Assembly (NCBI GenBank): GCA_016235065.1
Contig: JACRMB010000003.1
Span: forward strand, 593,943 to 657,942
Direction: 5' to 3'
Length of the DNA stretch: 64,000 nucleotides
Source: Actinomycetota bacterium
GTDB taxonomy: Bacteria > Actinomycetota > Thermoleophilia > BMS3ABIN01
Below are positions 1 through 64,000 of the stretch, one piece after another. A program made the translations under genes and the position numbers. The notes below the pieces were generated by a model, which saw only the letters and a program-made list of their open reading frames with translations, searched no databases and had not been told where the DNA came from. Within the stretch, counting starts at the first letter, position 1; every line of letters begins with the position of its first letter.

Positions 1-734
1 AAAGAAGGCGCGTTTTTAGCTTGACAAAAGTTCAAAAACCATTTGAAGGAAAAACGTATTCCGATCTTGATGAAAGAGATAGAGTCCGTTTAGATAATTC
101 GATTATTCACGCAACCATCGTAAAACAGACTTCTCCTCCAGGGGATGATACCAGCCTTTATCATATATTTGAAAGACTAAATACAGGTGGTAGACGGCTA
201 GCAGCGCAAGAAATGCGCGTTGCACTTTATCACGGTAATCTTATGAATAGGATTCGAGAGCTAAATGACTATTCTATATGGAGAAATATCTTTGGAAAGA
301 CACATACGAGATTAAAAGATCAGGAATTAATACTTCGTTTTATGGCCCTCTATACCGACTTTAAGGACTACAGCAGGCCAATGGGCGAATTTTTAAATAA
401 GTATGCAGGGCGCAATCGTAACGTCGGCGATGACCATCTTGAAGAACCATTAGAAGCATTCCGAAATTGTTGTAACCATTTTTGGGATGCTCTTGGAAAA
501 GAAATCTTCCGGCCCACTCGGGCATTGAATGCAGCAGTTTTTGATTCATGCATGATAGGCCTAGCGCAACGCTTAAAGAAAGACTCACATGTCAATCCTA
601 AACAAATTAAGAAAGCTTACGAGTCTTTGCTCGATGATTCGAGTTATGCAGAATCCGTGTCGCGTTCTACCGCGGATGAAGCTTATGTAGACCGTCGTAT
701 AAAATTATCAACATCAGCCTTTTCACAGATATGA
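1..734 (+). CDS. DUF262 (GmrSD N-terminal-like) protein, 5'-truncated by window edge
   Basis: The frame is open to the left edge (codon start 3), so only the C-terminal part of the protein is visible. A TTG at 21 could be read as a start but lies inside the conserved domain. The visible part has the DUF262 motif FERLNTGG followed by a conserved E-M-R (about 50 residues after the TTG), and the preceding IIHATIVKQ strand typical of the family. DUF262 is a ParB/Srx-like domain that hydrolyses nucleotides; it forms the N-terminal part of the modification-dependent restriction enzyme GmrSD and occurs alone in many defence loci. The DGQQR motif would lie upstream, outside the window. The stop is 1 nt from the next start (736), so the two are probably co-translated. 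The DNA is AT-richer than the rest of the window, suggesting acquisition. Family assignment is fairly sure; the target is unknown. Confidence 0.85.
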   Translation, partial: RRRVFSLTKVQKPFEGKTYSDLDERDRVRLDNSIIHATIVKQTSPPGDDTSLYHIFERLNTGGRRLAAQEMRVALYHGNLMNRIRELNDYSIWRNIFGKTHTRLKDQELILRFMALYTDFKDYSRPMGEFLNKYAGRNRNVGDDHLEEPLEAFRNCCNHFWDALGKEIFRPTRALNAAVFDSCMIGLAQRLKKDSHVNPKQIKKAYESLLDDSSYAESVSRSTADEAYVDRRIKLSTSAFSQI

Positions 735-735
735 A

Positions 736-1209
736 ATGAAAAGCCGCAGTCTAGTCCGGCAATATCAGAAAATCAATTGGTTGATTGAGAACACAGAAGT
801 GGCTAGTAAGGAGCAACTAGAATTGCAAGCACATTGGGGCCGATATCTTTGTGTTCTCGTTGCGGGATTTATGGAAAATGCGATCGGAGAAATCTATTCA
901 GACTTCAGTCGACAAGCTGCGAGTGATGCTGTGGCGAAATATGTATCGCATAAGGTACTACGAATTCAAAATCCAAATGCTCAACGGTTTGTTGAGACGG
1001 CAAGTGCGTTTAGAGTTGAATGGGGTAAAGACTTAGAATTATTTCTTGAGGGAAATGGTCGCAAAGCTGCAATTGATGCGATTATGGCGAATAGGCATCA
1101 GATTGCACACGGAAGTGATGCCGGTATTACTGTTGCACGCGTAAAAGATTATTTGCTCAAATGTGTTGAGGTAGTTGAGTATCTCGAAACTCAATGCAAT
1201 TTAGCTTAG
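736..1209 (+). CDS. HEPN-domain ribonuclease-like protein (RiboL-PSP-HEPN/MAE_28990 type)
   Basis: This 157-residue, mostly helical protein carries near its C-terminus an ANRHQIAHG segment. That gives the HEPN R-x4-H signature (R120, H125), the catalytic pair of HEPN ribonucleases. The N-terminal helices include WGRYLCVLVAGFMENAI, typical of the RiboL-PSP/MAE_28990-like HEPN group. HEPN proteins of this kind are toxins or abortive-infection effectors that cut RNA. The start lies 1 nt after the DUF262 stop, so the genes form a two-gene unit with probable translational coupling. Base composition matches the DUF262 gene and differs from the genes downstream. A role as the effector of a DUF262-controlled defence pair is inference; it could also be a simple toxin with DUF262 as partner or antidote. 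Confidence 0.75.
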   Translation: MKSRSLVRQYQKINWLIENTEVASKEQLELQAHWGRYLCVLVAGFMENAIGEIYSDFSRQAASDAVAKYVSHKVLRIQNPNAQRFVETASAFRVEWGKDLELFLEGNGRKAAIDAIMANRHQIAHGSDAGITVARVKDYLLKCVEVVEYLETQCNLA

Positions 1210-1595
1210 ATACGTGAGCTCTTGTTGATAGCTATCTCTAGTTGATCGAGAATGATCGAGAACTGCCAAGTTCGAATAGCTAACGGTAAGGTCCACCTCC
1301 TTCTTTCCTCTCAAAGTGGCTTTGCTTAACCCCCCTATTTCTTCTCCAAAACCATTAACAAAAAAGGGTTTCGAACCTTCTTTCTTGAAACGTAATTCCA
1401 GCGTTTGAGATTATGAGAGCGAACTCCCGATTTGAGTTTTACTCCTTTCTCTGTTTTGGCGGGCGTATTCGTTGTGACACAGTCCGTGCGCCTCTGATTT
1501 CACAAGTTCACGTTTCAGCAGAACCGATGTTTCAATAGTGTTACGTTGGGCATCTTGTTCGGCCAAGAGCTGGACGCTATGGAAAGGACCAGGAC
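1210..1595. other. Gene-free stretch between the defence pair and the lipoprotein genes
   Basis: No convincing gene is seen on either strand. A short direct repeat, GATCGAGAA, occurs twice within 20 nt near 1237-1262. A weak ribosome site (GGAAAGGACCAGG) just upstream of 1596 belongs to the next gene. The composition shifts here from the AT-rich left edge to the GC-rich body, so a boundary of the acquired segment may lie inside this stretch, but no attachment site is evident. Confidence 0.5.
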
Positions 1596-2654
1596 ATGAA
1601 GAAATGTGGTATCGCCATCGGTTTGGCCGCTATCTTTAGCGCAGCTGTTATGCTGGCAGGCTGTGGAAGCAACGGAACTAACACTACGGCAGACAACTCT
1701 ACTGCCGGCACGTCAACTACATCCCAGGGACCAGACTATTCGAACGCGGCAAACTGGCTGGCGCTTCCTTCCTCACCCGACGCCAAGCCGGTCGACGTCT
1801 TCTTCCTCTACCCGACAGCCTATCAGCAGCCCAGCCCGAGCGATCCGATAGTCTGCGCGATCGACAATCCGCAGATGCAGGCAGGAGCAAAATCAGCGTT
1901 CGCGAGAACAGCTACCGCTTTTGAGACTGAAGCCAATATCTATGCGCCCTGGTACGAGCAGGCCGCAATTCAGGTCCTGTCCCTGCCGCTAGACCAGCAA
2001 CAGGAGATAGTGGGAGGCCAGCCGACGCAGGACGCGATAGCTGCTTTTGACTACTACATCAAGCACTACAACAAAGGCAAGCCGTTCATCCTGGCGAGCC
2101 ACTCCCAGGGATCGAACATCATGATCAACCTGCTGGCCGCCTACATGAAGGATCATCCTGATGTATACGCGCGAATGATCGCCGCGTATGTGCCCGGATA
2201 TTCGATCACGCCCCAGTATCTTCAGCAAAATCCGGAACTTAAGTTCGCGAAAGGCCCTGATGACACTGGAGTGATCATCTCCTACAACACGGTCGCTCCC
2301 AATGCCACGATGCCCGATCCGGTGGTGCTGCCGGGGGCCCTGGTCATAAACCCCATAACCTGGACCACGGATCAGACGCTGGCGACCGCCGCCCAGAATC
2401 TGGGAAGCCTCTCTGTAGACGCCAACGGCAATGTGGCGCTGGACGCGCAGGGGCAACCGCAAAGAGTCCTGAATTACGCGGACGCACAGATCGATACAGC
2501 GAAGGGTGAGCTGATCTGCACTGTCGACCCTGGCACTCTCGCTCAGAATGACATGGTAGCCGGAGGTATTTACCACAACTACGACTACCCGTTCTACTAT
2601 TTCGATCTGCGGGCAAATGCCGCTAACCGGATCGCCAGGTTCCTGGCGAGGTAA
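1596..2654 (+). CDS. DUF3089 family lipoprotein, alpha/beta-hydrolase fold
   Basis: The 352-residue precursor begins with a lipoprotein signal peptide and lipobox LAGC (Cys23), followed by a Ser/Thr-rich linker to about residue 48. The VDVFFLYPTAY strand and the nucleophile-elbow-like ASHSQGSNI (Ser170) are hallmarks of DUF3089, an alpha/beta-hydrolase family of unknown substrate found on bacterial surfaces. The C-terminal GGIYHNYDYPFYYFDLRANA segment also fits the family. A ribosome site (AGGACCAGG) precedes the ATG. It is likely exported and anchored outside the cytoplasmic membrane. It begins a run of four exported-protein genes, three of them lipoproteins on the same strand, two with phosphodiester-type hydrolase domains. 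The stop codon lies in the first copy of a short tandem repeat, so the last codons may have been altered by slippage. Confidence 0.85.
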   Translation: MKKCGIAIGLAAIFSAAVMLAGCGSNGTNTTADNSTAGTSTTSQGPDYSNAANWLALPSSPDAKPVDVFFLYPTAYQQPSPSDPIVCAIDNPQMQAGAKSAFARTATAFETEANIYAPWYEQAAIQVLSLPLDQQQEIVGGQPTQDAIAAFDYYIKHYNKGKPFILASHSQGSNIMINLLAAYMKDHPDVYARMIAAYVPGYSITPQYLQQNPELKFAKGPDDTGVIISYNTVAPNATMPDPVVLPGALVINPITWTTDQTLATAAQNLGSLSVDANGNVALDAQGQPQRVLNYADAQIDTAKGELICTVDPGTLAQNDMVAGGIYHNYDYPFYYFDLRANAANRIARFLAR

Positions 2655-2690
2655 TCAGTTCCTGGCGAGGGCAATCAGTTCCTGGCGAGG
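2640..2690. repeat. Three tandem copies of a 12-base core with 19-20 base period
   Basis: TTCCTGGCGAGG occurs at 2640-2651, 2659-2670 and 2679-2690. The spacers are near-identical (TAATCAG, GCAATCAG, TAATTC). Copy one covers the last codons and stop of the DUF3089 gene; the other two fill the gap to the next gene. It looks like a local duplication by slippage. Confidence 0.9.
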
Positions 2691-2715
2691 TAATTCAAAG
2701 TAAAGGGGCAAACCG

Positions 2716-5634
2716 ATGCGGATGACGCGTACACCAAGGACGGCGAGCCTTTGTACACTGCTGATGCTCGGGGCATCCCTCTGCGCAGCCCTGTTCTTGT
2801 CTGGATGCGGTTCCGATTCCTCATCAGAATCTGCTGATAATATCCTCGTCAACGGCCGGCGGATATCGCCGGCGGGCACAATCAGCGATCCCGTCGGGAA
2901 CATGCCGCTCAACATAGTCCTCAGCCCTGACGGGCAATACGCCGTGACGACGTCCAGTTGCCTGGATACCCGCCTGAGCTCTGTCAGGGTAAGCGACGGC
3001 GCGGTGGTCAATTCGCTCTCCTTTCCGGCGGATGATCCAAGCATCCCGAACGGCGGACTCTTTTTCGGGTTGGCATTCGATCCCACTCCTCATAATAGTG
3101 CCTATACGCTCTATGCGGCCCAGGGAGCTTACGGGACTGTCGCCACGGTGACACTGGCGAGCGATGGGACCCTGACCAAGACCGGTACCATCCCTGCAAA
3201 TCCGCTTCCATACATGCCCGTTGACCAGCCGGCAGGCATCGCGTTTGCGAACGGGACCATCTTCATGGCCAATTATTTTTCAGTCGATCTGACAGCCGTC
3301 ACTCAGCCCGCGTCCACGCTCTCGCTGTACCGCGCAAGCGACGGCTCCCGGCTGGGCGGCTACACATTCATGGACGATGCCAAAACGAATACGCCGTCCT
3401 TCCCATACGCTGTCACAGCGAAATCCGATGGCACCAGGGCCTATGTCGCAAGCCAGCGGGATGACAGTGTCCATATCCTCAACACCGCCGATCCGGGCAA
3501 TATCACCCAGGCCTCGAAAATAACAAATCTAAGCCAGCCGTCCGCGCTTCTTCTTAACAAGGATCAGACGCTCCTGTACGTAGCCAACGCCGAAAGTGAC
3601 ACGATATCGGTTGTCGACATCGCGGCTGATCAGCCCCGGCTAAAGGCGACGGTGCTACTGCGCCCGGCTGATGTCAGCAATCTGCCCGGGGTATCTCCTT
3701 CGGGTCTGGCCCTGTCGCCTGACGAGAAGACCCTGTATGCGTCTCTTGGTGATTTCAACGCGGTAGCCGTCATCGATACGGCCGAGAACCAGTTGAGCGG
3801 CTACATTCCTGTTGGCTGGTATCCGACGGCCGTGACTGCCGCCGCGGATGGCAACTCATTGCTGGTTACGAACGGATGGGGCACCACTGCGATGAATCCC
3901 AATCCGAACCTGAACTATCTCGATCCCGACGTCGTGGGGATCAATTATTCTGTCAAACCTCCGGTATGGGCGGCTCCCCCCGGCCCGGGATATATCCTGA
4001 ATTCCATCCCGGGGAACGTCTCCAGGATCGATCTGGCCACGGCATCGTCGAATCTCGAAGCATCCACTATCCAGGTTGTCGAGAACAACCAGAACACTCC
4101 GGCCATGGGGAGCTCGGGCGATCGCGTGCTGGCGGACCTCGGCATCAAATCGGGGAAGATCAAACATGTCATCTACATCATCAAGGAGAACCGCGGTTAC
4201 GATCAGGTTCTGGGCGATCTGCCCCAGGGAAACGGGGATCCGTCACTGACCATCTACGGGAGGGATATCACCCCGAACCAGCATGCCCTGGCGGAGCGTT
4301 TCATCCTGCTCGACAACTTCTACAACAATGCTCCGGTGAGCGGTGAAGGCTGGGTGTGGTGCACTCAGAGCCAGGCGAATGCGTTCACCATTAAGAGCAT
4401 CCCTTACATATACCAGCTCTCCCTGGCAACGTACCAGCTTAATTACGGTTTCGAAGGGCAGGTAAACGGCTACGTTAGCGGTGGCTATCCGGCCCAGGAT
4501 CAGGATGGGAATCCGCTTTCTCCGACAGGACAGGCCGTGCCTGGCATCCCGAATGTCGCCGAGTCTCCCAGCGGTTATATCTGGGATGGCGTGAAAGATG
4601 CGGGACTGACCTATCGCAATTATGGCTTCATGCTATCAAGTGGCGCTCCCACAAAACCTCCGTACCAGATACCGGACAACTACCCCACAGTGGCAGGTCT
4701 TTCTCCCCCGGGACATATTCCCACACCCGATGGGCAGGTCCCCGGATACAGTGACTATGACTTCCGCAAGTTCGATTTCAACTATGCCGACAGTGACGCC
4801 TGGCTCAAACATGGTTTCGATGCCGCGTCCCTGGGGCTGACCACCGGGAGTCCGCCGGGCTATTACGCATCGCAAAATTCGCCGGTCGAGCCGCAGCCCA
4901 GCCGTTTTTCAGAATGGAACCGCGAGTTCCAGCAGATGCTCAAGGAGGATCCGACCGGCGACAGCGTGCCGGCTTTCATGACCGTGCGGTTCGGGCGCGA
5001 TCATACCATGGGGCTCAACCCGGGAAATTCCTCCCCGAGCGCGATGATGGCGGACAACGACTACGCTGTAGGCGAGCTGGTCGAAGCGGTGAGCAGGAGC
5101 CCTATCTGGGAGAGCACAGTGATATTCATCGTGGAGGACGACGCCCAGTTCAGCAACGATCATGTCGACAGCCATCGCTCTTTCATCCAGGTGATCAGTC
5201 CCTGGATCAAGAAATCGACCGTTGATTCTCATTTCTATGACACTAACAGCGTGTTGAAAAGTATGGAGCTTCTGCTCGGCCTGCCTCCCATGAGCCAGTA
5301 CGATCACTACGCCAATCCCATTCTGGGAGGATGGGACGAGGCGCCCGCCAACAATGATGTATACACCGCGATCCTGCCGCCCAGGGACATGATCGGCGAG
5401 ATGAATCCCGGCCTGGGGTCGTATGCGCCAAACAGTCAACTTCGTCGCATGGCCGAACTCTCCATGACAATGAACTGGGGCGTGGCAGACGCAGCGCCCT
5501 ACGCCGTGCTCAATGAGATCCTGTGGAAGGACGCGAGGGGTGCATTCGCGACCGTGCCAGGGCTGCGCTCCAGCAGTCTGAATCTTCCCGGACAGCAGCA
5601 GGAGGAGGAGGAATCAGGCGATGGCGATGATTGA
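2716..5634 (+). CDS. Lipoprotein with YVTN-type beta-propeller and phosphoesterase (PF04185-like) domain
   Basis: This 972-residue exported lipoprotein has lipobox LSGC with Cys31. Residues roughly 55-430 form a beta-propeller with YVTN-like blades such as LLYVANAESDTISVVDI and TLYASLGDFNAVAVID. From about residue 480 begins a phosphoesterase domain of the acid phosphatase/phospholipase C family. It has HVIYIIKENRGYDQ (E491-N492-R493) at its start, then ILLDNFYNNAPVSGEGW, and near 806-821 VEDDAQFSNDHVDSHR, where metal-binding Asp and His are expected. The C-terminus is acidic (QEEEESGDGDD). The family cleaves phosphate esters or phospholipids; the real substrate is unknown. The last 14 nt overlap the next gene, a phospholipase-D-like lipoprotein, which suggests co-expression for extracellular phosphodiester breakdown. 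Confidence 0.9.
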   Translation: MRMTRTPRTASLCTLLMLGASLCAALFLSGCGSDSSSESADNILVNGRRISPAGTISDPVGNMPLNIVLSPDGQYAVTTSSCLDTRLSSVRVSDGAVVNSLSFPADDPSIPNGGLFFGLAFDPTPHNSAYTLYAAQGAYGTVATVTLASDGTLTKTGTIPANPLPYMPVDQPAGIAFANGTIFMANYFSVDLTAVTQPASTLSLYRASDGSRLGGYTFMDDAKTNTPSFPYAVTAKSDGTRAYVASQRDDSVHILNTADPGNITQASKITNLSQPSALLLNKDQTLLYVANAESDTISVVDIAADQPRLKATVLLRPADVSNLPGVSPSGLALSPDEKTLYASLGDFNAVAVIDTAENQLSGYIPVGWYPTAVTAAADGNSLLVTNGWGTTAMNPNPNLNYLDPDVVGINYSVKPPVWAAPPGPGYILNSIPGNVSRIDLATASSNLEASTIQVVENNQNTPAMGSSGDRVLADLGIKSGKIKHVIYIIKENRGYDQVLGDLPQGNGDPSLTIYGRDITPNQHALAERFILLDNFYNNAPVSGEGWVWCTQSQANAFTIKSIPYIYQLSLATYQLNYGFEGQVNGYVSGGYPAQDQDGNPLSPTGQAVPGIPNVAESPSGYIWDGVKDAGLTYRNYGFMLSSGAPTKPPYQIPDNYPTVAGLSPPGHIPTPDGQVPGYSDYDFRKFDFNYADSDAWLKHGFDAASLGLTTGSPPGYYASQNSPVEPQPSRFSEWNREFQQMLKEDPTGDSVPAFMTVRFGRDHTMGLNPGNSSPSAMMADNDYAVGELVEAVSRSPIWESTVIFIVEDDAQFSNDHVDSHRSFIQVISPWIKKSTVDSHFYDTNSVLKSMELLLGLPPMSQYDHYANPILGGWDEAPANNDVYTAILPPRDMIGEMNPGLGSYAPNSQLRRMAELSMTMNWGVADAAPYAVLNEILWKDARGAFATVPGLRSSSLNLPGQQQEEEESGDGDD

Positions 5635-6733
5635 GAGCCGCAGCTTTGCGTCACGACTGACAGCCAGGGCCGTTGCTGTGACGGCTCTGCTGATGCTCTC
5701 TGCGGTGCTGTGGGGGTGCGGTACCCAGACTGGAACCGGCGGCACAGAGGGCACCACCTCAGATAGGCGCACCGGCGCCGACAGTCAATCCAGCGCCGAC
5801 GATCTGACTAGCGATTACAGTCTGACGATATTGCCGCAAGACGGATATCGGCCTATCTACGATTTCATCGCGGGAGCCAAAACAAGCATTGATATGGTCA
5901 TGTATCAGCTTGCGGACCCGACGGCCCAGGCTGCCCTCAAGGACGCTGCGCAAAGAGGCGTAAGGGTCAGGGTCCTGCTCGACTCCGACCCCCAGGGTGG
6001 CGGCGGTACGAAGGACAACCAGGCGGCATATGATGACCTGAACGCCAACGGCGTCGAGGTGAGATGGGCCTGGTCTGGCACGCTTTGGCACCAGAAGAGC
6101 ATCACCCGTGACGGAGAGGACGCCGCTGTGATGACCTGTAACCTCTATGCGCCGTTTTACCCGATCGTCCGGGATTACGCTGTCATCATCCATAACACCG
6201 CCACCGCGACCGGCATGGAGGAGACTTTCAACAAGGATTGGAACAACACTGACAGTCCACCATCGCAAGGGGCGATACCGGAAAGATCGGAGCTGATCTG
6301 GTCACCGGGTGCCGAGCCGAGGCTGGTTGCCCTCATCGACTCCGCCCGCCCGGGGACGACTCTCTACGCAGAGGATGAGCAGCTCGACAGTCCGCCGATC
6401 GAGCAGGCGCTGATCGCGGCAGTACAGAGGGGCGTCACTGTAAACCTGACCATGACCTATTCCGCTGATTATGTGGACGGTTTCAACACCCTGGCCGCCG
6501 CCGGAGTCCACGTAAGCCTTTATCAGCCGACAGCACCCATTTATATCCACTCCAAGGCCATCTCGGTGAACAATGACACAGTCTACGTGGGCAGCAGCAA
6601 TTTCACCACCGCGATGACCGATCAGAATCGCAACGTGGGGCTCATCACCATGGATCCCAAGGTGGTCCGTGGCATAACCGAGACCATGGCCGGCGATTTC
6701 GCGGGAGCGACTCCTTACAGCGCAAACGCTTAA
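5621..6733 (+). CDS. Phospholipase D-like lipoprotein with two HxK motifs
   Basis: The 370-residue precursor has a lipoprotein signal ending in LWGC (Cys33) and a polar linker to about residue 60. The first PLD motif is canonical H157-x-K159-x4-D164 (WHQKSITRDG). The second reads H310-x-K312 followed by GSSNF, but the residue at the usual Asp position is Asn317, with another Asp at 319. In the PLD superfamily the two histidines form one active site that cleaves phosphodiester bonds of lipids or nucleic acids via a phosphohistidine. The protein resembles the exported PLDc_2 group. It overlaps the upstream phosphoesterase gene by 14 nt. Activity despite the Asp-to-Asn change is plausible, but substrate and role are inferred. 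Confidence 0.88.
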   Translation: MAMIESRSFASRLTARAVAVTALLMLSAVLWGCGTQTGTGGTEGTTSDRRTGADSQSSADDLTSDYSLTILPQDGYRPIYDFIAGAKTSIDMVMYQLADPTAQAALKDAAQRGVRVRVLLDSDPQGGGGTKDNQAAYDDLNANGVEVRWAWSGTLWHQKSITRDGEDAAVMTCNLYAPFYPIVRDYAVIIHNTATATGMEETFNKDWNNTDSPPSQGAIPERSELIWSPGAEPRLVALIDSARPGTTLYAEDEQLDSPPIEQALIAAVQRGVTVNLTMTYSADYVDGFNTLAAAGVHVSLYQPTAPIYIHSKAISVNNDTVYVGSSNFTTAMTDQNRNVGLITMDPKVVRGITETMAGDFAGATPYSANA

Positions 6734-6802
6734 TAAATCAGGCTGCGGAGTTCACAACCTGTCTACCCCCACACAACTGCCATTGCTAAGCCATTTTCAC
6801 AT

Positions 6803-8776
6803 TTATACCTCAGGGAATGGTCCAGGGTACTCGAAGTAAGTCCCCACAGAACCGATCGCCGTTGCATAATTGGTCGTCCTGAAAAAGCTCGCACCTGAAG
6901 GAACCGTATATTTCAGAGTATAAACATCAGTCTGACCGGTTACGATGTCACCGATCGCGAGCGGTGTTGTCGTCACCATGCTGACACCGTTAGTGCATAC
7001 TGAACCTATGATGTTGACGGTCGTAGCTGCCGGGCCACTGTTTGAGATTGAGAAATCCACAGAAAGTTCCTGCGCCAGGTAGGATGCGTAATCCTGCCAG
7101 TACGTGCGGGTGAGAGAAGTCGTCAGGACCGGCTTTGTCCAGCCGCTTGCTGTTGTCCAGGGAAATTCGTCCTGACCACCGACGAACACGATTGGATTGT
7201 CGATGATGCCGTCGCCATCAGCGTCCGGGCCGTTCCAGCCCTGCCAGTAATTTCCACCGGTCGGCATCACTTGCGAGAAGAGATCCGTGCCGGGATTTCC
7301 TAAGAACTGTACACCGGTATTCTGCAGAAAGTTATTGTGGTAGAAGATGTTGGGTTGATCGGTGGGCGGCGTGGTCTCAAAATATGAGATCTTCAGGCCG
7401 TCACCTTGTGAGCTGAAGTCGTTGCTCGTAAAGACGTTCGCGTTTGATTCCGCAAGTTCCGCGGTCGGCCCCGATGTGCTGACATTGTTTGAATCAATGT
7501 TGTTGCCTGTCGATCCGTAAAGATAAATTCCTGCCCAAGCAAGATCGATGACGTTACCGCTGATGGTGTTGCCGCTGCTGAGACTCAAATCGATCGCAAC
7601 CTGATAGCCTGGTATCCAGTCACTGCCAACCTGGTTTCCGCGTATCAGGTTATCGGTTGAGTTCGACAACCCGATGCCCGGGCTAGAATTTTGAATCTTG
7701 TTGCCTTCGATCACATTGTTCGTACTTGAGTCAACTACGATTCCGATATCTGTGCTGAGCAGATTACCTGTGACGCGGTTCCAGCCTCCCCCGATAATGC
7801 TGATTCCATAGTAATAACTAACCAGACGGAAGTCGCACACAGTGACACCCGTCCGGTTGTTTAGCTGGATAGCAACGAATCCACTGTTTGCGCTCAATCC
7901 ATGGCCGCCGCCGTCGACGGTCACATTGTCGCTGTCGACCGATATGATCACATCGTCGAAGTCCTGGCCGATGGTGCAGGTCCGGCTTGCGCTGTCCCAG
8001 TTGCCGATCAGTGGGCAATCACCCCCAGTGGCGTCGTCACGGACATGAGCCTTCAATCCTTTCCTTATTGATGAGCTGTAGGTAACCGTATTCCCGGCGG
8101 CGTCGGCCATCGAGAAGGTAAAAGGATGAATGCCTCTACTTAGCGGAGGGCTGCTGCACTTGACGTCCTTCAGGTTCGAGACCTGGCACGAAACCGTTAT
8201 GCCATCGATGTCGAAGCTGGCGCTTTCAGGAACCACTCCGCTTGATGGTGCGGCATCGGAGAAGCGTGCCCAGAAGAGGAAATTATCCTGGAAAGATACC
8301 CGAGAGGGCGCGATGCCGTAGATCACGTCAAGCTCCGGGGGAAGGACATCGCTCGATGGCGGCAATGGGCTGGAGGCCGTGAAGCTGCTGCTGAAACTGG
8401 TGATGTTATAACCGTAATCGCGCAGATAGCCATGCACGGTGTGAGGGCTGGCGGTCAGATCGATGTTCATGGTACAGGTGATGTCGGAATTCTGGGTGAA
8501 GGTACAGCTGGCCGGCTGATTAGCTCCAGCATTCGGATAAATCAGGGTGTCATCGACGTATATCTCTCTCCAGGAGAGGAGTCCGGGATTACTGGCTGAG
8601 CCGGTATCGAAATAGTTCACCTGGATGACTACGCCGCTGATCCCGGATGTCCCGGATGGAGAAACCGAGGTGACTGTCGGGGGGATGGTATCGCCCCAGG
8701 CACCAGCGGTGTCAGCCTGGAAGGGCAGAAACAACAGGATGATGCTAATAGTCGCGGAGACAAGAAGATGTTTCAT
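6803..8776 (-). CDS. Secreted right-handed parallel beta-helix (NosD-like) protein
   Basis: The 657-residue protein has an N-terminal signal peptide (hydrophobic ISIILLFLPFQA, cleavage near residue 24). Residues roughly 30-240 contain Ig-like segments, including TIPPTVTSVSPSG. A beta-helix follows at about 260-510, with repeated turns such as NVIEGNKIQNSS, NLIRGNQVGSD, NTISGNVIDLA and NNIDSNNVSTSG, as in NosD/periplasmic copper-binding and carbohydrate-binding helices. A C-terminal beta domain of about 100 residues follows. It has no membrane anchor or sortase signal, so it is probably released or loosely held outside the cell. It is transcribed towards the lipoprotein cluster. The function may be polysaccharide binding or cleavage; no catalytic residues can be assigned. 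Confidence 0.85.
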   Translation of the reverse strand: MKHLLVSATISIILLFLPFQADTAGAWGDTIPPTVTSVSPSGTSGISGVVIQVNYFDTGSASNPGLLSWREIYVDDTLIYPNAGANQPASCTFTQNSDITCTMNIDLTASPHTVHGYLRDYGYNITSFSSSFTASSPLPPSSDVLPPELDVIYGIAPSRVSFQDNFLFWARFSDAAPSSGVVPESASFDIDGITVSCQVSNLKDVKCSSPPLSRGIHPFTFSMADAAGNTVTYSSSIRKGLKAHVRDDATGGDCPLIGNWDSASRTCTIGQDFDDVIISVDSDNVTVDGGGHGLSANSGFVAIQLNNRTGVTVCDFRLVSYYYGISIIGGGWNRVTGNLLSTDIGIVVDSSTNNVIEGNKIQNSSPGIGLSNSTDNLIRGNQVGSDWIPGYQVAIDLSLSSGNTISGNVIDLAWAGIYLYGSTGNNIDSNNVSTSGPTAELAESNANVFTSNDFSSQGDGLKISYFETTPPTDQPNIFYHNNFLQNTGVQFLGNPGTDLFSQVMPTGGNYWQGWNGPDADGDGIIDNPIVFVGGQDEFPWTTASGWTKPVLTTSLTRTYWQDYASYLAQELSVDFSISNSGPAATTVNIIGSVCTNGVSMVTTTPLAIGDIVTGQTDVYTLKYTVPSGASFFRTTNYATAIGSVGTYFEYPGPFPEV

Positions 8777-9174
8777 TTGCGCAGAAGATTCTCACAGCCA
8801 GACCGGGAAGTCAACCAGGGAGAAAGCAGGCTGGAGGAGTGGTGCAGCAATCAAATCAGATTTCCTCAAGGATCAAATCAGACCACTTAAAACTGTTGAA
8901 TCCCGCCTCGAATTCCGATAGTGTAATTTCGTTCCCTTCATGGCAGTGGAGTGGATCGACAGGACCACTCATGCGGCCGGCGTTTCAGGTGTATTGGTGG
9001 CAGGACGGAAAAAGCTGAGCCTGGTGGATTGCGTTAGCTTCGAGGTTATGAGGCGGCTGGCCATCAGGGATGTCTTTTGTTTCGATCGGCACTTCAGGGA
9101 GCAGGGATTCACGATCCTGTAAGTCAGTTCTCTTGTGGATACTTGGCGAATACCCATCAGTCGCTCGTCAGCCG
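8777..9174. other. 398-base stretch containing only a toxin remnant
   Basis: Apart from the truncated VapC-like frame at 8940-9122 I see no gene. A direct repeat ATCAAATCAGA occurs twice near 8850-8885, about 22 bases apart, before the remnant. No matching antitoxin gene is seen on either strand. Confidence 0.5.
8940..9122 (+). pseudogene. C-terminal remnant of a VapC-type PIN toxin
   Basis: This 60-codon frame matches only the last 60 or so residues of a VapC/PIN-domain toxin, a family normally of 130-140 residues. Visible are the central SLVDCVSFEVMRR motif, with one of the metal-binding Asp residues, and the C-terminal FDRHFREQGF motif. The N-terminal half with the first acidic residues is absent, and an in-frame stop (8919-8921) lies just upstream of the ATG. 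VapC toxins are Mg-dependent ribonucleases paired with an antitoxin; none is visible here. It is most likely a decayed toxin-antitoxin locus rather than a functional small protein. Confidence 0.7.
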
Positions 9175-9864
9175 CTACCGCTTCCACGCTTCCAGCAGAT
9201 GGTTCAGGCCCCACTGGGTCAGCATATAGCGCTTTGTGATGTCTGAGAACCCGGCCCTGGCGAGCCGCTCGATTATCTCGGTATCCTTCAGGTAGTAGGC
9301 TTCTTCTTCCTCCATGCCCCTCTCAGAATCCACGTCGTAACTGGTGCCAAGCTTCTTGTCGTAGAACTCGACGACTTTATGGGTGGCCACCATAGCTGCG
9401 GGATTGCCCATCGTGACGATGATGTTGCCACCGGGCTTGAGCACCCGGTATGCCTCGGCAAGTTCCGTGTCGCGTAGCGGCTCCGGCACGTGGTTGAGGT
9501 TGGCGATGAAGGTGACTGTCACGAAAGTCTCATCCTCGAAGGGGAAGGAGGAGAGGTCGTCGACGATATTTTCATCTGTGAGCCCGTCATACTTGTAGAC
9601 GTCGATGCCGACGCCGTTGCCGCCGAGGAACTCGTTGACAAAACGGTTGTATTTACCACAGCCGACATCGAGGCAGTATCCCTGCACGTAGCGGCTCACG
9701 CATTCGAAACGCTCGGTGGGCAGGGAAGACAGGCCCCATTTGTCGCTCTCCACGAGCACGAATGCCCGCAGGGGGAATGTCAGGAAGTCCTTGGTTTTTT
9801 GCGTTAAGGATCTGGGCATCAGAATCGCCGGCCGCCATTGCGCGGCGGATGACTGACAAATCAT
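9175..9864 (-). CDS. Class I SAM-dependent methyltransferase
   Basis: The protein has 229 residues from the ATG at 9864; a second ATG at 9819 would give 214. Neither has a clear ribosome site. The SAM-binding motif I GYCLDVGCGKYNRF lies at about residues 62-75, followed by GIDVYK at the end of strand 2 and EAYRVLKPGGNIIVTMGNP, the strand-5 region of the Methyltransf_11 group. The N-terminal segment before residue 55 is helical and basic. The substrate cannot be told. It is transcribed divergently from the SRAP gene and shows no operon partner. Confidence 0.8.
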   Translation of the reverse strand: MICQSSAAQWRPAILMPRSLTQKTKDFLTFPLRAFVLVESDKWGLSSLPTERFECVSRYVQGYCLDVGCGKYNRFVNEFLGGNGVGIDVYKYDGLTDENIVDDLSSFPFEDETFVTVTFIANLNHVPEPLRDTELAEAYRVLKPGGNIIVTMGNPAAMVATHKVVEFYDKKLGTSYDVDSERGMEEEEAYYLKDTEIIERLARAGFSDITKRYMLTQWGLNHLLEAWKR

Positions 9865-10005
9865 AATGCAGAAGCGGCTGATTGGAAACCTGGCTGCTGT
9901 TCGCTTGGCCTACAGCAATGCCGAAGCTCATTCTGCCAGCCGCACCGCCTTTTTTTCGATATTCCGGGCATAATAGAAACGTCACCATCCCAAAAGGGAA
10001 AGATC

Positions 10006-10668
10006 ATGTGCGGCAGCTTCACACAGCCAGGCGACATCAACATCCTGGAAAGCTTCAGGCAGAGGTTCGGTGTCGAGGTCAGCGATGACCCCGGCGACGC
10101 TGAGCCGGCGATCCGCAAGCAGCTGAAAGCAACCCCCTTCCGTGAGGTCAATGTCATCTATGCCGACCCCGATGGCACGGTGCGCCTGGCATCGATGTAC
10201 TGGCAGCTGATCTACCACTGGAACCAGGAGTTCAAGTCCCGGTACACCTGCTTCAACGTCAGGATGGAATCTCTGGACAAACGCCATAACGAGCCGCTGC
10301 TGATCAGGCGGCGCTGTGTCTTCCCGGTCATTGAATTCTTCGAGACCCGCAAGATCGGCGGCCGGCCGGTGCAGCCCCGGGAGTCATATGAATTCCACCG
10401 CAAAGGCGGCGGCCTCATGGCTCTGGGCGGCATCTATTCGGTTTGGCACAATCCCGAGGAGGAATAGGACCGGCGCTTCAGCTGCAGCTTGATAACCCTG
10501 GAGCCTACGCCGATCATCGCCGAGATCCACAACCGCATGCCCTTCGTTCTGGAGGATGCTGCTGTGAAGGCCTGGCTGGACCCGGAGAACACCGAATTCG
10601 AAAAGCTTATGGAAATGATCCGGCCTATCAGCTCAGAAGATCTGGAGCGGACACCGAGTCCCTGTTAG
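10006..10668 (+). pseudogene. SRAP (YedK/HMCES-like) abasic-site protein interrupted by an in-frame amber codon
   Basis: The gene starts MCGSF, exposing the catalytic Cys2 of the SRAP family, which crosslinks to abasic sites in single-stranded DNA. N84 (CFNVRMES) and E113 (RCVFPVIEFFE) match the conserved Asn and Glu. At codon 154 (10465-10467) an in-frame TAG ends the strict reading frame. The same frame continues without further stops to a TAG at 10666-10668 and encodes the rest of the domain, including IHNRMPFVLE with conserved His175. Total length with read-through is 220 residues, normal for SRAP. As a 153-residue protein it would lack the His needed for crosslink reversal. Explanations are a recent nonsense mutation, a sequencing error, or suppressor read-through; since many genes here end in TAG, general recoding is unlikely. 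Confidence 0.85.
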
Positions 10669-11131
10669 CCCTCAAAACCCCCGGTTTAAGCGGAATGCCG
10701 CCTGTGCTATAATGTTACCATCCTGAAGAGGGGAGGCAGAGGCAGTTTGTCAGTGTTATCCGGTGGCGCGGATTCAGCTGGCAGAACCCACTGAAACTGT
10801 AAACCACGCACGTTTTTCTCAAGCCGGCCTAAGGCCGGCGCTGTTTTAAGGCTAATTTCCTGTCAACCTTTTAGGGTGCAAATCACCAGGGCGATTTCCA
10901 GGAACAGAATTTATTTCGGCGCTCGGCGTCAGCCTGAGCAGGCATTTTACCGTCTGCCAGCGGCGTTTATTCAAGCCTGAGCCCGGCACGGCCGATTGGG
11001 CGTGCAAAGGATTAGCGCCGGCGGGCGGCGAAGTCCGGAACCTTGTTAGTTTCGGCCACAGCCAGCCCGGGAACATTAGGGCATGAGGGGCATTCACCAA
11101 GGGGTGGATTTACCCGGGAAAGGTGATTCAC
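10669..11131 (+). other. Long structured leader or small-RNA region before clpC
   Basis: No protein gene is convincing in these 463 bases. After the candidate -10 box, CAGTTTGTCAGTG near 10752 can pair with CACTGAAACTG near 10788. At 10824-10840 there is a 7-bp perfect stem, GCCGGCC/GGCCGGC with a TAA loop, followed by GCTGTTTTA, which resembles a weak terminator. The segment of about 130 nt between could be a small RNA or an attenuated leader. I could not match it to a known RNA family. A ribosome site, GGGAAAGGTG, sits just before clpC. Confidence 0.45.
10708..10713 (+). promoter_or_regulatory. Candidate -10 element upstream of clpC
   Basis: TATAAT preceded by TGTGC resembles an extended -10 box (TGTGCTATAAT). 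The -35 region is weak (GGTTTA-like). It would place a transcript start near 10720, about 400 nt before clpC. Confidence 0.45.
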
Positions 11132-13648
11132 ATGTTTGAACGATTTACTGAAAGAGCGCGCCAGGTAGTGGTCCTGGCCCAGGAAGAGGCCAGGGCTCTG
11201 AAGCACAATTACATAGGCACCGAGCACCTTCTGCTCGGGCTGCTTCGTGAGGAAGAGGGTATAGCCGCCCAGGTCCTCACAACCCTGGATGTGAACCTGG
11301 ACGAAGTGCGCATGCAGGTGGCCCAGATAGTCGGCATGGGCGACGAGGTCGCCGCCGGCCAGATACCCTTCACCCCACGGGCGAAGAAGGTCCTGGAGCT
11401 GGCCCTGCGTGAGGCGCTCTCACTAGGTCACAACTACATCGGCACCGAGCACATCCTGCTCGGGCTCATCAAGGAGAACGAGGGCGTCGCCGCCCGCATC
11501 CTCCTCGAGTTTGACGCCGACTCCGAAAAGATCCGCAACGAGATCATGCGCAAGCTGACCGGCTCCGCACGCCGCACGCCAGTTCCCCAGGGCGAGGGCA
11601 AGAAGCGGGTCAAGCTGCTCGACCAGTTCGGCCGCAACCTCACCAAGCTCGCCGACGAAGGCAAGCTGGACCCGGTGGTTGGCCGCGAACAGGAGATCGA
11701 GCGCGTCATGCAGATACTCTCCCGTCGCACCAAGAACAACCCGGTGCTGATCGGCGAACCCGGTGTGGGCAAGACCGCCGTAGTCGAAGGCCTGGCCCAG
11801 CGTATATCCAGCAACGACGTGCCCGAGCTGCTCAAGGGCAAGCAGATATATACACTCGACCTGGCTGCTCTGGTAGCCGGTTCCAAGTACCGTGGTGAGT
11901 TCGAGGAGCGCCTCAAGAAGGTCATGAAGGAGATCCACGAGCACGGTGAAATCATCCTCTTCGTCGACGAGCTGCACAATCTTGTCGGTGCGGGCGCGGC
12001 TGAAGGCGCCATCGACGCCGCCAGCATCCTCAAGCCGGCCCTGGCCCGTGGCGAGCTGCAGACTATCGGCGCCACGACCATCGAGGAATACCGCAAATAT
12101 GTGGAAAAGGACGCTGCTCTCGAACGGCGCTTCCAGCAGATAATGGTGAATGAGCCGAGCGAGGAGGACACCGAGCTGATCCTGCACGGCCTCCGTGACC
12201 GCTATGAGGCACATCACCGCATCAAGATCACCGACGAGGCTCTCAAGGCCGCGGCGCGGCTGTCAGCGCGCTATATCTCCGACCGTTTCCTGCCGGACAA
12301 GGCGATTGACGTAATCGACGAGGCTGCATCGCGCATGCGCATCAAGACCATGACGGCGCCGCCAAAGTACCGCGAGCTCGAGGGCGAGATCGAGACGGTG
12401 CGCAAGGAGAAGGAAGCCGCCATCGAGGCCCAGGAGTTCGAGAAGGCCGCCAACCTGCGCGACAAGGAGCGCAAGCTCTCCAACCGCAAGCGGGAACTGG
12501 CAGAGGAATGGAAGAACGACGAGGGTCGTGAAGTGGTATCCATCGGCGAGGAAGAGATCGCCGACATCGTCTCCATGTGGACCGGCATCCCGGTGTTCAA
12601 GCTGACTGAGGGCGAGTCCCAGAAACTGCTGCGCATGGAGGACGTGCTGCACAAGCGGGTCGTCGGCCAGGACCAGGCCATCAAGGCTGTATCCAAGGCC
12701 ATTCGCCGGTCAAGGGCGGGCATCAAGGATCCGCGCCGTCCCGGCGGTTCCTTCATCTTCCTGGGCCCCTCGGGCGTAGGCAAGACCGAGCTGGCGCGTA
12801 CCCTGGCCGAGTTCCTCTTCGGCAATGAGGACGCGTTGCTGCAGGTCGACATGTCTGAATACATGGAAAAACACGCCGTCTCCCGCCTGGTCGGTTCGCC
12901 CCCGGGCTATGTCGGCTACGAGGAGGGCGGCCAGCTTTCCGAAGCGGTGCGCCGCAAGCCTTATTCGGTCATCCTGCTCGACGAGATCGAGAAGGCGCAT
13001 CCCGACGTTTTCAATATCCTCCTGCAGATCCTCGAGGACGGTCATCTGACCGACTCCCAGGGACGCAAGGTGGATTTCCGCAACACCATCGTCATCATGA
13101 CCTCCAACATCGGCGCCAAGACCATCGCCAAGGAAAGTCCGCTGGGCTTCGCCGCCATCGAAGAAGAGGGCATGTCTTACGACGATATGAAGATGAACAT
13201 CACCGGTGAGCTCAAGCGGGTCTTCCGGCCCGAGTTCCTCAACCGTGTCGATGAAGTCATCGTCTTCCACAAACTGGACCGTGCCGATATCACCTCGATC
13301 GTCGACCTGATGATCGCCCGCGTCAGCCAGCAGCTGGCCGAGCGCCATGTGATGATCGAGCTGACCGTCCCCGCCAAGGAACTGCTGGTGGAGAAGGGCT
13401 TCGATCCGGGCATGGGGGCCAGACCGCTGCGCCGCGCTATCCAGCAATACGTGGAGGACCTGCTCGCTGACGAAGTCCTGGCGGGCGCTATTCCTGATGG
13501 CTCAACCGTGCTGGTCGACCGCAAGGACGACCGGACGTTCATGACTCTGCTCGCAAAGGAACACAAGCCTAAAAAGGACCTGGTAGGCGCCTCTGGCGAA
13601 AGGTCCGAGGCAGCCAAGCCGGCACGCACAGATGGCGAAGGTTCATAG
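11132..13648 (+). CDS. clpC: ATP-dependent Clp protease ATP-binding subunit ClpC
   Basis: The 838-residue AAA+ unfoldase starts [13 protein letters not shown], as ClpC proteins do. A GTG nine bases upstream is also open, but the ribosome site fits the ATG. Two Clp-N repeats occupy residues 1-145. NBD1 has Walker A GEPGVGKT near 208 and [14 protein letters not shown] segment ([20 protein letters not shown]) lies near 430, and NBD2 has [10 protein letters not shown] near 548 and a C-terminal D2-small domain. ClpC feeds unfolded proteins to ClpP and, in Gram-positives, handles regulated proteolysis. It heads the conserved clpC-radA-disA block and overlaps radA by 17 nt. No ctsR or mcsAB genes precede it, unlike in Bacillus. 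Confidence 0.97.
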
Positions 13649-14984
13649 CCTTTTCACCTGTGGCGCGTGCGGCTACGAGGCCCACAAGTGGCTCGGGCGT
13701 TGTCCCGACTGTGGCGAGTGGAACAGTTTCACGGAAGAGCGTTTCGAAGGACGGGCGGGAAGCCCGGGCAAGGTAACTGAGGTGACACCGCGGCGCATCG
13801 ACGAGATCGAAGCGCAGGCGGTCGAACGCGTTCAGACGCGCATCTCGGAACTGGACCGGGTCCTTGGCGGAGGAATAGTGCCGGGTTCCATCGTGCTGGT
13901 CGGCGGTGAGCCGGGCATAGGCAAGAGCACCCTGCTGCTGCAGGTGCTTTCCAATCTCTGCAGGGACCACCGGGTCTTGCTGGTTTCAGGCGAAGAGTCG
14001 CCCGCTCAGGTGAAGCTGCGCGCTGACCGGCTTCTGCACGACGTCGGTCCGGTGGAGATCCTGGCCGAGACGAACCTGGACTCGGTTGTCGCCGCACTGA
14101 AGAAGACGCGGCCGGAGCTGGTCGTGGTCGATTCGGTGCAGACGCTCTACAGCGAAGAGATCGGCTCGGTGCCGGGTTCGGTGAGCCAGGTGCGCGAGGC
14201 GGCCGGCAGGCTGATGAGGCTGGCCAAGGAAGAAGGTATCTCGGTCTTCCTGGTAGGCCATGTGACCAAGGAAGGCGCGCTCGCGGGGCCAAGGGTGCTG
14301 GAGCACATGGTGGATACGGTCCTCCAGTTCGAAGGGGACCGGAACCTGACTTACAGGGTTTTACGATCGGTCAAGAACCGTTTTGGTTCGACCAACGAGA
14401 TAGGCGTATTTGAGATGAAGGAGTCCGGGCTCGAGGTGGTCGATGATCCCTCGGCTCTGTTTCTCGAGGATGGGGAGCGCAGTTGCGGCTCCTCGATCCT
14501 GGCGGCGCTGGAAGGCAGCCGCTCGCTGCTGGTGGAAGTGCAGTCGCTGGTCGCGGGCACGGGGATGCAGTATCCGCGGCAGGTCGGCAACGGCATCGAC
14601 CGCGGCCGGATGGCCATGATCGTGGCGATACTGGGAAGGCGCGCCGGGCTGAACCTGGGAGGCAGCGACATTTTTGTCAACGTCGCCGGCGGAGTGAGAG
14701 TTGACGAGCCCGCGGCGGACCTGGCGGTGGCCATGGCGATAGCTTCGGCTCACCGGGACCGGCCGCTGAAGGCCAGGACGGCCTGCTTCGGTGAGTTGAG
14801 CCTCACGGGCGACCTGAGGTTCTGCATCGGCGCAGAGCGTCGGATCGACGAAGCTCTGAAGATGGGCATCGAGATGGTGCTGCTGCCGGCGAAGAACGCG
14901 GCGGCACTGGGCAGGAGTTACGAGGGCATCGAGCTGGTGGAGGCGGCTAACATCTCCCAGGCTCTGGCGAAGGTTTTTGACTAG
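13632..14984 (+). CDS. radA: DNA repair protein RadA
   Basis: The 450-residue protein starts inside the end of clpC. It opens with a C4 zinc finger (C10, C13, C24, C27 in CGACGYEAHKWLGRCPDC). A RecA-like ATPase core follows, with Walker A GGEPGIGKST near residue 92 and the RadA-specific KNRFGSTNEIGVFEM near 250. The C-terminus is a Lon-protease-like domain with VNVAGGVRVDEPAADLA. RadA is a hexameric branch-migration helicase that processes recombination intermediates. Full length is normal. Translational coupling to clpC and the following disA gene match the order found in many Firmicutes and Actinomycetota. Confidence 0.97.
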   Translation: MAKVHSLFTCGACGYEAHKWLGRCPDCGEWNSFTEERFEGRAGSPGKVTEVTPRRIDEIEAQAVERVQTRISELDRVLGGGIVPGSIVLVGGEPGIGKSTLLLQVLSNLCRDHRVLLVSGEESPAQVKLRADRLLHDVGPVEILAETNLDSVVAALKKTRPELVVVDSVQTLYSEEIGSVPGSVSQVREAAGRLMRLAKEEGISVFLVGHVTKEGALAGPRVLEHMVDTVLQFEGDRNLTYRVLRSVKNRFGSTNEIGVFEMKESGLEVVDDPSALFLEDGERSCGSSILAALEGSRSLLVEVQSLVAGTGMQYPRQVGNGIDRGRMAMIVAILGRRAGLNLGGSDIFVNVAGGVRVDEPAADLAVAMAIASAHRDRPLKARTACFGELSLTGDLRFCIGAERRIDEALKMGIEMVLLPAKNAAALGRSYEGIELVEAANISQALAKVFD

Positions 14985-15058
14985 CAGGACAGTTTGAGGG
15001 GCAGGCGGCTGGTAGAACCGATCAGCCTGCGGGCCGTAAATTTTGACCGGGGAGTTGC

Positions 15059-16150
15059 ATGGTTGATTCGAGAGGCGATCTGAGGCTTGAAGAAAGGCTG
15101 GTGGAGGCCCTGTACCTGGTGGCTCCGGGAAGGCCGTTGCGCGAGGCGATCGACAGCATCATCCGGGCCAAGACCGGCGCTCTCATAGTTTTGGGGGACG
15201 AGAGCGCCATATCGTTCCTGTTTTCGGGAGGCCTCCGTCTGGAGACGGACTTCACTCCCAACATGCTGTACGAGCTGGCCAAGATGGACGGGGCGACGAT
15301 CCTCAACCGGAACGCCACCCGCATCCATCGGGCAAACGTGCAGCTGATGCCGGACGCGACCATCGAGTCGAGCGAGACCGGCACCAGGCACCGGACGGCC
15401 GAGCGCGTCGCAAAGCAGACCGACGCCATCGCCATATCCATCTCGATGGACCGGGACCTGGTGAGTATCTATGTGGATGAGCTCAAACATGTGCTCACCG
15501 AGATGAGGGTGCTGCTGGCCAAGTCTGACCAGGCCCTGCAGACCCTGGAGAAGTATCGCGCCAGGCTCGATCAGGTGGCGGATAACCTGACCGCGCTTGA
15601 GTTTGAGGACGCCGCCACCCTGCACGATGTGGTCGGCGTGCTGCAGCGCTCGGAGATGGTATCGAGGGTCGCTGGCGAAATAGAGAGGTACCTCATCGAA
15701 CTGGGGTCGGAGGGACGTCTCATCGCCATGCAGCTCGAAGAGCTGATGACCGGCGTAGCCCGGGACCGGGCGGCGCTGATCATGGACTACCGGCCCGGCA
15801 GGGGCCCGACGGTCGTGAAGATAGAGCAGAAGCTGGATGCGTTGACGCCGGACGAACTGTTCGATCCGGACGCTATTGCGAAGATCCTGGGTTACAGGAA
15901 GAAGGCCAAGTCGACGGAAGTGAGCATGTCACCCCGGGGTTACCGGGTGCTCAGCACGATCCCCCGGCTACCGGCTTCCATAATCGACAACATAGTCTCC
16001 AGGTTCGGCAATCTCAAGTCGGTGCTGCTGGCCGGCGAGGACGACCTGGTGGCGGTTGAAGGAGTTGGCAGGGTCCGGGCCCGCGAGATAGGCGAAGGCC
16101 TGGTGCAGTTGAGGGAGTTGTCCCTGGCGGAGAAGTACAGTTTCCGCTAG
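15059..16150 (+). CDS. disA: Diadenylate cyclase DisA, DNA-integrity scanning protein
   Basis: The 363-residue protein has the DAC domain at residues 10-150, with MDGATILNR (DGA motif) and GTRHRTAERVAKQTDA (RHR motif), which bind and condense two ATP into c-di-AMP. A helical spine follows. The C-terminal helix-hairpin-helix region has GYRKKAK, then RVLSTIPRLPASIIDNIVSRF and VEGVGRVRAREIGEGL. This region binds branched DNA and couples c-di-AMP output to DNA integrity. Length is normal. It lies 74 nt downstream of radA, its usual partner, which in other bacteria modulates DisA activity. A GGGGAG ribosome site precedes the ATG. Confidence 0.97.
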   Translation: MVDSRGDLRLEERLVEALYLVAPGRPLREAIDSIIRAKTGALIVLGDESAISFLFSGGLRLETDFTPNMLYELAKMDGATILNRNATRIHRANVQLMPDATIESSETGTRHRTAERVAKQTDAIAISISMDRDLVSIYVDELKHVLTEMRVLLAKSDQALQTLEKYRARLDQVADNLTALEFEDAATLHDVVGVLQRSEMVSRVAGEIERYLIELGSEGRLIAMQLEELMTGVARDRAALIMDYRPGRGPTVVKIEQKLDALTPDELFDPDAIAKILGYRKKAKSTEVSMSPRGYRVLSTIPRLPASIIDNIVSRFGNLKSVLLAGEDDLVAVEGVGRVRAREIGEGLVQLRELSLAEKYSFR

Positions 16151-16227
16151 TAGTCAGCAGTTTGACAGAGCAGTTTGACAGACTTATAAAAACTGGTAGG
16201 TTTATTACGGGAGGAGGTTGAGCCACA

Positions 16228-16752
16228 TTGGGATATAACGTAGGCGACAAGGTTGTCTACCCGCACCACGGAGCCGGTACGGTCATAAAGAAGGAAAAGC
16301 GCGATGTGCTCGGTCAGAAGCGTGAGTACCTGACGATCCAGATTTTGCACAATGACATGACTGTGATGGTTCCCGTGGACAGCGCGGGCAAAGCCGGGCT
16401 GAGGAAAGTCATCGGCAAGAGGGATGTGGACGAGGTCATCGCGGTTCTCCAGCAGGACGAGACCAAGATGCCGAAGAACTGGAACCGGCGCTTCAAGCAC
16501 AACCGCGAGAAGATCAAGACCGGTGACATCTTCGAACTGGCAGAGGTCGTCAGGAACCTTTCGATCCGCGAAGCGGAAAAAGGCCTGTCCACCGGTGAGA
16601 AGCAGATGTTCAACCGGGCCAAGAAGATCCTGGCCAGCGAACTGATGTACGCCCGCGGCCTGGACGAGACCGAGGCTGACAAGTTTCTCGACGGCGTGCT
16701 CAAGGAGTTGGAACCGGCGTCGCCGGGAAGAAAACTCGACGACGCTCCCTGA
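16228..16752 (+). CDS. carD: CarD family RNA polymerase-binding transcription factor
   Basis: The 174-residue protein starts at a TTG with a strong ribosome site (GGGAGGAGG) ten bases upstream. The N-terminal RNA polymerase-interacting Tudor-like domain begins GYNVGDKVVYPHHGAGTV. The C-terminal helical DNA-binding domain includes PKNWNRRFKHNREKIKTGD and AKKILASELMYARGLDE. CarD binds the RNA polymerase beta subunit and stabilises the open complex at promoters, notably those of rRNA genes. Its place between disA and ispD is a common actinobacterial arrangement. The downstream gap carries an inserted palindromic repeat. Confidence 0.96.
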   Translation: MGYNVGDKVVYPHHGAGTVIKKEKRDVLGQKREYLTIQILHNDMTVMVPVDSAGKAGLRKVIGKRDVDEVIAVLQQDETKMPKNWNRRFKHNREKIKTGDIFELAEVVRNLSIREAEKGLSTGEKQMFNRAKKILASELMYARGLDETEADKFLDGVLKELEPASPGRKLDDAP

Positions 16753-16812
16753 TAAGGGGCATCCGGTTTTTCGGAAATGGGACAACCCGGACACAACCCC
16801 GGGGCACCCCGG

Positions 16813-16898
16813 GGGGACACATTACTTAATTGGGTATTAAGGGGACACATTACTTAACTATGAATTAAGTAATGTGTCCCCTTTAAATGTGTGTCCCC
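16813..16898. repeat. Dispersed palindromic repeat (GGGGACACATTACTTAATT family), locus 1
   Basis: GGGGACACATTACTTAATT stands at 16813-16831 and a second direct copy at 16841-16857. The inverted form is at 16863-16881, with a partial inverted GTGTGTCCCC at 16889-16898. The two arms can fold into a long hairpin. The same element occurs at 49368-49442. It resembles REP-like, transposase-mobilised non-autonomous repeats. It separates carD from ispD and lies only about 35 bases before the ispD start. Confidence 0.9.
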
Positions 16899-16931
16899 TT
16901 TTAATGTTATGAATCCTGAAATGATAAAAAA

Positions 16932-17639
16932 TTGAATCTTGGAGTCATCATCGCCGCTGGTGGTATTGGCAGCCGCATGGAGGCGGGATCATCCAAGCAG
17001 CTGATGCTTCTGGCAGGACAGCCCGTAGTAGCGCGCTCCACAGCCATCTTTCAGGCAGCTCCGGAGGTCGGGGAGATAGTCATCGTCATCGATCTGGCTG
17101 ATGTGGAGCGCTGCCGGCACGATGTCGTCGAAAGATACGGGCTGGTCAAGGTGAGCGCGATTGTCGCCGGCGGCGAGACCCGGGCAGATTCGGTTCAGAA
17201 CGGTATGGCGCAGCTCGGCCCGCGGATCGACACGGTCCTCGTGCACGACGGCGCCAGGCCTCTTTTCCCGCCGGAGCTGCTAGCTGCCGGAATCAGGGAA
17301 CTGGAAACCGCCGATTGCGATGGCGTCGTGTTCGGCATACCGGTTACTGACACCATCAAGGAGCTAGCCGGCGAGGGCGGACTTGTCGCGCGCACTCCCG
17401 ACCGCACCCGGCTATGGGCAGCCCAGACGCCGCAGATCTTCAACCGGGCGACACTCAAGAAGGCGTACGCCCAGCCGCCGGATGTCCTCGCTGCGGCGAC
17501 CGACGACGCTTCTCTGGTAGAACAGGTAGGCGGACGCGTACGCATGGCCGCCTGCAGCCCCGAGAATATCAAGATCACAACGCCGGTCGACCTGGCTCTG
17601 GCGGAGGAAATCCTCCGGCGGCGGGGTAATAAGGCATAG
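16932..17639 (+). CDS. ispD: 2-C-methyl-D-erythritol 4-phosphate cytidylyltransferase
   Basis: The 235-residue enzyme of the MEP isoprenoid pathway joins CTP to methylerythritol phosphate. The CTP-binding loop AAGGIGSRMEAGSSKQ is at residues 8-23, followed by ETRADSVQNGM and VHDGARP near 106, then AAQTPQIF and TDDASLVE, all typical. The start is uncertain: the only in-frame start before the conserved domain is a TTG four codons after a TGA, without a recognisable ribosome site. A palindromic repeat lies immediately upstream and may have replaced the original leader. It is followed 93 nt later by ispF, the third step after IspD in the same pathway. Confidence 0.95.
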   Translation: MNLGVIIAAGGIGSRMEAGSSKQLMLLAGQPVVARSTAIFQAAPEVGEIVIVIDLADVERCRHDVVERYGLVKVSAIVAGGETRADSVQNGMAQLGPRIDTVLVHDGARPLFPPELLAAGIRELETADCDGVVFGIPVTDTIKELAGEGGLVARTPDRTRLWAAQTPQIFNRATLKKAYAQPPDVLAAATDDASLVEQVGGRVRMAACSPENIKITTPVDLALAEEILRRRGNKA

Positions 17640-17647
17640 CGCGGCGC

Positions 17648-17686
17648 AGTGCTGAAGCCGAAGCTGAAGCCGAAGCCGAAGCTTTT
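17648..17686. repeat. Hexanucleotide tandem repeat (GAAGCC/GAAGCT)
   Basis: About six tandem copies of a GAAGCY unit fill the gap between ispD and ispF. The remaining bases hold the AAGGAGA ribosome site of ispF. Confidence 0.8.
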
Positions 17687-17732
17687 CCCATGATCAGGGA
17701 ACAGAACCAGGCTCAGCGTCCTTAAGGAGACC

Positions 17733-18239
17733 ATGAAGATACGAACAGGCATAGGAATCGACGCCCACCGTTTCGTCGAAGGACGGCGGCTGATCCTCGG
17801 CGGCGTGTCTGTCGACCATCCCCTGGGCCTGGAGGGGCATTCCGACGCGGATGTACTTTCCCACGCGATCGCCGACGCCCTGCTGGGCGCCGCCGGGCTC
17901 GAGGATATCGGCCATTATTTTCCGGATACCGACCCTGGATTCAAAGACATGTCGAGCCTGGTGATACTTAGCCGGGTAATGGAGCTGGTCCGAAAACGCG
18001 GCTGCGAAGTCGGCAATATCGACGCCGTCTTGGTGCTGGAGGAGCCGCGCATGGCGCCATACCGCAAAAACATGCGTATCGCCCTCGCCGAAGCGCTGGA
18101 CATCCCCGCTGAAGATATCAGCCTGCGGGCGACAACCACCGAGGGCATGGGCTTCGCCGGCAGGGGTGAGGGTATCGCGGCAGTCGCTACATGTTTGGTA
18201 GAATGCGCAGGGAGCATAATGATGGAAATGGACCTTTAG
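17733..18239 (+). CDS. ispF: 2-C-methyl-D-erythritol 2,4-cyclodiphosphate synthase
   Basis: The 168-residue enzyme closes the cyclodiphosphate ring in the MEP pathway. The GIGIDAHRF motif provides the metal-binding Asp and His (D9, H11), and GLEGHSDADVLSHAIADALLGA carries the third zinc ligand and neighbouring loop. IGHYFPDTDPGFK and RATTTEGMGFAGRGEG form the CDP-binding and trimer regions. It has an AAGGAGA ribosome site before ATG. Its C-terminus is slightly longer than usual (the family is about 157-160). With ispD it forms the expected pair in the conserved block. Confidence 0.97.
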   Translation: MKIRTGIGIDAHRFVEGRRLILGGVSVDHPLGLEGHSDADVLSHAIADALLGAAGLEDIGHYFPDTDPGFKDMSSLVILSRVMELVRKRGCEVGNIDAVLVLEEPRMAPYRKNMRIALAEALDIPAEDISLRATTTEGMGFAGRGEGIAAVATCLVECAGSIMMEMDL

Positions 18240-18332
18240 CGGAACGGAGCCCGATCAATGCGAGCTTCCACCGGCAGGATGGGCGCACCAGAGCCGACAA
18301 CGGTCAACACGAGAAGCCAGGGAGACTGACAT

Positions 18333-18680
18333 ATGTATGCCATAAATTTTTACTCACATATCTATGACGACCAGCTGCGCCACCGCCGCAAGACGGCGAC
18401 GGTGAGGCTCGGCGACAAGAGCCATAAATACCGCAAGGGCGAGATTGTCTGGATCACCATCGGGCGCAAGTACGGCCCGCGCCAGAAGCTCTTCACCGCC
18501 ATCATCGACAGCGTCGAGGTCAAGCCGATCGACGACCTGTCGCCACGTGACATCGAGCGCGAGAACCCCGAGTTCCGCCGCGTCGACGAGGTGGTGCACC
18601 TGCTGGGCCAGATCTACAACCGCACTGTCACCCTGCAGGATACGGTCACTGTAGTCCATTTCTCCGACGTCACCGAGTAG
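18333..18680 (+). CDS. ASCH-domain small protein
   Basis: This 115-residue protein resembles the ASCH fold, a PUA-like beta-barrel linked to RNA binding. Supporting features are the N-terminal MYAINFYSHIYDDQLRHRRK, the conserved KTATVRLGDKSHKYRKGEIVWIT (a basic strand-turn then hydrophobic strand), and RKYGPRQKLFTAIIDSVEVKPI. I cannot name a specific role; RNA-binding or ribosome-linked regulation is inferred from the fold. It sits between ispF and gltX, a position not usually occupied in the Bacillus order, and is on the same strand with short gaps, so it is probably co-transcribed. Confidence 0.72.
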   Translation: MYAINFYSHIYDDQLRHRRKTATVRLGDKSHKYRKGEIVWITIGRKYGPRQKLFTAIIDSVEVKPIDDLSPRDIERENPEFRRVDEVVHLLGQIYNRTVTLQDTVTVVHFSDVTE

Positions 18681-18713
18681 CGGCGAAGACCGGACCAGCA
18701 GCGGTCAACGATC

Positions 18714-20294
18714 ATGCCTGAACGAAATCCTTCCGATCTGCCACCCGGCGGCCCGGTTCCCGGCCCCGTGCGCGTGCGCTTCGCGCCCAGCCCCACCGGC
18801 ACCCTGCACATTGGCTCGGCCCGCACCGCCCTCTACAATTATCTTTTCGCCCGGCACATGGGCGGCAGCTATATCCTCCGGATTGAAGACACCGATGTTG
18901 CCCGTTCCTCCCGTGCGCACGAGCAGTCGATCCTGGCCGACCTGGCCTGGCTGGGCCTGGAATGGGACGAAGGGCCGGATATCGGCGGTGACTATGGTCC
19001 CTACCGCCAGAGCGAGCGCTCCGACGCCGGCATCTATCGCCGGGCTGCCGAGCGGCTGCTCAAAGAGAACAAGGCTTATTACTGCTTCTGCTCGCAGGAG
19101 AGGCTTGAGGAACTGAAGAAGGAAGCGCAGGTCCACGGCGACGCGCCCGGCTATGATCGCAGCTGTGACGCCATCGATCGCGCCGAGGCTGCTGCCCGTG
19201 TGGCCGACGGAGAACCGGCTACCATCCGCTTCCGGGTGCCCCGTACCGACATCGTCGTCACTGACATCATCCACGGACCCACGGAATTCAACTCGGCGGT
19301 CATCGGCGACTTCATCATCCTGAGGTCTGAAGGCGGAGTATCCTATAATTTTGCCGTGGTGGTCGATGACATCGCCATGGAGATCACCCATGTCATCCGC
19401 GGCGAGGATCATCTGACCAACGCAGCCCGGCAGGTACTGGTCTTCCAGGCGCTTGGTCATGAGCCACCGGCCTGGGCGCATCACTCCCTGGTCATGGGGC
19501 CGGACGGCGGCAAGCTCTCCAAGCGCCACGGCGCTACATCCGTGGGCGATTTCCGCGGGATGGGATATCTTTCCTCTGCTATCATCAATTATCTGGCGCT
19601 GCTGTCCTGGTCGCCTTCGGGTGATCAGGAGAAACTCGCCAAGGGTGAGATGGTGGAAGATTTTGAACTGCAGCGGGTAGCGAAGAGCCCGGCGATATTC
19701 GATATCGCCAAACTCAACTGGCTCAACGGCCTGCATATCCGGGACCTGGAGCCGGCGGTGCTGCGCGAGGCGCTGCGGCCGTTCCTGAAAACTGGTGCCG
19801 AGGGACTGGCTGACGCGGCGGCATCCGGAGCAGTTGACGTTTCGGACGAATTAGGCAATATAACCGAAGGCCAGCTTGCCGTCGCCGAAGCTGCCGTGCA
19901 GACATCGCTGGTGACGCTGGCGGATGCAGGCGCCCAGATACGGGAATTCTTCACCCTCTCGCCGCTGGCGGAATCCGAGTGCCTGCCGGAGCTGAAAGAG
20001 GAAGGCAGCGCCGCCGTACTGGAGATGGTTCTGGCCGGGGTCGACAGGCTTCCTGATGCTGGGAGCATCGCTGCCGACGGGGTGGCGGAGCAGCTTGAAT
20101 CGGCTCGCGCCCTGCTGAAGGAATGGAAAAAAGTCTGTAAAAAAGCGGATATCCCGCCGAAACGCCTATTCCGCACTCTAAGGATAGCCCTCACCGGCAG
20201 GACATCCGGGCCGGAGCTGCCGTTCCTGCTTGTCGGACTCGGCTCGGCGACGGTGCGCGAGCGGCTGGAAGCGGCGCGGCCGTTTTCCGGCTGA
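18714..20294 (+). CDS. gltX: Glutamyl-tRNA synthetase
   Basis: The 526-residue class I synthetase has the HIGH motif as LHIGSARTALYNY near residue 36 within RVRFAPSPTGT, and the KMSKS motif as KLSKRHG near 267. It also has the GluRS-specific LRIEDTD and the C-terminal anticodon-binding alpha-helical cage. It charges tRNA-Glu; in organisms lacking GlnRS it often also mischarges tRNA-Gln, which cannot be decided here. It is longer than many bacterial GluRS, with a short proline-rich N-terminal extension before the conserved start. It is followed 84 nt later by cysS, as in Bacillus-type synteny (without cysE). Confidence 0.97.
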   Translation: MPERNPSDLPPGGPVPGPVRVRFAPSPTGTLHIGSARTALYNYLFARHMGGSYILRIEDTDVARSSRAHEQSILADLAWLGLEWDEGPDIGGDYGPYRQSERSDAGIYRRAAERLLKENKAYYCFCSQERLEELKKEAQVHGDAPGYDRSCDAIDRAEAAARVADGEPATIRFRVPRTDIVVTDIIHGPTEFNSAVIGDFIILRSEGGVSYNFAVVVDDIAMEITHVIRGEDHLTNAARQVLVFQALGHEPPAWAHHSLVMGPDGGKLSKRHGATSVGDFRGMGYLSSAIINYLALLSWSPSGDQEKLAKGEMVEDFELQRVAKSPAIFDIAKLNWLNGLHIRDLEPAVLREALRPFLKTGAEGLADAAASGAVDVSDELGNITEGQLAVAEAAVQTSLVTLADAGAQIREFFTLSPLAESECLPELKEEGSAAVLEMVLAGVDRLPDAGSIAADGVAEQLESARALLKEWKKVCKKADIPPKRLFRTLRIALTGRTSGPELPFLLVGLGSATVRERLEAARPFSG

Positions 20295-20396
20295 ATCTAC
20301 AGGCAGGATATACTGACAGAGGTACTGCAGGAACAGGACAGAAAAAGCGGCAAGGATAGCGACAGGAGCAGGGACTGAGTGTACGGAACCAACGAC

Positions 20397-21854
20397 ATGG
20401 CGATCCAGCAGATCAAGATATATAACTCGCTGACGCGGAAGAAAGAGGACTTCGTCCCGCGCGACCGCGGCAAGGTCGGCATCTATGTCTGCGGCCCGAC
20501 CGTCTATGGTTACGTACACGTGGGCAACGCCCGTCCCTATGTCTTCTTCGCGGTGCTCTCGCGCTACCTGCGCCACCTCGGCTATGAAGTCACCCTGGTC
20601 GAGAACCTCACCGACGTGGATGACAAGATAATCGAACGCGCCGCCAAGGAAGGAACGACTTCCGACGCGATAGCAAAACAGTTCTCCGATGCCTACATCG
20701 AAGACACCGGCCGCCTGGGACTCGGGCGTCCCGACGTCGAGCCGCGGGCTACCGAACATATCGAAGAGATCATCGATATCTGCAAGGAGCTGGTCGCCTC
20801 GGGATATGCCTATGAGACCGGCGGCAGCCTTTATTTCCGCGTAGGTGAGTTCACGGGATACGGCAAGCTATCCGGCCAGAAGACCGACCAGATGAAGCAC
20901 TGCGAATTGCCTCGCGACGGCGAGGCTAAAGAGAGCCCTCTGGACTTCGCCATCTGGAAGGCGGCCAAGCCGGGCGAGCCCAGCTGGGAAAGCCCCTGGG
21001 GCCTCGGTCGTCCAGGCTGGCACATCGAGTGCACGGCCATGTCGCTGAAGTACCTGGGCAAGAAGTTCGATATCCATGGCGGCGGCCGCGACCTGGTCTT
21101 CCCCCACCACGAGAACGAGGTGGCCCAGGCCGAAGCTGTTACCGGCACGGGATTTGTCCGCTACTGGATGCACAACGGCATGATCACCCGCAAGGACGAG
21201 AAGATGAGCAAGTCCATCGGCAATATCTTCCTGTTGCGGGAGTTCCTCAAGAATTATGATCCGCGGGTGCTCATCCTTTTCTTCATGGGCTCCCACTACC
21301 GCAGCCCGCTGGAGTTCTCGGAGCTCAATCTGGATGAAGCCGCCACACAACTGGAGCGTTTTCGCAACTGCCTTTGGAAGATAAACGGCGTGATCGGCGA
21401 AGGGACGGCCGGGGAAGACACGGCCAGCGGCCACAAGCCGCCCGACAGCGCCGCCCTTCAGGCCGCCATGGACCGCACCCGGGAGCAGTTCGACGACGAG
21501 ATGCGTGATGACATCAACACGGCGGGCGCGCTTGCCGCGGTTTTCGGACTCGTCCGGGTTGTCAACGAATATGCTGAAGACGCTTCACTGGCTGGAGGCG
21601 CTGACGCCGGAATGCTGACTGAGGCTCGCGACCTTATCGTTGAATTGCTGCACATCCTTGGCGTGGACATCTCCCCATCGGAGTACGGTGAATCCGGTTT
21701 TGAACAGGAACTCCTCGATCTGGTCGAGGAGAGGGAGCAGGCACGGCTGGCGAAGGATTACGCCGCCGCCGACGCTGCCCGCGACAAGCTTGCCGCCGCC
21801 GGATATGAAGTGCGTGACACTCCCCAGGGGCCGAAGCTGGTCAGGAAATCCTGA
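20397..21854 (+). CDS. cysS: Cysteinyl-tRNA synthetase
   Basis: The class I synthetase is 485 residues from ATG 20397; an in-frame GTG at 20379 would add six residues. The start was chosen because family members begin shortly before IYNSLTRKKE. HIGH is represented by HVGNARPYV near residue 42, preceded by YVCGPTVYGY, whose Cys is a zinc ligand. The KMSKS motif is KMSKSIGN near 269. GRPGWHIECTAM carries another zinc Cys, and the His ligand lies in DLVFPHHENE. The C-terminal DALR/anticodon domain is complete. It belongs to the conserved gltX-cysS-yacP-sigH order. Confidence 0.97.
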   Translation: MAIQQIKIYNSLTRKKEDFVPRDRGKVGIYVCGPTVYGYVHVGNARPYVFFAVLSRYLRHLGYEVTLVENLTDVDDKIIERAAKEGTTSDAIAKQFSDAYIEDTGRLGLGRPDVEPRATEHIEEIIDICKELVASGYAYETGGSLYFRVGEFTGYGKLSGQKTDQMKHCELPRDGEAKESPLDFAIWKAAKPGEPSWESPWGLGRPGWHIECTAMSLKYLGKKFDIHGGGRDLVFPHHENEVAQAEAVTGTGFVRYWMHNGMITRKDEKMSKSIGNIFLLREFLKNYDPRVLILFFMGSHYRSPLEFSELNLDEAATQLERFRNCLWKINGVIGEGTAGEDTASGHKPPDSAALQAAMDRTREQFDDEMRDDINTAGALAAVFGLVRVVNEYAEDASLAGGADAGMLTEARDLIVELLHILGVDISPSEYGESGFEQELLDLVEEREQARLAKDYAAADAARDKLAAAGYEVRDTPQGPKLVRKS

Positions 21855-21935
21855 AGCCACGCCAGGCTGGTGGTGGAAGCATCAGACGGCCGTTCGCGCA
21901 CTTGCAAACCTGTAATCCAGGACGAAAAGAGCCCC

Positions 21936-22529
21936 ATGGCAGGCCATAAGTACGAAGCTGAAAAAGCCGGTCACCTCGATGGGCGTCTGCGCCGGTTCAT
22001 GGCGCCACCAGAGCTGCTTCTGGGCAGATTCGCGCCTTTACCAGGCGAGATATGGGCCGTCATCGGTGCTGGCACCGGATTCCTGGCAATCCCGCTGGCA
22101 GCGCGGGTCGAGAAGGTCCACGCGCTCGATCTCAGCGACAAGATGCTGGAACTACTTCGCAGGAACCTCGAGGATAAACAGGTGGACAATGTCGAGACGG
22201 CCAGATCGGAAGAGAGCGCTCTGCCGCTTCCTGATTCCTCGGTCGACGCGGTGCTGCTGGCTTTCGTACTTCACGAGGTCGATGAACCGGAGAAGTTCCT
22301 CGGCGAAGTATCGAGGATAACAAGGCCCGGTGGCAGGCTCTGCGTCATCGAGTTCACCAGTTCGGGTTCATTCGGGCCGCCGAAGGACGAGCGGTTGACC
22401 TCAGGGAAGATAAATGACTTGGCTGAAGGCGTGGGGTATGAGACGAGCCGTACCTGGAACTGGCAACGCCGGTTGATCGGCTGGAAATATTTCGAACTGG
22501 CTGGATACGAATTCAGGAAGGGCTCATGA
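21936..22529 (+). CDS. SAM-dependent methyltransferase in the place of rlmB
   Basis: The protein is 197 residues from ATG 21936; an upstream ATG at 21870 is open but adds unrelated residues. It is a Methyltransf_11-type enzyme with motif I AVIGAGTGFLAIPLA near residue 42, then ALDLSDKMLELLRRN, AVLLAFVLHEVDEPEKFL and RITRPGGRLCVIEF. UbiE/CheR-like sequences of this kind methylate small molecules; the substrate here is unknown. In related genomes this slot between cysS and yacP often holds mrnC and the SpoU methyltransferase rlmB. Neither is present, and this Rossmann enzyme is not SpoU-like. It overlaps yacP by 4 nt (ATGA). Confidence 0.85.
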   Translation: MAGHKYEAEKAGHLDGRLRRFMAPPELLLGRFAPLPGEIWAVIGAGTGFLAIPLAARVEKVHALDLSDKMLELLRRNLEDKQVDNVETARSEESALPLPDSSVDAVLLAFVLHEVDEPEKFLGEVSRITRPGGRLCVIEFTSSGSFGPPKDERLTSGKINDLAEGVGYETSRTWNWQRRLIGWKYFELAGYEFRKGS

Positions 22530-23032
22530 TCTACATCATCGACGGCTATAACGTGGCCCACGTGCAGGAGTCAGGCAGTATTACCAAGGGTGAGCTGGAA
22601 GACAAACGCCAGTCCCTGATCGAATCCGTCGTCAGCTACATCGCCACCACCGGCGATGAGGCCATTGTGGTGTTCGACTCCACCACCGCAGAAACCACCG
22701 AGTGCCATCAGGTCCCCAATACCTCTGTCACCGTCTGCTTCTCATCGGCCTCCATGATCGCGGACATCCTCATCAACAAGCTGGTGCAGGAGAAGCTGGC
22801 ATCCACCCAGGCAGACATCCGGGTCGTCAGCGCCGACTGGGAGGTCCAGAAGGGATCGCTGATGAAGGGCGTCGAACGCATGACTCCCCGCAATTTTCTC
22901 GCCGAAATAAAAAAATTTGAAAAAAAGCTTGCAATCTGTCCCGAAAAGGATAAAATGCGCTGGAAGCTTGAACATAAAGTAGACGTCGAGACTTTGCGGA
23001 AACTGGAAGAAATGCGTAGGGGGCGCGGTTAG
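22526..23032 (+). CDS. YacP-like NYN-domain ribonuclease
   Basis: The 168-residue protein starts MIYIIDGYNVAHV, the classic opening of the YacP/Rae1 NYN domain (PIN-like fold), with the conserved DGYN. VVFDSTTAE and VVSADWEVQKGS carry further acidic residues of the active site. Members such as Bacillus Rae1 cleave mRNA inside the ribosomal A site. The C-terminal third is basic and coiled (FLAEIKKFEKKLAI). It is translationally coupled to the upstream methyltransferase (ATGA) and lies before sigH, as in Bacillus. Assignment to the NYN/YacP family is firm; the exact activity is inferred. Confidence 0.9.
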   Translation: MIYIIDGYNVAHVQESGSITKGELEDKRQSLIESVVSYIATTGDEAIVVFDSTTAETTECHQVPNTSVTVCFSSASMIADILINKLVQEKLASTQADIRVVSADWEVQKGSLMKGVERMTPRNFLAEIKKFEKKLAICPEKDKMRWKLEHKVDVETLRKLEEMRRGRG

Positions 23033-23170
23033 GACAACCGTGCGGGTTCTCAGGAATCTGGCCCAGAAGTAACGGGGAAGGTTTTTTCAGGCCATTGGCG
23101 AAAACCCTCCCGCAGACCGTAAACCCGGCGATTTATCCGGAGACAGCTGGATAAGGAGAGGGGGAGAGTC

Positions 23171-23800
23171 TTGAAAACTTCAACGGGGCAGGATGAAGAT
23201 GTAATGCTGATCGCGAAGGCGCGGTCGGGGAAACTGGACGCCTTCGAGGCGATCGTTTCCAAGTATCACAGTTTCGTCAAGCTGAAGGCCAGTTCCTACT
23301 TCATGTCGGGTGGCGACACCGACGATCTCGTCCAGGAAGGGCTCATCGGTCTGACCAAGGCCATCCGCGATTATCGTGACGACCGCGAGGCCTCGTTCCG
23401 CAGTTTTGCCGAGCTCTGCATCACCCGGCAGATCATCACCGCCATCAAGACCGCCTCACGCCAGAAGCACCAGCCGCTGAACAGCTACCTCTCCCTGAGC
23501 CATTCGCCGACTTCCCATGACGATGGCGAGTGCTCGCTGGGTGATATACTTCCCGGCTCTCCCACCCACGACCCCCTGAACGTGGTCATCAGCTCGGAGG
23601 AGGTCGCCAGCCTCAAGGATTGTCTTGGGCGCCTTCTAAGCGAGCTCGAGACCAGCGTCCTCAGCCTGTACCTGGAGGGGCACTCCTATGAGAAGATAGC
23701 CGAGGATATCGGTTATGACACCAAGAGCGTGGACAACGCTCTGCAAAGGATTAAGCGTAAGGTAGACCTTCACCTTCAGAGCCGGCAGGTGCACTTCTAG
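23171..23800 (+). CDS. sigH: RNA polymerase sigma factor, SigH family
   Basis: The 209-residue sigma-70 group protein starts at TTG with a strong AAGGAGAGGGGG ribosome site. Region 2 has YHSFVKLKASSYFMSGGDTDDLVQEGLIGLTKAIRDYRDDREASFRSFAELCITRQI (conserved SigH spacing), and region 4 has LGRLLSELETSVLSLYLEGHSYEKIAEDIGYDTKSVDNALQRIKRK. This family is the spore-initiation/stationary sigma H of Bacillus; in non-spore-forming Actinomycetota it serves other general roles. A terminator follows at 23873. Its position after yacP matches Bacillus (yacP-sigH). Whether this organism sporulates cannot be judged from the window. Confidence 0.92.
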   Translation: MKTSTGQDEDVMLIAKARSGKLDAFEAIVSKYHSFVKLKASSYFMSGGDTDDLVQEGLIGLTKAIRDYRDDREASFRSFAELCITRQIITAIKTASRQKHQPLNSYLSLSHSPTSHDDGECSLGDILPGSPTHDPLNVVISSEEVASLKDCLGRLLSELETSVLSLYLEGHSYEKIAEDIGYDTKSVDNALQRIKRKVDLHLQSRQVHF

Positions 23801-23872
23801 AGGCCTGGAGACCGCCAGAAAGGCAGGGAATCGCGGCATTTAGGCCCGAATCCTGCAAATAGCGTAATTAAA

Positions 23873-23923
23873 GAGGCGCCCTTCGATGTTGGGGAACAAC
23901 ACCAAAGGGGGCCTCTTGTTTTA
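23873..23923 (+). terminator. Intrinsic terminator of the sigH transcript
   Basis: GAGGCGCCCTT pairs with AAGGGGGCCTC over a roughly 20-base loop, and the stem is followed by TTGTTTTAT. The same T-rich run contains TATAAT (23920-23925), a plausible -10 box for the tRNA gene at 23946. Confidence 0.85.
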
Positions 23924-23945
23924 TAATGTTCTTTCTCCACACAAG

Positions 23946-24022
23946 GCCGGTGTAGCTCAGTTGGCTAGAGCAGCTGATTTGTAATCAGCAGGCCACGGGT
24001 TCGAATCCTGTCACCGGCTCCA
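23946..24022 (+). tRNA. tRNA-Thr (anticodon TGT), CCA encoded
   Basis: The cloverleaf is complete: acceptor GCCGGTG/CACCGGC, D-stem GCTC/GAGC, anticodon stem GCTGA/TCAGC with loop TTTGTAA (anticodon TGT at 23980-23982), and T-arm with GGTTCGAATCC. The 3' CCA is encoded. In many related genomes tRNA-Thr directly follows sigH and precedes rpmG-secE-nusG; here the order breaks after it. Confidence 0.98.
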
Positions 24023-24048
24023 GTCTTTTGCCTGCAGATAGAGGGATT

Positions 24049-24088
24049 AAATAAATCTTGCCGCCAATGAAGGCGGCAAGATTTATTT
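24049..24088. terminator. Perfect 17-bp hairpin, bidirectional terminator
   Basis: AAATAAATCTTGCCGCC (24049-24065) and its exact reverse complement (24072-24088) flank a 6-base loop, followed by CTTTT. The A/T-rich base lets it end both the tRNA transcript and the convergent FtsX gene transcript. Confidence 0.92.
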
Positions 24089-24121
24089 CTTTTCACCTTT
24101 GTCGCCTCAGATGGCACTCAC

Positions 24122-27100
24122 CTATTCATACCGAAGCGCCTCTGCCGGGTAGATCTTCGAGGCCTGGCGCGAAGGCAGGTATGTAGTGAGTAGTGACGCG
24201 CTGTAAGTCAATACGAAGATGGCGATGATCCCCGTCCATGGCATCTTGAAGGCCACACCGTCGATCTCCTTTGATACGAATGTTATGAAGTTATAACTAA
24301 GGCCGATGCCCAGTACCGTGCCGATGATGATGCCCAGCAGCGAGACGAACGAGGACTCCAGCAGGAAGGTGCTCTGCACCATGCCGCGCCGGAAACCGAT
24401 GGCGCGGAGCATGCCGATCTGGTGGCGCCGCTCGACCACCGAGCGGGCTGCGATGACGCCGAGGGCGGCGATGCCGACGACCAGGCCCAGGCCCATGAAG
24501 CCCTGCATCAGGCGGTTCATCATATTGTTCGACCGCATCATGTCGCCCAGATGCTCGGCTGTCACCCGTGTGTCCATCCCGTTAGCGAAGAACGTTCGTG
24601 AAAGCGCTTTCGAAGTGGCAGCGGCATCCACTCCCGGCTTCAGCTTGAACCAGAAAGACGTCGCCGGTGCCGGCGTTGCGGTGATACTGTCGATGGCCTG
24701 CTTTGAGGTGAAGACGCTGTTGGTGGCGTACATGGCCATTGATTCGATGACGCCGATCACTTTCAGGCTTCTGGCTTTGCCGGTCTGCGGATCACGCACC
24801 TCGATGTAGACGTCGGGCAGTGTCTCATTATCAGCATAGAAACCGCTTAGCATGAAGTCAGAGGGGATGTCGGAATTCAGGTTGGACGGGCTCGGCACCA
24901 GTCCGCTATGGACTACGGCCAGGCCGGGATCGTCGGCCAGCGCCTGCCAGACGGCAGCATCGCTCTCGTAACTGCCGGACTTGAGCTGGAATGTGTAGTC
25001 GACGTTTTCCAGGTAACCGTCATCGGCGCCCTGGACGACGAAGCTCTGCCAATCGCCGCCGTTCTCGCCAGTCTGCCGGATATCAACCGGCGCGACCGCG
25101 ACGCTGCCGACGGCGGTGATGTCATCGGGGTTTATGCCCTCGCTGGAAGCCGCAATCTTGCCTGTGACTTCATCCACCGGGTTAGCGTAACCGGCGAGGC
25201 CCTGGATATCGAAACCGCCGGCGAGCCGCTCGGTGTTATCCCAAATGGCGCCGAAGGAACCCAGCATCGCCGACATGAAGCTCATGGTGAAGATGATCAG
25301 GGCGAACATCGCCAGGGCCATGCCGGTGCGGAAACGGGTCCGCATCGGGTAGTTGACTGCGATCTTCAGCAGCGGCGGCATCCCTTTGACGCGCCGGAAG
25401 ATGCTGACCACGAAAGCCAGCAGGATGTCCGAGTTATACATGACCGTCCAGATGGCGCCGGCGACGATGGCGATGCCGGAAAGGATGAACATCTCCATCC
25501 CCCTGGTCATCTCCGGCAGCGAAAGCAGGCTACTCACGACCTCGGCGGGCAACAGCCACCAGACCAGCAGGCCGAGGCCGGCGATGGTGAAAGCGGCGCG
25601 CTCCGGCAGGCCGAGGTTTCGCGCCAGCAGCGGCAGGCCGATGATGCCCAGCGAGGTGCCGATCATGAATGGGGCCAGCTGCATTGAGTTCAGTCCTAAA
25701 ATCGTCAGCAGTGCGCCCAGGATGAGCATGCCGATAGCGCCGAACACCCAGACCTTGCGGCGCTGCCGTTTCGGTTCGGGAAGGTCGCGGATGGCGCGGA
25801 CGATATTTATATGTCCGGCGCGCCATGCGGAGACGACGACCACGACCAAAGTGGCGGTCAAGCCCATAGCATATGCGACGACGAGGCTGCGCCAGTCGAC
25901 GGTGAAGGCGAAGCTGAAATCGTCAACCTGGCCAAAGGCGCCACTCATGACCCTGACCATGGCCCAGCCAACGCCGATGCCGGCGATGACGCCGACTCCG
26001 GCCGCCAGCAGCGCATAGACGATGCCCTCGAAGACGAAGATCTTGAGGATGTCCCGGCGCCGGGAGCCGAGGGCGCGCATGACGCCCAGCTCCGTCTTCC
26101 GTTCGGTGGCCAGCATGACGAAGATCAGGAAGATCAGCATGACGCCGGCGACCATCGAGAACTCGCCCAGGATCAGAAAGATATTGGTGAGGCTCGTGGC
26201 GGCCTCGCTGGCTTCGTCCAGCACATCCTGTTTCACCGTCTGGGCTTCGAGTGTAGTGCCGGCCAGTAGCGGGTTGACCTTATCCGCTACCTGTCCCGAA
26301 AGTGCGGCGCCATCAAACTCATTTCCGGTATTGGAGATGAGGATCATGTTGTAGGTGTTTGAGGTACCGGCATATGACCAAAGATCTTCGACCGGCAGTA
26401 CCATGGACAGTCCCTCGGATGGCTTGCCGCCGTCCTTAAATACGCCTGCGATATTGAGTGTCGTCGGCTCCCGCCCCATGAAAACCTGAATAACATCGCC
26501 CGGGGCGACATCGAGGTCCTCAGCCGCTTTGCTGCCCAGGAATGCTTCACCGGTCGACAGGCGGGCGATGTCAAGCTCCTCGCCGGCCGTGTTCACAAGA
26601 GGCTCAGTTGCGGCAGCATAATTGCCTGCCACGCCCAGTACGGTAAGCTCCGGAATACTTTGCTTCGTGTTCGGTGAGATCGCCGGCGCCAGCTCGATGA
26701 CAGCCGGGGTCACGCCGTCAGCAAGACCAGTGCCGGACAGGCCGGTGTCGATCTTCTCATAGACATCGCTGCTGAAGTAAGTACCGCCGATGCGGGTCCT
26801 GGTGCCGGTGAAATCACCGCCGCTCTTTTCGCCGTCACCCTTGTCGATGATGATCTCGTCGATTGCGCCGTAGCCCCGCAGGGCCTCGTTATCGATCGAA
26901 TGCTTCAATGTGTCGCCCGTGACAAGGGCCGAAGAGAACAGGAGCGTCGTCAGCATCAGGCCGAGGATGATCAGCGTTGTCTGGGCCTTGCGGCGGGTGA
27001 TGTTGCGGACGCCGAGCTTCAACAGGACCGGATTTCGCAAGGCGGCGAATCCCAGCAGCGCCATGCAGACCGCCAGTATCGCCAGGAGTTCGATCATCAG

Positions 27101-27133
27101 CGTATTCAACGGTATACCGAAAAGTTTATCCAC
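24122..27133 (-). CDS. ABC transporter permease, two FtsX domains (MacB-type)
   Basis: The 1003-residue membrane protein has an N-terminal hydrophobic helix (TLMIELLAILAVCMALLGF), a second near 45-70, and a large extracytoplasmic MacB_PCD-like domain to about 300. A first FtsX block of three helices lies near 320-440. Central helices with GMLILGALLTILG and MEMFILSGIAIVAGAIWTV follow, then a second extracytoplasmic domain and a second FtsX block at the C-terminus (GLGLVVGIAALGVIAARSVVERR to IFVLTYSASLLTTYLPSRQASKIYPAEALRYE). Double-FtsX permeases export lipoproteins, peptides or lipids, or act in mechanotransmission. The gene overlaps the end of its ATPase gene by 8 nt. Substrate unknown. Confidence 0.92.
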   Translation of the reverse strand: MDKLFGIPLNTLMIELLAILAVCMALLGFAALRNPVLLKLGVRNITRRKAQTTLIILGLMLTTLLFSSALVTGDTLKHSIDNEALRGYGAIDEIIIDKGDGEKSGGDFTGTRTRIGGTYFSSDVYEKIDTGLSGTGLADGVTPAVIELAPAISPNTKQSIPELTVLGVAGNYAAATEPLVNTAGEELDIARLSTGEAFLGSKAAEDLDVAPGDVIQVFMGREPTTLNIAGVFKDGGKPSEGLSMVLPVEDLWSYAGTSNTYNMILISNTGNEFDGAALSGQVADKVNPLLAGTTLEAQTVKQDVLDEASEAATSLTNIFLILGEFSMVAGVMLIFLIFVMLATERKTELGVMRALGSRRRDILKIFVFEGIVYALLAAGVGVIAGIGVGWAMVRVMSGAFGQVDDFSFAFTVDWRSLVVAYAMGLTATLVVVVVSAWRAGHINIVRAIRDLPEPKRQRRKVWVFGAIGMLILGALLTILGLNSMQLAPFMIGTSLGIIGLPLLARNLGLPERAAFTIAGLGLLVWWLLPAEVVSSLLSLPEMTRGMEMFILSGIAIVAGAIWTVMYNSDILLAFVVSIFRRVKGMPPLLKIAVNYPMRTRFRTGMALAMFALIIFTMSFMSAMLGSFGAIWDNTERLAGGFDIQGLAGYANPVDEVTGKIAASSEGINPDDITAVGSVAVAPVDIRQTGENGGDWQSFVVQGADDGYLENVDYTFQLKSGSYESDAAVWQALADDPGLAVVHSGLVPSPSNLNSDIPSDFMLSGFYADNETLPDVYIEVRDPQTGKARSLKVIGVIESMAMYATNSVFTSKQAIDSITATPAPATSFWFKLKPGVDAAATSKALSRTFFANGMDTRVTAEHLGDMMRSNNMMNRLMQGFMGLGLVVGIAALGVIAARSVVERRHQIGMLRAIGFRRGMVQSTFLLESSFVSLLGIIIGTVLGIGLSYNFITFVSKEIDGVAFKMPWTGIIAIFVLTYSASLLTTYLPSRQASKIYPAEALRYE

Positions 27134-27944
27134 GATCCTTCCTCCTGTTCAGTTCATGCTTCTCGATAAGGCCGTCACGCATCCTGATGATACGGTCTGC
27201 GCGGGCGCCCACCTCGTCGCTGTGGGTGACGACTACGAAGGTCTGTCCCTCGTCGCGGTTCAGCCGCGAGAGCAAGTCCATGATCTCGTTCTGGTTCTCG
27301 CTGTCGAGGTTGCCCGTGGGCTCGTCACACCATACTATCGCCGGATTGTTGACCAGTGACCGGGCGATGGCGACGCGCTGCTGCTGCCCACCGGATAACT
27401 CGGCAGGCCGTTTGTGGGAGTGCTCGGGCAAACCGATGGTCTCAACCCAATTGAGCGCTCGCTTACGTGCCTGGGAGGGCTTGACGCCGGATACCAGCAG
27501 CGGCAGCTCCACGTTCTCGACCACGGTGAGAACCGGCAGCAGATTGAAGGCCTGAAAGATAAAACCCATGTTCCCGGCACGAAAATCCGTCCGGGCGCTG
27601 TCGCGCATGTTATAGATTGACTGGCCGCTGACGACTACTGTACCCTCAGTAGGTTCATCGATGCCGGAAAGGCAGTTGAGCAGAGTCGTCTTGCCACAGC
27701 CACTGGGGCCCATTATCGCAACCATCTCGCCTTCCCGTACGTTGAGGTCGATGCCCTTGAGTGCGTGGACCTTCACCTCGCCGGTGTCGTAGGTCTTGTG
27801 CAGATCGGTCGTGCCGATCATCACTTCTGAAGCTTCCACTGCTTCTATAGCTCCCATTGTTTTGATCGTTTTCATGGCTTCGATTCCTTTCAACTCCACC
27901 GCTTCGTAGCTTGTTTCTGGTTTTTCCCTGGTCGATAGCTTCAT
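27126..27944 (-). CDS. ABC transporter ATP-binding protein (LolD/MacB type)
   Basis: The protein is 272 residues from the ATG at 27944, which has a strong AGGAGG ribosome site 6-7 bases upstream; an ATG at 27977 would add 11 residues. The ATPase core has Walker A GPSGCGKTTLLNCLSG, Q-loop FQAFNLLP, signature LSGGQQQRVAIARSL, Walker B IVWCDEPTGNLD and the H-loop TH. The unusual feature is an N-terminal extension of roughly 40 residues before MIGTTDLHKTY, made of repeated Ala/Glu/Met/Lys. It powers the FtsX permease encoded by the overlapping next gene. A lone receiver protein lies just upstream on the same strand. Confidence 0.93.
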   Translation of the reverse strand: MKLSTREKPETSYEAVELKGIEAMKTIKTMGAIEAVEASEVMIGTTDLHKTYDTGEVKVHALKGIDLNVREGEMVAIMGPSGCGKTTLLNCLSGIDEPTEGTVVVSGQSIYNMRDSARTDFRAGNMGFIFQAFNLLPVLTVVENVELPLLVSGVKPSQARKRALNWVETIGLPEHSHKRPAELSGGQQQRVAIARSLVNNPAIVWCDEPTGNLDSENQNEIMDLLSRLNRDEGQTFVVVTHSDEVGARADRIIRMRDGLIEKHELNRRKDRG

Positions 27945-28029
27945 TGCATTTCCTCCTGAATTCATGAACGTTTTCACTCTTACTGTTAGTTCAGCATCGC
28001 TGGCTGCAGCCTTGCGGTTGCTGCAGGCC

Positions 28030-28440
28030 TCATCTCCCTACAACATGGTCAGCACGGATCTGGCGCGACGATTCTACCGCCGCGCTGATTGCTTCCAGCA
28101 GCCGTTCGGGGGAATCGCCCTTGCTAAAAAAGTAATCAGCTCCGGAAGAGAGCGCCTCTTCGCGGGTCTGCGGATCATTACCTAGAACGATCACCTGAGT
28201 CGTGACGCCAGTGGCGCGTGATCCGGTGACAGCGACGCGACTATCGCCGCCAAGGAACCGTTCGATGCCGGGCAGCTCCCAGTCGACTACGATAAGATCG
28301 GGATGAGTCGCCTCGATAACATCCAGCAGTCTGTCACCGCTGTCGGCTTCGCCAGTCACGCGCAGCCTTGTCTCCATCTCGACTAGCAACCTTAAAGCCG
28401 AGCGGATGGTCGCGCTTTTGTCTGCCAGTACAACTTGCAT
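28030..28440 (-). CDS. Single-domain response regulator receiver, atypical
   Basis: The 136-residue protein is only a CheY-like receiver with no output domain. Asp in LIVVDWELPG is the probable phosphorylation site. The acidic pair near the N-terminus reads VLADKS, so one of the usual two acidic residues is Ala. A Lys is in YFFSKGDSPERLL. Between the phospho-Asp and strand 4 there is an insertion (IERFLGGDSRVAVTGSRATGV), unusual for the family. It is on the same strand as the ABC operon, 85 nt upstream, and divergent from a NarL-type kinase whose start lies at 28621. Which kinase phosphorylates it is unknown. Confidence 0.85.
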   Translation of the reverse strand: MQVVLADKSATIRSALRLLVEMETRLRVTGEADSGDRLLDVIEATHPDLIVVDWELPGIERFLGGDSRVAVTGSRATGVTTQVIVLGNDPQTREEALSSGADYFFSKGDSPERLLEAISAAVESSRQIRADHVVGR

Positions 28441-28620
28441 CGCCGTTACCTTTCTAACGCTTGCTTGCAGTGAGATTATCGAGCAAATGCGCGAGAAAAA
28501 CGCCCGGCAGAGGTAGGGTCTTTGCCCTGGCCATGTGGACAGTCTTTTTCCCGGCCAGTGAGGGAGTGTTCAAGCGGTTGAGAGAGGGATAATATAAGTG
28601 GGTAAACCAGCCGGATCGTT

Positions 28621-30267
28621 ATGGAAGGCACCAGATTCATGGACGAATGTAAAAAAGATCCAAAAAAGGAAGCTCTCAGTCAGTCCTGTTTCGAGCAGTT
28701 GCCGGTGGGCGTCGCCTTCTTCGACGCTGCAGAAAAACTTGAGACCTATAACAGGGCTTGGGAGGAGTTCTGGCAGGGATATGTGGCCGAAGCAGAACCG
28801 GGCCGTGATCTCATCATCCAGCCAGGGATGACCCTGGAAGAGTTGGTTCCCATGGATGGCAAGTCGGCTCGCGACATGAAGAACAAGGTGGCTGAAGAGG
28901 GGTATGCCCGCCAGGATGTCCTTATCGGCGCTCCTGACGGACGCCGTCTTTATTACGAGGTTATCGTTTCGCCGGTGTTCGAGGATGGCGAATACGTCGG
29001 CGCGGTCAACCTGGTGGCCGACGCCTCCCAGCGGTTGGGCTCGCTGGAGGAGTTGGAGGAACACATCATGATGCACTCCGGGGAGGCAGAGAGGCGCCGC
29101 GTGGTCGCCGATGGGCTTGGCGAAGCGCTGGCGATGATCAACTCCAACAGGCCGCTGGATGAAGCGCTCAATTTCATCGTCGACCGGGCGGGCAAGGTGC
29201 TGGGGACAGAAGCGGTCGCTCTGCACCGAATCCAGCTACAGGACGGGCTGATCATACCTGACGCTCAGATCGGCAAGGTGGCCCGCTACATCGCTGACCT
29301 GAAGATCCCGCTTTATGGCGGAGCTGTGGGCGAAGCGATCCTCGCCCGCCAGTCGCTGGTTGTTCCCGACTCGTCGGCACTGATGGAGAACGCGCGCAGA
29401 GCGATGCCTCCTGACCAGCAGCAACTGGTGGAGAAGCTTGTCTCCCGTTATCCGTCGATCCTTGGCATCCCGGTGGTGGTGAAGGATGAGGATTATGGTG
29501 TTCTGGTCTTTTACTATCCGGAGGCGCGTGAGTTCACTGAGGAGGATGTCGAGCTTGCCCGCGCCTTCGCTGACCAGGTGGCACTGGCTGAGGGCAACGC
29601 CCGCCTGCGCGAGATCGTCGAGCTGACGGCTATCGCTGACGAGCGCAACCGTCTGGCGCGCGAGCTGCACGATGCCGTGACCCAGACGCTATTCTCGGCC
29701 TCGATGATCGCTGAGGTCATACCAGCGTTGTGGGATCGCGATGAGGTCGAAGGCCGCAAGCGGCTAGAAGAGCTCCGCATCCTGACCCGCGGAGCCCTGG
29801 CGGAGATGCGTACGTTGCTCCTTGAGTTGAGACCGGCTGTGCTGGAGGAAACTGAGCTTGATGACCTGCTGAGACAGTTGTCTGAGGCTGCCAGCGGTTC
29901 CACTCGCGTGCCGGTGAAGCTGGAGTTCAGCGGTCGCTGCGAGTTGCCGGTCGACACCAAGATTGCCATCTATCGTATCGCCCAGGAAGCGCTCAACAAT
30001 ATCTCCAAGTATGCCGGAGCTTCGAACGTCGCGCTGACGATGGACTGCACGCCGGAAACGGTTAATCTAACAATCCATGATGATGGACGCGGTTTCAGCG
30101 GCGCGGATGGCGCTAGCGACAGCTTTGGCCTTAAGATCATGCAGGAGCGGGCGGAATCCATCGGTGCCGAGCTGGTAATCGATAGCACAATGGGTGAAGG
30201 AACGCGGATCGATCTGTCATGGGCATCTGACAGCGGGGATTCCCGAGAAAGGACGGGCAATGGCTGA
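28621..30267 (+). CDS. Sensor histidine kinase, PAS-GAF-HisKA_3 (NarL-type)
   Basis: The 548-residue soluble kinase has a PAS domain at residues 20-125 (QLPVGVAFFDAAEKLETYNRAW), a GAF domain at about 150-320, and the HisKA_3 dimerisation helix with the phospho-His350 in ERNRLARELHDAVTQTLF. A HATPase_c domain follows (N box IAQEALNNISKYAGA, G1 IHDDGRGF, and GEGTRIDLSW). No membrane helix is seen, so it probably senses a cytoplasmic signal. Its last 8 nt overlap the response regulator start, forming a cognate pair. The start is the ATG at 28621. Confidence 0.92.
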   Translation: MEGTRFMDECKKDPKKEALSQSCFEQLPVGVAFFDAAEKLETYNRAWEEFWQGYVAEAEPGRDLIIQPGMTLEELVPMDGKSARDMKNKVAEEGYARQDVLIGAPDGRRLYYEVIVSPVFEDGEYVGAVNLVADASQRLGSLEELEEHIMMHSGEAERRRVVADGLGEALAMINSNRPLDEALNFIVDRAGKVLGTEAVALHRIQLQDGLIIPDAQIGKVARYIADLKIPLYGGAVGEAILARQSLVVPDSSALMENARRAMPPDQQQLVEKLVSRYPSILGIPVVVKDEDYGVLVFYYPEAREFTEEDVELARAFADQVALAEGNARLREIVELTAIADERNRLARELHDAVTQTLFSASMIAEVIPALWDRDEVEGRKRLEELRILTRGALAEMRTLLLELRPAVLEETELDDLLRQLSEAASGSTRVPVKLEFSGRCELPVDTKIAIYRIAQEALNNISKYAGASNVALTMDCTPETVNLTIHDDGRGFSGADGASDSFGLKIMQERAESIGAELVIDSTMGEGTRIDLSWASDSGDSRERTGNG

Positions 30268-30901
30268 GGAGCAACTTATACGGGTCATTATCGTGGACGA
30301 ACATCCGATGGTGCGAAGCGGCCTGGTCGCGTTCATGGGCATCCACGATGATTTCGAGCTGATTGCAGAGGCCGAATCCGGCGAGGAAGCGGTCGAACTC
30401 TGCATCAAGCACCAGCCGGACATCGTCCTCATGGACTTGATGCTTCCCGGCATGAACGGGGACGAAGCCACCGAAGCGTTACTGAAGGTGTGCCCCGACA
30501 CACGCGTCATCGCCCTCACCAGCTTCCCCGAGGAGGACCTTGTGCAGAGGACGCTCAAAGCTGGTGCAATCAGTTACCTGCTCAAGAATGTATCCGCTGG
30601 AGAGCTGGCCACGGCTATCCGCGATGCATTTAAAGGCAAACCGACCCTCTCCCCCGAAGCGACCAAGGCTCTGATCAATACCACAACCGGTTCACCGGCC
30701 CCGGGCTACGTCCTGACCGGTCGCGAGCTGGAGATACTGGCGATGATGGTGCAGGGGCTGAAGAATCCTGATATCGCCGAGCGCCTCGTGGTGAGCCGCT
30801 CGACTGTGAAGTTCCATGTCAGCAATATTCTGCACAAACTGGGCGTGCGCACCCGAACCGAGGCGGTGGCGCTGGCGTTACAGAGCAAGCTGATGAATTG
30901 A
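30260..30901 (+). CDS. NarL/FixJ-family response regulator, partner of the upstream kinase
   Basis: The 213-residue protein starts at ATG 30260; the frame is open upstream but those residues are not part of the receiver. The receiver has D13-E14 at the N-terminus, phosphoacceptor D59 in IVLMDLMLPG, and Lys in SYLLKNVSAG. A LuxR-type helix-turn-helix (TGRELEILAMMVQGLKNPDIAERLVVSRSTVKFHVSNILHKLGV) fills the C-terminus. It binds DNA as a dimer when phosphorylated. It overlaps the kinase gene by 8 nt, so the two are co-translated. Confidence 0.95.
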   Translation: MAEEQLIRVIIVDEHPMVRSGLVAFMGIHDDFELIAEAESGEEAVELCIKHQPDIVLMDLMLPGMNGDEATEALLKVCPDTRVIALTSFPEEDLVQRTLKAGAISYLLKNVSAGELATAIRDAFKGKPTLSPEATKALINTTTGSPAPGYVLTGRELEILAMMVQGLKNPDIAERLVVSRSTVKFHVSNILHKLGVRTRTEAVALALQSKLMN

Positions 30902-31009
30902 GGGGGTTAATGTCGGGCATAAAGTAGGCGCGGAAACCGCCTCACGCGAGTAACCAGCTACATCTATAGCGGCTCCAGAGTTTTCGCATTGAGTCAGAGC
31001 TGGCAGGCT

Positions 31010-31288
31010 TCACTTATCATTCATGATATCTTTCATCTTTTTTTCTTCCCACTTACTTCCTAGCATCGAGCCATTGAGGGCGAAGACATTTACGGCATGT
31101 AAAATGACTGCGGCACCCCAGAAAATCGTGACCCAGTAGAACCAGAGGCTGTCTGGGCTGGTAATCAGGTTCACTGCGATCAGGAACATGTTAACCACTA
31201 TGAAACTTATCAGATTTGAATAAAATCCCTTGAGCTCAGCTACTCTATGTCTTGCCATCCTCTGCTTATCTTCCTGCGTCGTGTCCAT
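31010..31288 (-). CDS. Small 2TM-domain membrane protein
   Basis: The 92-residue protein matches the 2TM family: an N-terminal amphipathic part, two transmembrane helices (SNLISFIVVNMFLIAVNLI and FYWVTIFWGAAVILHAVNVFAL) joined by a short loop (TSPDSLW), and a charged C-terminus (GSKWEEKKMKDIMNDK). The domain is often attached to LytTR or histidine kinase systems, or stands alone as here. It is transcribed towards the NarL-type pair. Function unknown. Confidence 0.8.
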   Translation of the reverse strand: MDTTQEDKQRMARHRVAELKGFYSNLISFIVVNMFLIAVNLITSPDSLWFYWVTIFWGAAVILHAVNVFALNGSMLGSKWEEKKMKDIMNDK

Positions 31289-31557
31289 TTCGACTCCCTG
31301 GTTAGATTCAATATTCAGCTACATGCCTTTAGTCCCCCGCCTGGTTATTTTTAATCCTTTTTATTTTTGTGAATCACTCATCAGCCCGATGGTCCACCGA
31401 GAACGTCCCGGAATTGATGGTGCACCAGGGAACAAAACTTTGCTGAAAACCGCTGGGCAAGTTACTTTTTGTGACCGGAAGGGAAATAGGAAAATCAGTG
31501 TCCATAGTGTTCTTCCGGGGAGGTCGTCATTTGGTGCCCAGAACCAGGTGTGATCGC

Positions 31558-32568
31558 ATGTTGAGCGCAGTGCCGAAGGTTCGTTTGAGAATATGGTATT
31601 TCGTAGTCGGATTGCTGATGGCATCATTGGTAGTCCCCGGCTGTGCGAACCAGGAACCGACATCGTCCAATGCACAGAAGGAAGGGTTCCCGCTGCTTAC
31701 CGCGGTTAAGGGCACTGGCCAGCTCCCGTCGAATTCCGCGAACAGTTTCTCCTTCGCTGTGTTCGGCGACAACCAGGGGAATCAGCAGGCAGCCCAGACT
31801 GCCGGCAGCATGTTCACAGCGATCAGCAAGCATCAGCCGCAGCCGGATTTCGCTTTTAGCTTAGGGGACATCATTGTGGGAAAGGATCCCAACGATCCGG
31901 ACACGCTTATTCAGCAGAAATACAATGATTACATTTCACTCGTAAAAACTGCGGGGATTCCGGTCTTCAACGCACCTGGCAATCACGAGATGGACGACAG
32001 CAACGACGTGCCCAACGAAAGGATGCATCAACTCTACCTTGAAAGCATTGCTCCCCTTTACGGATCCTTCGATTACGGCAATTCCCGTTTCATTGCCCTG
32101 AACACCGAAGATATCCCGGCTCCGGGCCAGACGCCTCCCACACCGCCCGAGGGTTACCAGTACAGCTATATCGGCGACGCGCAGCTGCAGCAACTCGATG
32201 CGGATCTGGCGGCGAACACCGACAAGACCCATATCTTCATCATGATGCATTATCCGGTCAAACCGCTGATTGCAAAAAATTCTCTCAGCCCGGACAGCCT
32301 CAATAAATTGACCGACATCCTCGCGAAGTATGGCAACGTATCGTTTGTTATGGCGTCACACGAGCATCTTTACTATAACCCGCAGGACCCGTCCAACCTG
32401 ACCTCCATCGCTCCTTTCCGGGCGGGAGACCCCACCGTCTACCTGGTTTCTGGAGGCGCTGGCGCGAAAATAAGTGCTACGCCGCAAAACGGCGGTTTCA
32501 ACCACTACCTGATCTTCAATGTAGACGGCGACAACGTCTCCGTCACGATAAACAGGCTGGATGGTTAG
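31558..32568 (+). CDS. Calcineurin-like metallophosphoesterase lipoprotein
   Basis: The precursor has 336 residues from ATG 31558, chosen because it opens a proper lipoprotein signal (LRIWYFVVGLLMASLVVPGC, Cys29). The metallophosphoesterase motifs are in order: AVFGDNQGN (D71), SLGDIIVG (D104), NAPGNHEMD, MMHYPVK and ASHEHLYYN. This set binds a two-metal centre that hydrolyses phosphate mono- or diesters. It is anchored outside the membrane. Its end overlaps the SGNH hydrolase gene by 8 nt. The substrate could be nucleotides, glycerophosphodiesters or another phosphate ester; the sequence does not decide. Confidence 0.9.
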   Translation: MLSAVPKVRLRIWYFVVGLLMASLVVPGCANQEPTSSNAQKEGFPLLTAVKGTGQLPSNSANSFSFAVFGDNQGNQQAAQTAGSMFTAISKHQPQPDFAFSLGDIIVGKDPNDPDTLIQQKYNDYISLVKTAGIPVFNAPGNHEMDDSNDVPNERMHQLYLESIAPLYGSFDYGNSRFIALNTEDIPAPGQTPPTPPEGYQYSYIGDAQLQQLDADLAANTDKTHIFIMMHYPVKPLIAKNSLSPDSLNKLTDILAKYGNVSFVMASHEHLYYNPQDPSNLTSIAPFRAGDPTVYLVSGGAGAKISATPQNGGFNHYLIFNVDGDNVSVTINRLDG

Positions 32569-33193
32569 GCAGGGCACTATAGATTCGCCGCTGCGAATCG
32601 CCTGTGTCGGCGACAGCATCACGTGGGGAGCTTTGATCTGGCGCCGGAAGCGTGACTGCTACCCTGCGCGTCTGCAACGGCTCCTGGGCGACGGCGTCAT
32701 CGTCGGCAACTTCGGTAGCGTAGGGCACACGGCACAGACCTCAGCGGACCTCCCGTACGAGAACAGCAAGCCGTATCGAGCCAGCAGCGGGTTCGCTCCC
32801 GATGTCGCTCTCATCATGCTTGGCACCAACGATGCCAAAGAGAACAACTGGAACGGCATCGAGAAATTCATTGAGGACTACCGCGCGCTCATCGGGCACT
32901 ACCGTGCGCTACCCTCGTCGCCCAGGATCGTGCTGATGACGCCGCCCTCTGTCTACGCCAAGGGCAGAAGCGGCAAGATCAAGTGGGGTATAGAAGCTTC
33001 GGCTATCGATGAGATGTGTGGTGCGATCCATTCGCTCGCGGGCGATGAGAGGTTTACTTTGATCGATGTGCATGCGGCCACGGCGGGACATCCGGAGGCG
33101 TTCCGCTTCGACGGGATCCATCCTGGGCCGGACGGGGCTGAGCTCATCGCTCAAGCGGCCTTCGGATCGCTTGTCCATTCCTTGAAGGAGTAG
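32561..33193 (+). CDS. SGNH/GDSL-family hydrolase
   Basis: The 210-residue protein has block I CVGDSITWGAL (Ser18 nucleophile), block II NFGSVGHTA, block III MLGTNDAKENNW and block V FDGIHPGPDGAELIAQ with Asp and His. This completes an SGNH hydrolase, often an acetyl-esterase acting on acetylated sugars. There is no signal peptide. It overlaps the metallophosphoesterase gene by 8 nt and lies 58 nt before an alpha-fucosidase gene, suggesting joint work on a decorated oligosaccharide; the substrate is inferred. Confidence 0.88.
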   Translation: MVRQGTIDSPLRIACVGDSITWGALIWRRKRDCYPARLQRLLGDGVIVGNFGSVGHTAQTSADLPYENSKPYRASSGFAPDVALIMLGTNDAKENNWNGIEKFIEDYRALIGHYRALPSSPRIVLMTPPSVYAKGRSGKIKWGIEASAIDEMCGAIHSLAGDERFTLIDVHAATAGHPEAFRFDGIHPGPDGAELIAQAAFGSLVHSLKE

Positions 33194-33251
33194 CGCTGGA
33201 GACCATCGTGCGACGGCCGCGCCGGCCAGTCGTACAGGCGACAGGGAGGAT

Positions 33252-34721
33252 ATGATGTACCAGGGCACTTGGGAGTCGGTGCGCACGCACCCGCTGCCGG
33301 ACTGGTATTCGGACGCGAAGCTTGGCGTGTTCCTGCATTGGGGGCTGTTCTCAGTGCCCGGATGGGCGCCTCAGGTCGATGACGTCCAGGCCGTGCTCAG
33401 GCAGCAGGGCCCGAAGGGTCTGTTGCGCAACAACCCGTACGCCGAGTGGTATCGCAACTCGATGCAGATCGAGGGCTCACCGACTTGGGCCCACCATCGC
33501 GAGACCTGGGGCGTGGACTTCCCCTACGACGGCTTCATCGAAAGGTTCAACGACGGGACCGCCGGGTGCGACGTCGACGCGATCGCGCGCGTGTGCGAGG
33601 AGGCGGGAGCAGGCTACGTCGTACTAACCACCAAGCACCACGAGGGTTTCACGCTGTGGCCGGCGTCGATCCCGCATCCGAAGAAGGGAGCGTATCACGC
33701 GAACCGTGATCTGGTTGGTGACCTGACCGAGGCCGTGCGGGCCCGCGGCATGCGCATGGGACTGTATTACTCGGGAGGTTACGACTGGCCGTGGAACGAC
33801 ATTGTCATGCGCGCGGCCGCCGACACGGTCCTGGCGGTACCCGCGGACCCCGACTACGAGCGCTACGCCACGGCCCATGTGCGCGAGCTCATCGACCGCT
33901 ACCAGCCCGACGTGCTCTGGAACGACATCTGCTGGCCGAGCGGCGGGAACCTGGCCGAGCTGTTCGCCTACTACTACAATCGGGTCCCCGAAGGCGTGGT
34001 CAACGATCGCTGGTTGCAGTCGTCCCACGCGCGTGGCCCATTGGGGGACGCGCTGATTCGTGGCGTGGGCGGGTTGGTGCAGATGCTGTGGAAGCATCTG
34101 CCCGACGACAGGAAGGAGTTGACGTTCCCGACCGCCGAGCACTGCGACTTCAACACGCCCGAGTACACATCCTTCGACACAGTGCGGGAGAAGAAGTGGG
34201 AGGCGACGCGAGGCGTCGGGCACTCGTTCGGAGCCGACCGCAACGAGCGTCCCGAAGACATCGTTACCGCCACCGATCTTGTGCGCTCCTTCTGCGACAT
34301 CATCTCCAAGAACGGAAATCTGCTCATCGGGATCGGGCCGGATGACAACGGCGTCATCCCTTCCGAGCAGGTGCGTCCATTACAGGGGCTCGGGGAGTGG
34401 ATGTCGGTCAATGGGGAAGCTGTGAGCGGGACGCGTCCCTGGGCCTTCGCGGCGGTTGAGACTACGGAAGGCACTCCGGTTCGATTCACTCGGCGCGGGA
34501 CGACCGTCTATGCGATCCTATTGGATCTGCCCGGCCGTCGGGACTTCGGTTTGCGCGGGATCGATCTGTCGCAGGTCAGCGACCCTGTGATGCTGGGCAT
34601 TGACGAGAGACTCGGACTCGCATCGCACGATGATGGGCTGCGACTCACCCTGCCCGAGCGTGTGCCCCTGCAGGCGGCTTACGCGATCCGTCTCGGCGAT
34701 GGTGTTCGACCACTAACGTGA
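33252..34721 (+). CDS. Alpha-L-fucosidase, glycoside hydrolase family 29
   Basis: The 489-residue protein begins with the GH29 barrel signature, YSDAKLGVFLHWGLFSVPGW. YVVLTTKHHEGFTLWPA follows (conserved His pair). The catalytic nucleophile Asp225 lies in PDVLWNDICWPSGG, the expected position in the family. The acid/base residue is poorly conserved in GH29 and cannot be placed. A short beta-sandwich at the C-terminus is present. It has no signal peptide, so the enzyme should act in the cytoplasm on imported fucosides. Codon use is very GC-rich (frequent GCG, GTG), more so than the neighbours, which points to transfer. No sugar transporter is adjacent. Confidence 0.9.
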   Translation: MMYQGTWESVRTHPLPDWYSDAKLGVFLHWGLFSVPGWAPQVDDVQAVLRQQGPKGLLRNNPYAEWYRNSMQIEGSPTWAHHRETWGVDFPYDGFIERFNDGTAGCDVDAIARVCEEAGAGYVVLTTKHHEGFTLWPASIPHPKKGAYHANRDLVGDLTEAVRARGMRMGLYYSGGYDWPWNDIVMRAAADTVLAVPADPDYERYATAHVRELIDRYQPDVLWNDICWPSGGNLAELFAYYYNRVPEGVVNDRWLQSSHARGPLGDALIRGVGGLVQMLWKHLPDDRKELTFPTAEHCDFNTPEYTSFDTVREKKWEATRGVGHSFGADRNERPEDIVTATDLVRSFCDIISKNGNLLIGIGPDDNGVIPSEQVRPLQGLGEWMSVNGEAVSGTRPWAFAAVETTEGTPVRFTRRGTTVYAILLDLPGRRDFGLRGIDLSQVSDPVMLGIDERLGLASHDDGLRLTLPERVPLQAAYAIRLGDGVRPLT

Positions 34722-34814
34722 AATCCTGACAGCCATGTTGACAGCCAACTGGATAAAATTCCTGAGGATGCATGAATACAGTATGAAGGCAGAGCCCTCC
34801 AGTCTTTCGCAGCA

Positions 34815-34847
34815 CAAAGGGCGTAACTCTATTAGTAACGCCCTTTG
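34815..34847. terminator. Hairpin between fucosidase and desulforedoxin genes
   Basis: CAAAGGGCGT and ACGCCCTTTG form a 10-bp stem with a 13-base loop, between the converging genes. The T-run after it is short (TTG), so it may be a weak terminator. Confidence 0.6.
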
Positions 34848-34896
34848 TTGATAGCCGGCTTCCAGATTCAATTCGATCTTCCAGCATTAACTCGAA

Positions 34897-35019
34897 CTAA
34901 CCTTCCACCTTCGTCATCGGCTGTCCGCAACAATGGATCTCTGGATTGCCGCCTTCCTCGATCACGCGGACTACATTCCCGCATAATTCACACTTGAATA
35001 CTTCACCTACGGCTGCCAT
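34897..35019 (-). CDS. Desulforedoxin-type small rubredoxin-like protein
   Basis: This 40-codon gene is preceded by a strong AGGAGG ribosome site. The sequence MAAVGEVFKCELCGNVV... ends with HCCGQPMTKVEG. The four cysteines are C10-x2-C13 and the adjacent pair C30-C31. This is the desulforedoxin Fe(SCys)4 centre, as found alone in desulforedoxin or as the N-terminal domain of desulfoferrodoxin (superoxide reductase), whose catalytic domain is absent here. It carries electrons, probably in oxidative-stress defence of an anaerobe. It faces away from an HxlR regulator gene across an operator-like region. Confidence 0.92.
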   Translation of the reverse strand: MAAVGEVFKCELCGNVVRVIEEGGNPEIHCCGQPMTKVEG

Positions 35020-35136
35020 TTTCAGCACCTCCTGGGTTTTAATGCTGGCCTTCAGGCCATCTGTTCAGTCATTATCCATATGATAGTCTTAACGGTAACA
35101 TAATGCAAGTGCTATACGAAATATAACGATATTCTT

Positions 35137-35152
35137 AATATAGCGCTATATT
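35137..35152. promoter_or_regulatory. Perfect 16-bp palindrome in the desulforedoxin/HxlR intergenic region
   Basis: AATATAGCGCTATATT is an exact palindrome in an AT-rich 180-base region between the divergent genes. It sits upstream of a candidate TATACT box (35162) and is a likely operator for the HxlR dimer. Confidence 0.7.
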
Positions 35153-35199
35153 CTTTAGTGATATACTGTTACTAACGCTGAAAGGAACGTGAACTTAAA

Positions 35200-35538
35200 G
35201 TGGCTGAAGACTCAAAAGAGATTTTCTGTCCAGTGATAGCGACAATGCGGCTTCTGGGCCAGAAATGGACGCTGGAGATAATCCGGGCCCTGATAGACGG
35301 CAAGATGCGCTTCAACGAGCTCTCACAGGCGCTGAATGGTCTTAATGCCCGCACGCTTAGCGCCCGATTGCGTGCCCTCGAGGCCGAGGGTATCGTCGAG
35401 CGGCGGCTGATCTCGTCGATTCCCCCCTGGGTGGAATACGAACTAACGCCCAAGGGCCAGGCGCTCAACTCGGTGATCGAGGGGATGGCCGCCTGGGGCC
35501 GTCAGTGGATGGAACCGCCAGACGCGAAGCGGCATTGA
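35200..35538 (+). CDS. HxlR-family winged-helix transcriptional regulator
   Basis: The 112-residue regulator starts at GTG. It has the HxlR core MRLLGQKWTLEIIRALIDGKMRFNELSQALNGLNARTLSARLRALEAEGIVERR, then the wing and ELTPKGQAL. A single Cys near residue 10 (IFCPV) matches the position of the redox-sensing Cys seen in HypR/QorR-type members. HxlR proteins respond to electrophiles, quinones, disulfide stress or formaldehyde. It lies divergent from the desulforedoxin gene with a palindrome between them, which suggests it controls that gene. The inducer is unknown. Confidence 0.9.
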   Translation: MAEDSKEIFCPVIATMRLLGQKWTLEIIRALIDGKMRFNELSQALNGLNARTLSARLRALEAEGIVERRLISSIPPWVEYELTPKGQALNSVIEGMAAWGRQWMEPPDAKRH

Positions 35539-35635
35539 CTATCTGCTGAAAATTCGCAGGATCGATGTGCGAATGAGCAAGCCTTTGGTTGTATTCCTGA
35601 CCATAAAAAATAGGTTTTAAGACACTCAAAATTAA

Positions 35636-35664
35636 TCGACAACCCGAGTTAATTGCGGTATTCT
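35636..35664 (+). promoter_or_regulatory. Promoter of the small lipoprotein gene
   Basis: A -35 TCGACA (35636-35641) and a -10 TATTCT (35659-35664) are separated by 17 bases, with a 7-bp hairpin (CCCATTA-ATC-TAATGGG) just downstream at the likely transcript start. Confidence 0.6.
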
Positions 35665-35710
35665 AAACTCCCATTAATCTAATGGGCGGGCAGTCAGGCG
35701 AGGGTATGTT

Positions 35711-36142
35711 ATGAAGCGTTTACCTGGTAGCGTTTCAGCGATAATGGCCCTTGCCCTGTTTTTCATTGGCGGCTGCAGTTCGAGCAATAGCTCGACGACC
35801 TCCAGCGTGATGCAGGGCTATTCGATCAGCAGTCAGAAACCAGCTGAAATTGAGACCGCAGCAGCCTCAACTCAGTCGACGCCTCAAGCTCCATCACCTT
35901 CCCGGACTCAGCCAGACACCTCTGAATCCAATAGCTATAAATGCGAAACCGATTGTTCGGGCCATGAAGAAGGCTATTTATGGGCGGCTGAACATCATTT
36001 GACTGACCCATACGAATGTGACGGCAACTCAAACTCATTCATAGAAGGTTGTCAGGCATTTGCCCTGGCGCAGGTGCCTGAGATCGAAGAGGGCGCTTAT
36101 CGGGATGACTCATTCCATGTCTATTATGAAGAAGGTAACTAA
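35711..36142 (+). CDS. Small lipoprotein with C-terminal Cys-rich motif
   Basis: The 143-residue precursor has a lipobox IGGC (Cys22) and a long Ser/Thr/Pro-rich tether up to about residue 75. The C-terminal part holds a compact motif: ETDCSGHEEGYLWAAEHHLTDPYECDG followed by SNSFIEGCQAFA. It has three or four Cys, a His and conserved Trp/Gly. A similar motif with C-x-GH-x2-GY-x-WA is known to me from small bacterial proteins of unknown function, but I cannot name the family. It may be disulfide-linked or metal-binding outside the cell. A GC-rich hairpin follows the gene. Confidence 0.75.
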   Translation: MKRLPGSVSAIMALALFFIGGCSSSNSSTTSSVMQGYSISSQKPAEIETAAASTQSTPQAPSPSRTQPDTSESNSYKCETDCSGHEEGYLWAAEHHLTDPYECDGNSNSFIEGCQAFALAQVPEIEEGAYRDDSFHVYYEEGN

Positions 36143-36144
36143 AA

Positions 36145-36173
36145 AACAGGCGGCCCCCTAGGGACCGCCTGTT
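36145..36173 (+). terminator. Terminator-like hairpin after the small lipoprotein gene
   Basis: AACAGGCGGCCCC pairs with GGGACCGCCTGTT (one mismatch) with a short CTA loop. It lies 3 nt after the stop. No strong T-run follows, so efficiency is uncertain. Confidence 0.65.
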
Positions 36174-36256
36174 GAGTAACGCTGTTTGCTGCTTCCTGCC
36201 GGCGACCTCATCGGCGACATTTCGCCGGTCTCTGCCGCAGGCTGCCACGCCAGCCG

Positions 36257-38911
36257 CTATGACCATCTATCTCCTACGAGCTCGTTGAAGCTGCTGCGAT
36301 ACAGCACCCGCTGGCTGACCAGGATGTTCTGGCCGCCGGTGGCGAGCAGCCTCACAGGGCCGCTGGTGAGCAGGTCAGGTGAGAACCACTCGGCATGGCC
36401 TCCGGCCGGGATTGTGAGCACCGTCTTCTGGACGCCACCTATGTAGATCTCGACGTTTGCTTCCGTCGCGCTGGTGTTGGTGACGCAGATCCAGTCTTCA
36501 CGCATGCCCCAGGCAGCATTGTTGTCATACCAGTTGAAGGCCGCAGTGGTTGCGATACTTCCGGTGTATGTTCCCTGGATCTCATCGAAGGAGTCCATGA
36601 AGAGCGCCCTGCGGCCGACAACCAGCGGTTGACCATTGGTGTCCTTCACTTTCACCGGTCCGTTGGTAAGCGTCACCGGAGAAGTCCACTCGGTATGGCC
36701 GCCTGCCGGAATGGCCAGGGTGTCAACCAGGGTGCCGCCCACAGTGATCTCGACGTTAGCCGCGGAAGCGCCAGTGTTGGCGATGATGATCCAGTCGCCA
36801 TTCATTCCCCATTCACTGTTGTTGTCGTACCAGGTGAACCAGGCTTCGGCGGCCAGCTTCGAAGCCGGTATGCCCATGACCTCGTTGAAGGTCTCCTTGT
36901 AGATGACCCGCTGGCTGACCAGCAGGGGCTGTGCATTGGTAGAGGCAACCTTGACCGGTCCGCTGTTCAGCGGTGTGGGCGAGTTCCATTCGGAATGGCC
37001 GCCGGCCGGTATCGTCATGGTGGTGACCAGCGAACCGCCTATATGAACCTCGACGTTCGCGGTGGCGCTACCCAGGTTGGTGACGCAGATCCAGTCACCC
37101 ATCATGCCCCACTCGGCGGTGTTGTCATACCACGGCATATGGTATTCGTCGTCGAGCTGGGTATACTCGACCGCCTTGACCTCGCTGAATGAGCCCTTGT
37201 AGAGCGCTCTCTGGCTCACGGCAAGTTCCTGGCCGTTGACCGAGGCCACTCTGACGGCGCCGTTTGTCAGCGGAGTCGGGGACATCCATTCCACATGGCC
37301 GCCTGCCGCTATCGAGCTGAAGGTGGCCACCGGGGTGGCGCCGTCGCTGATATCGCCCACGTATACGTTGACGCTGGCGCTGGCGGAGCCGTCCTTGTTG
37401 ACGATCGTTATCCAGTCGCCGTTCATGCCCCAGGCGGGATCGCTGTCGTACCAGGTGAAGTAGTAGTTCTTCGCAGCGGGCACATCGACTGTGATCGCGC
37501 CGCTCGTCAGTACTGTTGCAGTGTTGCAGAGATCCTTTGACGATATGTTCATGTTCGAGGTGAACGATGTGATGCCGCCGGGGATCAGGTATTTCACGGT
37601 CACGCTGCCGCTCTCTGTGGCGGCTATGTTCCCGACCGTTGCCGGCAGCGCTGTGTTAGTCGTGACCCCGTTGCTGTTCGCGGCTCCAGACACGTTGACG
37701 GTGTTTACATGGATTGAGCCGGCGTTGCTGACGTTATAGTCGACCGAGAGCAATCTGGCAGCCTGGTCGGCAGGGCTGGCCCAGTAGGCCGCTGTTTTCG
37801 TGGTATTGAGTGACGGTGTGCCACAGTAATCGCTCTTTGTGAGCAGCTGCGTACCGCAGGAGACGCCTGCAGTGCCCTCGTCCAGGATGGTCCCGACGAG
37901 GACAGGAGCTGTCTTGGTGCCGGTGCCGCCGCTGACGCCACCGATGTCGTAGACGAGCAGGATACCGGAGTTACCGGTAGTGCCGCCGGTGCCGCCGAAG
38001 CGGGAGTGGGCATACAGAAAGCCGTTCCCGGTTACCTTGACATCGTGCGGCTGGCTGGGATTGCCGGTCATCAGGTGGTTGACGACCGTCATGGTCGTCA
38101 GGTCGATGATGTCGATGTAGCCGTCATTCGCAGCGTTCTTGCCGGCGGCCACATAGGCGATGTTATCGGCCTTGGCCACGTCCAGCATGTGCAGGACGGT
38201 AGCGGAGACAGCTGAATTACCCAGCGCCGGCGTGCCGCTGCTGAGGTTGGTGACCTCGGTGGTCTTCTTGGCGGTCATCGCCGCCGCATATGCCACCGAA
38301 CCGCCAGTGTTCCAGCCGATTCCGCAGGTGGCGCCGTTGTCCACGCCCGCGGTGTTATCGACGAACCTTCCGGTGAAGCCGGTCGTGGTATCCAGCTCGT
38401 AAAGGCCGCCATTGGTGACCCCGGTCGACATGCTGGTTACCCAGATCACGCCAGAGGTGGGGTCGTTAAGATTCCATTCCAGGCCACAGGCGCCCGAGGT
38501 CAGCGCGTATACGTCGGCGCTGGCTCCGTCGAATGCATCGACCTGGGACATGGTGCCGAGGTCGAACTTGGTGACCCGGGTCATGCCGTTCGCCAGGCTG
38601 TTGTTGCTGTTGTAGAGGTAGCGGCCGGTACTGTCGACGAGCACGCCGTGGTTGTTGGCGAGGCCGTCGAGCGGGTCGCTGGTACTGTTCTCGTAGATCG
38701 TGTTGACGACAGCCAGCGAGTTGACGTCGACCACCTTGATATTGCCGGTGCCGTTGACGCCACCAAGCCCACCGTTGCCGATCAGCACCAGGTCGTTACT
38801 GAGGCCCGGATCGGGAGGCACCGCAGCCGAGACCCCGATCCCGACGGCGAGCACGAGCACTACGACGACTGGTAGAGCTGTCATGAAGATGACCTTCATT
38901 CTTCCATTCAT
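36257..38911 (-). CDS. Large secreted protein: beta-propeller and four WYDNN-WGM repeats
   Basis: The 884-residue protein starts with a signal peptide (hydrophobic VIFMTALPVVVVLVLAVGIGV). Residues roughly 35-420 look like a propeller of YVTN-like blades (GNIKVVDVNSLAVVNTI, DGYIDIIDLTTMTVVNHL). From about 490 to the end there are four repeats of about 95-100 residues. Each opens with a W-Y-D core (FTWYDSDPAWGMNGDWI, PWYDNTAEWGMMGDWI, TWYDNNSEWGMNGDWI, NWYDNNAAWGMREDWI), then a beta-sandwich with IPAGGH-x-EW-x-SP, ending VSQRVLY or similar with a FNE turn. The repeats resemble cell-surface modules of related Actinomycetota. Function unknown; adhesion or matrix binding is plausible. No sortase motif is seen. 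Confidence 0.85.
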   Translation of the reverse strand: MNGRMKVIFMTALPVVVVLVLAVGIGVSAAVPPDPGLSNDLVLIGNGGLGGVNGTGNIKVVDVNSLAVVNTIYENSTSDPLDGLANNHGVLVDSTGRYLYNSNNSLANGMTRVTKFDLGTMSQVDAFDGASADVYALTSGACGLEWNLNDPTSGVIWVTSMSTGVTNGGLYELDTTTGFTGRFVDNTAGVDNGATCGIGWNTGGSVAYAAAMTAKKTTEVTNLSSGTPALGNSAVSATVLHMLDVAKADNIAYVAAGKNAANDGYIDIIDLTTMTVVNHLMTGNPSQPHDVKVTGNGFLYAHSRFGGTGGTTGNSGILLVYDIGGVSGGTGTKTAPVLVGTILDEGTAGVSCGTQLLTKSDYCGTPSLNTTKTAAYWASPADQAARLLSVDYNVSNAGSIHVNTVNVSGAANSNGVTTNTALPATVGNIAATESGSVTVKYLIPGGITSFTSNMNISSKDLCNTATVLTSGAITVDVPAAKNYYFTWYDSDPAWGMNGDWITIVNKDGSASASVNVYVGDISDGATPVATFSSIAAGGHVEWMSPTPLTNGAVRVASVNGQELAVSQRALYKGSFSEVKAVEYTQLDDEYHMPWYDNTAEWGMMGDWICVTNLGSATANVEVHIGGSLVTTMTIPAGGHSEWNSPTPLNSGPVKVASTNAQPLLVSQRVIYKETFNEVMGIPASKLAAEAWFTWYDNNSEWGMNGDWIIIANTGASAANVEITVGGTLVDTLAIPAGGHTEWTSPVTLTNGPVKVKDTNGQPLVVGRRALFMDSFDEIQGTYTGSIATTAAFNWYDNNAAWGMREDWICVTNTSATEANVEIYIGGVQKTVLTIPAGGHAEWFSPDLLTSGPVRLLATGGQNILVSQRVLYRSSFNELVGDRWS

Positions 38912-39176
38912 TTTTCCAACGCCTTTCCCTAGTTAAAAGGTTTGATAGACAGTAAGGATTGATAGGAAATTTTTGCAGACAGATCCAAGTTCCACGCAAG
39001 GAGCGAATAGTGCTGGGGAGTGCTCTCATATCGGCAGATCCGGGATTTACTTGAGATAGCAGGGGCGTTTGACCGGGAAAGTGGAGGTCCGGCGGCGAAT
39101 ACTTCATGAACCGCTGCTTGCCATCTCCTGCCACTCAATCTTCCCGCCAGGGGTTGCAGGTGATTAAATAGGAGCC

Positions 39177-40160
39177 ATGCTGGATCCAGGCATCGACAGG
39201 CGGCAACGCTACATCTCATTTGGCGCCCTGGCGGCACTGATCGTCGGTGTCTTAGTCGTGCTGGCGCTGGCGTGGGCTGGCCGCAGTGGAGATGGCGGTG
39301 TCGAAACGGGAATCGCTAAAAAAAGCCGCAGTGAATGGGGCAGACTGGTGCCGGTCGGGCAGGGTACGTCAGCAGGCGGCCCGAGTTCGCTATCCCAGGC
39401 GCAGGGCGCAATCCAGAAAGCAGGCGTCAGGCAGGTAGCCGCTGTCCGTGCGGTGCTGCGTCACCGGGTCGCAGCCGGGAATGCCACAGCGACCACCTCG
39501 GCTACAGGCCGGCTTGCCGGCCGCGTGATCTGCATAGATCCAGGCCACGCTTCTAATACCAACTCAGGTACCGAGCCGATCGGGCCGGGCGCCACTGAAA
39601 CCAAGACGACTGAGCCAGGTGGCACCAGCGGCGTGGTCTCGGGTGTTCCGGAGCATGTAGTGACCCTGGCCATCGCAAAACAGTTGAAGCAAAAGCTGGA
39701 GGCCGAAGGGGCCCGGGTGGTCATGGTCAGGGAGGGAGATACATTCGACGGCCTGGCACGGGACCGCCCGCTCATCGCCAACCAGTCCGGAGCAGGGCTT
39801 TTCGTCCGCATCCATTGTGACGGCTCCACCGATCCTGCCGCGAGAGGCGCCAGTACGATCTATCCGGCTTCGATACCAGGCTGGACCGACGACATCGCCA
39901 TGGAGAGCAGCCGAGCGGCAAAGTCGATCCAGGCAGCCCTGATATCGGGACTGGGTGTGCCAGACCTGGGCACGGTCGAGCGCAGCGACATGCTGGGATT
40001 CAACTGGTCAGACGTTCCGGCGATCCTGGCCGAGGTGGGCTTCATGACCAATGCCGCCGAGGACCAGCGGCTGGTCTCCCCTGAATATCAGCTTCAGATT
40101 GCCGAGGCGCTGGCCGCCGGGATCGAGGATTATTTTTCTTCAGGGCAGGAAGGCTCCTAG
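39177..40160 (+). CDS. N-acetylmuramoyl-L-alanine amidase (Amidase_3)
   Basis: The 327-residue protein has an uncleaved N-terminal transmembrane anchor (SFGALAALIVGVLVVLALAW) and a low-complexity linker. The catalytic domain starts near 117 with ICIDPGHAS (first zinc His). A second ligand Glu lies in VPEHVV, the third zinc His in RIHCDG, and the catalytic Glu in AILAEVGFMTN. It cleaves the bond between MurNAc and the stem peptide. The insertion after the first His (SGTEPIGPGATETKTTEPGGTSGV) is larger than in AmiA/CwlC-type enzymes. It is divergent from the surface-protein gene and precedes a kinase cluster. Confidence 0.92.
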   Translation: MLDPGIDRRQRYISFGALAALIVGVLVVLALAWAGRSGDGGVETGIAKKSRSEWGRLVPVGQGTSAGGPSSLSQAQGAIQKAGVRQVAAVRAVLRHRVAAGNATATTSATGRLAGRVICIDPGHASNTNSGTEPIGPGATETKTTEPGGTSGVVSGVPEHVVTLAIAKQLKQKLEAEGARVVMVREGDTFDGLARDRPLIANQSGAGLFVRIHCDGSTDPAARGASTIYPASIPGWTDDIAMESSRAAKSIQAALISGLGVPDLGTVERSDMLGFNWSDVPAILAEVGFMTNAAEDQRLVSPEYQLQIAEALAAGIEDYFSSGQEGS

Positions 40161-40293
40161 GGTCTAGCGAAGAGACGCTAAGGTTTTGCGACTTAAAAGC
40201 AGATAATCGGGGAATAAAAATCTCAGCTCGCCTCCGGGGGAGGCCGCTTGCCTGCCCACTGAGCTGTTCACCTGCGACCAAACGGGGAAGAAC

Positions 40294-42555
40294 TTGTCAC
40301 CAGCAAGGAATAACATCAACAAACCAGGTACGCGAGGCAAGCCGGCTGAAGAGCCTGCATGGAAGAAGAACCTCTTCGAACTGATCCTGGCGAACACCGA
40401 CGACGGTGTCAGCGTCCAGGACCGCAACATGAGGATCATCTACGCAAACAACGCCCACAAGCGCATGTTCGGCGACGACCTGGAGGGCCGCTACTGCTAC
40501 CAGGTCTACGAGAGAAGGCCGCGGCTGTGTCCGGACTGCCCCGTGGACATGGCTTACAAGACCGGAAATCCTTTTCGGACTACTCACTACGGTTACGACA
40601 AGAACGGAAAGAAGATCGCCGCCGAGATAATCGCGACTCCTGTAGTCGACGAGCATGGGGAGATCGTGGCGGGAGTAGAAGTAGTGCGTTTTGTGACGGA
40701 TCAGATAAAGGTCCAGAACGAACTCATCGAGAAAAGCCACCGGCTCGAGAAACTGACGCAGGTTGCAAGGGAGATCTCATCGGGCCTGGAGATGGACGTG
40801 GTCCTGGGCCAGGTGGTCCGGAACGCCGTCGAGCTCTCCGGGGCTGATGCTGGCGCGGTCAGCGTGATCGACGAGGGCAGCAATCGTGTCTCGATAAGGA
40901 GCAGTTACAATTATCCGGAAGAGCTGGAGTCAATGGAATTCAGTGCCGACGACGGTGTCTTCGGTGCGATCATGGAATCGGGCGAAGCTCTGGTGTTGAA
41001 GGACTACCATGAGCATCCGGCACACATCAAGGAATTTGCCAGTGTCTTTGAAAGGCTGGGCATACACAGTCTCATGCTGGTTCCCATGATCGTAGGTAAA
41101 AAGCCGATCGGGGCCCTGGGGCTGTTCATGAAGGCGCCAAACAAGGCTTTTTCCGAAGAGGCGCTTGAGACAACAACCGCGATCGCGAACCAGGCGGCAG
41201 TCGCTATCCAGAATGCCCATCTTTACGAGGAGACCTGCAACGGCCTGAAGGTCCAGCAGGAGCTCAACAAGATCGCCATCAGCGTCACATCGGGACTCGA
41301 CCTGGGGAAAGTGCTCCAGGAGGTGGCGAGACGGGCGTCTGAGATCGTGAATGCCGATGCCACCATGATCGCCCTGATGGACGAGGAGAGCGGTGTGATC
41401 AGGTTCCCGTACGCGCACAATCTGCCGGTCGGTTTATGTGAGGCCACTTCGAAAGCCGGCGAGGGAGTAGCTGGTTCAGTCATTAAAACCTGCGAGCCAC
41501 GCATCGATAACGAATACCAGTCTCTGGAGTTGAGGCGCCAGGACTTCGCCAATGTCGGCATAACAGCAATAGCGACGGTACCTCTCATGATCGCTGACCG
41601 CTGCGTCGGCGCCATCGGCGTCATGGACAAAGGCAGCGGGCGGAAATTCTCCAAGGATGACATCAACGTCCTGACGATAATCTCGCGGCAGGCTGCGGTC
41701 GCGGTTGAGAACGCCCGCCTGTACAGCGAGTTGGCCCGCTCGGCGCAGAAGCTCGAACTGAGGGTCAAGGACCGCACCGAAGCCCTGTCACGGATGTATC
41801 AGGAGAGCGAGCGCAAATCCCGAGACCTTGAGGAAGCCAACCTCAAGCTTCGTGAGGTAGACCGCATGAAGTCCGAGTTCCTGGCCAACATGAGCCACGA
41901 GCTGCGGACGCCGCTCAACTCGATCATAGGTTTCAGCAAGCTGATCCTGGACGGGCTTGACGGTGAGATCAACGAGGAGCAGAAAAAAGACCTGGCGATC
42001 GTCCACACAAACGGCCTCGAGCTGCTGCGGCTGATCGACGACCTCCTGAACCTCGCCAGGATCGAAGCCGGCCGCATCAACCTGATCCTGCAGCCGGCTC
42101 AGCCTGGAGATGTTGCCGAGGAAGCCGTGCTGGGCGCGCGGTCGATGGCCAGGGACAAAGGCCTGGAGCTCGAATATTCCGCTCCGGCAGAGCTGAAGAC
42201 CGTGGTCATGGATGCAGGGAAAGTACGCCAGGTCCTGCTCAACCTGATCGGCAACGCCATCAAGTTCACCGACAAGGGAAAGGTAGAAGTCAACCTGGAA
42301 CAGACACCCGACGTGACAGTTTTTTCCGTGAAGGATACGGGGAGCGGCATCAGCGAAGAAGAGGCAGGGATGATCTTCGACAGATTCCATCAGACGAACC
42401 CGGGCCTGGCGGGAACCGCAGGTATCGGACTCGGATTGACCATCAGCAAAAGGTTTGTTGACATGCACCGGGGCAGCATCCAGGTTACGAGTGAACCCGG
42501 AAAGGGAAGTGTATTCTCATTCACTATTCCGCATGACCTTTCAGTCTCAAACTGA
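40294..42555 (+). CDS. Sensor histidine kinase, PAS-GAF-GAF-HisKA
   Basis: The 753-residue kinase starts at a TTG with GGGGAAG upstream. Its PAS domain at about 25-120 carries a Cys-rich segment ERRPRLCPDCPVDMAYK, seen in a class of bacterial PAS domains. Two GAF domains span about 155-310 and 330-480. A coiled coil leads to HisKA with the phospho-His535 in LANMSHELRTPLNSIIGFSKL, then HATPase_c (NLIGNAIKFTDKG, GSGISEEEAGMIFDRF, GIGLGLTISKRFVDMH). It has no membrane helix. It is followed by a receiver-only regulator and a double-receiver HD-GYP protein, a possible phosphorelay. Confidence 0.93.
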   Translation: MSPARNNINKPGTRGKPAEEPAWKKNLFELILANTDDGVSVQDRNMRIIYANNAHKRMFGDDLEGRYCYQVYERRPRLCPDCPVDMAYKTGNPFRTTHYGYDKNGKKIAAEIIATPVVDEHGEIVAGVEVVRFVTDQIKVQNELIEKSHRLEKLTQVAREISSGLEMDVVLGQVVRNAVELSGADAGAVSVIDEGSNRVSIRSSYNYPEELESMEFSADDGVFGAIMESGEALVLKDYHEHPAHIKEFASVFERLGIHSLMLVPMIVGKKPIGALGLFMKAPNKAFSEEALETTTAIANQAAVAIQNAHLYEETCNGLKVQQELNKIAISVTSGLDLGKVLQEVARRASEIVNADATMIALMDEESGVIRFPYAHNLPVGLCEATSKAGEGVAGSVIKTCEPRIDNEYQSLELRRQDFANVGITAIATVPLMIADRCVGAIGVMDKGSGRKFSKDDINVLTIISRQAAVAVENARLYSELARSAQKLELRVKDRTEALSRMYQESERKSRDLEEANLKLREVDRMKSEFLANMSHELRTPLNSIIGFSKLILDGLDGEINEEQKKDLAIVHTNGLELLRLIDDLLNLARIEAGRINLILQPAQPGDVAEEAVLGARSMARDKGLELEYSAPAELKTVVMDAGKVRQVLLNLIGNAIKFTDKGKVEVNLEQTPDVTVFSVKDTGSGISEEEAGMIFDRFHQTNPGLAGTAGIGLGLTISKRFVDMHRGSIQVTSEPGKGSVFSFTIPHDLSVSN

Positions 42556-42587
42556 ACCAGAAGATCCATAAAGTAGGGGAGCGGCAA

Positions 42588-42986
42588 ATGGCAGAGAACA
42601 GCAAATGTGTCCTGGTTGTGGATGACAACGGGGACGTACGGCGCCTGGTAAAGAAGGTGCTGCAGATGTCTGGTTACGAAGTCTGTGAAGCGACCAGCGG
42701 CGACGAAGCCCTGGCGGCGGTTGAGAACGCGATTCCCGATCTGATCCTGATGGATATCCGCCTGCCGGGCCAGTTCAACGGCCTGGAGACCACCAGCAGG
42801 CTCAAGGATGACGCCCGGATGCAGAGGGTGCCGATCGTGGCTCTGACCGCGAGCGTGCTCGAGCGCGACCGGCGCCAGGCGCTGGCAGCGGGTTGTAGCG
42901 GATTTATTTCCAAGCCGATCGATATTTCCAGCCTGCCTGAACTGGTCGGGAAATTCATCGATCGCGGCGCGATGGCCCCAAGGTAG
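42588..42986 (+). CDS. Single-domain response regulator
   Basis: The 132-residue CheY-like receiver has the acidic pocket VLVVDDNGD, the phosphoacceptor Asp56 in LILMDIRLPG, ALTASVL and Lys in ISKPID. There is no output domain, so it probably acts as a phosphate carrier or by protein contact. It lies 32 nt after the kinase gene and 59 nt before the HD-GYP regulator on the same strand, which fits a three-component unit. Confidence 0.94.
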   Translation: MAENSKCVLVVDDNGDVRRLVKKVLQMSGYEVCEATSGDEALAAVENAIPDLILMDIRLPGQFNGLETTSRLKDDARMQRVPIVALTASVLERDRRQALAAGCSGFISKPIDISSLPELVGKFIDRGAMAPR

Positions 42987-43045
42987 GACTTGAGCTGACC
43001 GGATTATGCAACCGGGTGTTACCGGAGAAATGGAGAAACGATTAA

Positions 43046-45166
43046 ATGAGCCTGGACCTTCCCAAAGGAAATGGTCAGAAGATCCTTCTGGTCGACGATG
43101 ACGTCAATCATATAACCCTGCTCAAAAAGCGGCTGGAGGCGTCAGGTTACACGGCGCTTGTAGCGCATGACGGCGTCGACGGACTAAACCAGGCGGTGCA
43201 CCAGCGGCCTGACCTGATTATCACTGATGTGCTTTTGCCCAAGATGAACGGTTTCCAGCTGGTGGAACAGCTCAAGGGCAATCCTGAGACCAACAGCATC
43301 CCGATCATCATGATGTCGGCCGTCTATGTGACCGACGAGGACATGGCCAAGGGATTTGACCTGGGCGCAGAGACGTATGTGGCCAAGGCCGACCTGGCGC
43401 TTCGCAAGCCGCTGCAGGAGGAGGCGCTGCTGGAAGCTACAGCCGCACTGCTCAAGGTTGAGCCAGGTGGCGCGGAGGCCCCGCCCGTACGGATACTGAT
43501 AGTCGACGACGATCCCGAGGCGGTCAGGCTGATCACCAAGCGGCTGCAGCCGGAAGGTTACATGCTCGACGTTGCCCGTGACGGCAAAGAGGCACTGGAA
43601 AAAGCGCTGGCATTCCCGTTCGATATCATGTTGCTCGATATAAAGCTGCCGGAGGTGGACGGCCTGACGGTGCTCTCCAAGTTAAAGGAGAGCCGTCCGG
43701 ATATCTGCGTGATCATGATGACCGCATTCGGCTCGGAGCAGGTGGCCGTGGAAGCCTTAAAGCGTGGCGCGGACGACTACATGATCAAGCCGCTGGAGCG
43801 TGATGAGCCGCTGCCGACGGTCCGGCAGAGCCTGGAAAAGCTTCGCCGCCGCAGGGAAGTCGAGCATGCAGCCGAGTCGCTTCGCAAGACTGCTTCGCCG
43901 GACATGGAGGAGAAAGAGCGGTTGATAGATGAGCTCAGGCAGTCCAGCATCACGCTCATGGACCAGTACAACCGCCTGCTCGCTGCTGAAGAGCAGAACC
44001 GGGCCTATGCCGAGCGTCTGGAGCAGATGGTTGACGAAAGGACCCACGACCTTCAGCGACGCACGAAAGAGCTGGCAGCCCTGCACACGGTTTTGAGCGC
44101 CGCCACGCGCAGCCTCGACCTTCCGGAGGTGCTGGTGGTGGCTCTTGGCGAACTGGAACAGATCCTGGGGACTTCGGCCTCCGCAGCCTTCGTCGTCGAC
44201 CAGGAGACCAAGCGGTTGCGGCTTGTTGCCCAGCATGAGATGCCCGCGGAATTCCTCAGGAAGATATCGAGGACGCCGCAGGGCGACGGCATCTTCGCGA
44301 AAGTGCTCGATAGCGGCAAGGGACTCGTGGTCCAGGATCCACATTCTGACAAGGAGCTGGAAGAGGTCGGCGAGGATGCTGCCTGTCTCGTGGTCTTCCC
44401 CATGAAGTCGGTTACCGATATCGTCGGCCTGATCGTCGGCGTATGCGTAGATCAGAAAGAGATCGACGAAAGCGGCTGGAGGCTGCTGGATTCGATCGGC
44501 GAGGAGATGGGCGTGGTGGTGGAGAACGTCCGCCTCTACGAGAATCTTCGTCAGGCGTATCTTTCAACAATCAGGGCGCTTGCCGAGGCGGTGGATGCCA
44601 AGGATGCCCATACCCGGGGCCATTCAGACAAGGTCTCCGCTTACGCGGTGGCGATCGCCACCAGGCTGGGTCTCGACAGCGACTTCATTGAGAACATCCG
44701 CGACGCCGGCTATCTCCACGATATCGGCAAGATCGGGACGCCCGACGCAGTGCTGACCAAACGGGGAGTGCTTACTGCCGAGGAGATGGACACGATGCGC
44801 CTGCACCCCGGCGCCAGCCACAAGATCCTGGCTCCAGCGCGTTTGCCTGAGGAAATCAAGGAGATGATCTGGCATCATCACGAACGTTTCAATGGTACCG
44901 GCTATCCCGATGGGCTCAAGCATGACGAGATACCGCTGGGCTCGAGGATCCTCTCAGTCGCCGACGCCTACGAAGCCATGACGGCCGACCGTCCTTACCG
45001 TGACAGCCTGACAGCCGAAGATGCGGTCGCGGAACTTCGCCGCTGCACGGGTGAGCAGTTCGATCCGATGGTCGTGGAAGCGTTTTTAGAGATCCGGGTC
45101 CAACTGGAGAAAGTGGCCGGGGAGGAACCCGGTCAGGAGTTGACAATTGACAAGGATAGTCAGTGA
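43046..45166 (+). CDS. Double-receiver, GAF and HD-GYP cyclic-di-GMP phosphodiesterase
   Basis: The 706-residue protein has two CheY receivers (residues about 10-130 with LLVDDDV and IITDVLLPKM; about 150-265 with LIVDDDPEAV and MLLDIKLPEV). A coiled-coil linker of about 80 residues, a GAF domain at about 340-490, and an HD-GYP domain at 510-690 follow. HD-GYP motifs present are RGHSDKVSAYA, LHDIGKIGTPDAVLTK (H558, D559), MRLHPGASHKI and HHHERFNGTGYPDGL. HD-GYP enzymes hydrolyse c-di-GMP using a metal centre. Being downstream of the kinase and receiver genes, it probably converts their phosphorelay into c-di-GMP control. DisA (c-di-AMP) elsewhere in the window is unrelated. Confidence 0.93.
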   Translation: MSLDLPKGNGQKILLVDDDVNHITLLKKRLEASGYTALVAHDGVDGLNQAVHQRPDLIITDVLLPKMNGFQLVEQLKGNPETNSIPIIMMSAVYVTDEDMAKGFDLGAETYVAKADLALRKPLQEEALLEATAALLKVEPGGAEAPPVRILIVDDDPEAVRLITKRLQPEGYMLDVARDGKEALEKALAFPFDIMLLDIKLPEVDGLTVLSKLKESRPDICVIMMTAFGSEQVAVEALKRGADDYMIKPLERDEPLPTVRQSLEKLRRRREVEHAAESLRKTASPDMEEKERLIDELRQSSITLMDQYNRLLAAEEQNRAYAERLEQMVDERTHDLQRRTKELAALHTVLSAATRSLDLPEVLVVALGELEQILGTSASAAFVVDQETKRLRLVAQHEMPAEFLRKISRTPQGDGIFAKVLDSGKGLVVQDPHSDKELEEVGEDAACLVVFPMKSVTDIVGLIVGVCVDQKEIDESGWRLLDSIGEEMGVVVENVRLYENLRQAYLSTIRALAEAVDAKDAHTRGHSDKVSAYAVAIATRLGLDSDFIENIRDAGYLHDIGKIGTPDAVLTKRGVLTAEEMDTMRLHPGASHKILAPARLPEEIKEMIWHHHERFNGTGYPDGLKHDEIPLGSRILSVADAYEAMTADRPYRDSLTAEDAVAELRRCTGEQFDPMVVEAFLEIRVQLEKVAGEEPGQELTIDKDSQ

Positions 45167-45352
45167 GCTTAAACTTAAGCATCAAGGTAGGGTTTGCTTT
45201 TTTTGGCATTTGGGGAGTGGGAAAATGAAGGCGTTGTTTCCGGGGGAGCGGTGGCGTGCGGCCGTGCCTGTCCGTCTTCCATGTTTGACCCGGTTTCTTC
45301 CGGTGCGAGCCATCTCTCCATCACTAGGGAAGGATAGAACCATGGGTGGTCC

Positions 45353-45802
45353 GTGCATCTGACAAGACAGAGCGATTACGGCGTGCGGGCTATCCTGCAC
45401 CTGGCCAGCCTGCCATACGGCGAGGTCATCCAGACCCGTGAGATCGCAGCGAGTGAAGATATCCCTGGCAAGTATCTGCCATCGATCATTCGTACACTTG
45501 CCCGTGCCGGCCTGATTCGTACCCTGCGTGGCAATCAGGGGGGCGTGATGCTGGCGAAGCCTCCCGAAGACATAAGCCTGAGGGAAGTCATCGAAGCGAT
45601 CGAAGGACCCATAGTCCTGGTCCAGTGCCTCCGCGGCCCTGGTCAGTGTGACCGGGAAGCGGACTGCTCGTTCATGTCGGTCTGCAGGAGCCTTCAGGGA
45701 ATGATGGTGGGACAGCTGGAAGGCACCACCTTCGCCGACCTCGCATCAGGCACCATGGTCGAGACCCGTACGCCCGACCAGTTGCAGCAACTCCACGACT
45801 GA
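45353..45802 (+). CDS. Rrf2-family transcriptional regulator with Cys motif
   Basis: The 149-residue regulator starts at GTG (HLTRQSDYGVRAILHLA) and has the Rrf2 winged helix (EIAASEDIPGKYLPSIIRTLARAGLIRTLRGNQGGVMLAKPP). A Cys cluster, C-x6-C-x5-C with a further C (QCLRGPGQCDREADCSFMSVC), occupies the position of the IscR/NsrR Fe-S ligands. This suggests it binds an Fe-S cluster sensitive to redox state or nitric oxide. No isc or suf genes adjoin it, so its targets lie elsewhere. An imperfect hairpin follows the gene. Confidence 0.9.
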   Translation: MHLTRQSDYGVRAILHLASLPYGEVIQTREIAASEDIPGKYLPSIIRTLARAGLIRTLRGNQGGVMLAKPPEDISLREVIEAIEGPIVLVQCLRGPGQCDREADCSFMSVCRSLQGMMVGQLEGTTFADLASGTMVETRTPDQLQQLHD

Positions 45803-45823
45803 ACTGAAACCCCCAGAGCGGGA

Positions 45824-45858
45824 GCTTTGAAAACCCCGGTTTTCGTAGCTTTCAAAGC
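45824..45858. terminator. Inverted repeat after the Rrf2 gene
   Basis: GCTTTGAAA (45824-45832) and TTTCAAAGC (45850-45858) are exact inverted copies enclosing CCCCGGTTTTCG. It may end the rrf2 transcript, or be an operator for the downstream kinase gene; no T-run follows. Confidence 0.5.
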
Positions 45859-46007
45859 ACTGATTCTGATAACATATGAGTGCTGTATTACTGGCGCATA
45901 TGTTTATGGAGGGGGCAGCGCTGTCAGCGGCGGACCAGTTCGCGTTTCGTCGTGTCATGATTCCTCCTCCGCATTTCGCGGCTTTATCCTTCAACCCCAG
46001 GATATGT

Positions 46008-47189
46008 ATGGAAAGCAGCAGCCACGAAGCCATCAAGCAGGCGACTTCGTCTGAAGCCGTCCAGACCACGATGGCCACTCCCGATACACCCCGGCCCGTG
46101 CCCGTGGACACCGTCGCGACAGAATCCGCAGCTCCATGGTACCGTCGCGCCTATGATGGCATTTTGCCCATACTGAACCGCATCAGGCGGCGCCCGCTCT
46201 TTCAGAAAGTCATCATCGCCAATACAGCCCTCATCGCTGTGGGTAGCATGGCCGGTTATTACATGGAAGAGAAATACTTCGAGAACGGCGACATCGGTTT
46301 CATCGCTCTCTTCCTGTTCAGCGATATGGCTCTGAGCGTGCTGATCAATTACCTGCTGGTCAAGATAGCCTTCCGGCCGCTGGATGATGTGACTGACACG
46401 ATGAAAGCCATCCGGGCGGGGCATCGGGGTATCCGGGTCCCGGAAGTCACAGACGATCCCCAGATCGAGGAACTCTCCAAGAGCCTGAACTCCATGCTGA
46501 ACTCAATGGACCTGCAGCGGAAGAAAGCCGCCGCCTCGGTCATCAAGGCACAGGAAGAAGAACGCAAGCGGATCGCCCGCGAGCTGCATGACGAGACCAG
46601 CCAGTCCTTGACCGGGCTGGTGATTGGCATCAGAATGGTGCAGGAGATCGTTCCGGATGATATGCCTGAGATCATCGAGCGCCTGGGCAATATCAACGAC
46701 CTGGCACACGCTACTCTGAACGAGGTCCATACCATGGCGATCAGGCTGAGGCCGAGCGTGCTGGACGACCTGGGACTGGCTGCGGCGCTGCGTTCCTATT
46801 CCAAGGAATTTACCGAGATCACGGGTATCAAGGTAGAGATGCAGCTGCTGGGTATGAGCCAGCGTCTGACGCCGGAGCTTGAGACCGTGCTCTACCGGGT
46901 GGTCCAGGAAGCGTTGACGAACGTGGCCCGGCACTCCGGGGCGACAAACTGCCGGGTCACCCTCAAGCGCAGGGAGCGGTCGATCAACGGGGTCATCGAG
47001 GACGACGGCAAGGGCTTCGACTCCCAGTCAGTGATGATGTCGGATGAGAAGGGCCGCGGTCTGGGCCTGCACGGCATGAAGGAACGTATCGAGCTGGTTG
47101 GCGGCTCGCTCGAGTTTGATTCCAGACCGAACGACGGGACTTCCATCTTCATCGAAGTCCCCCTTAAAAACGAGGAGGGCATCTGGTGA
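46008..47189 (+). CDS. Membrane sensor histidine kinase, HAMP-like and HisKA_3
   Basis: The protein is 393 residues from ATG 46008; the frame is open to 45876 but the added residues look non-native. The N-terminal part is polar, then two transmembrane helices (VIIANTALIAVGSMAGYYM and FIALFLFSDMALSVLINYLLV) flank a short loop. A HAMP-like linker (RPLDDVTDTMKAIRAGHRGIRV) leads to the phospho-His194 in EERKRIARELHDETSQSLTGL. The HATPase domain (VVQEALTNVARHSGATN, DGKGFDSQS, GLHGMKERIELVGG) is complete. Its stop overlaps the following LuxR-type regulator by 4 nt (GTGA), so they form a two-component pair. The extracytoplasmic sensing loop is small. Confidence 0.9.
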   Translation: MESSSHEAIKQATSSEAVQTTMATPDTPRPVPVDTVATESAAPWYRRAYDGILPILNRIRRRPLFQKVIIANTALIAVGSMAGYYMEEKYFENGDIGFIALFLFSDMALSVLINYLLVKIAFRPLDDVTDTMKAIRAGHRGIRVPEVTDDPQIEELSKSLNSMLNSMDLQRKKAAASVIKAQEEERKRIARELHDETSQSLTGLVIGIRMVQEIVPDDMPEIIERLGNINDLAHATLNEVHTMAIRLRPSVLDDLGLAAALRSYSKEFTEITGIKVEMQLLGMSQRLTPELETVLYRVVQEALTNVARHSGATNCRVTLKRRERSINGVIEDDGKGFDSQSVMMSDEKGRGLGLHGMKERIELVGGSLEFDSRPNDGTSIFIEVPLKNEEGIW

Positions 47190-47863
47190 GCAAGATAAGG
47201 ATTTTACTGGCGGATGACCACGCGATCCTGCGTGCCGGCCTGGTGAGGCTGCTCAGTGAGGAGCCCGATATCGAGGTCGTGGGTGAAGCGGACAACGGCC
47301 GGGAGGCCGTGCAGAAGGTGCAGGAGCTGCATCCGGACATCGTACTGATGGACATCGGCATGCCCGTGATGAACGGCATGGAGGCCACCAAGCAGATCAA
47401 AAAGCGAGACAATGATGTGAAGATCCTGGTGCTGACGATGCATGACAACGAGGAGTACCTTTTCCAGGTCCTTCAGGCTGGTGCATCGGGTTATGTGCTG
47501 AAGAAAGCTGCCGACAGCGACCTGGTCAACGCAATCCATGTGGTCAGTCGCGGCGACTGTTTCCTCTATCCCAGTGCGGCCAAGATGGTGGTCGAGGATT
47601 ATCTTGAGAAACTCAAGCATGGCCAGGAGCCGACTTCGAGCTTTGACACACTGACCGATCGCGAGCGGGAGATCCTGACACTGGTGGCCGAGGGGTACAC
47701 AAACAGGGAGATCGCAGAAGCGCTGTTCATCAGCGTGAAGACCGTTGAGACACACAAGGCCAACATCATGGAAAAACTGAACCTGCACAAACGGGCCGAG
47801 CTGGTGCGCTACGCCATCAAGAAGGGCATGCTGCAGGTCGATTTCGACGAGGTGCTGGAGTAG
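47186..47863 (+). CDS. NarL/FixJ-family response regulator
   Basis: The 225-residue regulator starts at GTG 47186, translationally coupled to the kinase (GAGGAGG ribosome site). The receiver has LLADDHAILRAGL, phospho-Asp in IVLMDIGMPVMNG and Lys in YVLKKAADS. The C-terminal LuxR helix-turn-helix is TDREREILTLVAEGYTNREIAEALFISVKTVETHKANIMEKL. It resembles DegU/LiaR-type regulators. It is followed after 2 nt by a small lipoprotein gene, which may be a target or part of the operon. Confidence 0.95.
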   Translation: MSKIRILLADDHAILRAGLVRLLSEEPDIEVVGEADNGREAVQKVQELHPDIVLMDIGMPVMNGMEATKQIKKRDNDVKILVLTMHDNEEYLFQVLQAGASGYVLKKAADSDLVNAIHVVSRGDCFLYPSAAKMVVEDYLEKLKHGQEPTSSFDTLTDREREILTLVAEGYTNREIAEALFISVKTVETHKANIMEKLNLHKRAELVRYAIKKGMLQVDFDEVLE

Positions 47864-47865
47864 GC

Positions 47866-48375
47866 GTGGGCAGGCGTCGGCTGACATACATGGCAGCTCT
47901 TCTGGCAACGATGTTCGCGGCAGCTTTTCTGTTGTCGTGCGGCGGCGATTCGCAGTCGACTCAGGATGGCAGCGCGAGCGTTTCCACGAAGGATAGCTCC
48001 ACATCCCGGACCTCGCGCACGGGCACTTCCACGAACAGTAAAACAGGCACTTCGACGAGCGGTGACTCCGCGAAGCGGCACAGCTCGGTGCCGACTGCGG
48101 AGGAGATACAAGAGGACCTGATCGGGGAATCGATAACTGACCCGGAACTTGGCAAGTGGACCTTCGAAGACGAATCCGAATTCCTTGAGTTCACCATCGA
48201 GGATGAGGATGTATCCGACAGCCGCACGACGTTCATCGTCGGCATGAAACTCAAGGACATCGGCGACGGCAGGATCTATAACGGCCAGGCGAAGGTGATA
48301 TACAAGAAGGACGGCAGGTTCTGGGCGTTTTCCAGTGTCACGGGTGAGTACAGGAGTGGCGGACCTTCGATATAG
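47866..48375 (+). CDS. Lipoprotein of unknown function
   Basis: The 169-residue precursor starts at GTG two bases after the regulator stop. It has a lipobox LLSC (Cys25), a Ser/Thr-rich tether to about residue 75, and a globular part of about 90 residues with EDLIGESITDPELGKWTFEDESEFLEFTIEDEDV and a beta-rich end (DIGDGRIYNGQAKVIYKKDGRFW). I do not recognise a family. The coupling to a two-component pair suggests it is made with it, perhaps as the sensed or sensing surface component. It ends 40 nt before the promoter of the cobalamin regulon. Confidence 0.75.
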   Translation: MGRRRLTYMAALLATMFAAAFLLSCGGDSQSTQDGSASVSTKDSSTSRTSRTGTSTNSKTGTSTSGDSAKRHSSVPTAEEIQEDLIGESITDPELGKWTFEDESEFLEFTIEDEDVSDSRTTFIVGMKLKDIGDGRIYNGQAKVIYKKDGRFWAFSSVTGEYRSGGPSI

Positions 48376-48414
48376 GGGGACGGTCGTTTCCCGTGTCTCT
48401 GCGCGCCGCCATCC

Positions 48415-48443
48415 TTGAAAAACTCCCGCTTCCCCCGTATACT
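48415..48443 (+). promoter_or_regulatory. Promoter of the first cobalamin operon
   Basis: TTGAAA (48415-48420) and TATACT (48438-48443) are separated by 17 bases, a near-consensus housekeeping promoter. The transcript would begin near 48450, just before the riboswitch. Confidence 0.8.
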
Positions 48444-48474
48444 TCCCTAGTCTTTTAACATACAGCTTCAGCCT

Positions 48475-48660
48475 GTGGGTCGCCTTTCGGGGCGTCCAAG
48501 GGAAGCCGGTGAAACGCCGGCGCGGTCCCGCCACTGTAACTGGTAGCTTCGCGCGCAGCCGCTCCGTGAGGGGCGAGCCACTGGGCCTCGAGCCCGGGAA
48601 GGTGGCGGCGGAGTGCAAATCCAGAAGCCAGGAGACCTGCCCACGGGCTCTAGTCAGAAA
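48475..48660 (+). ncRNA. Cobalamin riboswitch 1
   Basis: The core AAGGGAAGCCGGTGAAACGCC, then CGGTCCCGCCACTGTAACTG, and the B12 box AGCCAGGAGACCTGCC at 48626-48641 are those of the cobalamin aptamer. Variable stems lie between 48546 and 48610. It is placed between a strong promoter and a terminator (48705-48735), so when coenzyme B12 binds, transcription of cobU and the following genes should stop. This second layer is feedback control of corrinoid synthesis. Exact ends of the folded domain are approximate. Confidence 0.95.
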
Positions 48661-48704
48661 CACTCTTCGCGGAGGGAGTGGCTAGGGTGAACGACATGCC
48701 TTTT

Positions 48705-48735
48705 AAGCTCTCTTCATGCGAAGGGAGCTTTTTTT
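48705..48735 (+). terminator. Riboswitch-controlled terminator before cobU
   Basis: AAGCTCTCTTC and GAAGGGAGCTT form an 11-bp stem (one G-T pair) with an ATGC loop, followed by TTTTT. A possible competing hairpin, CACTCTTC/AGGGAGTG, lies just before it and could act as antiterminator. Confidence 0.88.
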
Positions 48736-48757
48736 CGTGAAAGGGCGCGTGCATTCC

Positions 48758-49360
48758 ATGATTTTTGTGACCGGAGGGGCAAGGAGTGGCAAGAGTGGGC
48801 TGGCAGAGAAGCTGGCGCGTGAGCGGGCGGCTGTAGCCGCCGGATCATCTGGCGCGGTGAACGCTGACGGCGCGAACGCTGATGCTCCTGATGGCTCAGC
48901 CAGGGTCGTCGTGACCTACATCGCCACCGCCGAGGCCAGGGATGGGGAGATGCGCGAGCGCATCGCCGAGCATCGCGAACGCCGGCCAGCCGGCTGGCGG
49001 ACGGTCGAGGCGCCGGATAACCTGCCAGAAGCTGTCGAGGAAGCGCTCACGGATGATGGCATCGTGCTGGTCGACTGCCTGACTGTCTATATCTCCAATC
49101 TGCTCATGAGTCACGGCATCGCCAGTGGCGAACGGGTCAAGCGCGCCGTCGACAGGGAGATGGACGAGCTGATCGAGGTCTGCCGCTCCGGCGACGGCCG
49201 GGTCATCCTGGTCAGCAACGAGGTCGGCATGGGCATTGTGCCTGACAACATGCTGGCGCGCACCTTCCGCGATGTCGCCGGCCGGGCCAATCAGAAGTTG
49301 GCGGCGGCGGCGGATGAGGTCTATCTCTGCGTGTCCGGCATCCCAATGAGGGTTAAATGA
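48758..49360 (+). CDS. cobU: Adenosylcobinamide kinase / GTP:adenosylcobinamide-phosphate guanylyltransferase
   Basis: The protein is 200 residues from ATG 48758; an ATG at 48716 lies within the terminator and is rejected. It has the P-loop TGGARSGKSGLAEKLA, the guanylyl-accepting His region IAEHRERRPAGWRTVE, VLVDCLTVYISNLL and VSNEVGMGIVP. The enzyme phosphorylates adenosylcobinamide and activates it with GMP for nucleotide-loop assembly. Between the P-loop helix and VVTYIATAEA it carries a low-complexity insert of about 25 residues (Ala/Gly/Asn/Asp), unusual for the family. It is the first gene after riboswitch 1, and is followed by a palindromic repeat insertion and cbiP. Confidence 0.95.
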   Translation: MIFVTGGARSGKSGLAEKLARERAAVAAGSSGAVNADGANADAPDGSARVVVTYIATAEARDGEMRERIAEHRERRPAGWRTVEAPDNLPEAVEEALTDDGIVLVDCLTVYISNLLMSHGIASGERVKRAVDREMDELIEVCRSGDGRVILVSNEVGMGIVPDNMLARTFRDVAGRANQKLAAAADEVYLCVSGIPMRVK

Positions 49361-49367
49361 TAACCAG

Positions 49368-49442
49368 GGGGACACATTACTTAATTGCTGCTGGGAATGC
49401 GGTAATGTGTCCCTTTATCTGCCAATTAAGTAATGTGTCCCC
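49368..49442. repeat. Dispersed palindromic repeat (GGGGACACATTACTTAATT family), locus 2
   Basis: GGGGACACATTACTTAATT (49368-49386) faces an inverted copy AATTAAGTAATGTGTCCCC (49424-49442), with a partial inverted copy GTAATGTGTCCC between (49402-49413). It fits exactly into the cobU-cbiP gap and matches the repeat at 16813-16898. The hairpin could influence transcript stability between the two genes. Confidence 0.92.
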
Positions 49443-49466
49443 CTGGGTGTCCCCCTGGTTGGTGAA

Positions 49467-51041
49467 ATGACGCTCGCTCCGACAATCATGCTCCAGGGGA
49501 CCGCTTCCCACGCGGGCAAGACGCTGCTGGTGGCGGGTCTGGCGCGGATCATGGCCCAGGACGGCTATTCGGTCGCGCCTTTCAAATCCCAGAATATGTC
49601 TCTCAACTCTTATGCTGACGCTGACGGCGGCGAGATGGGCCGGGCCCAGGTGGTTCAGGCCGAGGCCGCTGGCATCGCCCCCCGCGTCGATATGAACCCG
49701 GTGCTGCTCAAGCCGACCAGCGACACCGGCTCCCAGGTGGTGGTTCATGGCCGTCCGGTGGGCACCATGACCGCCGAGGCGTATCACGATTTCAAGCTGG
49801 GCCTTCTCGATGCTGTCTCCGAGTCGCTGGAGCGGCTGCGGCGGGAGTTCCAGGTAGTCATCATCGAAGGCGCCGGCAGCCCCGCCGAGGTCAACTTCCG
49901 CGGTCGGGACATCGCCAATATGGCGGTGGCCGAGATGGGCGACGCCCCGGTGATCCTCATCGGTGACATCGAGCGCGGCGGCGTGTTCGCTTCCATGGTC
50001 GGGACCATGGAGCTGCTGCTGCCGGAAGAGCGCGAGCGGGTCGCCGGCCTGGTTATCAACAAGTTTCGCGGCGACCGGTCCATCCTCGAACCGGGTCTCG
50101 ATTTTCTCGAGGGTCGCTGCAAGCGGCCGGTGCTCGGGGTCGTCCCCTATATAAAAGACCTTCGCATCGAGGAAGAGGACTCGGTGGCGCTCTCGGATGA
50201 TAACGGCAGATTCGGCGGCGGCAAGGATTCAGCCGCCGGCATCGAAGGCACGGCCGCCCGCGCACTCTGGCCTTCCGACGTCCGGGGATCCGCCTCTGGC
50301 AACGGCAAGGCAGTCAGGGTCCGCGCCGTCCGCCTTCCCCGTATTTCCAACTTCACTGATTTCGACGCCCTCGAGGCCTGCCCCGGATTCGATTTTCGCT
50401 TCGCGGAACATGCGGCAGGGCTGGCTGACGCTGACCTTGTCGTCATCCCGGGCACCAAGAGCACGATCGCCGACCTACGCTTTCTCTGGTCCAGCGGCAT
50501 CGCCGCGGAGATCATCCGCAAAGCCCAGGCGGGAACCCCGGTGATCGGCATCTGTGGCGGTTACCAGATGCTGGGCACGAAGATACTCGATCCCCAGGGG
50601 CTCGATTCCAGCGCCGGCAGCGTCAAGGGACTCGGCCTTATCGACATGGAGACCGTCTTTGGCCCCGAGAAAGAAACACGGCAGACTGCAGGTGAGGTCG
50701 TGGCGGAGACGCCGCTGATCCCGGCAGGTTCCATCCTCCGGGGATATGAGATCCACATGGGCCGCACCCAACTGGGACCCGGGGTGGAAAGCCTGTTACA
50801 GACTTCATCGGGCGCTGACGGCGCCATCAGCGCCGACGGCCTGGTGATCGGCAGCTACATGCACGGTTTCTTCGACAGCGACGATGTGCTCGCCGGGCTG
50901 CTTTCCTGGTTCGGCTGTCCCGTGGAGATGCCGCTCCTTGATCGTGAGCTGGCCAGGGAGCACGAGTATGACCGGCTTGCCCGGGAACTGAGGGCTTCAC
51001 TGGATATCGCCAAGATCTACGAGATCGCGGGCCTGGAATGA
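49467..51041 (+). CDS. cbiP: Cobyric acid synthase (CbiP)
   Basis: The 524-residue amidotransferase adds four amide groups to adenosylcobyrinic acid diamide. It starts MTLAPTIMLQGTASHAGKTLLVAGLARIM, the ATP-binding domain, with FKSQNMSLNSYAD characteristic of CobQ/CbiP. The glutaminase half has the catalytic Cys in IGICGGYQMLG and His in GSYMHGFFD. A roughly 25-residue insertion between domains (SDDNGRFGGGKDSAAGIEGTAARAL) is longer than usual. It overlaps cbiB by 4 nt. The start is the ATG at 49467, after a GGTTGG element and the repeat. Confidence 0.96.
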   Translation: MTLAPTIMLQGTASHAGKTLLVAGLARIMAQDGYSVAPFKSQNMSLNSYADADGGEMGRAQVVQAEAAGIAPRVDMNPVLLKPTSDTGSQVVVHGRPVGTMTAEAYHDFKLGLLDAVSESLERLRREFQVVIIEGAGSPAEVNFRGRDIANMAVAEMGDAPVILIGDIERGGVFASMVGTMELLLPEERERVAGLVINKFRGDRSILEPGLDFLEGRCKRPVLGVVPYIKDLRIEEEDSVALSDDNGRFGGGKDSAAGIEGTAARALWPSDVRGSASGNGKAVRVRAVRLPRISNFTDFDALEACPGFDFRFAEHAAGLADADLVVIPGTKSTIADLRFLWSSGIAAEIIRKAQAGTPVIGICGGYQMLGTKILDPQGLDSSAGSVKGLGLIDMETVFGPEKETRQTAGEVVAETPLIPAGSILRGYEIHMGRTQLGPGVESLLQTSSGADGAISADGLVIGSYMHGFFDSDDVLAGLLSWFGCPVEMPLLDRELAREHEYDRLARELRASLDIAKIYEIAGLE

Positions 51042-52024
51042 TCGGGACCGGCCCAAGGATCCTGCTGGGTTACGGCCTCGACCTTTTCGCGGGCGAACCG
51101 CCGGAAGCATGGCATCCCGTCTGCTGGATGGGCAGGGTAGTGGACCTTGCCGACTGGGCGATGCCCGGGCGTGAGCGCAGCGGCCGGAAGCAGCGGGTCG
51201 CCGGCGCGGTAGTAGCGATGACGCTTCCGACGCTCACATTCATGGGAACGAGGAAGTTCATCAGGATACTGCCACAGCCGTTTTCGGTACTCGCTGAGAT
51301 CGCTCTCATGTCGGCGGCGCTGGCGCCGCATTCGCTTTATGAGCGGGCTCGGGGAGTGGAGGATGCCCTTTATATCGGGCTGGCCGAGGGCCGGGAGCAG
51401 GTAGCCGGGATGGTCGGCCGCGACTCGGACAGCCTCGATGAGGAAGGGGTCATCAGGGCGGCGATCGAGAGCGTCGCTGAGAACGCCAACGACGGTGTGA
51501 TCGCGCCGCTGTTCTACGGGCTCATCGGCGGAGCGCCGCTGGCCCTGGCCTACAAGATGGTCAATACGATGGATTCGATGATCGGCTACCGCGACCTCAA
51601 GTATCTTTATTTTGGCTGGGCGGCGGCCAGGCTGGACGATGTTGCCGGGTTTGTCCCGGCGCGACTGACGGCGCTGACCGTAGCTGTGGTCAGTCCCCTG
51701 GCTGAAGGGAGTCCCGAAGGAGCGCTCGCAGTCTGGAGGCGTGACGCCGGGATGCACGAGAGTCCCAATGCCGGTGTCTGCGAGGCTGCATACGCAGGCG
51801 CGCTGGGCGTGCGCCTGGGGGGAGCCGGCGTTTACAACGGCACTGTTGTTGCAAAGGCGGAGATGGGCACCGGGCTTGAGTCTCCCGCCCGCGAGGATAT
51901 CGGCCGCGCCGCCCGATTGATGTACGCGTCATCGGCACTGGTTATGGCGGCGGGTATGCTTGTCCGGCTTGCGGTCTGGCTCTTCGGCTTGCGGCAGAAA
52001 GCGCCCGGCGACAGGAGGGGATGA
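51038..52024 (+). CDS. cbiB: Adenosylcobinamide-phosphate synthase (CbiB)
   Basis: The 328-residue membrane protein has several hydrophobic helices and the CbiB motifs LGYGLDLFAGEPPEAWHPVCWMGR at the start, GRDSDSLDEEGVIRAAIESVAENANDGVIAPLFYGLIGG and MVNTMDSMIGYRDLKYLYFGWAAARLDD. It attaches the aminopropanol phosphate arm (made by the threonine-phosphate decarboxylase encoded nearby) to cobyric acid. It overlaps cbiP by 4 nt and cobA by 4 nt, so the genes are translated as one unit. Confidence 0.95.
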   Translation: MIGTGPRILLGYGLDLFAGEPPEAWHPVCWMGRVVDLADWAMPGRERSGRKQRVAGAVVAMTLPTLTFMGTRKFIRILPQPFSVLAEIALMSAALAPHSLYERARGVEDALYIGLAEGREQVAGMVGRDSDSLDEEGVIRAAIESVAENANDGVIAPLFYGLIGGAPLALAYKMVNTMDSMIGYRDLKYLYFGWAAARLDDVAGFVPARLTALTVAVVSPLAEGSPEGALAVWRRDAGMHESPNAGVCEAAYAGALGVRLGGAGVYNGTVVAKAEMGTGLESPAREDIGRAARLMYASSALVMAAGMLVRLAVWLFGLRQKAPGDRRG

Positions 52025-52626
52025 GGCTGACAGGGAAAGGCCCTAAACCTGAAGAATACGACCGCCTGGCGCAGGTACTCTGGGAGCAGGCGCGTCCGCA
52101 GGGTCTTGTCCATCTTTATACAGGGAACGGCAAGGGCAAGACCACGGCGGCGCTGGGGCTGGCGCTCAGGGCGCTCGGGCGCGACCGGAAGGTAGTGTTC
52201 ATCCAGTTCCTCAAGCGGACCTCGGTCATGACCGGCGAGATGGTCTTCGCCCAGAAGATGGACGCACCGCTCACCATCATGCAGTTCGGCGCCTCGCGCT
52301 TTGCCACCAAAGAGGAAAAGCAGGCGGTCGAGGACAGCGGCCAGACAGTCGAACGTGGCTGGCAGGTCGCCCGCGAGATGGCGTCCAGCATCGAGAACGA
52401 CCTGGTCGTCCTCGATGAGATCACCCATGTCATCAAGAACGGGCTGATCCCTCTGGAAGACCTGACATCGCTGGTGAAGAACAAGGCCCGGTCGGTGGAG
52501 CTGGTCCTGACCGGCCGCTATGCCCCGCCGGAGCTACTGGAGGTTTGTGACTATGTCACGGAGATGCGGGAGATCAAACATCCGTATCACGATGGTATCA
52601 AAGCTCGTGAAGGGACCGAATTTTGA
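52021..52626 (+). CDS. cobA: Corrinoid adenosyltransferase, CobA/BtuR type
   Basis: The 201-residue enzyme carries the P-loop VHLYTGNGKGKTTAALGLALRALG near residue 32, FIQFLKR, LVVLDEITHVIKNGLI and VLTGRYAPPELLEVCDYVTEM, all typical of CobA/BtuR. It transfers the adenosyl group from ATP to Co(I)-corrinoids. A short N-terminal extension precedes the P-loop. It overlaps cbiB (ATGA) and the next gene (TTGA). Confidence 0.95.
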   Translation: MRLTGKGPKPEEYDRLAQVLWEQARPQGLVHLYTGNGKGKTTAALGLALRALGRDRKVVFIQFLKRTSVMTGEMVFAQKMDAPLTIMQFGASRFATKEEKQAVEDSGQTVERGWQVAREMASSIENDLVVLDEITHVIKNGLIPLEDLTSLVKNKARSVELVLTGRYAPPELLEVCDYVTEMREIKHPYHDGIKAREGTEF

Positions 52627-53831
52627 GGAAGATAAACGACACAAGGCATGACCCCGGGGCGGGGAAGACACACGATTCCAGACCTGAGCCCATTTCGGGA
52701 GAGGGGCACGATACAAAGCCTGACCTGGTGGTGGATCCAATAGTGGCCGATGCTGCGGCAGCGGACGCGAGCGCGGCTCCCGCCCACGGGGGAAGGCGGG
52801 AGGAAGCGGCCCGCCGCTACGGCATCCCCAAGGAGGAACTGCTGGACTTCAGCGCCAGTATCAACCTGCTGGGGCCGTCGCCGGCTGCCCTGACAGCTAT
52901 CAGGGCCGCCGCGGTCGACCTGCATTATTATCCGGAAGAAAGCTCTGCTGAGTTCGCGCGGCTCGTTGCCGGATATCTGGGCGCGTTCCCCGACGAGATC
53001 GTTCCCGCCAACGGCAGCATCGAGGCCATCTACTGGCTTGCCGCGGTCGTAAAACCGCAACGGGTGCTGATAATCGAACCGACTTTTTCCGAATACCGCT
53101 CCGCCTGTGAGGCGGCGGGCGCGGTATGCGACTCATTTTCTCTGGAGGAAGGGGAAGGCTTCGCTTTCGACGCCGCCCGACTGGATCCCGAGGGCTATGA
53201 CCTGGTCTTCCTCTGTAATCCCAACAATCCGACTGGCTACCTGGTGCCGCTCGATGAAGTGGCAGCGTTATGGCGGCGATGCCGGTCGGCTGGCGCCGGC
53301 CTGGTCGTGGATGAGGCTTTCATGGATTTCGCCGGGCCGGAGCAGTCGATCCTGACTTATGGCGTATTTGAAGGGCTTTATGTACTTCGTTCCTTCACAA
53401 AGTCGCACGCACTGGCGGGTCTGAGGCTGGGCTGCCTGGTGGCCGAGGCCGGCTTCGCCCGCCACATGCGGTCGGTGATGCCGCCCTGGAACGTCAACTC
53501 TTTCGCCCTGGCTGCCGGCGGCGCCTCTCTTAACGACTGGGATTACATGCCGCGCAGCCGGCACGAGAATTTCGCCGCCCGGGGTCAGCTGTTCGCCGAC
53601 CTCGAGGAGATCCCCGGCATCGAACCGCTGCCGTCGGAGGCTAACTATCTTCTCTGCCGCCTGAGCAATGCCAGCTCCGAGGAGCTGGCCGACAGCCTGG
53701 GCCGGCAGGGGATACTTGTGCGAGACTGCCGCTCCTTCCCTGGACTGGGAGACCGGTATGTCCGGGTGGCGGTACGGTGCGAGCGCGAGAATTACCAGCT
53801 GGTGTCCGCTGTCAGGAAGGCGCTCGGATGA
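52623..53831 (+). CDS. cobD: L-threonine-O-3-phosphate decarboxylase (CobD), N-terminally extended
   Basis: This 402-residue PLP enzyme of the class I aminotransferase fold starts at a TTG overlapping the cobA stop. Conserved parts begin with HGGRREEAARRYG (near residue 55) and LDFSASINLLGPSP. They continue with LVFLCNPNNPTGYLVP, VVDEAFMDFAG and SFTKSHALAGLRLGCL (PLP-binding Lys). It makes aminopropanol phosphate for the nucleotide loop. The first 50 or so residues are polar, rich in Asp, His and Ala, and not part of the fold. A later start seems possible but no better ribosome site is seen. The sequence could be HisC-like, but position and motifs favour CobD. Confidence 0.93.
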   Translation: MRKINDTRHDPGAGKTHDSRPEPISGEGHDTKPDLVVDPIVADAAAADASAAPAHGGRREEAARRYGIPKEELLDFSASINLLGPSPAALTAIRAAAVDLHYYPEESSAEFARLVAGYLGAFPDEIVPANGSIEAIYWLAAVVKPQRVLIIEPTFSEYRSACEAAGAVCDSFSLEEGEGFAFDAARLDPEGYDLVFLCNPNNPTGYLVPLDEVAALWRRCRSAGAGLVVDEAFMDFAGPEQSILTYGVFEGLYVLRSFTKSHALAGLRLGCLVAEAGFARHMRSVMPPWNVNSFALAAGGASLNDWDYMPRSRHENFAARGQLFADLEEIPGIEPLPSEANYLLCRLSNASSEELADSLGRQGILVRDCRSFPGLGDRYVRVAVRCERENYQLVSAVRKALG

Positions 53832-53883
53832 TGTCTTCCGGAAGCATAGCCCGGATAGCGCCTAATGCAGGAGGTATGCTCGC

Positions 53884-55329
53884 ATGACTCCACTGATGAT
53901 AGCCGGTGCCGCCAGTGGCGTAGGCAAGACGACACTGGCTGTCGGCGTCATGGGTGCCTTTCGACGCCGGGGCTTCAGCGTCGCGCCTTTCAAGACCGGC
54001 CCCGATTACATCGATCCGAGTTACCACCTGGCGGTCACGGGGAACCCGTCGCGCAACTTGGATACCTGGCTGACTTCCCCGGAGGAAGCCGCTGATATCT
54101 ATAAGCATGGCTCTTCAGGCTTCGATGTGGCTGTGATCGAGGGAGCGATGGGGCTTTTCGATGGCCGCTCGGGCGCAGGCGACCAGTGCAGCTCGGCTGA
54201 GATCGCCAGGCTTACCGCTAGCGCCGTCGTACTGGTTGTCGATTGTGCCCGGATGGCCCGCAGCCTGGCGCCGGTCCTCGCAGGTTTTGCGGGCTTCGAC
54301 CCGCGGCTGAACCTTGCAGGGGCTATCCTCAACAATGTGGGCGGCGCCGGCCACGGCCGGGTCCTCGAAGCCGCCGCGAAGGAGGCTGGGGTTCCGGTGC
54401 TGGGAATCGTGCCGCGCCGTCAGGACCTGGGCCTCAGCTCAAGGCATCTGGGTCTGGTGCCTGCGGGGGAACGGCAGGGATCCCTGGAAGAAGTGCTGGT
54501 GCGGATCGTCAATCATGTGGAGGAGAACGTAGATATCGACGCACTGTTGCAGCTGAGCTGGGAAGAGGGTGACGTTTCTGACGGTGGCGCGGGAAAGATC
54601 GCACCGGGCAAGGAGCAGGCAGCCGCGGTCTCAGGATCACCTGCAGCGCCAGTATCGGCCGCCGGGCAGCTTCTTGTGCCACGCGTCAGATTGGCGGTCG
54701 CTCTCGACGAAGCCTTTTCTTTTTATTACATGGATAGTCTGGAGGCGTTGAGAGCTGCAGGCGCAGAGCTGCTTTATTTCAGCCCGCTGCGTGATGAGGC
54801 GTTGCCCGCCTGTGACGGGCTTTACCTTGGCGGCGGCTATCCTGAGATATTCGCTCGCGAGCTTGAGGCCAATTCATCAATGCGGGCATCGGTTGCGGCG
54901 GCTGCGGGTAGCGGTTTGCCCACATATGCTGAATGTGGTGGCCTGGTATATCTTTGTGGGTCTGTTGAAACTGATGGTGCCAGGCACGCCATGGCTGGTG
55001 TGTTGCCGATGACCGCGCGGATGACCGGGCGCCGCCAGGCTCTCGGATATGTTGAGGCAACAGCAAGGCGTGGCAATCTGCTGCTGGCGGCAGGCGAGCG
55101 GGTGCGCGGGCACGAATTCCACTGGTCGGCTGTCGAGTGGCAGGACGATCGCCTCGCATACGACTGCTTCTCCGGCAGGGAGCAGGCATCCAGGCCCGAG
55201 GGCTATGCCGGCGGCAACCTGCTCGCGTCCTACGTACACCTGCATTTTGCGGGAAACAGGGCAGCGGCTGCCAGGTTCATCGATGCCTGTGCCGGCGTGA
55301 GGGAGGTGGCTGCCGATGCGACCGCCTGA
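53884..55329 (+). CDS. cbiA: Cobyrinic acid a,c-diamide synthase (CbiA)
   Basis: The 481-residue amidotransferase converts the a and c acetate side chains of the corrin to amides. The ATP domain begins MIAGAASGVGKTTLAVGVMGAF and has APFKTGPDYIDPSYH. The class I glutaminase half has LYLGGGYPEIFARELE and the catalytic Cys in TYAECGGLVYLC. An AGGAGGT ribosome site precedes the ATG by eight bases. The central region has a Gly/Ala-rich linker near residues 225-260 (SGSPAAPVSAAG). It overlaps the cbiX/cbiC fusion gene by 14 nt. Confidence 0.95.
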   Translation: MTPLMIAGAASGVGKTTLAVGVMGAFRRRGFSVAPFKTGPDYIDPSYHLAVTGNPSRNLDTWLTSPEEAADIYKHGSSGFDVAVIEGAMGLFDGRSGAGDQCSSAEIARLTASAVVLVVDCARMARSLAPVLAGFAGFDPRLNLAGAILNNVGGAGHGRVLEAAAKEAGVPVLGIVPRRQDLGLSSRHLGLVPAGERQGSLEEVLVRIVNHVEENVDIDALLQLSWEEGDVSDGGAGKIAPGKEQAAAVSGSPAAPVSAAGQLLVPRVRLAVALDEAFSFYYMDSLEALRAAGAELLYFSPLRDEALPACDGLYLGGGYPEIFARELEANSSMRASVAAAAGSGLPTYAECGGLVYLCGSVETDGARHAMAGVLPMTARMTGRRQALGYVEATARRGNLLLAAGERVRGHEFHWSAVEWQDDRLAYDCFSGREQASRPEGYAGGNLLASYVHLHFAGNRAAAARFIDACAGVREVAADATA

Positions 55330-56551
55330 GCCCTCGATGTTCTCCGGAGATGGAACCGCCGTGATCGTCCTGGGCCACGGCAGCAAGGCTCCCGCTGCCC
55401 TCGAGGTTCTCAACTGGGTCGCCAAACGGCTGGCCGCGCGTCTGCAGATGCCGGTGCTGGCAGCCTCGCTGCAGTTCAACAAGCCTTCACTCGAGGAGAG
55501 TTGTCGCGAGCTGGCGGAGGCTGGAGCCAGGCGCATCGTGGTGGCTCCCTATTTCCTGTTTACCGGCAACCACATGATGAAAGATATCCCGGGGATACTG
55601 GATCAGCTGCGGGAGGAGCTGCCGGGGACGGAATTCATCCTGGCTGACGCCCTGGGTGCGGACGACCTGATGGTGGAAGTGCTCGCCCGGAGGGCGCTGG
55701 CGAAGTGTGGGGCGGAGGAGCCGAATGGCGCCGCCCGCCAACAAGATGTCGCCAGAGAATCCAGCGCCGCCGCCCGCCAACCAGATGTCGCCGGAGATTC
55801 CAGCGACGCTGCAGACCTTTTCGCATCTATTTTCAACGACGCCTGCGGTGGTTCTTGTAGCGGCTCTCAGCCCATTGTCCAGCATCCCATCGAGACCGAG
55901 AGTTTTGAGATCATCGACAGCCTGCTGGAGCCGGACGATGTTGAAGACCCCGGCTACCAGGTTGTGCGGCGCATCGTGCATACGACCGGCGATCCTTCAC
56001 TCGCGCGCGCGGTGATGCTGTCCGACAGTGCCATCAGCGCCGGGGTGGCCGCAGCCGGCACGGGAGCTGGCATCTATTGCGATGTGAACATGGCCGCCGC
56101 CGGTATCAAGCCTACTGCCGAGAAGCTTGGGCTCGAAGTCACGTGCCTGGTGGCCGATCCGGCAGTGGCGGAACTGGCCCGCAGCGAAGGTGTTACCCGG
56201 GGTGTCGCTGCGGTGAGGCTTGCGGCCAGCAGTGTGGCAGGAGGCACCGCAGTAACCGCAGGCCACGGCACACAAACTGGCGCGGTAGGCAGTGGCCTCG
56301 ACGGCGCCATCGCCGTCATCGGCAACTCGCCGACGGCGCTCTTTGAACTGCTGCGGCTGGCAGCTGAGGAAAGGATCCGCCCGGCGCTGATCGTCGGCGT
56401 TCCCGTGGGATTCGTCGGTGCCGCCGAGAGCAAGGAAGCCCTGATCGAATCGGACATACCCTATATAACCCTTCCCGGAAACCGGGGTGGCAGCACGATC
56501 GCCGTGGCAGTCGTCAACGCCATAATGAGAATGAGTACTGAACAGAAGTGA
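55316..56551 (+). CDS. Fused sirohydrochlorin cobaltochelatase (CbiX) and cobalt-precorrin-8 methylmutase (CbiC)
   Basis: The 411-residue protein has two enzyme domains. Residues about 10-135 are a short-type CbiX chelatase: VIVLGHGSKAPAALE (His), ASLQFNKPSLEE and VVAPYFLFTGNHMMKDIPGI. Residues about 195-410 are CbiC: PIETESFEIIDSLL, RRIVHTTGDPS (catalytic His), AGIYCDVNMAAAGI, VGVPVGFVGAAESKEAL and GNRGGS. The linker (about 138-170) contains a 13-residue tandem duplication (GAARQQDVARESS/AAARQPDVAGDSS) and then CGGSCSG, which may be a metal site. Cobalt insertion and methyl migration are far apart in the pathway, so the fusion is more likely for dosage than channelling. It is the last gene before riboswitch 2. 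Confidence 0.92.
   Translation: MRPPEPSMFSGDGTAVIVLGHGSKAPAALEVLNWVAKRLAARLQMPVLAASLQFNKPSLEESCRELAEAGARRIVVAPYFLFTGNHMMKDIPGILDQLREELPGTEFILADALGADDLMVEVLARRALAKCGAEEPNGAARQQDVARESSAAARQPDVAGDSSDAADLFASIFNDACGGSCSGSQPIVQHPIETESFEIIDSLLEPDDVEDPGYQVVRRIVHTTGDPSLARAVMLSDSAISAGVAAAGTGAGIYCDVNMAAAGIKPTAEKLGLEVTCLVADPAVAELARSEGVTRGVAAVRLAASSVAGGTAVTAGHGTQTGAVGSGLDGAIAVIGNSPTALFELLRLAAEERIRPALIVGVPVGFVGAAESKEALIESDIPYITLPGNRGGSTIAVAVVNAIMRMSTEQK
55727..55804 (+). repeat. 39-base tandem duplication in the cbiX/cbiC linker
   Basis: Two adjacent 39-base units (55727-55765 and 55766-55804) encode GAARQQDVARESS and AAARQPDVAGDSS. They differ at few positions, so the duplication is fairly recent and kept in frame. 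Confidence 0.93.
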
Positions 56552-56600
56552 ACTTTCCAACACAGATAATATTCTTATCAAAAAAGTCCTGTCAGGACCG

Positions 56601-56629
56601 TTGAAAATGAAATCATCGTTTTATAAACT
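56601..56629 (+). promoter_or_regulatory. Candidate promoter for the cbiMNQO operon
   Basis: TTGAAA (56601-56606) and TAAACT (56624-56629) are separated by 17 bases. A small hairpin, GTCCT-GTC-AGGAC (56586-56598), lies just before it and may end the upstream transcript. Confidence 0.6.
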
Positions 56630-56649
56630 AACCATTGCTCAGCAGGATC

Positions 56650-56800
56650 AGTGGGGCTTCCCATCCTCGATGAGAAGCTTAAATGGGGCAAGTCCGGTGG
56701 AAGACCGGCGCAGTCCCGCTACTGTAAGTGAAGGTGCTGCCAATAAGTGGCATCTGTCCATGGCAGATCTCCTTCACAAGCCAGAAAACCCGCCCCTGAT
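56650..56800 (+). ncRNA. Cobalamin riboswitch 2
   Basis: The signature core AAGTCCGGTGGAAGACCGGC, then GCAGTCCCGCTACTGTAAGTG, and the B12 box AGCCAGAAAACCCGCC at 56779-56794 identify a cobalamin aptamer. Its left arm (TTCCCATCC with AATGGGG) fits the peripheral stem. A helix, GCCCCT with AGGGGC (56827-56832), then a terminator (56859-56895) follow. It should shut off cobalt uptake and corrin ring genes when B12 is plentiful. It is distinct in sequence from riboswitch 1, so the two are not a recent duplication. The exact ends are approximate. Confidence 0.95.
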
Positions 56801-56858
56801 CGACATTCCGAGAACCTTCGCGAGAAAGGGGCAGGATTATGATGGCATTTCCATAGCT

Positions 56859-56895
56859 ACCCTACTCCAGCATTCAGGAGGAAGGGTATTTTTTA
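56859..56895 (+). terminator. Riboswitch 2 terminator before cbiM
   Basis: TACCCTACTCC and GGAGGAAGGGTA form a stem with internal bulge around AGCATTCA, followed by TTTTTTATTT. It lies about 40 nt before the cbiM start. Confidence 0.85.
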
Positions 56896-56932
56896 TTTAA
56901 CGGTGTTCAGATAAGCAGAGAAAGGATTCTCC

Positions 56933-57592
56933 ATGCACATTCCTGAAGGACTTATACCCGCCCAGCAGGCGGCAGCCTGGTATGCGCCGGCGGCGGCATT
57001 CGTGGGCGCCGGGATTGTCAGCCTCAAGCGGCGTCTGGCAATCCAGCCGTCAGTAAGGCCGCTCGTGGGATTGATGGCAGCGCTGATATTTGTTATATCA
57101 CTGATGCCGCTCCCGGTTCCCGGCCTGGGAACTGTTTCCCATCCCTGCGGAACGCCCATGGCGGCGATTCTGCTGGGACCGCTCACGGCTACCGTGCTCG
57201 GTTCTGTGGCGCTGCTTTTGCAGGCGCTTTTCTTTGCCCATGGCGGTATCACCAGTTGGGGCGCAAATATAATCGCCATGGCTGTAGGCGGGTCCTTTTC
57301 CGCTTATGGTGTTTTCAGGGTCTCGCGCCGTGCCGGGTTCGGGCTTGGCATTTCTGCCGGCGTCGCCGGACTCATCGGCGACATGGTGACCTATGGCATC
57401 ACTTCACTGCAGATCGCACTGGCCTTGCATGGTGATGAGTCAGTGATGAATGTCTGGGGCGCGGCCTTTGTCTCATTCATGCCAACCCAGCTACCCCTGG
57501 CGATTGTCGAGGGATTGTTCACCGCCGGAGTGGTCGTCTTCATCGCCAACCAGCGGGCTGAGATTCTGGAGGGCGCGGTGATTAGGCCATGA
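56933..57592 (+). CDS. cbiM: Cobalt transport substrate-capture protein CbiM
   Basis: The 219-residue integral membrane protein has the exact N-terminus MHIPEGLIP; in the family the N-terminal amine and the second residue His bind the metal, so the start is certain. Seven or so hydrophobic helices follow, with GTVSHPCGTPMAAILLGP and GDMVTYGITSLQIALALH. It is the S component of the energy-coupling factor (ECF) transporter for Co2+. It stands at the head of cbiM-cbiN-cbiQ-cbiO, right after a cobalamin riboswitch. It overlaps cbiN by 4 nt. Confidence 0.97.
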   Translation: MHIPEGLIPAQQAAAWYAPAAAFVGAGIVSLKRRLAIQPSVRPLVGLMAALIFVISLMPLPVPGLGTVSHPCGTPMAAILLGPLTATVLGSVALLLQALFFAHGGITSWGANIIAMAVGGSFSAYGVFRVSRRAGFGLGISAGVAGLIGDMVTYGITSLQIALALHGDESVMNVWGAAFVSFMPTQLPLAIVEGLFTAGVVVFIANQRAEILEGAVIRP

Positions 57593-57861
57593 AGCGCTGG
57601 ATGTTGGTATTGGCTGTCGTTGCAGTGTTCCTGGCCGCTGTACTTCTCACTGAATCAAAATGGGAAGGGGATGTCACCGAGGGAGCGGCGGCGCCTCTGG
57701 CTGAAAAAGCTGGAGTCGAGGAATCGGATGTGCTGCCCTGGAAAGTAGATGGCGATTTGCTGCTTTTCTTTTTCCTGACCGGCGGCGCTGCCGCGGGCTT
57801 TGCGGCCGGATATTACTGGCGCGGGCTCTTTCCTGGAAGCGCCAGTAAGGACATGGTGTAA
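57589..57861 (+). CDS. cbiN: Cobalt transport protein CbiN
   Basis: The 90-residue protein has two transmembrane helices (MLVLAVVAVFLAAVLL and LLFFFLTGGAAAGFAAGYYW) joined by a small extracytoplasmic loop (WEGDVTEGAAAPLAEKAGVEESDVLPWKVDGD). This is the CbiN pattern that activates CbiM for cobalt loading. It overlaps cbiM (ATGA). An intercistronic hairpin with a UUCG loop follows. Confidence 0.92.
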   Translation: MKRWMLVLAVVAVFLAAVLLTESKWEGDVTEGAAAPLAEKAGVEESDVLPWKVDGDLLLFFFLTGGAAAGFAAGYYWRGLFPGSASKDMV

Positions 57862-57885
57862 ATGCATAAGGCTGCTGTAAAGATA

Positions 57886-57913
57886 GCGGGGATGCGCTTC
57901 GGCGCATCCCCGC
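57886..57913 (+). other. Perfect 12-bp hairpin with UUCG tetraloop between cbiN and cbiQ
   Basis: GCGGGGATGCGC-TTCG-GCGCATCCCCGC has an exact 12-bp stem and a stable UUCG loop. No T-run follows (AAAAGTC), so it looks like a transcript-stabilising or processing structure rather than a terminator. Confidence 0.85.
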
Positions 57914-57935
57914 AAAAGTCTTCCATATATTCCAG

Positions 57936-58703
57936 ATGACATCGATGTCCAAAAATGCGGACGGATACGCCTGGGGAGGCAGCTTCCTTTCGCGTATGGA
58001 TCCGAGGGTCAAGATAGCCGGGGTAGCCGGCCTCTTGCTGGTCAACCTCATGGGGGCGTCATTCCTGGTATCCGGATCGATCGCTGCCGTCATGGTGCTG
58101 CTGATGCTGTTCGGGCGGATACCGTATCGTCGGCAACTGATGATGATCGCCTTTCCCACCTCTTTCGCCCTTTTTGCCATTGTTTCCCAGACAGTGTTTG
58201 TTGAGGGGGATGTGTTCGCCTCGCTGGGTCCGTTCGACCTGCACCTGCAGGGGCTCGCCCAGGGGCTGTACCTCTCACTGCGGATAATCGCCGGCGGGCT
58301 CATCGTCGTCATGCTCGGCGTGACCACGCCGATCAACAGGCTCTGCCAGGCGCTGAGATGGTTCAGGGCTCCGGCGACATTCGTCGAGATAATGCAGCTG
58401 ACCTATCGGTACCTTTTTGATATACACGCGGAATTCGCCCGGATGCGTGAAGCCCAGCAGGTGAGGCTGGGCTGGGCTACGGCCCGCACCGGACTCGCCA
58501 GCGGGCGGCTGCTGGGAGGATCCCTCTTCCTGCGGGTCTACGATCGCGGTGTGCGTTCCTCGGAGGCGATGAGATGCCGCGGCTCGGGGGCTGTGGTCAA
58601 TTGCGCTCTGCCCAGACTCTGCAGGGCGGATATCTTCGCCGGACTCGTCGTCGCCGCCTTCATCATCATCCTCGCCCTAATGGCGCTCGGAGCCGGTTCG
58701 TGA
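57936..58703 (+). CDS. cbiQ: Cobalt ECF transporter transmembrane component CbiQ
   Basis: The 255-residue T component has about six hydrophobic helices. The coupling-helix motif regions ending the protein (RMREAQQVRLGW, then DRGVRSSEAMRCRGS) match the conserved A-R-G type motifs that contact the ATPase. SRMDPRVKIAGVAGLLLVNLMG opens the family domain. It couples ATP hydrolysis by CbiO to cobalt release by CbiM/CbiN. Its stop overlaps the cbiO start by 4 nt (GTGA). Confidence 0.94.
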   Translation: MTSMSKNADGYAWGGSFLSRMDPRVKIAGVAGLLLVNLMGASFLVSGSIAAVMVLLMLFGRIPYRRQLMMIAFPTSFALFAIVSQTVFVEGDVFASLGPFDLHLQGLAQGLYLSLRIIAGGLIVVMLGVTTPINRLCQALRWFRAPATFVEIMQLTYRYLFDIHAEFARMREAQQVRLGWATARTGLASGRLLGGSLFLRVYDRGVRSSEAMRCRGSGAVVNCALPRLCRADIFAGLVVAAFIIILALMALGAGS

Positions 58704-59551
58704 TCGGCGTCGAAGACCTCGAGTTCACTTATCCCGGCGGTGCCCGTGCGCTCGACGGCATCTCGCTGGAGGTGCCGGAGGGGTCCTTCCTGGCGATCAT
58801 GGGCGCCAACGGCTCCGGCAAGTCGACACTTCTCAAGCATCTGAACGGCCTGCTGACAGCCCAGTCCGGCAGCGTGCGGATCGCAGGCATCGAAGTCAGC
58901 CGCAGGAGCTTTGACGAGGTCAACCGCCTGGTCGGTTTCGTCTTCCAGGATCCCAACGACCAGATCTTCGCGCCGACCGTCCGCGAGGATATCGGTTACG
59001 GCCCCCGGAACCTGGGGCTCAGCGATGATGAAGTCGGGCAGCGGGTGGAGAAGGCAGCGGAGCAGGTGGCGATAACCGATCTCCTGGACCGGCCCATCCA
59101 CCACCTGAGCTATGGACAGAAGAAAAGGCTTTCAATCGCCGGAGTGCTGGCCATGGAACCGAAGGTACTGGTGCTGGACGAACCCACTGCCAGCCTCGAT
59201 CCCATGGGGGAACGGCGCCTGATGCGCCTGCTGCACGACCTCAATCGCGAAGGCATGACCGTGGTGATGGCCACCCACGACGTAGACTTGGTGCCGCTCT
59301 ATGCCAGACAGGTCTGCCTGCTCAGGGCTGGACGGCTGGCGGTTGCGGGCGGGCTGCGCGAAGTCTTCAGCGATCAGGAGCTGATCGAGCGCTGCCATCT
59401 GCGGCTACCGAGGATCTCCTACCTTTTTGACATGTTTCCCGAATTATCCGAACTGCCGCTCACCGTCGGCATGGCCAGGCGCAAGCTGGAGGAACTGCTG
59501 GAGCGCGGCGATATCGGCCCGGTCTCGCCGGTCGAACTCTGTGAGAACTGA
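58700..59551 (+). CDS. cbiO: Cobalt ECF transporter ATPase CbiO
   Basis: The protein is 283 residues from GTG 58700 (coupled to cbiQ); an upstream in-frame ATG at 58574 lies inside cbiQ and is rejected. It has Walker A GANGSGKSTLLKHL, Q-loop FQDPNDQIF, signature LSYGQKKRLSIAGVLA, Walker B VLVLDEPTASLDP and TH in the H-loop. It drives the ECF cobalt transporter. It has an additional C-terminal tail of about 60 residues (LPRISYLFDMFPELSELPLTVGMARRKLEELLER), as many ECF ATPases do. It is followed 1 nt later by cbiD. Confidence 0.95.
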   Translation: MIGVEDLEFTYPGGARALDGISLEVPEGSFLAIMGANGSGKSTLLKHLNGLLTAQSGSVRIAGIEVSRRSFDEVNRLVGFVFQDPNDQIFAPTVREDIGYGPRNLGLSDDEVGQRVEKAAEQVAITDLLDRPIHHLSYGQKKRLSIAGVLAMEPKVLVLDEPTASLDPMGERRLMRLLHDLNREGMTVVMATHDVDLVPLYARQVCLLRAGRLAVAGGLREVFSDQELIERCHLRLPRISYLFDMFPELSELPLTVGMARRKLEELLERGDIGPVSPVELCEN

Positions 59552-59552
59552 G

Positions 59553-60692
59553 ATGGCAAAGAAGGCGGACATGCGGCGCGGCTACACAACCGGCGCCTGC
59601 GCCCAGGCGGCGACCCGCGCGGCGGCGCTGACTGTCCTCATCGGATACCCCCCCTGTAATCCGGAGGCGGCGGAAGAGGCGGCTGAGGAAGCGGGAATCT
59701 CCTGTGAGACCCGGGGCCTGGTCGATGTGACCCTGCCGAATGGTGAGAACGCGATCTTCCCCATGACCATGCATGATGAAGGCGTGGTCTCAGTCGTCAA
59801 GGACGCAGGTGACGATCCTGACATCACCAATGGAGTCCAGATATTCGTCTGCGTCGTCGGCCGTCTTGACGGGCAGTTCCTGGTGGAAGGCGCCGAGGGC
59901 GTGGGCAGGGTGACACTCGAGGGGCTGCCGGTACCTCCGGGGGAGGCAGCCATCAATCCGGTGCCCAGGGAGTACATCATCAGGGAAGCCAGGAGGGTGT
60001 TGCCGCTGGGAGCCGAGATCACGATCTCTATCCCGGAAGGCGAGGAGCTGGCGCTGAAGACATTCAATCCGAAGCTCGGTATAATCGGCGGCCTCAGTAT
60101 CCTGGGGACCACCGGCAGGGTAGAGCCCTGGTCGTCGGAAGCCTATCAGCAGTCGCTACTGCCCCAGCTCGATGTCGCCAGGGCGGCGGGGGTCGAAGTG
60201 CCAGTTCTGGTTCCGGGAGCCAAGGGGGAAAGGGCGGCGCTGGCCGCGGGATATGAACCTGTTGCCATCGTCCAGACCGGGAATTTTGCCGGCATGCTGC
60301 TGGCCGCGGCGCGGCAGCGCGGTTTTAGCCGGGTAGTGCTGCTCGGGCATGCGTCCAAGACAGTGAAGCTGGCGCGGGGTGATTTCAACACCCATTCGAG
60401 CCACTCGCCGATGCCCCTGGACGTTCTGGCAGATTGCGCTGAGGCATCAGGCTGGAGCCACCGGCGCGCTCAGGAACTGCTAGCCATGCCGACGACCGAA
60501 GCAGCGCTCCAGCGGCTCACTGCTGCAGGGAAGGCAGGCAGGGCAGCGCTCGATGAAGCGGCGCGGCGGGTAGCGGCAGCCATCTTGCAGGAATACGGGA
60601 TCACGGCGGAAGTCATGCTGACAGACGCTCACGGGACCGTGATCGGAAATTCCATGGGGTCAAAATCTTTGGGGTCAGGTCCTGAATTGTGA
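59553..60692 (+). CDS. cbiD: Cobalt-precorrin-5B C1-methyltransferase (CbiD)
   Basis: The protein is 379 residues from ATG 59553, one base after cbiO; an in-frame upstream ATG inside cbiO is rejected. It has the CbiD opening RRGYTTGACAQAATRAAA, DVTLPNGE, KDAGDDPDITNG, GLSILGTTGRVEPWS, and GNFAGMLL with LGHASKTVKLARG. It methylates C1 of cobalt-precorrin-5B using SAM, without similarity to the other SAM methyltransferases of the pathway. The last 11 or so residues (GSKSLGSGPEL) are encoded by a dispersed repeat of the GGGGTCAGGTC family (about 60656-60691), which replaces the natural end and supplies the stop. Confidence 0.95.
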   Translation: MAKKADMRRGYTTGACAQAATRAAALTVLIGYPPCNPEAAEEAAEEAGISCETRGLVDVTLPNGENAIFPMTMHDEGVVSVVKDAGDDPDITNGVQIFVCVVGRLDGQFLVEGAEGVGRVTLEGLPVPPGEAAINPVPREYIIREARRVLPLGAEITISIPEGEELALKTFNPKLGIIGGLSILGTTGRVEPWSSEAYQQSLLPQLDVARAAGVEVPVLVPGAKGERAALAAGYEPVAIVQTGNFAGMLLAAARQRGFSRVVLLGHASKTVKLARGDFNTHSSHSPMPLDVLADCAEASGWSHRRAQELLAMPTTEAALQRLTAAGKAGRAALDEAARRVAAAILQEYGITAEVMLTDAHGTVIGNSMGSKSLGSGPEL

Positions 60693-60700
60693 ATTTGCCT
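60656..60700. repeat. Dispersed repeat (GGGGTCAGGTCCTGAATT type) at the end of cbiD
   Basis: Two starts of the unit appear: GGGGTCAAAATCTTT near 60657 and GGGGTCAGGTCCTGAATTG near 60672, followed by TGAATTTGCC. This family of GGGGTCAGGTC repeats is scattered in many bacterial genomes. Here it forms the last codons and stop of cbiD. Confidence 0.7.
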
Positions 60701-60716
60701 AAAACCACAGGGCGGA

Positions 60717-62066
60717 ATGAAGAAACAGGATAACAACCAGAACAAGCTATATATCGTCGGCGTCGGCCCCGGGACCGAGGGTCTTCTGACAGCCGAAGCT
60801 CGCGAGCTGATCCGGTCGTGCCGCTTCTTCGTCGGCGGCCGCCGTCAGCTGGCCCTGGCCGAGCAGCTGGCTCCGGCCGAGCAGCTGGCCCCAGCCGAGC
60901 AGCCGGCCCGGAAGTCTTCGGCGCTGGCGCGCGCAGAGACCCATGTGATCGACGCCGACCTGGTGCGCGCGCGCCTCTTCATAGACTCCAGCCTCGAGCG
61001 TGGCGATGTCTGCGTGCTGGCCAGCGGCGACCCGGGCAGTTTCAGCATCCTGCCGTTCCTCAACGAGGCTTTCGGTGATCGCATCCAGGTGGCGCCTGGC
61101 ATCTCGTCGGTGCAGCTGCTTTCGGCGAGGGTGCACCTGCCCTGGCACGACTGGCGGCTGGTGAGTCTCCATGGCAGGCAGCAGGCGCTCGTGCCGTTGC
61201 CGGACCGGGCAGCGCCGACAGTATATTTTTGCGACCATTCCAGCTCACCACAAGCTATCGCCGGCAAGTTGCCCGGGGCTCTGGCGGAGCGGCAGGCCGT
61301 AGTCGGCTCTGACCTGGGTTTACCCGGCGAACAGATCTGGAAAGGCAGCCTCGCCGATGCCGCCCTGCTCGATTTTCCGGGGAATTCCCTGCTGCTGCTT
61401 TTTCCCGATCAGGAGCGCGTGGCACAGACAGTTTCGGCGCCGGGCATTCCCGACGACGAATGGCTTCGATGCGAGGGTGTCCCGCTTTCAAAGAGCGAGG
61501 TCCGCGCCGTGCTGCTCGCCAAGGCGCAGCCGTCGGGGAGACAGGTCATCTGGGACTCCGGAGCGGGCACAGGTTCATACGGCATAGAATGCGCGCTGGC
61601 CGAACCGGCCGCTTATGTATACGCCATAGACAAGAATCCAGAGGCCTGTAAGGTTCTGGCTGAGAACGCCCGGCGCTTCGGCGCCGTGATCGAGCCGGTC
61701 AACGCTGAAGCGCCCGACGCCTTTACCGCGCTGCCCAGGCCCGACCTCGTCATCATCGGCGGCAACGACGGCCGTCTGGAAGCGATCTTCCAAGGCGCAC
61801 TGGCGGCACTGGTGCCCGGCGGCCGTATAGTCGTCACCGCGCTGCTCGAGGAGACCAAGAAGAAGGCACATGGTCTGTTCGCTTCTTCAGGCCTCGAGAA
61901 CCGTGCCGCGACCCGGGTGGCGATCTCCCGGGGTGAAGCGCAGAAATGGGTGGAGCAGAATCCGGTGATAATCTTCACGGGTGATAAGTCCGGCGGCGGA
62001 GAACCGGTCCGTGCCGGCGGTTCAACCGCCGGTTACGGAACTGAAAAGGGAAGCCGTAATCCATGA
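60717..62066 (+). CDS. cbiET: Fused cobalt-precorrin-7 (C5)- and (C15)-methyltransferase/decarboxylase (CbiE-CbiT)
   Basis: The 449-residue protein has the CbiE domain at residues 1-230: LYIVGVGPGTEGLLT, VGGRRQL, LASGDPGSFSIL, VAPGISSVQLLSARV, and PLPDRAAPTVYF. CbiT follows at about 255-430, a Rossmann methyltransferase: SKSEVRAVLLAK, VIWDSGAGTGSYGIE (SAM motif), AIDKNPEA and VIIGGNDGRLEAIFQGAL. Together they methylate C5 and C15 and remove the acetate at C12. In the CbiE domain, after GGRR, a 6-residue unit (LAPAEQ) is repeated three times, an expansion not expected in the family. It overlaps cbiL by 4 nt. Confidence 0.94.
   Translation: MKKQDNNQNKLYIVGVGPGTEGLLTAEARELIRSCRFFVGGRRQLALAEQLAPAEQLAPAEQPARKSSALARAETHVIDADLVRARLFIDSSLERGDVCVLASGDPGSFSILPFLNEAFGDRIQVAPGISSVQLLSARVHLPWHDWRLVSLHGRQQALVPLPDRAAPTVYFCDHSSSPQAIAGKLPGALAERQAVVGSDLGLPGEQIWKGSLADAALLDFPGNSLLLLFPDQERVAQTVSAPGIPDDEWLRCEGVPLSKSEVRAVLLAKAQPSGRQVIWDSGAGTGSYGIECALAEPAAYVYAIDKNPEACKVLAENARRFGAVIEPVNAEAPDAFTALPRPDLVIIGGNDGRLEAIFQGALAALVPGGRIVVTALLEETKKKAHGLFASSGLENRAATRVAISRGEAQKWVEQNPVIIFTGDKSGGGEPVRAGGSTAGYGTEKGSRNP
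60849..60908 (+). repeat. 18-base tandem repeat within the CbiE coding region
   Basis: Three near-identical 18-base units, GCCGAGCAGCTGGCyCC, encode LAxAEQ repeats inside the CbiE domain loop. Confidence 0.88.
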
Positions 62067-62779
62067 ACGCAGAACTTGGAACTTTATATGGGGTCGGCGT
62101 CGGCCCGGGGGACCCCGGGCTCGTGACCTTGAAGGCGGTAGAGGTCATCCGGCGGGTGGCGACCGTGGCATTCCCTGTGAACCGGGAGGGGGCCGCCAGC
62201 CGCGCCCTGGACGCAGTCGCCGGGCATATCCCCGAGACGACAGCTCGTCTGCCCCTGCTTATGCCCATGACCCGTGACCAGCAGCTTTTGGACTCGGCCC
62301 ATGACGCCGCTGTCGAAGCGGTCATCGCCTCGGCTGCGGATGGCCGCGACGTTGCCTGTCTTGCCCTGGGCGATCCGCTCTTTTACAGTACGTTCGGTTA
62401 TATCGCCAGGCGTTTCCCCGGGCCGGTAGAGGTCGTCGGCGGCGTCTCGGCCATAAGCTCCATGGCGGCGGCGCTGGGCCAGCCCCTGGCCGATGGTGAT
62501 ACACCCCTGGTAGTCGTGACCGGCAAGGCTCACGATGCCCTGGAATCGGCGCTGGCTATGGATGCTTCTGTAGTGATCATCAAGCCGCGCTCCCTATCGA
62601 GCGAATCTCTCGATCTGCTCGACAGGGATGGCGCCTGGGACCGCGCTCGCGCCGCTGTCGAGCTTGGCGGCCCTGATCAGCGGGTGATAAACGAGATCGG
62701 CCGCGACACCGCCGCCGCGTTACCCTATTTTGCCATCCTGTGGATACAGCCAAAGCAGACGGAGGGGAAAGATGACTGA
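62063..62779 (+). CDS. cbiL: Cobalt-precorrin-2 C20-methyltransferase (CbiL)
   Basis: The 238-residue SAM uroporphyrinogen-type methyltransferase starts MNAELGTLYGVGVGPGDPGLVTLKAVEVIRR, then PMTRDQQLLDSAH, ACLALGDPLFYSTFGYI and VVGGVSAISSMAAALGQPLADGD, and VIIKPRS. It adds the C20 methyl at the start of the ring-modifying series in the anaerobic pathway. It overlaps cbiET by 4 nt and cbiF by 8 nt. Confidence 0.95.
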   Translation: MNAELGTLYGVGVGPGDPGLVTLKAVEVIRRVATVAFPVNREGAASRALDAVAGHIPETTARLPLLMPMTRDQQLLDSAHDAAVEAVIASAADGRDVACLALGDPLFYSTFGYIARRFPGPVEVVGGVSAISSMAAALGQPLADGDTPLVVVTGKAHDALESALAMDASVVIIKPRSLSSESLDLLDRDGAWDRARAAVELGGPDQRVINEIGRDTAAALPYFAILWIQPKQTEGKDD

Positions 62780-63527
62780 GACCAAGATCTATTTTCTGGG
62801 AGCCGGACCTGGCGATCCCGAGCTGCTTACCATCCTTGGCCGGCGGCTACTGGCGCAGGCTGACACGGTCGTATTCGCCGGTTCGCTGGTCAGCAGGGCG
62901 ATCCTGGAATTCTGCCCCCAGGCTGAGCTGGTCGACAGCGCTCCTTTGTGCCTGGACGATATAGTCAGGATCATGGTGATGCGGGCACGCGAGGGCAAGA
63001 GGGTGGTACGTCTGCACAGTGGCGACCCATCCCTATTCGGAGCTATCAAGGAGCAGATCGCACGGTTGCGCCAGGCCGGTATTGATTTTGAGGTAGTGCC
63101 TGGAGTGTCATCGCTGAGCGCCGCGGCCGCTGCACTGGCGAGCGAGCTCACAGTGCCGGAGGTCTCCCAGACCGTCATCATCACCCGTGCCGCCGGCCGT
63201 ACGCCGGTGCCCGAACTCGAGGACATCGGCAGCCTCGCGGCCCACCGCGCCACCATGGCCATCTTTCTGAGCGCGACCCTGGTGGACGAGGTGCAGAAGA
63301 AACTGAAGGAGGGCTACCCGGACGGTACGCCGGTCGCGGTGGTCCATAACGCCAGCCGTCCCGACCAGAAGATATTGAGGACCACGGTCGAGAAGCTGGC
63401 GTCGGATCTGGCCGCCGCCGGGATCGATCGCACCGCCATCATCCTGGTAGGCGCGGCTCTGGCGCAGGAAGGCGAGGAATCGCTGTTGTATAAGGAAGGT
63501 TTTTCCCACGGATACCGGAGTGAATAG
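62772..63527 (+). CDS. cbiF: Cobalt-precorrin-4 C11-methyltransferase (CbiF)
   Basis: The protein is 251 residues from ATG 62772, chosen for the ribosome site GGAGGGGAAAG; an upstream in-frame ATG at 62730 is unlikely. It has YFLGAGPGDPELLTILGRRLL, RLHSGDPSLFGAIKEQI, EVVPGVSSLSAAAAALASELTVPEVSQTVIITRAAGRTPVP (SAM binding), and VVHNASRPDQ. It methylates C11 in the corrin route. It overlaps cbiG by 8 nt. Confidence 0.96.
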   Translation: MTETKIYFLGAGPGDPELLTILGRRLLAQADTVVFAGSLVSRAILEFCPQAELVDSAPLCLDDIVRIMVMRAREGKRVVRLHSGDPSLFGAIKEQIARLRQAGIDFEVVPGVSSLSAAAAALASELTVPEVSQTVIITRAAGRTPVPELEDIGSLAAHRATMAIFLSATLVDEVQKKLKEGYPDGTPVAVVHNASRPDQKILRTTVEKLASDLAAAGIDRTAIILVGAALAQEGEESLLYKEGFSHGYRSE

Positions 63528-64000
63528 CTATTACTCGCTGACTGCGGGCGGAGCGCTGCTGGCCCTAAGGCTGCGGGACCGGTTCGGCGGCCAGGCGCAT
63601 CTGCCCCGCTGCCACAGCATGGCCTGCAAGCGTTGTGATCCCTTCGACAGCATCGCCGAAGCGCTTCCCGAGGGCTTCCGCGCCGGTGACACTCTTATAT
63701 GTGTCATGGCTGCGGGTATCGTCTTCCGGGTGCTGGCGCCGCTGCTCGAATCCAAGCAGGACGATCCGGCGGTCATCGTCATCGACGAACACGGAAAACA
63801 TGTCGTTCCACTTCTGGGCGGCCACGCCGCCGGAGCCAACGCCCTCGCCAGGGAGATCGCCGATTTTCTGGGCGGCGAAGCGGTCATCACCACTTCCAGT
63901 GATGTGCAGGGCATGACCGCCCCAGACGAGCTCGCGCGAAGACTGGGCCTGACCATCGACGACGCGACCATGCTCCGCCATGTCACCGCCCTTCTGGTCG
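63520..64000 (+). CDS. cbiG: Cobalt-precorrin-5A hydrolase (CbiG), 3'-truncated by window edge
   Basis: The frame starts at GTG 63520 (overlapping the cbiF end by 8 nt) and stays open to the right edge, so the gene continues outside the window. About 160 codons are visible. CbiG N-domain signs are CVMAAGIVFRVLAPLLESKQDDPAVIVIDEHG, then VVPLLGGHAAGANALAREIADFLGG and VITTSSDVQG. It opens the delta-lactone of cobalt-precorrin-5A, releasing acetaldehyde, a step specific to the anaerobic route. Near residue 32 there is an unusual cysteine group, RCHSMACKRCDPF, which is not part of the family pattern I know. The gene belongs to the riboswitch 2 operon. Confidence 0.93.
   Translation, partial: MNSYYSLTAGGALLALRLRDRFGGQAHLPRCHSMACKRCDPFDSIAEALPEGFRAGDTLICVMAAGIVFRVLAPLLESKQDDPAVIVIDEHGKHVVPLLGGHAAGANALAREIADFLGGEAVITTSSDVQGMTAPDELARRLGLTIDDATMLRHVTALLV

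What the first reader, a model, noticed from the sequence alone, without database searches (positions are those of the whole stretch)
10006..10668. SRAP gene split by an in-frame amber codon
A textbook SRAP protein (Cys2, N84, E113) is cut at codon 154 by TAG, yet the same frame continues with the conserved IHNRMPFVLE including the His needed for crosslink reversal, up to a normal-length end. A single base change would restore it. If real, it is a very recent null or half-functional allele (crosslinks without release), or it needs amber read-through.
Basis: partly seen in the sequence, partly recalled or inferred. Interest (0 to 1): 0.6.

Follow-up and report, generated by a model that had tools for sequence, protein, structure and literature searches.

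The report
Freshly broken DNA-repair gene (SRAP pseudogene)
A bacterial gene for a protein that caps damaged DNA sites carries a premature stop codon, and a sister species carries a different one in the same gene, so this is ordinary recent gene decay in a lineage that often loses the gene, not evidence of a special genetic code.

Summary
Window 10006-10668 is a full-length SRAP (YedK/HMCES-type) frame with C2, N84, E113 and H175, interrupted only by TAG at codon 154 (10465-10467). The best reading is a recent nonsense allele (young pseudogene) of the genome's only SRAP gene. Of the six other species held in the genus, two keep intact copies, one (G004) has a different in-frame TAG at the invariant Trp66, and three have none. 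In G001 a PIN/RHH toxin-antitoxin-like pair sits upstream of clpC instead. In the wider family, two more copies are damaged.

Amber recoding is not supported. G000 has no pyrrolysyl-tRNA synthetase and an intact RF1. None of the tRNAs typed in G000 or G004 has a CUA anticodon. TAG ends about a third of sampled genes, including this one, with no coding continuation beyond three ordinary gene junctions. The two TAGs replace unrelated residues, so no single amino acid is implied. Constraint is equal on both sides of the stop, so the mutation is young; leaky or regulated read-through cannot be excluded. A 'cross-links without release' half-enzyme is unlikely, because truncation removes a core strand, and in YedK the lost His is also needed for cross-linking.

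The parts
10006..10467 (+). SRAP N-terminal part as an open frame, 153 aa, ending at the in-frame TAG
   Evidence: Pfam SRAP 63 bits for this part alone
10465..10467 (+). in-frame TAG, codon 154; Asp or Glu in the nearest relatives
   Evidence: alignment with L005, L006, L007
10468..10665 (+). undecayed C-terminal third of the SRAP frame (66 codons) with H175 and the IHNRMP motif
   Evidence: read-through model shows the SRAP fold
10666..10668 (+). normal end codon, itself TAG
   Evidence: L005 (intact) and L006 also end in TAG
9961..10005 (+). kept upstream region: CCGGGCATAAT (-10-like, shared with L005 and L006) and a Shine-Dalgarno-like AAGGGAAAG
   Evidence: side-by-side upstream sequences; the simple promoter scan did not call it
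11123..13648 (+). clpC, conserved neighbour used to test whether SRAP is at the same place in relatives
   Evidence: (Clp_N, AAA_2)

Best explanation
This is a recently inactivated SRAP (YedK/HMCES-type abasic-site cross-linking) gene. A nonsense substitution at codon 154 stops translation through RF1 at an ordinary amber codon. The predicted product is a 153-residue fragment without the strand at 152-165, the catalytic His175 and the C-terminal helices, most likely misfolded and inactive. The gene was inherited vertically upstream of clpC and is dispensable in this lineage: congeners have lost it or carry independent lesions. Shown: the TAG, intact relatives, independent lesions, absence of recoding machinery. 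Inferred: that no useful protein is made.
For: Single TAG in an otherwise intact frame. The only SRAP found in a 98.9% complete genome. Congener G004 has a different in-frame TAG at invariant Trp66, also seen in the GTDB-220 record of that contig, whose name states coverage 180. G005 and G002 are intact and in the same place before clpC. G001, 100% complete, has no SRAP; a PIN/RHH pair lies upstream of clpC instead. G003 and G006 have no match either. G009 is frameshifted near codon 66 and G012 loses the SRAP sequence after RMPF. So 4 of 13 SRAP genes in the family are damaged; of the main copies in 48 other genomes of the class none is flagged with an in-frame stop or split (by chance about 0.001 that all four fall in this family). 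RF1 present; no PylS; no CUA tRNA found; TAG is 34% of stops and only 3 of 115 TAG ends show coding-like continuation, all ordinary junctions of neighbouring genes. About half of all single-step nonsense changes in this gene would give TAG, so two ambers are not surprising.
Against: The sequence after the TAG shows no decay: dN/dS 0.136 after against 0.128 before, and the window has as many private changes at conserved sites as the intact sister. The -10-like and Shine-Dalgarno-like sequences are kept. A gene still made by leaky read-through would look the same. Raw reads were not available.
Confidence: 0.77

Rival explanations
1. Leaky or regulated amber read-through keeps a low level of full-length SRAP; the TAG works as an expression throttle.
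For: No decay downstream; promoter-like and ribosome-binding-like sequences kept; two congeners carry an amber in the same gene. In-frame stops in bacterial genes with dN/dS below 1 have been reported as widespread (PMC7918605).
Against: The two ambers are at different sites and replace unrelated residues (Asp/Glu column; invariant Trp). No CUA tRNA or PylS found, RF1 present. No unusual RNA structure after the TAG (z = -0.15). No TAG-specific coding continuation among 341 gene-like ORFs sampled. The same paper finds that most in-frame stops persist only for times typical of population polymorphism.
Confidence: 0.08
2. Sequencing or assembly error at codon 154; the living population has an intact gene.
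For: One substitution is enough; raw reads are not available here.
Against: A substitution, not the indel typical of long-read error; the genome is a good assembly (10 contigs, 98.9% complete); an independent lesion of the same class exists in a congener.
Confidence: 0.09
3. The 153-residue fragment is a working half-enzyme that cross-links to abasic sites and cannot release itself.
For: C2, N84 and E113 lie in the retained part.
Against: Truncation removes a modelled core strand (152-165), H175 and the C-terminal helices. In YedK H160A is at least 10-fold slower at cross-linking and H160Q about 10-fold (PMC9436759). The congener's TAG at codon 66 would leave no such enzyme.
Confidence: 0.04
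4. Pyrrolysine or another dedicated amber decoding, related to the Pyl systems found elsewhere in the class.
For: Other families of the same class do have PylS and, in G022, tRNA-Pyl.
Against: None of the 12 genomes of the window's own family that were searched has PylS above cut-off; no tRNA-Pyl found in G000 or G004; the SRAP genes end in TAG themselves.
Confidence: 0.02

Closest known systems
SRAP family (Pfam PF02586): E. coli YedK, human HMCES
   Same: Fold (read-through model matches HMCES 6oov, YedK 6kcq and 6nua with Foldseek probability 1.00), length, and the C2, N84, E113, H175 set
   Different: Divergent subgroup (17-24% identity to solved structures) and cut by a stop codon at 70% of its length
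Nonsense-interrupted bacterial genes with a conserved downstream frame (Belinky et al. 2021, PMC7918605)
   Same: Single in-frame stop, dN/dS well below 1 in the gene
   Different: Here the stop is not shared by position with any relative found, so it is a one-species allele
Pyrrolysine-encoding genes (mtmB, mtbB, mttB) with in-frame TAG
   Same: In-frame TAG inside a conserved frame; Pyl systems exist in other families of this class
   Different: No pyl genes found in this genome, TAG position not conserved, not a methylamine methyltransferase

Membership tests
SRAP (PF02586) | Match to the family profile above its curated cut-off | tested here: met
   Read-through 120.5 bits and N-part alone 63 bits against a cut-off of 27.1
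SRAP (PF02586) | Active-site Cys2, Asn, Glu and His in one polypeptide | tested here: not met
   All four are in the frame, but His175 lies after the TAG, so the predicted product lacks it
SRAP (PF02586) | SRAP fold | tested here: met
   Only for the read-through sequence: pLDDT 86, pTM 0.86; best hits are SRAP structures
SRAP (PF02586) | Cross-links to abasic sites in single-stranded DNA | not testable with these tools
   needs purified protein
Pseudogene (nonsense allele) | Premature stop in a conserved frame, with intact orthologues at the same place | tested here: met
   G005 and G002 intact and upstream of clpC
Pseudogene (nonsense allele) | Relaxed constraint after the stop | tested here: not met
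   dN/dS equal on both sides; expected if the mutation is recent, so it does not separate a young pseudogene from read-through
Recoded amber (Pyl or suppressor tRNA) | PylS or a tRNA with CUA anticodon in the genome | tested here: not met
   PylS profile at most 20.9 bits against a cut-off of 178; no CUA among the tRNAs typed
Recoded amber (Pyl or suppressor tRNA) | TAG rare as a stop or RF1 lost | tested here: not met
   TAG ends 115 of 341 gene-like ORFs; RF1 491 bits
Recoded amber (Pyl or suppressor tRNA) | Position of the TAG conserved among relatives | tested here: not met
   Codon 154 is sense in every relative aligned; G004 has TAG at codon 66

The most novel reading that the evidence does not exclude
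In this genus SRAP tolerates amber codons because a trickle of near-cognate read-through still gives enough protein, so the ambers are tuning alleles rather than nulls.
Probability: 0.07. Interest if true: 0.45.

Novelty: new member of a known kind. Interest (0 to 1): 0.17.

Why it matters
Mostly as a caution: a clean in-frame amber in a conserved gene can be plain gene loss caught early. It adds one point of interest, that the abasic-site shield SRAP is repeatedly disabled in one uncultured actinobacterial family, so these species may be natural cases of life without SRAP.

Tried and rejected
Pyrrolysine decoding: PylS profiles gave no hit over cut-off in the genome or in the other genomes searched from its family. 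Suppressor tRNA: 49 tRNA-like places in G000, plus weak and truncated ones in G004, were typed or aligned; none has CUA. Loss of RF1: found intact in G000; in G004 the gene start lies at a contig end (C225:8-204), so its apparent absence is an assembly gap. RNA structure after the stop: not unusual. A general TAG read-through signal: the raw count of long extensions after TAG (48 of 115) looked high, but only three had coding-like sequence straight after the stop, and these are ordinary junctions to a following gene (judged by eye: dnaX-ybaB, rplS-lepB, rpe). First alignment attempts used unoriented loci and are void; one search replaces them.

Full report
What is there. Window 10006-10668 (+) reads as a full-length SRAP protein with one internal TAG at codon 154 (10465-10467) and a TAG end codon. 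Read through, it matches Pfam SRAP over nearly the whole profile (120.5 bits); the part before the stop alone still matches (63 bits). Cys2, Asn84, Glu113 and His175 are invariant across the family alignment. A model of the read-through protein (pLDDT 86, pTM 0.86) finds HMCES and YedK structures among its best hits.

Where it is. The window lies in a 2.37 Mb, 98.9% complete genome in 10 contigs. Named relatives are uncultured MAGs deposited as Thermoleophilia, Gaiellales or Actinomycetes. Only one SRAP is found in the genome.

Relatives. In the genus, G005 (76% identical) and G002 (59%) have intact SRAP genes, located upstream of clpC as here. G004 (73-74%) has a single in-frame TAG, not at codon 154 but at codon 66, an invariant Trp in all other sequences aligned over that region; the same TAG is in the GTDB-220 record of that contig, whose name states coverage 180. 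That record is very probably the same assembly, so it confirms the letters but is not a second sequencing. G001, G003 and G006 have no SRAP. In G001 the DNA upstream of clpC holds a PIN-domain gene and an RHH gene instead; in G003 and G006 little or no upstream sequence is held before the contig ends, so the site itself could not be read. In the wider family, G009 is frameshifted near codon 66, and in G012 the SRAP sequence is replaced by unrelated sequence after RMPF (a chimeric contig is possible there). In a survey of 199 genomes of the class, 61 have SRAP. In-frame stops occur only in G000 and G004, and all four damaged main copies are in this family of 13; the chance that all four would fall there is about 0.001. 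The stop-in-frame column does not count frameshifts, so the figure rests on the main copies outside the family being listed as single matches; extra fragmentary copies do exist in G053 and G170. The test was made after seeing the data.

Is TAG read as an amino acid here? Five results speak against it. (1) PylS profiles give no hit over cut-off in G000 or in the 11 other genomes of the family that were searched. (2) No tRNA typed in G000 or G004 has a CUA anticodon; the two weak G000 hits that ARAGORN did not call (C3:573059, C2:61258) read as tRNA fragments by eye. (3) RF1 is present in G000, and the start of its gene is at a contig end in G004. (4) In 464 kb sampled, TAG ends 115 of 341 gene-like ORFs; only three have coding-like sequence right after the stop, and these are normal gene junctions. 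(5) The two SRAP TAGs replace unrelated residues, and the SRAP genes of G000, G004 and G005 end in TAG. About half of all single-step nonsense changes in this gene give TAG, so two ambers need no special cause.

How old is it? dN/dS between window and intact sister is 0.128 before and 0.136 after the TAG, and private changes at conserved columns are equal to those of the intact sister. The -10-like CCGGGCATAAT and a ribosome-binding-like sequence are kept. The stop is therefore recent compared with species divergence. These data cannot separate a young null from a gene still expressed by leaky read-through; published work argues that in-frame stops in bacteria are common, often short-lived and not always nulls (PMC7918605).

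What would the fragment do? It lacks the strand at 152-165, His175 and the C-terminal helices. In YedK the equivalent His is needed for fast cross-linking as well as release (H160A at least 10-fold slower, exchange severely slowed in H160Q; PMC9436759). A cross-linker that cannot release is therefore unlikely, and would not explain the codon-66 allele of G004.

Verdict. A recent nonsense allele of a dispensable SRAP gene in a lineage that loses or breaks it often: ordinary gene decay, with a small remaining chance of sequencing error or leaky read-through.

Noticed in passing
L131 (G022:C12:44000-56000), 4544-11996; also G020:C24:14495-15220 and G025:C15:983-1708: Other families of the same class carry pyrrolysine machinery: PylS C-domain (279-313 bits), in G022 a tRNA-Pyl (CTA), a radical-SAM PylB-like ORF, and MtmB-like and methyltransferase-like genes with in-frame TAG at codons 209 and 388. 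Pyl decoding in this actinobacterial class may deserve its own look.
   Followed up: partly
L137 (G000:C2, near 87390), L070 70-150, and more than 30 places in G002: A short dispersed repeat of the form ggggacacattacttaattaccag, partly in inverted pairs, seems to be scattered through genomes of this genus and resembles REP-type elements; that the L070 and L137 repeats are the same element was not checked.
   Followed up: no
L070 (G000:C3:572900-573400) and L071 (G000:C2:61000-61500): tRNA fragments next to what looks like integrase or other mobile-element coding sequence, probably attachment-site remnants.
   Followed up: no
L180-L184 (G004 contigs C69, C158, C19): Several degenerate tRNA-Leu(CAA)-like copies in G004, some clustered on contig C158; possible att-site or tRNA-like array.
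   Followed up: partly
window 1-9864: About 10 kb with HEPN-like, DUF3089, phosphoesterase/lactonase-like, PLD-like and NosD beta-helix genes lies between the tRNA-synthetase-like gene just before the window and SRAP-clpC; in G002 the corresponding distance is about 1 kb, so this looks like an insertion.
   Followed up: partly
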